This document shows, piece after piece, positions 1 through 22,905 of a DNA stretch of 22,905 nt. Both the position numbers and the translations under genes were made by a program. Source of the stretch: a virus; IMG/VR virus record IMGVR_UViG_3300031830_000098, positions 1-22,905 of that record; one strand, 5' to 3'. The notes below the pieces were generated by a model. That model did no database searches. It had not been told where the DNA came from and worked only from the letters and a program-made list of their open reading frames with translations. The first letter of the stretch is position 1; each line of letters opens with the position of its first letter.

Positions 1-67
1 TCGATCGAGTCAGGTGTTGCTCCGCCGGGGGCGGCGGGGGCGAAGGCCCGGCGGATGGAGACGGCGA

Positions 68-122
68 TGGGCGGAGTGGGAGTCGAACCCACAGGGGTTT
101 CCCCGGCAGATTTTAAGTCTGC
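68..122 (-). other. 3' half of tRNA-Leu(UAA): putative phage attachment site core
   Basis: Read on the minus strand this gives the anticodon arm (stem GCAGA/TCTGC around loop CTTAAAA, anticodon UAA), a leucine-type long variable arm (CGGGG/CCCC), a T arm (GTGGG TTCGACT CCCAC), an acceptor 3' strand TCCGCCC and discriminator A. The expected 5' acceptor strand GGGCGGA and a normal D arm are absent to the right, so the gene is only a 3' half. Tyrosine-recombinase phages commonly carry a tRNA 3' end as attP, which restores the host tRNA on integration. I infer an attP, or the att end that keeps only the tRNA 3' half. If this is a prophage end, bases 1-67 could be host DNA. No integrase is visible. 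Confidence 0.75.
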
Positions 123-208
123 TCCCCGGTCTCCACAGGGCCGCCAGCGGCCCCAACCCACGCTCGAATCTGCCGCGCCACGCACCGGCAACGCCCCGGA
201 CAAGACGC

Positions 209-217
209 ATTCTAGCA
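209..217 (-). promoter_or_regulatory. Candidate leftward extended -10 promoter
   Basis: The minus strand reads TGC TAGAAT followed by GCGTC, an extended -10 (TGnTATAAT, one mismatch) with a GC-rich discriminator. There is no good -35 at 17 bp. It would transcribe leftward through the tRNA fragment towards whatever lies left of the window. This is a sequence call only. Confidence 0.35.
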
Positions 218-221
218 CCAG

Positions 222-242
222 TTCGGCCAAATTTCGGCCAAA
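222..242. repeat. Two direct repeats TTCGGCCAAA, one helical turn apart
   Basis: TTCGGCCAAA occurs at 222-231 and again at 233-242, an 11-bp offset that puts both on the same DNA face. They lie just upstream of the leftward -10 at 209-214, covering its -35 zone. That is the usual place for a regulator site. No cognate regulator is identified in the window. Confidence 0.45.
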
Positions 243-283
243 ACCACTTCCACGGCCAGGACGGCCCGGAAAGGAGGCCATGG

Positions 284-673
284 ATGGCGCGCCGGAACGC
301 CACAGCTGACACTGCCGCCAGCGCAACGACTACGCCACGCGGCGCAGACCGTAAAGCCTGGACGGAAGCACGTCTGCTGCGCGAGGTGCGCAGGGCAGCG
401 CGCCAGAACGGCTGGGCTGATTATCACCCCGCCATATCCATGGGCTCCCCGGCCGGCTTTCCGGACCTGGTCCTGGTGCGGCCGCCAGTCATCATCTTCG
501 CCGAGCTGAAAAGCGCGCGCGGCCGCCTGACGTCCAGCCAGCGCGCCTGGCTCGAGCGTTTCCAGCAGTGCAGCATCCCGGGCCGCATCGAGACCTACAT
601 CTGGCGCCCCGGCGATTGGCCTGACATCCTGCGTATTCTGTCGGGAGGAGACAACGATGACCGGGTGGGATGA
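284..673 (+). CDS. VRR-NUC domain nuclease
   Basis: Predicted 129-residue PD-(D/E)XK nuclease of the VRR-NUC family, which in phages is a stand-alone nuclease usually found beside replication genes. The core is visible: GFPDLVLV, with the metal-binding Asp, then IIFAELKSARG, the E-x-K catalytic pair, then LTSSQRAWLERF and a final strand ETYIWRPGDW. ATG 284 is chosen because AAGGAGG at 270-276 sits 7 bases upstream; the open frame extends further left but into the tRNA fragment. It overlaps the next gene by 17 bases, suggesting co-translation with the primase. Its substrate in this phage (branched DNA, nicked DNA or host DNA) cannot be read from sequence. Confidence 0.85.
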   Translation: MARRNATADTAASATTTPRGADRKAWTEARLLREVRRAARQNGWADYHPAISMGSPAGFPDLVLVRPPVIIFAELKSARGRLTSSQRAWLERFQQCSIPGRIETYIWRPGDWPDILRILSGGDNDDRVG

Positions 674-3659
674 TATGGGCACGTACGGGCCCTCTGAAGA
701 CGCCCGGCAAGCCCCGGAGCCGTCCTTTGAGGTCTCCTTCTTCCGCAGCGTGACGGACACCCGGCCGCGGCGGGAATGTCTGCCCTGGAGCGAACTCCGG
801 GAACGCCTGACGCGCCACCTGAGGGTCAGCGACAAGGCGCAGGCTCCCTGCTTCTCCCCGGTCCGCTACCGGCCCGGGGCCTCCCGCGGCAGCGACGGCG
901 TGGAAGCCGTCACGCTGGCCGTGCTGGACTTCGACCATGATTGCGACGCAGAGCGCCTCCGGGCATTCCTGGAGCGCGAGTGCCTGGCCTGCGTGCTGTA
1001 CAGCACCTTCAACCACACCCCGGACGCGCCGCACCTGCGGGCGGTGGTGCCCCTGTCGCACCCCGTTCCGGCGGAGCGGTGGCGGGGCATCGCCTCCGGC
1101 CTGCACGCCTTCTTCGCGCAGTCCGGCTGCATCCCGGACCCGGCCTGCACGGACCCGGCCCGGCTGTTCTACCTGCCTTCGGCCCGTCCGGGAGCGCCGG
1201 TCCTGGCGGAGGCCTGCGACGGCCGCCATCTGGACCCCGAGGAGCTGGAGCCGCGGGAGGTTGTGGACGCTCCCTGCCGCAGCGCAGCGGAGCCTGGCGG
1301 CTCCCGGCCGGGGGACGTCTACAACGAGTGGGGGGATGTGCTCTCGCTGCTTGAGAGCCACGGCTGGACCGTCCACGAGCGGCGGGGACCCGGCGGGACC
1401 ATCTATCTGACCCGGCCTGGCAAGGATCCGCGGGATGGCATCAGCGCCACCTTCGGCAGGGACGGGCGCCGGATTCTGTATGTGTTCTCCTCGAACGCCC
1501 CGCCATTCGAGGCCGGAAAGGGTTACACGCCCTTCACCGTCTACGCGCTCTTGGAGCACGGCGGCGACTTCGCCTCCGCGGCCAGCGCCCTGGCATCGCA
1601 GGGCTACGTCGAGCCGGGGGCAGAAGACAGCGCCAAATGGCAGGGCGGCGCCAGGCCGCGGGGAAACGCAGCCACGGACAAGGGAGACCGCCTGAGCGCC
1701 CACAGGGACGCACTGCGGGAGCTGTTCTCCGGCAGGCTCGTTTGGTGCCCCACGCGCAGGAGGTGGTACCGCTGGAGCGAAACCGGACAGGGAGGCGGCC
1801 GCTGGGAACATGTTGCCGAGGAGGCGGTCCGCGCGGAAGCCTACGAGGCGCTGAGGCTGCGCTACCTGGGGGCCGCCGCGGCCGCTGAAAGCGCCGAGCA
1901 AAGAAAATGGGCCGCTGCGCGCCTGTGGGAGCTCGAAAGCGGCCGTTTTTACAGAGAGGCGCTCGAGCTCGTGAAGGGCGCGCCGGATATCGCCACCAAC
2001 TCGGCCGCCTTCGACAGGGCCCCATTCCTGCTGAACACCCCGTCTGGCGTTCTGGACCTGCGGACTCTGGAGACACGTCCGGCCCGGCCGGAGGACTGGA
2101 TGACCCGCATGACGGGCGTAGCTTTCGACGAACGCGCTGAGTGCCCGCGCTTCCTGGCCTTCCTCCACGAGATCCTGCCTCAGGAAGGGCTGACCGGCTT
2201 TCTCCAGATGTTTTTCGGAGCAGCGCTTCTGGGCAGGCACGTGGAGCGCCAGGCTGGCATCTTCTACGGCACGGGCGCCAACGGAAAAAGCACGCTGCTG
2301 TCAGTGGTGCGGCACGTCCTGGGAGACTACGCAGGGCCGGTTCCGCGGGACGCGCTGGTCTGCCGCAGACAGCAGCAGGATGCCGCGCGGGTGGCGCTGG
2401 CCGCCTGTGAAGGCCTGCGCCTGGGACTGCTGGAGGAGCTGATGGAAGGCGCTGTGCTGAGCAGCACGGGCATAAAGGACCTGCTCTCGGAGGAGCCGAT
2501 CCAGGTCCGCGGGCTGTACGAGGATTACCGCAGCGCCCGGCTTGGGCTGACCCCGGTCATCACGTCCAACACCCGCCCGGTCATCCCGGAAACCGGGGAA
2601 GGGATGTGGCGGCGCCTGGCCCTCGTTCCCTTCGAGGTCACCATACCGGAGCACAGGCGCGATCCGGACCTTGCGGACCGCCTGAAGGAGGAGGCCCCGG
2701 GTATCCTGCGCTGGCTGCTGGAGGGCGCCCGGAAGGCTGCCAGCCTGAAGCGGATCCCCTTGCCGGACTGCGTACGGGCGGCAACGGAGGGATACCGCAC
2801 GGAGGAAGACATCCTCGCGGCGTTTCTGGATGACTGCTGCGTCCTAGGGCCCGGACATCAGGTGCCCGGCGGCGAGCTATACGCAGCCTATCAGGCCTGG
2901 TGCAACGAGAACACCGGAGGGGAATCTCTTTCACATAAGGCGTTCGCGCGCAAGCTCCGGGACAGGGGAATAGCGATCGAGGTGCGGCGCGTGCAGGGCC
3001 GCAACACAAGAATCTACATTGGGGTCGGCCTCCTGGCGGGCCCGGCGGGGGAAAGTGTAGGTGTTACGGATGCTACGGATGCTACGGATGCTACGTTTTA
3101 CTCCGCCGCGCCGCCTGCAGAAGAAGAACGAGGGGGGGGTTCCACAAAATCTGTAGCATCCGTAGCAATGGAAGAAAAATCTGGAGAAGATTGCCAGGCT
3201 GCTACGGGTGCTACGGATTCGACCCCTTTTTTAGAAAAGTCGCGCGCGCGTATATATATAGGGAAAACTTTTCAAAAAAAGCCTCGAATTCGTTACACCC
3301 GTAGCACCCCCGAAGAGGCGGCCGAGCCGTCAAGTGGCGAGGAGCCTCCCGCCATGCCGGCCGGACCGCCGCCAGACTCCGCCACCGGCCCCCCGCAAAA
3401 CACCACTGAGGCCGGCGACGATGCCAGCCTGAAGACCCGCCTGCGCGCTCTGCTGGGGCTCCCGGAAGGCCCGCCGGTGGTGAGGTCGAAAGGCGTGACG
3501 TATTCCGAGCCCCGCAAGGCCATCGAGCGCTGGCTGCGGGAGCTGGAGGAAGGCCCCCCTGCACTGCGCGAGCTGGCGCGCCACCAGGCCGCCGGCTATC
3601 TGCGCTCAGTGAACGAAAACAGTTTGAGTCAACCGGACTCAAGGAGGGAAAATCCATGA
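657..3659 (+). CDS. Primase-helicase (AEP-like primase fused to D5/SF3 helicase)
   Basis: A 1000-residue replication initiator. The N-terminal third resembles archaeo-eukaryotic-type primase/polymerase domains: VLDFDHDC (about residues 89-96) supplies the acidic pair and STFNHTPDAPHLRAVVPLS (about 115-133) a downstream motif. The middle is a D5-type superfamily 3 helicase: Walker A GTGANGKST near residue 538, a Walker B-like acidic motif in GLLEELMEG near 590, and a sensor-like motif with conserved Asn in VITSNTRPVIP near 633. After about residue 800 the protein becomes low-complexity, with TDATDATDAT encoded by iteron-like DNA, then a short helical tail. The start is backed by GGGAGGAG at 645-652. 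Such proteins prime and unwind DNA at phage and plasmid origins. It overlaps the clamp gene by ATGA. Confidence 0.88.
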   Translation: MTGWDDMGTYGPSEDARQAPEPSFEVSFFRSVTDTRPRRECLPWSELRERLTRHLRVSDKAQAPCFSPVRYRPGASRGSDGVEAVTLAVLDFDHDCDAERLRAFLERECLACVLYSTFNHTPDAPHLRAVVPLSHPVPAERWRGIASGLHAFFAQSGCIPDPACTDPARLFYLPSARPGAPVLAEACDGRHLDPEELEPREVVDAPCRSAAEPGGSRPGDVYNEWGDVLSLLESHGWTVHERRGPGGTIYLTRPGKDPRDGISATFGRDGRRILYVFSSNAPPFEAGKGYTPFTVYALLEHGGDFASAASALASQGYVEPGAEDSAKWQGGARPRGNAATDKGDRLSAHRDALRELFSGRLVWCPTRRRWYRWSETGQGGGRWEHVAEEAVRAEAYEALRLRYLGAAAAAESAEQRKWAAARLWELESGRFYREALELVKGAPDIATNSAAFDRAPFLLNTPSGVLDLRTLETRPARPEDWMTRMTGVAFDERAECPRFLAFLHEILPQEGLTGFLQMFFGAALLGRHVERQAGIFYGTGANGKSTLLSVVRHVLGDYAGPVPRDALVCRRQQQDAARVALAACEGLRLGLLEELMEGAVLSSTGIKDLLSEEPIQVRGLYEDYRSARLGLTPVITSNTRPVIPETGEGMWRRLALVPFEVTIPEHRRDPDLADRLKEEAPGILRWLLEGARKAASLKRIPLPDCVRAATEGYRTEEDILAAFLDDCCVLGPGHQVPGGELYAAYQAWCNENTGGESLSHKAFARKLRDRGIAIEVRRVQGRNTRIYIGVGLLAGPAGESVGVTDATDATDATFYSAAPPAEEERGGGSTKSVASVAMEEKSGEDCQAATGATDSTPFLEKSRARIYIGKTFQKKPRIRYTRSTPEEAAEPSSGEEPPAMPAGPPPDSATGPPQNTTEAGDDASLKTRLRALLGLPEGPPVVRSKGVTYSEPRKAIERWLRELEEGPPALRELARHQAAGYLRSVNENSLSQPDSRRENP
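3062..3306. other. Putative replication origin: iterons plus AT-rich tract inside the primase gene
   Basis: A 9-bp unit TGCTACGGA or a close variant occurs at 3062, 3071, 3080 and 3089 (last copy partial) in direct orientation, at 3152-3167 as an inverted pair, at 3200 and 3209 in direct orientation, and at 3298-3306 inverted. Between the last two groups lies an AT-rich stretch (about 3226-3290) that contrasts with the GC-rich surroundings. It includes a 20-bp alternating purine-pyrimidine tract at 3241-3260, CG then TA steps, and runs of A. Iterons beside an easily melted region are the layout of initiator-bound origins; lambda also places its origin inside its replication initiator gene. 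The assignment is inference from layout. Confidence 0.6.
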
Positions 3660-4855
3660 AGGCCATACTGACGAAGAAAAACCTGCTCGAAGGCATCCGC
3701 ACCGCATCGCACGCAATCGACGCCCGCGCCGTTATGCCCGTACTGAGGCACGTTCTCCTCTCAAGTGAGGAGGGGCTGACGGAGGAAGAGACTTGGGTCC
3801 GCATCTCCGGGACGGATCTTCAGACCGTCGTTTCCACTGTCATCCCGGCCCAGGTCCTGGCCCCGGGAGAGGTGACTCTGCCCGCGTCCGTGGCGGCGGA
3901 GATCGTGGGCGCGTTCCCGGAGGCCGATGTCGTGCTCTCCTCCGACGATACCGGAAGCCAGGTGCGCCTGGAGTGCCCGCCCGCCGAGTTCAACCTGGTG
4001 GGACTTCCGCCGGACGAATTCCCGGACCTTCCGGAAGTGCCGCATGATGTCTGGTTCGAGATGGACGCCGGGCAGCTGCGGGCCGCCCTGAGGCGGACCG
4101 TGTTCGCCTGCTCCACGGACGCACTGCGCACCATCCTGCAGGGCGTCCTGTTCAACTTCGTGGGCCACACCCTGGAGCTGGCCGCCACCGACACGTTCCG
4201 TCTGGCCGTGGACACCCGGGTGGTGCCCGCGGGCAGCGGACAGGCTCGCGTTGTGGTCCCGCAGCGCGCGCTGCTCGAGCTGCTCAAGATCATGCCGGGT
4301 CAGGGAAGTGTCCGCGTCCACATCTCCGGGAGCCAGATCAAGTTCCGCCTGCCGGAAGCCACGCTGGTGTCGGTGCTCATTGAGGGGCAGTTCCCCGACT
4401 ACGAGCGCGTGATCCCCACGGACCTTGACAGGAGGTGGGTCATCCCCACGGAGCCGCTGACCGGAGCCCTTCGCCGGGCGGGGATCGTGGCGCGGCAGGA
4501 CATGCAGAGGGTGGTGCTTCGCTCGCGGGGCGAGAAGGTGGCGGTTTCAGCCCGCGCTGGGGGCGTAGGGGAGGCCTATGAGGAGGTGGTGCGAATAGAG
4601 GAAAAGCGAGCTGTGCCGTTTACCCGTGCCGGGGACGTCGGGGAGGCCTACGATGAGGTAGACGCGGCCCGGGGCGGCGACGACCTCGAGATCGCCTTCA
4701 ACTGCGGCTATCTTCTGGACGTGCTGAACGTCCTCGAGGCGGACGAAGTGACCTTCGAGATGTCCGGGGCGCTGTCCCCGGCCGTTCTGAGGCCGGTAGG
4801 GCAGGAAGGCTACCTGTGCGTGGTCATGCCGATGGAGAAGGGGGAGGAGTGCTGA
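3656..4855 (+). CDS. dnaN: DNA polymerase III beta subunit (sliding clamp), phage-encoded
   Basis: A 399-residue homologue of the bacterial beta clamp, close to the usual 360-380 plus an insertion. It starts MKAILTKKNLLEGIRTASHA, as clamps do. It contains the family features LAATDTFRLAV in domain 2, EGQFPDYERVIPTD (inter-domain), FNCGYLLDVLNVL in domain 3, and ends YLCVVMPME, equivalent to the usual MPMRL tail. The ring encircles DNA and tethers polymerase and other partners. No polymerase is visible in the window, so it may load the host replicase or serve recombination or late transcription. GGAGG sits about 10 bases before ATG 3656, and the ATGA overlap ties it to the primase. A 24-residue internal repeat in domain 3 is unusual. 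Confidence 0.93.
   Translation: MKAILTKKNLLEGIRTASHAIDARAVMPVLRHVLLSSEEGLTEEETWVRISGTDLQTVVSTVIPAQVLAPGEVTLPASVAAEIVGAFPEADVVLSSDDTGSQVRLECPPAEFNLVGLPPDEFPDLPEVPHDVWFEMDAGQLRAALRRTVFACSTDALRTILQGVLFNFVGHTLELAATDTFRLAVDTRVVPAGSGQARVVVPQRALLELLKIMPGQGSVRVHISGSQIKFRLPEATLVSVLIEGQFPDYERVIPTDLDRRWVIPTEPLTGALRRAGIVARQDMQRVVLRSRGEKVAVSARAGGVGEAYEEVVRIEEKRAVPFTRAGDVGEAYDEVDAARGGDDLEIAFNCGYLLDVLNVLEADEVTFEMSGALSPAVLRPVGQEGYLCVVMPMEKGEEC
4548..4659 (+). repeat. 72-bp tandem duplication inside the sliding clamp gene
   Basis: Two similar segments, centred on the codons for RAGGVGEAYEEV and RAGDVGEAYDEV, lie 72 bp apart (GAGGCCTA at 4571 and at 4643). Beta clamps normally have a single such segment in domain 3. 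The copies have diverged at several synonymous positions, so the event is not very recent and the frame has been kept. Confidence 0.7.
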
Positions 4856-4886
4856 ACCGGGTTGGCCATGGAGCCGCCCGCGGCGC

Positions 4887-4895
4887 TGTAATAAT
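4887..4895 (+). promoter_or_regulatory. Weak candidate extended -10 in the clamp/zinc-ribbon gap
   Basis: The 154-base gap between the clamp and the next gene holds TGT AATAAT, close to an extended -10, without a clear -35. I see no gene, hairpin or repeat of note in the rest of the gap. It could restart transcription for the SSB group. Confidence 0.2.
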
Positions 4896-5009
4896 CGCAG
4901 CCCTTAACAAGGGATCCAAACCGAGCCATGATTAACGCAGGCGAAAACAAAGAACCACGCGCTGGCCGTTCCGTCCTGCAGCCCGCCGGTGGCTTTTGAG
5001 GAGAGACAA

Positions 5010-5357
5010 ATGAAGATCATTCACATCCCCTCGGCCCGCGGCGGGCCGGCATACTGGGACGAGGACGGTAACCTCCGGGTCAAGTCGTCCTTGACCCGTG
5101 ACATTGTGCCACCAGGGCCACAGAATGAGTGGACCCTGGTGGAGGCAACTCCGGATGAGGTCGCCGCGTTGGTCGCGGCGGGGTACCGGCTGCCGGTGGG
5201 GCGGATAAGGACGTCGATGTCACGGCTGCCGCGGCCGGTCTTCACCTGCCAGGCGTGCGGGCATTCCTGGCAACCGCGCCGGCGCCTGGGACGGGAGCCT
5301 CAGCCGCCGCGGCTGTGCCCGCAGTGCGGCACGCCGCGCTGGCGCGCGGGCGCTTGA
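5010..5357 (+). CDS. Small zinc-ribbon protein, function unknown
   Basis: A 115-residue protein starting MKIIHIPSARGGPAYWDEDG. The N-terminal half has no family I recognise. The C-terminus carries a zinc ribbon: CQACGHSW (about residues 82-89), an Arg/Pro-rich spacer, then CPQCGTPRW (about 103-111). That pairing is typical of small nucleic-acid-binding or adaptor proteins. ATG 5010 is preferred over GTG 4989 because GAGGAGAGA lies just upstream at the right distance. It ends 10 bases before the SSB start, so it is in the same operon as SSB. No function is proposed beyond likely DNA, RNA or protein binding through the ribbon. Confidence 0.7.
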   Translation: MKIIHIPSARGGPAYWDEDGNLRVKSSLTRDIVPPGPQNEWTLVEATPDEVAALVAAGYRLPVGRIRTSMSRLPRPVFTCQACGHSWQPRRRLGREPQPPRLCPQCGTPRWRAGA

Positions 5358-5367
5358 GGTGGAAGCA

Positions 5368-5733
5368 ATGCTGAACAGGATCATTCTTATCGGCCGGCTG
5401 GCGCGCGACCCGGAGCTGCGCTACACGCCGCAGGGAACGCCCGTTGCCACCCTGCATCTGGCCGTGGAGCGCCCCGGAACGGATAAGGGCTCCGGCCGCC
5501 AGACCGATTTCATCGATGCCGTCTGCTGGCGCCAGACGGCAGAGTTCGCCGCGAACTACCTGTCGAAAGGCCGGCTCGTCGCCGTGGAAGGGCGCCTGCA
5601 GGTCCGGGAATGGGTGGGACAGGACGGGGGCAAGAGGCGCGCCGCAGAGGTTGTGGCCGACACCCTTCAAGCCCTCGACCGGCCCGGAGCACGGGACGAA
5701 GGAGGAGGCGATGAAGCGTTCGGGCATTCATAA
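5368..5733 (+). CDS. ssb: Single-stranded DNA-binding protein (SSB), short form
   Basis: A 121-residue SSB with a clear OB fold: MLNRIILIGRLARDPELRYT at the start, GTPVATLHLAVER, FIDAVCWRQTAEFAANYLSKG and LVAVEGRLQVREWVGQDGGKR follow the bacterial SSB order. It should coat single-stranded DNA during phage replication. The family's long glycine-rich linker and acidic DDDIPF-like tip, which binds partner proteins, are missing; the tail ends DEAFGHS. ATG 5368 is preferred over in-frame GTG 5359 because bacterial SSBs begin ML/MNRxxLIGRL. The last 23 bases overlap the next gene. Confidence 0.92.
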   Translation: MLNRIILIGRLARDPELRYTPQGTPVATLHLAVERPGTDKGSGRQTDFIDAVCWRQTAEFAANYLSKGRLVAVEGRLQVREWVGQDGGKRRAAEVVADTLQALDRPGARDEGGGDEAFGHS

Positions 5734-6022
5734 TGTGGGCGGTACGTGCCCGGTCTGCGGTGCACCGGCACCGCGCTATCGGCGGACCTGCTCGCGCGAA
5801 TGTCTCTCCCGCTGGCGGGGGATTCTGAACAGCCGGCGCGCTGCAGCCGGACCGCCGCCGGAGCCGCGCACCAAACCATCGCCGCAGATGATAGCGGCGA
5901 TGGCGCACTTCCTGGAGGCCATCGGGCTGGATGCGACGCGCGCCCTGGCCCTGATTGACGAGGCAGAGAAGGCCGAGCGTGAGGAGTTCGCTCGAAAGCT
6001 CGAGGCAGCCCGGAAACGCTGA
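5711..6022 (+). CDS. Small protein with N-terminal zinc finger, function unknown
   Basis: A 103-residue protein. CPVCGAPAPRYRRTCSREC (about residues 13-31) places four cysteines as CxxC and CxxxC, like the short zinc fingers of phage and plasmid DNA-associated proteins. The middle is Pro/Arg-rich and probably flexible. The rest is predicted helical (MIAAMAHFLEAIGLDATRAL, then a charged Glu/Lys/Arg helix). AAGGAGGAGG ends just before the ATG. It begins inside the SSB gene, so translation is likely coupled. I do not recognise the family; a role near replication is suggested only by neighbours. Confidence 0.7.
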   Translation: MKRSGIHNVGGTCPVCGAPAPRYRRTCSRECLSRWRGILNSRRAAAGPPPEPRTKPSPQMIAAMAHFLEAIGLDATRALALIDEAEKAEREEFARKLEAARKR

Positions 6023-6428
6023 GTTTGCCGCACACCTGGCAGCCTACCTGGAGCGCGCCGTACGGGCGCGCTACGGATGGACCGGGCACGCCGACGACCT
6101 GGCACAGGTCGCGCGCCTCGCCGTCGCACAGGAACTCAGTGAGCACGGCCACCTGCCGGAGCCGCTCCTGCGCCGCTACGTCCTCCGGCGGGCCTGGTGC
6201 GACGTGCGCGATGAGCTCCGGCGGCTGCGCAGGCAGGACCCGCGCCTGGCGGAGCGGGCGCGACCCCGGACGCACCCGATGGACTCCCGCCTGAGCATCC
6301 GCCTATCGGGGAAAACGCTGTCCGCCCTGGCGCAAGCAGCCGCCCGCCGGGGCACAACCGTATCAGCGGAGGCGCGGGCCATTCTGGAGGAATCCCTTGA
6401 GCTCAGAGCGCGCGGCGCTGCTCGCTGA
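5979..6428 (+). CDS. Sigma region 2-like domain joined to a ribbon-helix-helix domain; possible late-transcription regulator
   Basis: A 149-residue protein from GTG 5979 (AGAAGG 7 bases upstream); TTG 5955 in the same frame has no ribosome site. Residues about 20-90 resemble sigma-70 region 2: YGWTGHADDLAQVARLAVAQ is like the DDLxQ-x-xxLAV helix, and AWCDVRDELRRLRRQD is like the RI-x-x-xxDELRRLD segment of small sigma factors. The C-terminus, LSIRLSGKTLSALAQAAARR then TTVSAEARAILEESLEL, matches the beta strand and two helices of Arc/MetJ-type ribbon-helix-helix DNA binders. No sigma region 4 is visible. It is the second-to-last gene of the early module, a common place for late regulators. The fold assignment is by eye and the function is inference. 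Confidence 0.5.
   Translation: MRSSLESSRQPGNAEFAAHLAAYLERAVRARYGWTGHADDLAQVARLAVAQELSEHGHLPEPLLRRYVLRRAWCDVRDELRRLRRQDPRLAERARPRTHPMDSRLSIRLSGKTLSALAQAAARRGTTVSAEARAILEESLELRARGAAR
6385..6399 (+). promoter_or_regulatory. Ribosome binding site deciding a TTG start
   Basis: TGGAGG at 6385-6390 followed by six bases and TTG 6397. It is the only well-spaced site in this frame and lies inside the preceding gene. Confidence 0.55.
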
Positions 6429-6717
6429 CATCTGCGCGCGGCTCGAGGCGGCCCGCAGAGCCGGCGACCGCGCCCGGTTCCCGGGCTCCTCCTGGGGACA
6501 GGTCATCCGGGCCCTGGCCTACCGCGTGCACGACCCGGACGAGGCGTTCCACTTCGCCGCCGCGGCCAGCGGCATGGCGTCCGGCTCCTGGGACGCGGAC
6601 GCCAGGGACTACGTGAACTATCTGCTGACCATTACTTCTGACCTGCGCCGCCAGAGGCTGGCAGCGCTGCCGACGGAAAATCTCTGGGAAATTTTGATGC
6701 TGCTCGCCGAACGGTGA
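6397..6717 (+). CDS. Small hypothetical protein, TTG start
   Basis: A 106-residue, mostly helical, soluble protein (for example RAALLADICARLEAARRAGD and YVNYLLTITSDLRRQRLAAL). There are no cysteines, signal or membrane segment, and I recognise no family. The TTG start is chosen because TGGAGG (6385-6390) lies 6 bases upstream; no usable ATG sits near. It overlaps the preceding regulator-like gene by 32 bases. It is the last gene before the early/late boundary terminator, so it belongs to the early operon. Confidence 0.6.
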   Translation: MSSERAALLADICARLEAARRAGDRARFPGSSWGQVIRALAYRVHDPDEAFHFAAAASGMASGSWDADARDYVNYLLTITSDLRRQRLAALPTENLWEILMLLAER

Positions 6718-6719
6718 GG

Positions 6720-6748
6720 TTGTCCGACATTCTGTCAGCGAGTACATA
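6720..6748 (+). promoter_or_regulatory. Candidate promoter at the early/late boundary
   Basis: TTGTCC (-35-like) and TACATA (-10-like) are separated by 17 bases. The -10 is a poor match to TATAAT. Transcription from here would run about 80 bases into the terminator at 6803-6833, or through it into the late operon if the terminator is overridden. Confidence 0.3.
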
Positions 6749-6754
6749 TACAGG

Positions 6755-6833
6755 CAGCAAGCAGAGCGGACCAGACCGAACACTCTCCTTTCCCTTTCTC
6801 TGAGGGCCCGCCTCCTCCGGTGGGCCCTTTTTT
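6755..6833 (+). ncRNA. Possible short terminated leader RNA
   Basis: The stretch between the candidate promoter and the terminator carries no open frame with a ribosome site and is pyrimidine-rich near the end (CTCTCCTTTCCCTTTCTC). If the promoter works, an RNA of about 80 bases would be made. No known RNA family is recognised. Confidence 0.2.
6803..6833 (+). terminator. Strong rho-independent terminator closing the early module
   Basis: A 10-bp stem, AGGGCCCGCC pairing with GGTGGGCCCT (one G-U pair), with a six-base loop TCCTCC, is followed at once by a run of T. It stands 86 bases after the last early gene and 48 bases before the first late gene, so late transcription must start after it or be antiterminated. 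Confidence 0.9.
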
Positions 6834-6836
6834 CTT

Positions 6837-6871
6837 GTTGCGCCGGCCGTCATGCCGGCGGGGATTGAAAC
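6837..6871 (+). CRISPR. Solitary CRISPR-repeat-like element (single 35-bp repeat, no array)
   Basis: The 35 bases begin GTTGC, contain the perfect 7-bp hairpin CGCCGGC / GCCGGCG around loop CGTCAT, and end GGGGATTGAAAC. Length, 5' GTTGC, central GC hairpin and the 3' ATTGAAAC end (the usual 8-base crRNA 5' handle) are the marks of repeats processed by Cas6-type enzymes. Only one copy exists in the window and no cas gene is present. Phages are known to carry solitary repeat units that act as RNA anti-CRISPRs and single-spacer mini-arrays. It lies 3 bases after the terminator T-run and 9 bases before the TerS start codon. A flanking pair GTTGCG / CGCAAC (6837-6842, 6871-6876) can also base-pair. 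Confidence 0.6.
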
Positions 6872-6880
6872 GCAACGGAC

Positions 6881-7288
6881 ATGCCACGCGGACGGCCGAC
6901 GAAATACAACCCCGAGATTGCGGACCGCATCATCGCCGACATCCGGCGCGGGTCCTCGCGCGAGGAGGCGGCCGGTGCAGCAGGCATCGCCGAGTGCACC
7001 CTGCGCCGCTGGATGGCCAGACACGCAGACTTTCGCGCCCGGGTCCATGAGGCCGACGCCTGGGCGGTGAAAAGTGCGGAGCAAGCGGTCTACGAGCGCG
7101 ACCCCCTGCGGTGGCTGCAGGCGAAGCGGCCGGAGGTGTGGGGCAACCTGGGCCGTCAGCGCATCGAGGTTTCCGGGCCCGAGGGCGGCCCGATTGATGT
7201 AGCGCATGCCATCGATACCGGCAGCATCATCGCGGTGGCGCGCTGGCTCGAGCAGCGCGAAGCGGAGCCCGGAGCGCAAGCTCAATGA
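6881..7288 (+). CDS. terS: Terminase small subunit
   Basis: A 135-residue DNA-recognition subunit of the packaging motor. It begins MPRGRPTKYNPEIADRIIAD, followed by a helix-turn-helix (SREEAAGAAGIAECTLRRWM) and then HADFRARVHEADAWAVKSAE and RDPLRWLQAKRPEVWG, the order seen in phage small terminases of this type. It should bind the packaging site and regulate TerL. The ATG has no Shine-Dalgarno in the usual place; that position is filled by the CRISPR-like repeat. It overlaps the large terminase gene by about 80 bases. Confidence 0.85.
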   Translation: MPRGRPTKYNPEIADRIIADIRRGSSREEAAGAAGIAECTLRRWMARHADFRARVHEADAWAVKSAEQAVYERDPLRWLQAKRPEVWGNLGRQRIEVSGPEGGPIDVAHAIDTGSIIAVARWLEQREAEPGAQAQ

Positions 7289-8669
7289 CGCACGGCGGGC
7301 GGTGCTCGCCCTCGCCCGCCAGAGACTGATCCCGTTTGCCTGCGTGACGCTGCCGGGCTACCGGCCCGCGCCGCATCTGGCGCGCCTGGCCGAGGCGCTG
7401 GAGGCCGTGGAGCGCGGGGAGATCCGCCGCCTTATGGTCTGGATGCCGCCGCGCCACGGCAAAAGCGAGCTGGCGAGCATCCGGTTCCCGGCCTGGTACC
7501 TGGGCCGCAACCCGGACCGGCGCGTGGTGCTCGCTGCGTACGGGGCGGACCTCGCGCAGCGCTTCTCCCGCTTCGTGCGGGCGACGATCGAGGGTCCGCA
7601 GTTCCGGTGCGTCTTCCCGGGAATCGGGCTGTGCCCGGACAGCCGGGCCGTGGACGCATGGGACATCGCCGGGCGAAAGGGGGGTCTGAAAGCCGCCGGC
7701 GTGGGCGGGCCTTTGACCGGGCACGGGGCGAACCTGCTGATCATCGACGACCCCCTGAAGAACAGGGAAGAGGCTGACAGCCAGACCATACGGCAGGCCG
7801 TCTGGGACTGGTACACCAGCACCGCGTATACCCGGCTGGAGGAGAACGGAGCAATCGTTTTGATCCAGACGCGATGGCACGAGGACGACCTGAGCGGGCG
7901 GCTGCTTGCGGCACAGGGCACGGACGCCCGGGCGGATGAGTGGACGATCGTCCACATGCCCGCCATCGATGGGAATGGCCGCCCGCTCTGGCCGGAGCGG
8001 TATCCGCTGGAAGAGCTGGAGCGGATCAGGGCAAACGTCGGCCCGCGCGACTGGGTGGCGCTGTATCAGGGGCGGCCCGCCCCGCCCGAGGGCAGCGTCT
8101 TCCGCCTGGCAGATGTCCGGATCGAGGACCGCGCCCCGGCGCATCTGCGCCTGGCCCGGGGCTGGGACCTTGCGGCGTCGTCCCGCACTACCGCCGACTG
8201 GACCGTCGGGGCCCTGTGCGGCCTCGACGGGGAGAACCGGCTCTGGGTGCTCGACATCTACCGGCGCCGCCAGACCTGGCCTGAGACGGTGCGCGACATG
8301 GCGGCTCTGGCACAGCTTGAGCCGGGGACCGTCTGGGCCATCGAGCGGGCCGGTTTCCAGCTGGCGGCCGTGCAGCAGCTGCGCGCCGACCCGCGCTTCA
8401 ACGCCCTGGCCATCCGCGGAATCGAGGCGGACCGCGACAAGGTGGCCAGGGCGCTTGCCTGGAGCGGCAGGCCGATCCATCTCGTGCGCGCATCCTGGAA
8501 TCAGGAGTTTATCGCGGAGCTGGTGGCGTTCCCGCAGGGGCAGCACGATGACCAGGTGGACGCGGTCAGCACGGCCTGGGCCGCGCTTGCCAGACTGCGC
8601 CCGCCGGCATCCAGAACCGTGGAGGAACGCGGCTGGTACGCCGCAACGGACAAAGACGCATGGCACTGA
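7206..8669 (+). CDS. terL: Terminase large subunit
   Basis: A packaging ATPase-nuclease of up to 487 residues. ATPase: Walker A MPPRHGKSE near residue 80, Walker B LLIIDDP near 176, coupling-motif-like IQTRWHEDD near 220. Nuclease: GWDLAASS near 318 supplies the first metal-binding Asp, and HDDQVDAVS near 447 the last acidic pair. PGYRPAPH before the ATPase is also typical. The ATG at 7206 lies inside terS and has no good ribosome site. GTG 7302 in the same frame would remove 32 residues of arginine-rich, family-unlike sequence and may be the real start. It packages phage DNA into the prohead with TerS and the portal. Confidence 0.95.
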   Translation: MPSIPAASSRWRAGSSSAKRSPERKLNDARRAVLALARQRLIPFACVTLPGYRPAPHLARLAEALEAVERGEIRRLMVWMPPRHGKSELASIRFPAWYLGRNPDRRVVLAAYGADLAQRFSRFVRATIEGPQFRCVFPGIGLCPDSRAVDAWDIAGRKGGLKAAGVGGPLTGHGANLLIIDDPLKNREEADSQTIRQAVWDWYTSTAYTRLEENGAIVLIQTRWHEDDLSGRLLAAQGTDARADEWTIVHMPAIDGNGRPLWPERYPLEELERIRANVGPRDWVALYQGRPAPPEGSVFRLADVRIEDRAPAHLRLARGWDLAASSRTTADWTVGALCGLDGENRLWVLDIYRRRQTWPETVRDMAALAQLEPGTVWAIERAGFQLAAVQQLRADPRFNALAIRGIEADRDKVARALAWSGRPIHLVRASWNQEFIAELVAFPQGQHDDQVDAVSTAWAALARLRPPASRTVEERGWYAATDKDAWH

Positions 8670-10108
8670 GGGACATCCTGCGATGGCCATGGCCGGCGCG
8701 CGCCGTGGAGCCTGAGGGCGCGCCGGTGGACCGCGTGGAGCGCCTATACGCGCGCGCGCTGGAAGGGCAGTGGGACGGCATCCAGGATCTGCTGGAGGAG
8801 GAACGCGGCTGGAAGCGCATCTCGAGCCTCTCAGGTCAGCCCACACTGGATCCGGCCGAGCACAGCCTGATGCTCCGCCTGGCCATGCACTTCGCCGGCA
8901 CGAGCCCGCTGGCGGTGAAGATCATCCGGACCATGGCGGCACATATCTGCGGCAGCGTGCTGCAGTTCTCAAGTCCCAACCAGGAGCTGCACGAGGAGCT
9001 GACCGCATTCTGGCGTGATCCGGTGAACGGGCTGGAGCGCGACTACGTGCGGCTGTGCCGGGAGTGGCTCGCCCTTGGCGAGCTGTTCCTGCCGGCATTC
9101 ATCGCGCCGCAGACTGGCCGGATGCGGATCGGATACCTGCACCCCACGCAGATCAGCGCGGTCGCGACCGACCCGGAGAATGCGCGGATCGCCATCAGCG
9201 TGACGGAGTCCCGGCCGGACGGGGACCGGGAGTGGATGATCCTGAACTCGCCGCCCGTCGTCGAGGCCCTGCGCCGGGGGGATATGCCGCACCAGGAGGC
9301 GCGCTGGCTGCTGTACTTCCCGCTTCAGGCCGGTATGGTGGGGCGCGGGCGCAGCGTGCTCGAAACGATGTTCTACTGGATCCACCGGGCGGAGCAGTTT
9401 CTGAACGACCGCATGATGCTCAACAGCCTGACCAAGGCATTCATCTGGCAGGTGCGCGTCAGCGGCAGCGAGGCGGACGTGGCACGGCGCGCCATGGAGA
9501 TCGGCCAGAGCCCGCCGCGCCCGGGCAGCGTGCAGGTGGTCAACGAAAGCGAGAGCTGGGAGGCCGTGGTGCCCTCCATGCACGCAAGCGATGCCCGCAG
9601 CGACTACCTGGCAGTGCTCAAGTACGTCGCACTTGGCGCCGGCTTCCCCGAGCACTGGGTGGGGGCCTCCGACGATGTGAACCGCACGACCGCGGACAGC
9701 GCCTCCGAGCCGGTGATCCGGGACCTGGAGGTGCTGCAGACGCAGTGGTTCGACGGAGTGGTCCGGCCGCTGCTGCAGGTCCAGGGGTATCTGCTGGCCG
9801 CGGCAGGCATGGTGCGGGCGGCGCCGGATGAGATCGAGGCCGTGGACATCGCCGCGCCCGATCTGTCGCGCAGCGACAATACCCGCACAGCGGACGCGAC
9901 GCTGCGCATGGTGCAGGCGGCGCAGCTGGCGATGGCAGGAGACCTGATGTCGCGGGAGACGGCCCGGCAGCTGGTGCACAACGCGGCCGGCGTGCCGGTG
10001 CCGGACAATCTGGACGATTTGATCGCCGGGGAGCGCAGGCGGGACCAGGCGGCCGTCTATGCGGCATGGCGGCCGCCTGAGCTCCCGGCGATGGAGGAAG
10101 AGCAGTGA
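8660..10108 (+). CDS. Portal protein
   Basis: A 482-residue phage portal, the ring through which DNA enters and leaves the head. Typical stretches include SPLAVKIIRTMAAHICGSVL, REWLALGELFLPAF, VGRGRSVLETMFYWIHRAEQ, LNDRMMLNSLTKAFIWQVRV (stem and clip region) and AGFPEHWVGASDDVNRTTAD, followed by a crown-like helical C-terminus. Length and position directly after TerL fit. It overlaps terL by 10 bases and the capsid gene by GTGA, so it is in one translational chain. The portal subfamily is not resolved. Confidence 0.9.
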   Translation: MALRDILRWPWPARAVEPEGAPVDRVERLYARALEGQWDGIQDLLEEERGWKRISSLSGQPTLDPAEHSLMLRLAMHFAGTSPLAVKIIRTMAAHICGSVLQFSSPNQELHEELTAFWRDPVNGLERDYVRLCREWLALGELFLPAFIAPQTGRMRIGYLHPTQISAVATDPENARIAISVTESRPDGDREWMILNSPPVVEALRRGDMPHQEARWLLYFPLQAGMVGRGRSVLETMFYWIHRAEQFLNDRMMLNSLTKAFIWQVRVSGSEADVARRAMEIGQSPPRPGSVQVVNESESWEAVVPSMHASDARSDYLAVLKYVALGAGFPEHWVGASDDVNRTTADSASEPVIRDLEVLQTQWFDGVVRPLLQVQGYLLAAAGMVRAAPDEIEAVDIAAPDLSRSDNTRTADATLRMVQAAQLAMAGDLMSRETARQLVHNAAGVPVPDNLDDLIAGERRRDQAAVYAAWRPPELPAMEEEQ

Positions 10109-12243
10109 CGGAGATTGTGACGATCCGGGAGGCGGCGGCGATCGAGGCCGCCGCATTCGACGAGGAGCAGCGCATCGTGCCCGGCGCGGTGCTGATCCGC
10201 GCGGGCTTGAGCCGGAACCGGAACCGCTACCGCGAGGAGGTGCTGGCGCGCGACTGCCACATCATGGAGGGCCTGCCGGCCAGAAGCGGGCACTACCGCT
10301 CGGGGGATCTCACCGGGCGAAGCGACCCGCGCAACCTGGCCGGCACATGGCGCAATGTCCGGTACGCGGACGGCGCGGTGCGGGGAGACCTGCACGTGTT
10401 CGAGCACTACCTGCCCGTGCTGCGCTCGGCGCGCGAGGCGGGCGAGCTGATCGGCGTGTCCATCGATCTGGCTGCCAAACCCCGCGTGGTCCGCGAGAAC
10501 GGGCAGCTGATCCGGGAAGTGGAGGCGCTTATCGCCGACCCCGGAAACAGCGTGGATATCGTGGTGCAGCCGGCCGCTGGCGGCCGGCTCTTCGAGTCCG
10601 CCGCGGTGGATCCGTGGTGGACCTCATACCGGGAGGTAAAGATGAACTTGACACTTGAGGACATCAAAGCCCGGCCGGCCCTGTGGAGGCTGGTCGAGGC
10701 GACTGTAGAAAATGCAGAGGACCTGACGGCAGAGGAGCTGGCGTCCAGGCATCCTGCGCTTGCGGAGGCGCTGGAAGCGCTGGCGCGGGAGCTGGACTCA
10801 TCGGCGCAGGATAGCGATGCGTCCGGCGGGTCTGAGGACAGCGGCGGCGAGGGGCGCTCCGCTGAAACTGACGGCGCGGATGAGGTGCGCCAGCTGCTGG
10901 AGGAGGCGAGGCGCGAGCGCTGCGGCGTGCTGCTGGAGGCCCGGCTGGCCGAGGCGCGGTTGCCGGCGAAGGCGGCTGAGCTGGTGCGCAGCGAGTTCGC
11001 CGGGCGCGTCTTCGAGCCCGGCGAGCTGGACCGGCGCATCCGGGGCGTGAAGGAGGCCCTGGACGAGGCCGCACAGAGCGCGCGCGTGACCGGCCTGGGT
11101 GCGCGGGTGACCCAGGATGCCCGCGACCGCATGATCGCGGCGATCGACGGGATGCTGGCCGGGCAGCCCGTGGACGGCGTGCCGCCGTTCCGCAGCTTCC
11201 GCGAGGCCTATTGCCGCTGGACGGGCAAAGACTGGCTGACCCCGCCGCTTGAGATCCTGAGGGACACGCACGGCGGCGGATACGACAGCGAGCGCAGCGT
11301 AGAGGCGCTCTTAACGACCACCTGGGCCGCGGTCTTCGCGGACCGGCTCCATAAGCGGCTCATCGCCGAATTCAGCCGGCCGGACGCCGATCAGGAGTGG
11401 CGCCAGATCACGAGCACCATCTCCAGCGTGACCGACTTCCGGCCGCAGTACCTGGTGAAATACGGCGGCTTCGGTGTGCTGCCCGTGGTGCCCGAGAACG
11501 GCACCTATCACCCGCTCGCGAACCCCGTGGACGGGAGCGAGAGCTACACACTCGGCAAGCGTGGCGGGCTCTTCACGATCACTTTGGAGACGATTGCAAA
11601 CGACGACCTGCGGGCCATCCGCAGCATCCCTGTGGCCATGGGCCGCGCCGCGCGCCAGACCCTGAACCGGGACGTGTTCGGGGTGCTGACCTCTAACCCC
11701 ACGATGGGGGACAACGTGACGCTCTTCCATCCTTCGAGCACGCTCCGGGGCGGGGACGGCTCCACAAACGGCAGCGGCAACCAGGGCAGCGCGCCGCTCT
11801 CCAGCGCCACCCTGAGCGCGCGCCGGGTGAACATGCTCAAGCGCGCGACGTTCGGCAACACCATCGGCGGCCAGAGGATGGATGCCGGGACGATCATCCC
11901 GCGCCTGCTGATCGTGCCGCCGGACCTGGAGGAGACGGCGTGGCGCCTGACCAACAGCCAGGTGCTGGTCCAGACCTCGAACTTCAACGCAACGGAGCCG
12001 AACTGGCACCGCAACGCCTATCAGGTGCTGGTGGTCCCCTTCTGGACGGACCCGAACGACTGGTATCTGTGCGCGGATCCCGCGTCAGCGCCGACGCTCG
12101 AGGTGGGCTTCTACCAGGGGCGCCAGCAGCCGGAGATCTTCACCAAAGAGGAGTTTGAGGCGGACGCGCTGACCTACAAGGTGCGCTTCATCTACGGCAT
12201 CGCCGTGGAGGAGCCGCTGTCCTGGGACCGCAGTGTGGTGTAA
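10105..12243 (+). CDS. Prohead protease-scaffold-major capsid fusion
   Basis: A 712-residue protein with three parts. Residues about 1-178 look like an S78-type prohead protease: GHYRSGDLTGRSDPRNLAGT offers the His and LIGVSIDLAA the Ser of a herpes-protease-like site, with strand pattern YADGAVRGDLHVFEHYLPVL. Residues about 180-345 are charged helices around a Ser/Gly/Asp-rich linker, as in scaffold (delta) domains. Residues about 350-712 resemble Mu-like HK97-fold capsid proteins: TTWAAVFADRLHKRLIAEFS, FGVLPVVPENGTYHPL, LPVDxSE-type ESYTLGKRGGLFTITLETIA, and VPFWTDPNDWYLCADP. GGAGGAAG precedes GTG 10105. An internal ribosome site at 10631 could also give a protease-free scaffold-capsid product. 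The domain limits are by eye. Confidence 0.85.
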   Translation: MTEIVTIREAAAIEAAAFDEEQRIVPGAVLIRAGLSRNRNRYREEVLARDCHIMEGLPARSGHYRSGDLTGRSDPRNLAGTWRNVRYADGAVRGDLHVFEHYLPVLRSAREAGELIGVSIDLAAKPRVVRENGQLIREVEALIADPGNSVDIVVQPAAGGRLFESAAVDPWWTSYREVKMNLTLEDIKARPALWRLVEATVENAEDLTAEELASRHPALAEALEALARELDSSAQDSDASGGSEDSGGEGRSAETDGADEVRQLLEEARRERCGVLLEARLAEARLPAKAAELVRSEFAGRVFEPGELDRRIRGVKEALDEAAQSARVTGLGARVTQDARDRMIAAIDGMLAGQPVDGVPPFRSFREAYCRWTGKDWLTPPLEILRDTHGGGYDSERSVEALLTTTWAAVFADRLHKRLIAEFSRPDADQEWRQITSTISSVTDFRPQYLVKYGGFGVLPVVPENGTYHPLANPVDGSESYTLGKRGGLFTITLETIANDDLRAIRSIPVAMGRAARQTLNRDVFGVLTSNPTMGDNVTLFHPSSTLRGGDGSTNGSGNQGSAPLSSATLSARRVNMLKRATFGNTIGGQRMDAGTIIPRLLIVPPDLEETAWRLTNSQVLVQTSNFNATEPNWHRNAYQVLVVPFWTDPNDWYLCADPASAPTLEVGFYQGRQQPEIFTKEEFEADALTYKVRFIYGIAVEEPLSWDRSVV
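10631..10644 (+). promoter_or_regulatory. Internal ribosome binding site and ATG within the capsid fusion gene
   Basis: GGGAGGT followed by AAAG and ATG 10642, in frame with the fusion (codon 180), gives a spacing as good as any in the window. The ATG sits exactly at the junction between protease-like and scaffold-like parts. Translation here would yield a 533-residue scaffold-capsid protein (10642-12243). Confidence 0.7.
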
Positions 12244-12251
12244 CGGGGCTG

Positions 12252-12273
12252 CACCAGCCTTTCCAGGCCGGTG
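12252..12273 (+). terminator. Imperfect hairpin after the capsid gene
   Basis: CACCAGCC pairs with GGCCGGTG (one mismatch) around loop TTTCCA, 8 bases after the capsid stop. There is no T run. It could be an attenuator or an mRNA-stabilising 3' hairpin for the abundant capsid message. Confidence 0.35.
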
Positions 12274-12302
12274 AGAACTGAAATGGAACACAGGAGGAAA
12301 GC

Positions 12303-12725
12303 ATGAGCAAGAACACGGTTGGCCATATCGGCTACGTGCCGGGCAGCCAGGTGGCCCCCATCTTCGTGCGGACGCTGAACGCGACGGGCGCAAGTGACCG
12401 GGCGGCCGTGTGGGTGGCGCCGGCGGATGTGGTGGTGGAAAGCGTCTCCGTGATCGCCGGGGCGGCGGTCACCGGCGATAACACGAACCGCATCAACCTG
12501 AACATCCGCAACGGCGGCGCAAACGGCGCCGGCAATACCCTGATCGGCCAGGTGCAGTTCACCTCGGGGGTGAACATCAACAAGGACAACAGCCTGCTGA
12601 TCCCCTGCAGCGGCCCGGGTACCACGATGCAGCCCGGCGATAAGCTGATCATCGAGGCCGAGCGGGTGGGCACCGGCGGCACCTGGACGAACGCGGGCGG
12701 CCATGTCCGGTTCCGCTATGTCTGA
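12303..12725 (+). CDS. Probable capsid decoration or head structural protein
   Basis: A 140-residue, beta-rich, Gly/Asn/Thr-rich protein without cysteines, signal or membrane segment: VVVESVSVIAGAAVTGDNTN, RINLNIRNGGANGAGNTLIG, TTMQPGDKLIIEAERVGTGG. The alternating hydrophobic pattern suggests a small beta-sandwich. AGGAGG lies 6 bases before the ATG, one of the strongest ribosome sites here, which fits a high-copy product. Its place directly after the major capsid gene is where many phages keep decoration proteins. The family is not recognised, so the role is inferred from position, composition and ribosome site. Confidence 0.55.
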   Translation: MSKNTVGHIGYVPGSQVAPIFVRTLNATGASDRAAVWVAPADVVVESVSVIAGAAVTGDNTNRINLNIRNGGANGAGNTLIGQVQFTSGVNINKDNSLLIPCSGPGTTMQPGDKLIIEAERVGTGGTWTNAGGHVRFRYV

Positions 12726-12948
12726 GCGGCGTGTAATCCGGGCCGGGAACCGCCAGGCGCTGGAGCAGTGGATCGAGCTGCACCAGGCCGACGGGCTGGA
12801 CCTGGTTGAGATCCGGGAGACAGAGGACGATGACTGGCCTTACGCGGCGGTGCTCGAGCAGCCGCGGGCGCAGGATCCGGAAGGGGCGGTAAGCCAGGAG
12901 GACCGGGCCGCGCCCGCGGCGCAGGGCGCCGGCAGGAAGCGGAAGTGA
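12718..12948 (+). CDS. Small acidic/basic-tailed hypothetical protein of the head module
   Basis: A 76-residue protein, MSERRVIRAGNRQALEQWIE onward, with a compact N-terminal part (WIELHQADGLDLVEIRETED) and a disordered Glu/Ala/Gly tail ending GRKRK. ATG 12718 overlaps the preceding stop by 8 bases, suggesting translational coupling; ATG 12703 in the same frame would add five residues. No family is recognised. Its position between decoration and head morphogenesis genes suggests a head-related role. A perfect hairpin starts in its stop codon. Confidence 0.55.
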   Translation: MSERRVIRAGNRQALEQWIELHQADGLDLVEIRETEDDDWPYAAVLEQPRAQDPEGAVSQEDRAAPAAQGAGRKRK

Positions 12949-12976
12949 GGCGGGCCGGGGAGCACCCGGCCCGCCT
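12948..12976 (+). terminator. Perfect 12-bp hairpin between head genes, no T run
   Basis: AGGCGGGCCGGG pairs perfectly with CCCGGCCCGCCT around the five-base loop GAGCA. The stem begins inside the stop codon of the upstream gene. Without a T run it is more likely an attenuator, RNA-processing site or mRNA end-stabiliser than a full terminator. Confidence 0.55.
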
Positions 12977-12999
12977 GCATATCCCGGAGGATGGAAGGC

Positions 13000-13833
13000 G
13001 TGCGCGGCAGCCCGTGGTGGGAGAAGGAGCTTTCCCGCGCCGAGCGCGAGATGGAGCGCCTGAGCGCGCGCCACCTGGAGGCGCTGCGCCGCGAGCTGGA
13101 CGAGGCCCGGGCGCTTGCGCTGCGGGAGCTTCTGGCCGCGCGGGGCGAGTGGACGCGGGGGCGGTTGGACAGCGTGCTGCGAAGGATCGACGCGGCACTG
13201 GACCAGGTGGAGCAGCGCCTGCAGGCCTCCGCGGGCACCATGCTGGATGAGGCCGCGCGCTCCGGCCTCGAGCGCGTGGACCGCGCCGTGGACCGGTACG
13301 CCCGGGACATCCCGGTGATGCGCCGGGAGCTTCCCGGGGAGCTGTACATGGACCTGTGGGCGGACTTCACGCTTGACCTGGTGAAGCGCGATATCCTGGA
13401 GCCGGTCCGCACAGGCATCCGGAACACCATCCGCGCGGGCTTCATCACCGGCCGCAGCCTCTTTGAGACCATGCGCGAGGTGGCAAGCGAAGACTTCCGC
13501 AAGCTGACCTTTGCGTCCAGGTTCCACCGGGCCGAGGCGATCGTGCGCACGGAGACGAACCGGGTGGCCAACCGCGCGGCCTGGCTACGGGTGGAGCAGT
13601 ATCAGCGGGAGGCGCCGCCGGGAGAGATTTGGAAAAAGCGCTGGGGCACAGCCGGGGACGACCGCGTGCGGCCGACGCACGTGGAGGCCGGGCTGCAGCC
13701 GCCGGTGCCGGTGAACGAGCCGTTTTACGTGGGGGGGCACCCCTGCCAGCATCCGGTGGATCCGGCGCTGCCGCCGGAGGAGTCGGTGAACTGCCGGTGC
13801 AGCCTGCTGGCGGTGCCGCCCGGAATGGAGTGA
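13000..13833 (+). CDS. Head morphogenesis protein (phage Mu F-like / SPP1 gp7-like)
   Basis: A 277-residue minor head protein. The first 100 residues are highly charged coiled-coil helices (SRAEREMERLSARHLEALRR). The C-terminal part is the Mu F-like domain: FHRAEAIVRTETNRVANRAA, then KKRWGTAGDDRVRPTHVEAG, FYVGGHPCQHPVDPALPPEE and the family's closing NCRC. Such proteins act with portal and scaffold during head assembly and may be ejected with DNA. GTG 13000 is preferred because GGAGG at 12986-12990 is 9 bases upstream; ATG 12991, directly abutting that GGAGG, is in frame and would add three residues. It lies downstream of the 12-bp hairpin. Confidence 0.85.
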   Translation: MRGSPWWEKELSRAEREMERLSARHLEALRRELDEARALALRELLAARGEWTRGRLDSVLRRIDAALDQVEQRLQASAGTMLDEAARSGLERVDRAVDRYARDIPVMRRELPGELYMDLWADFTLDLVKRDILEPVRTGIRNTIRAGFITGRSLFETMREVASEDFRKLTFASRFHRAEAIVRTETNRVANRAAWLRVEQYQREAPPGEIWKKRWGTAGDDRVRPTHVEAGLQPPVPVNEPFYVGGHPCQHPVDPALPPEESVNCRCSLLAVPPGME

Positions 13834-13838
13834 GTATC

Positions 13839-14195
13839 ATGAGCCTGACATTTGCCGAGACGCCGAGAGGGACGCCCGCGGCTCTGCGGGCCGACTCCCA
13901 GGGCCGGCTGGATGCAAGCTGGGACTACACACTTGTCAGCGCCACCGGCACGGTGCACACCGGCCCCTGCGTGGTGGCTGGATTTACCCCGGTGGGTCTA
14001 CTCTCGCCGATATACCTGAGACTCCAGGACGGGACTGGACCGGCCGGGCAGATATTGTGGGAAGAAGAGATCCCGCAATTCCAAAACGGCCGATTCTTTC
14101 AGCCGTTCCCGCCCGGGGGCGCGCGGCTGCAAAACGGGCTGTACGTGCAGCTGACCGGGACCGGGTCAGTGCTGATCTGGTTGCGGCGGGGCTGA
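13839..14195 (+). CDS. Hypothetical beta-rich virion protein
   Basis: A 118-residue protein starting MSLTFAETPRGTPAALRADS. It is beta-strand-rich, with short segments such as WDYTLVSATGTVHTGPCVVA and a terminal LQNGLYVQLTGTGSVLIWLR. I recognise no family; the composition resembles small head or neck structural proteins. It starts 5 bases after the head morphogenesis gene, with GGAG upstream, and stops just before the connector gene (14197), so it belongs to the head-tail operon. Confidence 0.6.
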   Translation: MSLTFAETPRGTPAALRADSQGRLDASWDYTLVSATGTVHTGPCVVAGFTPVGLLSPIYLRLQDGTGPAGQILWEEEIPQFQNGRFFQPFPPGGARLQNGLYVQLTGTGSVLIWLRRG

Positions 14196-14196
14196 C

Positions 14197-14835
14197 ATGG
14201 ACATCGCTCTCAGGGCGCGGCAGATCCTGTCTGATGAGGCCGGGGAGGAGGCGGAGCGCCTGGCAAGCGCGGAGGTGTACGCGGCGAGCGTGGCCGGTGC
14301 GCTGCTCGAGCTCTCCCGCCTTCGGCCGCGCGTGGCACAGGCAGAGCTGGAGCTGGAGGCGGGGCCGGACCAGCCCTATCCGCCCGGCTGGGATTCAGGG
14401 ATCAGCAGCCTGATCAGCGTCGAGTTTCCTCCGGGCAGCCGCAGGCCGCGGCTGCTTGCCGCCTCGAGCCTGCTCACCGGCCCGGACGGGTGGCGGATCC
14501 TCGGCAGGGCCTACGGGCCCGGGGATCGCGCCGTGTTGACCTTCACCCTGCCCTGGACCCAGGCCTCGATCCCGGACAGCCTTGCCGAGGCTGCGGCGCA
14601 TCTGGCGGCATCGCTTGTGGCGCAGGCCGTGGCGGCGCGCTTCGGACGTAGCAACGCGCCCGCCATCCCGGCCGACAGCGTGAACTACCGCGAGAAGGCC
14701 GACGTCTGGCGCGAACTCTCCGCCCACCTGCGCAGGCGGGGTCTTGCGATTGCGGGGGCAGGGGCGGACGCGCAGGGCAACGCCACCCATTCCCCCGCGG
14801 CGCGCCATACGGACTGGGGGTGGCCGCAGCTGTGA
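14197..14835 (+). CDS. Probable head-tail connector protein
   Basis: A 212-residue protein. The N-terminal half is helical (LRARQILSDEAGEEAERLAS, VAGALLELSRLRPRVAQAEL). The second half has a strand-rich part and then SLAEAAAHLAASLVAQAVAA followed by SVNYREKADVWRELSAHLRR, a pattern seen in adaptor proteins that join the portal to the tail. Position between the head morphogenesis protein and a gp10-like neck protein fits a gp6-type adaptor. The assignment rests mainly on gene order; the sequence is not a clear family match. It overlaps the next gene by GTGA. Confidence 0.5.
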   Translation: MDIALRARQILSDEAGEEAERLASAEVYAASVAGALLELSRLRPRVAQAELELEAGPDQPYPPGWDSGISSLISVEFPPGSRRPRLLAASSLLTGPDGWRILGRAYGPGDRAVLTFTLPWTQASIPDSLAEAAAHLAASLVAQAVAARFGRSNAPAIPADSVNYREKADVWRELSAHLRRRGLAIAGAGADAQGNATHSPAARHTDWGWPQL

Positions 14836-15386
14836 GGATCTGGCAGGACATCGGCGCGCCGTACGCGCTTCATATGGAGGCTGAATCAGGCTCGCTCTCC
14901 CAACTGAATGGTTTTCTTGCGCGCCTTCGCGCCGGAATGGGACCGCAGGCGGCGCGGATCGTGGAGCAGGCCATGGCGAAGGCGACCGAGCAGCTGCGGA
15001 CCGTCGCCTTTGAGCAAACCCCGGTCGGCGCGACGGCTTTCCTGCGCGACACAATCGGCGCGCAGGTGAGCGTGCAGTCGCAGGAGCCGGTGGACGTGAG
15101 CGGTTATGTCTGGTGGCAGGCCGGCTATGCCCCGGTGGTCGAGTACGGGAGCCGGCCGCACTGGCCGCCGGTCGGCCCGCTCATTCACTGGGTGGAGCGC
15201 AAGCTGCATGTGCCGCCTGGGGAGTCGTACGGGGTGGCGCGCCGGATCCAGTTCGCGATCGCCCGCCGGGGCACAAGGGCGCAGGAGTTCGCGCAGCGCA
15301 GCCTCTCGCTGGCCCAGCCCCTCATCGAGCGCGCTTTCCGTGAGGCGGCGGACCGGCTGGCGCGCCTGATCTCCGGAGGCGCCTGA
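14832..15386 (+). CDS. HK97 gp10-like neck/tail-completion protein
   Basis: A 184-residue protein with the gp10-like core: ARIVEQAMAKATEQLRTVAF, EQTPVGATAFLRDTIGAQVS, then YAPVVEYGSRPHWPPVGPLI followed by HWVERKL, the usual Y-x-x-xVEYG(S/T) turn and following helix, and a helical C-terminus that ends ADRLARLISGGA. These proteins form part of the head-tail joining region. GTG 14832 overlaps the upstream stop as GTGA and is preferred; GTG 14820 in frame is possible. It ends one base before the next ATG. Confidence 0.8.
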   Translation: MRIWQDIGAPYALHMEAESGSLSQLNGFLARLRAGMGPQAARIVEQAMAKATEQLRTVAFEQTPVGATAFLRDTIGAQVSVQSQEPVDVSGYVWWQAGYAPVVEYGSRPHWPPVGPLIHWVERKLHVPPGESYGVARRIQFAIARRGTRAQEFAQRSLSLAQPLIERAFREAADRLARLISGGA

Positions 15387-15387
15387 G

Positions 15388-15891
15388 ATGCCTTTCGGTG
15401 ACCCCACGTTCAAGAGTGACAGCCAGATCCGGGCGCTGATCCGCGATATGGTCCTGTCAATCCCGGGCGCGGGCGACTGGATGGATGTGTGGGGGCGGAC
15501 CCCCGCCTGGATGAATGCGCGGCGGGCCGCCGGGCGCCCCTGGTGGAACATCCGGCGCGCAAGCGTATCCGAGGCCTGGCCGGACCGGGCCATCAACGAC
15601 TTTCAGGGCCCGGAGGCCATCCAGACCAGCCGGTACGTGCTGGAGCTGAAAATGCCCTGGTCCATCGATCCCGGGCGCGAGAGTGAGCCGCGATTCGAGG
15701 CGCTTGTGGACGCGGTCCTTGCGAAGTTCCGCGATGAGGCGAACCTGGACGGCGCGGTCTGGGAGGCAAGCCTGCTGAGCGTGGACGGGGGCGAGACGGG
15801 TTTTGTGCTGGTGCGCCGCGGCGACGACATGCTGACGGCGCATCTGGCGCGCTTCGAGATAACGATCACGCAGATCATTACGAGGAGCTGA
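15388..15891 (+). CDS. Probable tail terminator (tail-completion) protein
   Basis: A 167-residue protein placed between the gp10-like protein and the tail tube, where tail terminators normally sit. It shows alpha/beta features of that group: an N-terminal helix (SQIRALIRDMVLSIPGAGDW), strands SRYVLELKMPWSIDP, a helix with FEALVDAVLAKFRDEANLDG, and a C-terminal strand LARFEITITQIITR. Terminators cap the tail tube and set its joining end. GGAGG sits about 10 bases before the ATG. The sequence alone does not prove the family; gene order carries weight. Confidence 0.6.
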   Translation: MPFGDPTFKSDSQIRALIRDMVLSIPGAGDWMDVWGRTPAWMNARRAAGRPWWNIRRASVSEAWPDRAINDFQGPEAIQTSRYVLELKMPWSIDPGRESEPRFEALVDAVLAKFRDEANLDGAVWEASLLSVDGGETGFVLVRRGDDMLTAHLARFEITITQIITRS

Positions 15892-15892
15892 C

Positions 15893-16285
15893 ATGGCAGC
15901 GAAAGACAGGATCGTAGGCGAGCTCGCGATTCTCACCATCGGGACCCACCAGCTGGCCGCCGTGGTTCGGGAGGCCACCGTCGAGATCGGCATGCGCACC
16001 GTGGACAACACCGCCATCAACGACGCCGCCGAGTGGCCGCTCGGCGTCCGCAAGTACGGCACCATCACGGCCACATGCCTGCCGGAGGTCGCGACACTGG
16101 ACGCGCTCAACCTGGTGGCGGAGGCCGGGGAGTTCAACTTTACCTTCAAACCGACCGGGAAGACGGGCGGGAAGACAATGAGCGGCAAATGCCTCGTCAC
16201 ACGGTGGTCCTATAACGCGACCGATCAGCCGACCCTGACGCTTGAGGCGCAGATTCAGGGCGCTGTGACCTGGGGGGCGACCTGA
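15893..16285 (+). CDS. Major tail (tube) protein
   Basis: A 130-residue beta-rich protein: GELAILTIGTHQLAAVVREA, TVEIGMRTVDNTAINDAAEW, YGTITATCLPEVATLDALNL, then FNFTFKPTGKTGGKTMSGKC and a C-terminal TLTLEAQIQGAVTW. The single helix among strands is the plan of tail-tube proteins that polymerise into the siphovirus tube. GAGGAG precedes the ATG and it is followed by the chaperone gene through a one-base TGATG overlap, the usual order tube, chaperone, tape measure. Confidence 0.75.
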   Translation: MAAKDRIVGELAILTIGTHQLAAVVREATVEIGMRTVDNTAINDAAEWPLGVRKYGTITATCLPEVATLDALNLVAEAGEFNFTFKPTGKTGGKTMSGKCLVTRWSYNATDQPTLTLEAQIQGAVTWGAT

Positions 16286-16701
16286 TGGCTGACCGCCTGA
16301 CACCCGAAGCGCTGGATGCGCTTGAGTATGCGGATGAGCCGGTCGAGGCCGTGATCCGTGGGCAGGGGCGGGAGTACTCCGTCCGGATCCGTCCGGCCAC
16401 AAGCTACAGCGTACGCGCACCCATTTCGACGGAGGCGGACGCGCGGACGCGCTATTTCGCGGCGAACGACCTTGAGCTGCCCGGCGGCAGGACGGTGCGC
16501 CCGGACCGGACCCTGGTCTTCTGGAGCACCGTGATGGAGCACCGGGTGTCCGAGCCGAAGATGGAGTTCGCGCGCTGGGTGGAGCTGGCGGAAAAGGACG
16601 CCAGCCTCTGGTTTTCCGTCGTAGACGCGATCTGCCGGCTGGACGGTCTGGATGTTGAGGAGCTCGACCGCCTAAAAGCGGATGGCGCCGGCGGGCCGTG
16701 A
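16285..16701 (+). CDS. Tail assembly chaperone
   Basis: A 138-residue protein between tail tube and tape measure, the standard position for the G-type chaperone. It has strands (EAVIRGQGREYSVRIRPATS), then helices (EFARWVELAEKDASLWFSVV, DAICRLDGLDVEELDRLKAD). A CCTAAAAG stretch at 16671-16678 lies shortly before its stop, and the -1 frame is open from there into the next small gene, so a frameshifted long form is possible. Otherwise the GTGA overlap would couple the two genes. Confidence 0.7.
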   Translation: MADRLTPEALDALEYADEPVEAVIRGQGREYSVRIRPATSYSVRAPISTEADARTRYFAANDLELPGGRTVRPDRTLVFWSTVMEHRVSEPKMEFARWVELAEKDASLWFSVVDAICRLDGLDVEELDRLKADGAGGP

Positions 16702-16880
16702 CCAGAGACGGCCGGCAATGGTGGGCCGTGCCGCTCGACCGGCGCCTGGTTGAGATGAGCGGGCGGTGGCTCGGGACGCATCCGGCATTTGCGCCGCTGC
16801 CGAAATGGGCGATGCTCGAGCTTCTCGCCGCCTACGAGCTGCAACTGGAGGAGATCGCCGCGGATGCCGCCGCAAGGTAA
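16698..16880 (+). CDS. Small second tail-assembly chaperone component (T-like)
   Basis: A 60-residue protein read from a GTG overlapping the preceding stop (GTGA), or reached by -1 frameshift as an extension of the chaperone. It contains RRLVEMSGRWLGTHPAFAPL and LPKWAMLELLAAYELQLEEI, ending AADAAAR. The small second open frame between G-type chaperone and tape measure is a hallmark of long-tailed phages. It overlaps the tape measure start by 17 bases. It is too short for independent recognition; the assignment rests on position. Confidence 0.6.
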   Translation: MTRDGRQWWAVPLDRRLVEMSGRWLGTHPAFAPLPKWAMLELLAAYELQLEEIAADAAAR

Positions 16881-18186
16881 CCGCACCATAGAGATCAGCA
16901 TGCGCGCGCGCATGGACGCCTCGCAGGCGCGCGCGGAGCTGGGGCGGCTGGAGCGTGACATGGAGCGCGCGACGCGGCCCCGGCGGCGCGCCGTGGAGAC
17001 GGAGGAGGAGTACCGCCGGCGCGCGGATGCCTATCTCGAGCGGCTGCGCAGGAGTGTTGACCGCCCGTCGCGCCGCGAAGGCATCCCGATCGATCAGGCC
17101 TGGGAGATCGTCCGGGAGGAGGAGCGGAGGCGCCGGGAGCGGGATATCCGCCTGGCCCGGCAGCGCGAGGCGGCGGAGATCCGGTTATACCGGGCGCAGA
17201 CCCGGCTGGTGCGGGCCGCCCAGTACGGGCTGCTGCCGGTGCTGAACGCCCTGACGGCCGGCATGAGCGATATGACACGTGAGGGCGAGCGGGCGATGAG
17301 GCAGCTCTCGCAGCTCAACATGGCCATGGCGGCCATGCAGATGGGCGGCGCCACGATGGCTGTCCCGACGGGCGCCGGCGTGGGTGGCCCGGCGGGCGCC
17401 GGCCTGGGCCGGCTGGGCGGCACCCTGGGGCGGCTGGCCACCAGCCTGGCTGCTATTGGGACGATAGGCGTGATCCTCGTGGCGGCGGCGCAGACTGTGG
17501 CGCAGGCGGTGGATGCCCTGACGCGGAAGATCGAAGAGGAGGCCGAACGCAGGGCGAAGCAAACGGCAGTCGAGTCCCTGCGCGAGGAGGCCGCGCGGAT
17601 CCGGGAGTATCTCAAGAACCCGGTCTACAACCCGTTCATCCCCGGCGTGAACACCCCGGAATACTTCGAGAGCCTCCGGCGTCGTGCGGAGGAGCTGGAG
17701 GCGCGGGCCGAACGGATGGAGCGGGCCGAGCGGATCCAGGAGCGGGGGCGTGCGGCGCGCGCCCGCGCCGAGGCCTTACGACGCGCGCACATGACGCCGG
17801 AGGAAGCGGCGCAGGAGACGGCGCAGGAGCTGCGCGAGGCTGCCGCGGAGCTGCGCGCGGCCGCGCAGGACTTGCTCACCATCGAGAAGGGGAGCGCGAC
17901 CGCCCTCCGGATGCAGGAGCAGGCAAACGACCTGGAGCGGCGGGCGAACGCGCTGCTTGAAGACATCGAGAAGAACACGAAAAGCTGGTCCGAGACGGCG
18001 CTGGAGATCATCGGCGGCGGCTCGCGGCTGGCCCGGCCGCTGTCGCTGTCGGAGCTGCAGGGGCGGCAGCGTGTGGTGCAGGTGAACTTCAGCGGCATCT
18101 CGGATGAGATCGCGGCGGCGCTCGCCGCACGATTCGGCCCGATGATCTACGATATCCTGCGGCAGCTGGGATACCTGCCGGCCTGA
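16864..18186 (+). CDS. Tape measure protein, short
   Basis: A 440-residue helical protein. Long charged helices near the N-terminus (ERAEELEAR-type repeats after an RRRRER-rich stretch), a Met/Ala/Gly-rich hydrophobic middle with a likely membrane-active segment (LATSLAAIGTIGVILVAAAQ, about residues 196-215), then coiled coil rich in Ala/Glu/Arg (ETAQELREAAAELRAAAQDL). This is the plan of tape measure proteins that set tail length and later help DNA cross the cell envelope. Its length is small for the family. ATG 16864 is chosen by GGAGGAG about 12 bases upstream; an earlier in-frame start would overlap the chaperone heavily. It ends GCC TGA inside an inverted repeat shared with the opposing gene. 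Confidence 0.8.
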   Translation: MPPQGNRTIEISMRARMDASQARAELGRLERDMERATRPRRRAVETEEEYRRRADAYLERLRRSVDRPSRREGIPIDQAWEIVREEERRRRERDIRLARQREAAEIRLYRAQTRLVRAAQYGLLPVLNALTAGMSDMTREGERAMRQLSQLNMAMAAMQMGGATMAVPTGAGVGGPAGAGLGRLGGTLGRLATSLAAIGTIGVILVAAAQTVAQAVDALTRKIEEEAERRAKQTAVESLREEAARIREYLKNPVYNPFIPGVNTPEYFESLRRRAEELEARAERMERAERIQERGRAARARAEALRRAHMTPEEAAQETAQELREAAAELRAAAQDLLTIEKGSATALRMQEQANDLERRANALLEDIEKNTKSWSETALEIIGGGSRLARPLSLSELQGRQRVVQVNFSGISDEIAAALAARFGPMIYDILRQLGYLPA

Positions 18187-18206
18187 CCGTGCAAACCTGG
18201 TCAGGC
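18181..18206. terminator. Perfect inverted repeat shared by two converging gene ends
   Basis: GCCTGACC (18181-18188) and GGTCAGGC (18199-18206) form a perfect 8-bp stem around a ten-base loop. Each arm contains the last codon and stop (GCC TGA) of one of the two converging genes. There is no T run on either side, so it may be a weak bidirectional terminator. Confidence 0.5.
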
Positions 18207-18662
18207 TTGAGGCAGCTGGCGGGCGCAGTGGCCGCACACCTTCGCGCCGTCCGGGATGACCATCTGGCACCATGGGCACCGGGGCCGTGGGTCCTGAGCG
18301 CAGGCGGCAAGCAGCCACCCCAGGGGGCCGGAGAGCAGGCTCCAGAAGACGCCGTACCAGAGCCGCCCGCGGCCTGCGCCGATGACCCCGCCGATAACTG
18401 CGGACAGGCCGCACCCGGACAAAGCCGCCAGGACGAGCATCCCGGCCCACGGCGGCACGGACGGATCGAGTGACAGTCCAATCAGAATGGCCAGCGCGAC
18501 AAGGGTCAGTGCAATGGTGGCGAAAAGATAGGTCTCATCCCCGCTCTCCTTCCGGACCCATGGGGGTGGAGGCGGTGGCGGAGGCGGTGGCGGGCACCGG
18601 TGGCGGGTGCCGCCGTAATAGGTTTGGCCGCAGAAACGGCATCGGTGAAGCGTGTATGCCAT
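18201..18662 (-). CDS. Minus-strand membrane protein with zinc ribbons at both ends (moron-like)
   Basis: A 153-residue protein on the opposite strand to everything else. Order: N-terminal MAYTLHRCRFCGQTYYGGTR then HRC (a CxxC plus a lone Cys), eleven prolines in a row, then three hydrophobic segments (about residues 46-66 YLFATIALTLVALAILIGLS, 72-96 MLVLAALSGCGLSAVIGGVI, 102-122 WYGVFWSLLSGPLGWLLAAC) and a C-terminal double-CxxC ribbon, CPWCQMVIPDGAKVCGHC. It should lie in the inner membrane. GGGGAGG stands 5 bases before ATG 18662, and an extended -10 lies upstream. Own promoter, opposite strand and no tail homology fit a moron, possibly used in the lysogen. No function is recognised. Confidence 0.8.
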   Translation of the reverse strand: MAYTLHRCRFCGQTYYGGTRHRCPPPPPPPPPPPWVRKESGDETYLFATIALTLVALAILIGLSLDPSVPPWAGMLVLAALSGCGLSAVIGGVIGAGRGRLWYGVFWSLLSGPLGWLLAACAQDPRPRCPWCQMVIPDGAKVCGHCARQLPQA

Positions 18663-18680
18663 GCGATCCTCCCCGGCTCC

Positions 18681-18689
18681 ATGATAGCA
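18681..18689 (-). promoter_or_regulatory. Extended -10 promoter of the minus-strand gene
   Basis: The minus strand reads TGC TATCAT, matching TGnTATAAT at eight of nine informative positions, 18 bases upstream of the start codon. No -35 is needed for this class. It sits in the 43-base gap between two divergent start codons. Confidence 0.6.
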
Positions 18690-18705
18690 CATTCCGGGAA
18701 CTGAT

Positions 18706-20796
18706 ATGCCGATCGGAAACAGGCTGACAGTCGAACTCGATGTTCCCGGGCGCACCACGGCGCACCCGCCCATGTGGGACGGCTTCGATTTCTCCTGGGC
18801 GCGCGGGACGGCAGGGGAGCAGTGGCCCTCGCCGAACTGGTGGATCTGCCCCCTGACCGGGCACCTGCAGGTCCGGCCCATCCAGATGAGTTCCGCGTGG
18901 GCCACGAGCACGACGGGCGCCTTCGCCCGGCCCCGCAAGAGCGACTGGGACCTGGTGGATGCGGACTGGGCAGAGATCGAGTTCCGGGCCGCCTACGACT
19001 ACTTCCTGCTCTCCCGCGGCACGAATGCCGAGATTTCCACGCGCCGGCGTTTCCTCGAGGGGCAGCCGCTCTGGCTTGAGCTGCGCGCCTTCGCAACCAG
19101 CGGCGACCGCCTGGAGATGGCGCGTGTCACGTTTGGCCAGTACAGGCTGAGCCTGTATTCGACAGGCGAGGCGAAGGTAACCGGCGGCAGCCTGCCGCAG
19201 GAGGGGCGCATCGGCTACATCACGCGCCATCCCCGCGACATCTCCGGGGAGTTCGTGCAGCTCTATATCCAGCCGCTCGGCGACCGGCGCATCTGCTTTT
19301 ACAGCCCATCGCACGAATGGGGCTGGGTGCTGCATGCCGCACTCCACACCGCCGGGCCGCTGAAGATTCAATTTCCGCTGTGCCAGGGCATGGCGCTGGC
19401 GATGCCGGCGGTGTTTCCGGCGGATCCGGTCGAGTTCGTCACCCCGGTGCGCTACCTGCCGGTTGCGCCGCGCCCGTCGCAGGCGCCGGAGATCGGGCTC
19501 GCCGAATGGGACGTGCCTTCCGGCTGCGGCGTGCTTGCAGCCTGCATCGAGGCAGAGAGCGATTCCGGGATCGCGTGGGACGGGACGAAGCGCGCCTACC
19601 GCATCAAGTACGTGATGCTGTCCGGCAGTGAACCGGGGCAGAACCCGGACGGGCGGCCCGGCTGGACACCAACAATCTACGGCGTGAGGATCCGCATGCC
19701 CGGCGAGGGCGTGCAGCGGACGGGCACGCCACTGGATGTGACTGACGACGTGGCGGAGCTCGAGCTGCGCTTCTCAGACGGGCGGCGGGGGGCCGCCGGC
19801 GCGCTGGAGCTTCGGAGCGGCGAGAACTACGGCGGCACCGCTCTGCTGCACAACCGCCTGGTCCGGATCCGCGCGGGGGAAGTGCCCGTGTTCCTGGGGT
19901 TTGCAAACGACCCGGCCCGCACCTTCGGGCAGAACACGCAGGCACGGCGCGCAAGCTGGCAGCTGGAGGGGGTGCTCGCGCTGCGGGCCCGGACCACGCA
20001 GATGCCCGCGCACGCACCCTTCGACGGGGAGGAGCTGGAGGAGGTGGTGCGCTACCTGCTGGGCCTGATCGGCGCAACCGAGGACCAGGACATCGAGCTG
20101 CCGGACCTCTCCGGCCTGAAGATGCCAGCCGGGAGGCGTGGATCACCCGTGTGCCCTGTGGAGGCCGGCCAGACCGTGGAATACTGGCTCGAGCGGATCG
20201 AGTCGCTCTTCGGCTACGCCGTGCAGGAGCGCCCGCGCGGGAACCGGTGGGTGTTCCGCATGTACCATCCATCCGATGATGCGGGCGATCCGGTCAAGAC
20301 GTTTTACCTCAGCGACGCGGAGCGTCAGGCCGCTGCCGCGGCGCGCCATACGCTCGCCTGGAGCTACGAGGAGCGCGCCATGCGCCCCGAGGTGACGACG
20401 CTCGCGGTCGACTACTGCACGCCGGAGGGGGAGCACACCCTGATGCAGGTCATCGACACGGATGCCGAGGACCCGCTGAAACCGGTGAATGAGCGGCCGC
20501 GGAACTGGACCGGTGAGCGCCTGTGGGCGGTGCTCCGTGAAAGCCGCGTCCGCCGCGACGATGACATCCGGCGGATGCTCGCCGCCCTCATCGAGCGCCC
20601 CGGGGTGATGGACCCGGTGCGGATCGCCGTCTGGACGGCCGAGTGGGACCCGGACGTCTGGCCCGGGGACCGGGTGACGGTGCACGGACGCGGGACGTTC
20701 CGCGTGACGGAGGTGTCGGTGCGGGTCGTCAGGGACCATGAGGTGTTCTACCACCGCCCGGCGACCTACACCGGGGAGATGCGCGATGCCGGCTGA
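18706..20796 (+). CDS. Large tail protein, probably distal tail/tail-hub component
   Basis: A 696-residue protein first in the tail-tip group after the tape measure. It is rich in Trp and beta strands (MWDGFDFSWARGTAGEQWPS, WWICPLTGHLQVRPIQMSSA). The C-terminal third reads like a baseplate-hub or tail-associated protein: AGQTVEYWLERIESLFGYAV, then RNRWVFRM-type strands and WDPDVWPGDRVTVHGRGTFR. No enzyme motif is seen. Position after the tape measure is where distal tail and hub proteins lie. The ribosome site is weak (GGGA) and the start lies opposite the moron's promoter. It overlaps the next gene by 11 bases. Family assignment is by position, not firm homology. Confidence 0.6.
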   Translation: MPIGNRLTVELDVPGRTTAHPPMWDGFDFSWARGTAGEQWPSPNWWICPLTGHLQVRPIQMSSAWATSTTGAFARPRKSDWDLVDADWAEIEFRAAYDYFLLSRGTNAEISTRRRFLEGQPLWLELRAFATSGDRLEMARVTFGQYRLSLYSTGEAKVTGGSLPQEGRIGYITRHPRDISGEFVQLYIQPLGDRRICFYSPSHEWGWVLHAALHTAGPLKIQFPLCQGMALAMPAVFPADPVEFVTPVRYLPVAPRPSQAPEIGLAEWDVPSGCGVLAACIEAESDSGIAWDGTKRAYRIKYVMLSGSEPGQNPDGRPGWTPTIYGVRIRMPGEGVQRTGTPLDVTDDVAELELRFSDGRRGAAGALELRSGENYGGTALLHNRLVRIRAGEVPVFLGFANDPARTFGQNTQARRASWQLEGVLALRARTTQMPAHAPFDGEELEEVVRYLLGLIGATEDQDIELPDLSGLKMPAGRRGSPVCPVEAGQTVEYWLERIESLFGYAVQERPRGNRWVFRMYHPSDDAGDPVKTFYLSDAERQAAAAARHTLAWSYEERAMRPEVTTLAVDYCTPEGEHTLMQVIDTDAEDPLKPVNERPRNWTGERLWAVLRESRVRRDDDIRRMLAALIERPGVMDPVRIAVWTAEWDPDVWPGDRVTVHGRGTFRVTEVSVRVVRDHEVFYHRPATYTGEMRDAG

Positions 20797-21166
20797 TCTG
20801 ATCTACCAGCAGGAGCGCCTGCCAGACCTGCCGGACATGAGCGTGCCCCAGATCCCGCTGCCGCGGTGGCAGACGCTTGCTCCTGCCGGGCGGCGGGTGC
20901 TCGCGCTGCGGGACGAGAGCTGGTTTCTCCGGTTGATGCGGGCACGCATGCTGCTCGAGCAGGCGCGCAGGCTCCAGCCCGCTGTGGAGGGCCGCCCCGT
21001 GGACGAGGAGCGGCCCCGTGAGGCCGCCGCGCAGGCCACGAGCCCCGACCCGGCCGATCCGAACAGCCGGGGCTGCCGCGGGCCATATACCCGCGTTCTG
21101 ACCTACACCCGGGCAGAGTTTTTCACCTCTGGAGACCGCGTCACGGATCAGACACCGGTCAGATGA
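20786..21166 (+). CDS. Hypothetical tail-region protein
   Basis: A 126-residue protein starting MPADLIYQQERLPDLPDMSV. One central amphipathic helix (FLRLMRARMLLEQARRLQPA) is followed by a disordered, acidic and Pro-rich linker and a short strand region (PYTRVLTYTRAEFFTSGDRV). I recognise no family. GGGGAG is 7 bases before the ATG, and ATGA joins it to the next gene, so it is in the tail-tip operon and probably a virion or assembly protein. Confidence 0.6.
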   Translation: MPADLIYQQERLPDLPDMSVPQIPLPRWQTLAPAGRRVLALRDESWFLRLMRARMLLEQARRLQPAVEGRPVDEERPREAAAQATSPDPADPNSRGCRGPYTRVLTYTRAEFFTSGDRVTDQTPVR

Positions 21167-22905
21167 GCGCCGTCTGGATCGTTGAGCCAAACGAGACCAC
21201 GAACGACGCCGGCTGCATCTGGGAGTTTCTGGCCGGATCCAGCCCGCCGTACGCGTACTGCCCGGACAGCGTGGAGATGGCCAGGATGCGCCTCGAAGAT
21301 AACTATGCCAGCGCCGACGTGCTGATCCGGATGCTGCGAGACCCGTATGACCCGGACCAGATGCGCTGGATGCTGCAGCTGGTTTATGTGGAGCTGCGGA
21401 TCGGAAACGAAATCGCAGCCCCCCTCGAGGAGCCGGTGCTGCTTGCGGACGGGGCGAGTCCGCAGGCCGTGACGGTGCCTGTGACGGTGGAGATGCGCCT
21501 GGAATACCCAACGCGCCTGGCCGCCCGGCTCGAGGAGCTGGACCGCACCGGCTGGGGGCGGACATGGAACCGGCAGGACGAGGTGCGGGACCTGCGGCGA
21601 TACGATGCCGCCATACTGGAGCGCCTGAGCTGGTGGCCGGGCGGGCGCGTGCGGGTGCGCGTGTGGGGACAGGACTATACGCTTGAGCCCTCGACCGAAC
21701 CGGCAAAGCTGCCACGCGGGAGGGTGAGCGTAATCGGCTACTTCCGCGGAGCCGGCTATGCTCCGGCGCCGGGGAGGATAGTGCCCTACTTCGGGGGCAC
21801 CGGGATCGTGACATGCCGGGATATCCGCAGCGCCGGGGCATCCCCATCCTTCGAGCCGTGGGACCTGACGATCCGCGACCATATCACCTGGCCGCACGAC
21901 CTGGGAGAGGTGGACATCGTGCGGCTGACCGCCGCTGACGACCGGCTGACCGGGAGAATGTACAACGTCGGGCTGGAGACCGACCTGAGGATAAGCGCGA
22001 ACTTCAGCCCGGCAAGGACCGTGACGGCGGAGGCGGACCTGCGGGACGGCGCGGGCGAGGTGCTGGACGTCCAACTGCAGCTGCAGCCGACCGGCCTGCC
22101 TCCAAACGCCCCGCCGCAGTACGCTCACCCGGACTTTGATACCGCCTTCACCGGGCCAGGGAGCAGGACGTGGGTCTACCGGGACTACCGGATCCGCGGC
22201 GGCTACGAGACCTTCTTCGGCGGACCTTGGCACTACCACGTCGAGGAGGTGATCCGCTACGACGGGGAGCCGATCTTCGCCTGGACGCTCGACCCGGAGC
22301 AGCTGGAGCAGGCGGGCCTGGACCCGAACGCCTGGCGCTGCCCGATTCTGTTGCCGCTTGAGGGCGCGGGCTGGGAGTGGGGATACCTCTACCTGATTCC
22401 GCAGTTTGTCGCGGATCCGTGCAACAGTCTGCAGCCCTGGAGCTCGAACGGGACGCTTGCGCTCGCGGGAGGAGGCATCCGGTGCAGCGGGCCCGCAGGG
22501 CGCTGGATGGAGCGCTCATGGACGGCGCAACAGGCCTGCTGGGGCAGCTGCCGATTCCTGCGTATTTCGGCCGCCACGGCGGGGCCGGGGCGGACCGGGA
22601 CGCTCACCATCGGGCAGAAAACCTGGGAGTTTGAAAGTGACGGCGCCGAGACTGAGCTGCGCTTTGACCTTCTGGCTCCGAGCAACCGGCAGGGGGTGGA
22701 TACGACCGAGACTCTGAACGAGCCGGCCTACGGCTGGGGCTGGGGCGTCGAGAGCCCCGTGACGCTGCGCCTCACATTCGATTCCGCGGACGACTGGATA
22801 ATCAAGAGCATCCGCTTCGTCCGCGAGAGCCGCCGGCATCTGCTTATCCAGAACGAGATGCTCGCCGACCTGCCGGCCTTCCGGGACCGGGAGAGCCAGG
22901 ATGAG
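21163..22905 (+). CDS. Large tail-tip or receptor-binding protein, partial at right edge
   Basis: From ATG 21163 the frame stays open to the end of the window (581 codons), so the C-terminus is missing. It is beta-rich with many Trp and Tyr residues (WVYRDYRIRGGYETFFGGPW), and looks extracellular and virion-like. The first 150 residues hold strands such as MLQLVYVELRIGNEI and VPVTVEMRLEYPT. A later part has alternating short strands and Gly-rich turns, as in receptor-binding or baseplate domains. No enzyme motif is recognised in the visible part. The gene order places it at the tail tip or fibre. Confidence 0.65.
   Translation, partial: MSAVWIVEPNETTNDAGCIWEFLAGSSPPYAYCPDSVEMARMRLEDNYASADVLIRMLRDPYDPDQMRWMLQLVYVELRIGNEIAAPLEEPVLLADGASPQAVTVPVTVEMRLEYPTRLAARLEELDRTGWGRTWNRQDEVRDLRRYDAAILERLSWWPGGRVRVRVWGQDYTLEPSTEPAKLPRGRVSVIGYFRGAGYAPAPGRIVPYFGGTGIVTCRDIRSAGASPSFEPWDLTIRDHITWPHDLGEVDIVRLTAADDRLTGRMYNVGLETDLRISANFSPARTVTAEADLRDGAGEVLDVQLQLQPTGLPPNAPPQYAHPDFDTAFTGPGSRTWVYRDYRIRGGYETFFGGPWHYHVEEVIRYDGEPIFAWTLDPEQLEQAGLDPNAWRCPILLPLEGAGWEWGYLYLIPQFVADPCNSLQPWSSNGTLALAGGGIRCSGPAGRWMERSWTAQQACWGSCRFLRISAATAGPGRTGTLTIGQKTWEFESDGAETELRFDLLAPSNRQGVDTTETLNEPAYGWGWGVESPVTLRLTFDSADDWIIKSIRFVRESRRHLLIQNEMLADLPAFRDRESQDE

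Follow-up and report, generated by a model that had tools for sequence, protein, structure and literature searches.

The closest described relatives of the element reported here are the RNA anti-CRISPRs (Racrs). The type I-C member, RacrIC1, was shown to inhibit type I-C immunity (Camara-Wilpert 2023, PMC10651486), and it is encoded downstream of an acr gene, both in a single operon whose promoter has been mapped (PMC10651486). In type I-C systems, according to the literature, Cas5c takes the place of Cas6, and the handle that remains after its cut measures about 11 nt. A type I-C Racr is recognised by a repeat-like hairpin with a handle, by a promoter within about 250 bp upstream, by a host with a CRISPR system of this subtype and by the inhibition of interference on expression. 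The tool SRUFinder defines the broader class of solitary repeat units (SRUs) as intergenic sequences that match a known CRISPR repeat at 90% identity or more, across 90% or more of its length, and have no other repeat within 100 bp.

Here we describe repeats of this kind in a 22,905-base IMG/VR virus record, the whole of which is called the window below. A PHROG scan of its genes recovers a primase, a sliding clamp, an SSB, the small and large terminase subunits (terS and terL), a portal and a capsid, and among the scanned proteins no cas gene was found, as the first-pass annotation of this DNA had stated. Some of the source metagenomes may derive from hot-spring mats. Related phages keep copies of the repeat; consequently, the copies in the window phage and its relatives probably act as decoy RNAs that counter the CRISPR immunity of bacteria, as other phages are known to do.

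The repeat unit in the terS leader

The unit, which we call site B, is intergenic, as it lies between an ORF that ends at 6717 and the start of terS at 6881 (overlapping alternative frames being ignored). The features around it are as follows.

6719..6801, plus strand: non-coding leader, 5' of the terminator; mean column identity 0.91-0.92 over 15 sequences
6802..6829, plus strand: terminator-like hairpin followed by a T-run, directly 5' of site B; the scan found 1 against 0.4 expected by chance; kept in relatives
6837..6871, plus strand: solitary CRISPR-repeat unit (site B), 35 nt, GTTGCGCCGGCCGTCATGCCGGCGGGGATTGAAAC, read directly: 5' GTTGC, a 7-bp hairpin and 3' GGGGATTGAAAC
6841..6860, plus strand: hairpin by RNA fold, stem 6841-6847 with 6854-6860, loop 6848-6853
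6864..6871, plus strand: the 3' end ATTGAAAC, in type I-C repeats the final 8 nt of the 5' handle of the crRNA; read from the sequence, with GATTGAAAC kept in relatives
6881..7288, plus strand: terS, terminase small subunit (PHROG phrog_4102, E = 6e-11), 3' of site B

Sequence and RNA fold agree with the 35 bases, perfect 7-bp stem and ATTGAAAC end that had been read here at first pass: the stem is CGCCGGC/GCCGGCG around a six-base loop, at -15.8 kcal/mol. Folded alone the hairpin is mildly unusual at most (z = -1.8 against shuffles), and in the 156-nt leader it is not the minimum-energy fold, terS sequence competing for pairing. The window has a single occurrence of the 12-mer GRGGATTGAAAC, 100 shuffles have none, and no known RNA family in Rfam matches site B. 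As to expression, the leader at 6719-6801 contains TTGTCC-N17-TACATA, which by eye only gives a weak promoter reading, and a scan of the region upstream of site B for a consensus promoter found none. The terminator directly 5' of the unit argues against simple early expression. Directly 5' of the repeat leader stands a conserved 106-aa ORF (6397-6717) that by its position could be an acr neighbour; PHROG and Pfam gave no match to it.

The set of relatives consists of 14 contigs whose TerL is 95-99% identical to that of the window, and 13 of these 14 keep the hairpin region and GATTGAAAC before terS, the conservation in related phages on which the first-pass annotation had let its proposal depend. 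The 3' end of site B is lost in L006 and the stem has mismatches in L013 and L014, while among the relatives the first five bases read either GTTGC or GCTCT and the terS ATG follows after 0 to about 9 nt. Column identity in the handle block (0.91) exceeds that of the flanking nine bases (0.71) but equals that of the leader (0.91), so that conservation alone is moderate evidence at most.

Bacterial counterparts and further copies in the phage group

The pattern GTTGC-CCGG-loop-CCGG-GRGGATTGAAAC was found in 23 stretches of bacterial genome contigs, mostly true arrays of up to 88 repeats in 8 kb, from Thermus, Armatimonadota, Bipolaricaulota, Entotheonella and others. With a looser frame and wider searches, matches came from 36 of 291 Armatimonadota genomes and 32 of 111 Deinococcota genomes, many of them as arrays, whereas a reversed control pattern gave stray single matches at most. 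Bacterial repeats resembling the element, the comparison proposed at first pass, therefore exist in Thermus, Armatimonadota and other groups. The 23 repeats share an 8-bp stem in which 98% of the cells are paired and all 8 pairs show double changes, a strong covariation. From them alone, several coming from single-copy or few-copy loci, the covariance model R1 was built; none of its training repeats is from the phage group of the window, except that GTTGCACCGGCCTTTCGAGGCCGGTGAGGATTGAAAC is common to the arrays of the Armatimonadota genome G227 and the phage contig L214. In the window, R1 matches 6837-6871 at 36.5 bits (E = 4.1e-8, filters off) over repeat positions 1-37 with the pairs intact. 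The nearest bacterial repeat compared is identical to site B at 30 of 37 positions (81%).

The genes beside the arrays (Cas1c, Cas4, Cas7c/Csd2, Cas8c/Csd1 and Cas5c) are those of type I-C. Part of the loci could be typed, and in these the cas genes beside GTTGC-hairpin-GAGGATTGAAAC arrays are mostly type I-C; a Cmr1-like gene lies close to one Thermus array. Since the typed operons are type I-C, processing would fall to Cas5c and not to Cas6, and the Cas6-type cleavage named in the first-pass annotation gives way to Cas5c.

The annotation had also counted one copy only. The runner-up match of R1 in the window, at 17.2 bits (E = 0.0084, filters off), is a decayed second copy, site C, at whose place relatives with well-preserved copies exist.

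10105..12243, plus strand: capsid/protease ORF (PHROG phrog_29592 and phrog_133), 5' of site C; 78% identical to the L214 protein
12248..12284, plus strand: decayed repeat unit (site C) by model R1, 3' of the capsid/protease ORF and 5' of a separate ribosome-binding site, AGGAGGAAAGCATG, which belongs to the next gene

Thus the window phage carries at least two repeat units, one of them decaying. The copy nearest to site B is 5.4 kb away, and there is no second repeat at spacer distance. Besides the window, site C is present in 14 aligned contigs. The copy is canonical (TGCACCGGCATTTCCAGGCCGGTGAGGATTGAAAC) in L086, L167 and L182 (at 5281-5315 in L086) and an intact variant in L050 and L172 (at 7366-7400 in L050); it is decayed in most of the nearest relatives of the window phage, and in one contig, L175, it is half-deleted.

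Altogether the phage group has four insertion sites: A and B in L050, C in many members and D in L214. With A, B and C, L050 holds three units, of which the closest two, different in sequence, are separated by 133 nt. Its site A, GTTGCACCGGTCTTTCAAGGCCGGTGAGGATTGAAAC, is 35/37 (95%) identical to the G227 repeat. The site A unit (L050 1798-1856) ends in four tandem GAAAC, has AGCG on both flanks and is absent from relatives, and it resembles a short insertion that duplicated 4 bp. The hairpins of L050 sites B and C are 94% identical, against 70-86% at the counterpart sites elsewhere, and this points to sequence being copied from site to site or to common selection. Across the phage copies, 5 of 8 pairs show double changes, a count that 0 of 500 shuffles reached in an alignment fitted to the model structure, and 11 rows have A-U as the closing pair, 7 have G-C.

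L214, a contig of phage origin, was assigned by binning to an Acidobacteriota genome; its TerL is 72% and its capsid 78% identical to those of the window. Its unit at site D lies 5' of a sigma-factor-like gene and agrees at all 37 of 37 positions with the repeat of which G227 has 75 copies next to a type I-C cas operon. This G227 repeat also stands alone and unchanged in another Armatimonadota genome (L219, 6433-6469), one without a matching array.

Two routes to the host were tried. Spacers of arrays that share this repeat frame, hundreds in all and 73 of them from G227, gave no match longer than 20 nt to these phages. The terminase gave no firm host either: its matches are 72% identical in an Acidobacteriota MAG contig (on which the scanned genes are all phage genes and the binning is uncertain), 63% in an Armatimonadota genome and about 40% in Deinococcota. 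The Armatimonadota sequence, the terminase large subunit of a bacterial genome (L063, 9375-11807; 63% identical to that of the window), contains a large in-frame insert with an intein-like look. Judged by the closest repeat, the host may have a type I-C system resembling that of Armatimonadota.

Readings of the role

Site B is almost certainly descended from, or imitates, a bacterial CRISPR repeat. The R1 match, the 13 of 14 relatives, the covariation and the exact type I-C copy in L214 give strong support to what was proposed at first pass, that a phage carries a CRISPR-repeat unit here. As to what the units do, we lean towards the reading that they are vertically inherited type I-C solitary repeats and candidate RNA anti-CRISPRs like RacrIC1. 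The unit would be part of the late mRNA, or be reached by transcripts that read through the terminator, and would fold like a repeat, which the host Cas5c could then bind and cut. The cut product would carry a handle, and Cas5c and Cas7 would build an unproductive complex on it; by analogy with RacrIC1, such assembly would titrate Cascade parts and lower the supply of real interference complexes. In favour of this moderately probable role we count the R1 match, the type I-C arrays, the 13 of 14 relatives, the four sites, the exact copy in L214, the paired changes, the homogenisation in L050 and the precedent of RacrIC1; against it we count the absence of a spacer match, the 81% identity, the terminator, the missing consensus promoter, the losses at sites B and C and the competition for the hairpin.

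A first alternative is that the repeat, though truly of CRISPR origin, now serves as a cis-acting element of the terS leader, with its GAGG as the Shine-Dalgarno sequence and its hairpin, perhaps bound by Cas5c, setting the amount of terminase. The terS ATG abuts the repeat in L003, L005, L009 and L012, with the GAGG 8 nt from the start, and likewise an ATG abuts it in two unrelated viruses, L245 and L246. Solitary type I-C-like repeats with a hairpin, 72-74 of them in viral contigs, allow a wider comparison: among the matches listed, a ribosome-binding site and start codon follow on the same strand at no more than 50 nt in 26 of 72, whereas the antisense control gives 9 of 72. Yet repeats of the GTGG type, a control family without GAGG, abut an ATG in 1 of 59 cases only, among the matches listed, so that the abutting seen with the GAGG type probably reflects GAGG acting as Shine-Dalgarno and looks like a side effect of that motif. 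In the window 9 more bases separate the ATG from the repeat, site C is followed by a separate ribosome-binding site, and neither GTTGC nor a whole repeat is needed to make one. The simpler form of this explanation, a pure ribosome-binding site, is weakened by site C and the control family, and we regard the regulatory role as unlikely.

The two unrelated viruses with an abutting ATG are observations in their own right: in L245 (3250-3286) the solitary repeat precedes a 131-aa ORF of phrog_503 (function unknown), and in L246 (3218-3254, minus strand) a 416-aa ORF that is integrase-like by eye. A near-canonical solitary repeat was also seen in frame within a short ORF of a viral contig (L049, 2719-2755).

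A second alternative holds that the repeats are relics, picked up from host arrays and drifting without function. The decay of site C in most relatives with the half-deletion in L175, and at site B the break in L006 and the weakening in L013 and L014, would fit such drift. Drift is harder to reconcile with a handle kept at site B in 13 of 14 relatives, with stems that change in pairs, with an exact copy in a relative of 72% identity, and with four sites in one group and the site-to-site homogenisation in L050; we consider this reading improbable, too.

A further feature of the viral repeats concerns the bases that come next: among the matches listed, an additional AAAC or GAAAC follows the repeat immediately in 10 of 74 solitary viral cases, compared with 3 of 756 in arrays (Fisher p = 4e-9, an optimistic value since related contigs were collapsed only if identical and the viral GTGG-type repeats are the matches listed). 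At offset 0 it is far commoner than at other offsets, and its carriers are L255, L261, L272, L282, L305, L307, L316, L323, L229 and L050. Two of these, L272 and L282, lie on a 50-kb viral contig (IMGVR_UViG_3300031673_000079) with three identical dispersed solitary repeats, and multi-site carriage is therefore not confined to the phage group of the window. The extra (G)AAAC is a cheap computational mark that could help to separate solitary viral units from broken arrays. A bolder reading, which we hold to be quite improbable, wires the late genes to the host CRISPR system through their leader repeats: Cas5c would cut or occupy the repeat in the terS leader, which would drain Cas5c and Cas7 onto phage mRNA and at the same time let terminase expression sense the CRISPR state. 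Were this true, the recurring (G)AAAC would be a functional signature that separates solitary viral from array repeats.

That the repeat is an attachment site, allowing the phage to recombine into host CRISPR arrays, has been put forward in published work for certain viral sequences that resemble repeats, and the repeat of the unrelated L246 abuts the integrase-like ORF; with no integrase among the scanned proteins of the window, a partial genome, and several copies per genome where these would be unexpected, we think this very unlikely. Chance likeness of an ordinary hairpin and ribosome-binding site, conceivable in a GC-rich region where many hairpins arise by chance and the isolated fold stands out little, is ruled out for practical purposes by the E-value of 4e-8 with an independent model, the count of 0 in shuffles and the canonical 37-mers in relatives.

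If the units are active, they would extend RNA anti-CRISPRs to an uncultured phage group, in which they would be kept at several sites, with hairpins that change yet stay paired, and in the leaders of structural genes rather than beside acr genes.

Comparison with known systems

Measured against the SRUFinder definition, the window copy is intergenic and has no repeat within 100 bp, but its identity of 81% to the small repeat set compared (the tool uses 17,823) lies below the threshold; site A of L050 reaches 95% and the L214 unit 100%. Viral CRISPR mini-arrays (reviewed in PMC11656645) likewise place CRISPR repeats in a virus without cas genes, while site B is a single repeat at its place and mini-arrays have at least two repeats separated by spacers. 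With the type I-C repeats of Armatimonadota and Thermus (GTTGCACCGG-loop-CCGGTGAGGATTGAAAC) the unit shares the frame, the position of the hairpin and the 3' end; it differs from them in standing without array or spacers, in its length (35 nt against 37), in a closing G-C instead of A-U and in GGGG instead of GAGG.

The closest parallel is with RacrIC1 and the other Racrs (PMC10651486). Like them, the window unit is a solitary type I-C-like repeat in a phage, intergenic and without cas genes, and it has the repeat-like hairpin and handle of a type I-C Racr, as its match to R1 indicates. Unlike RacrIC1, it is a candidate Racr, is more diverged, stands behind a terminator and before terS, and belongs to a genome with several sites. 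What is less usual in the window phage is this multi-site carriage together with the placement in the leaders of structural genes.
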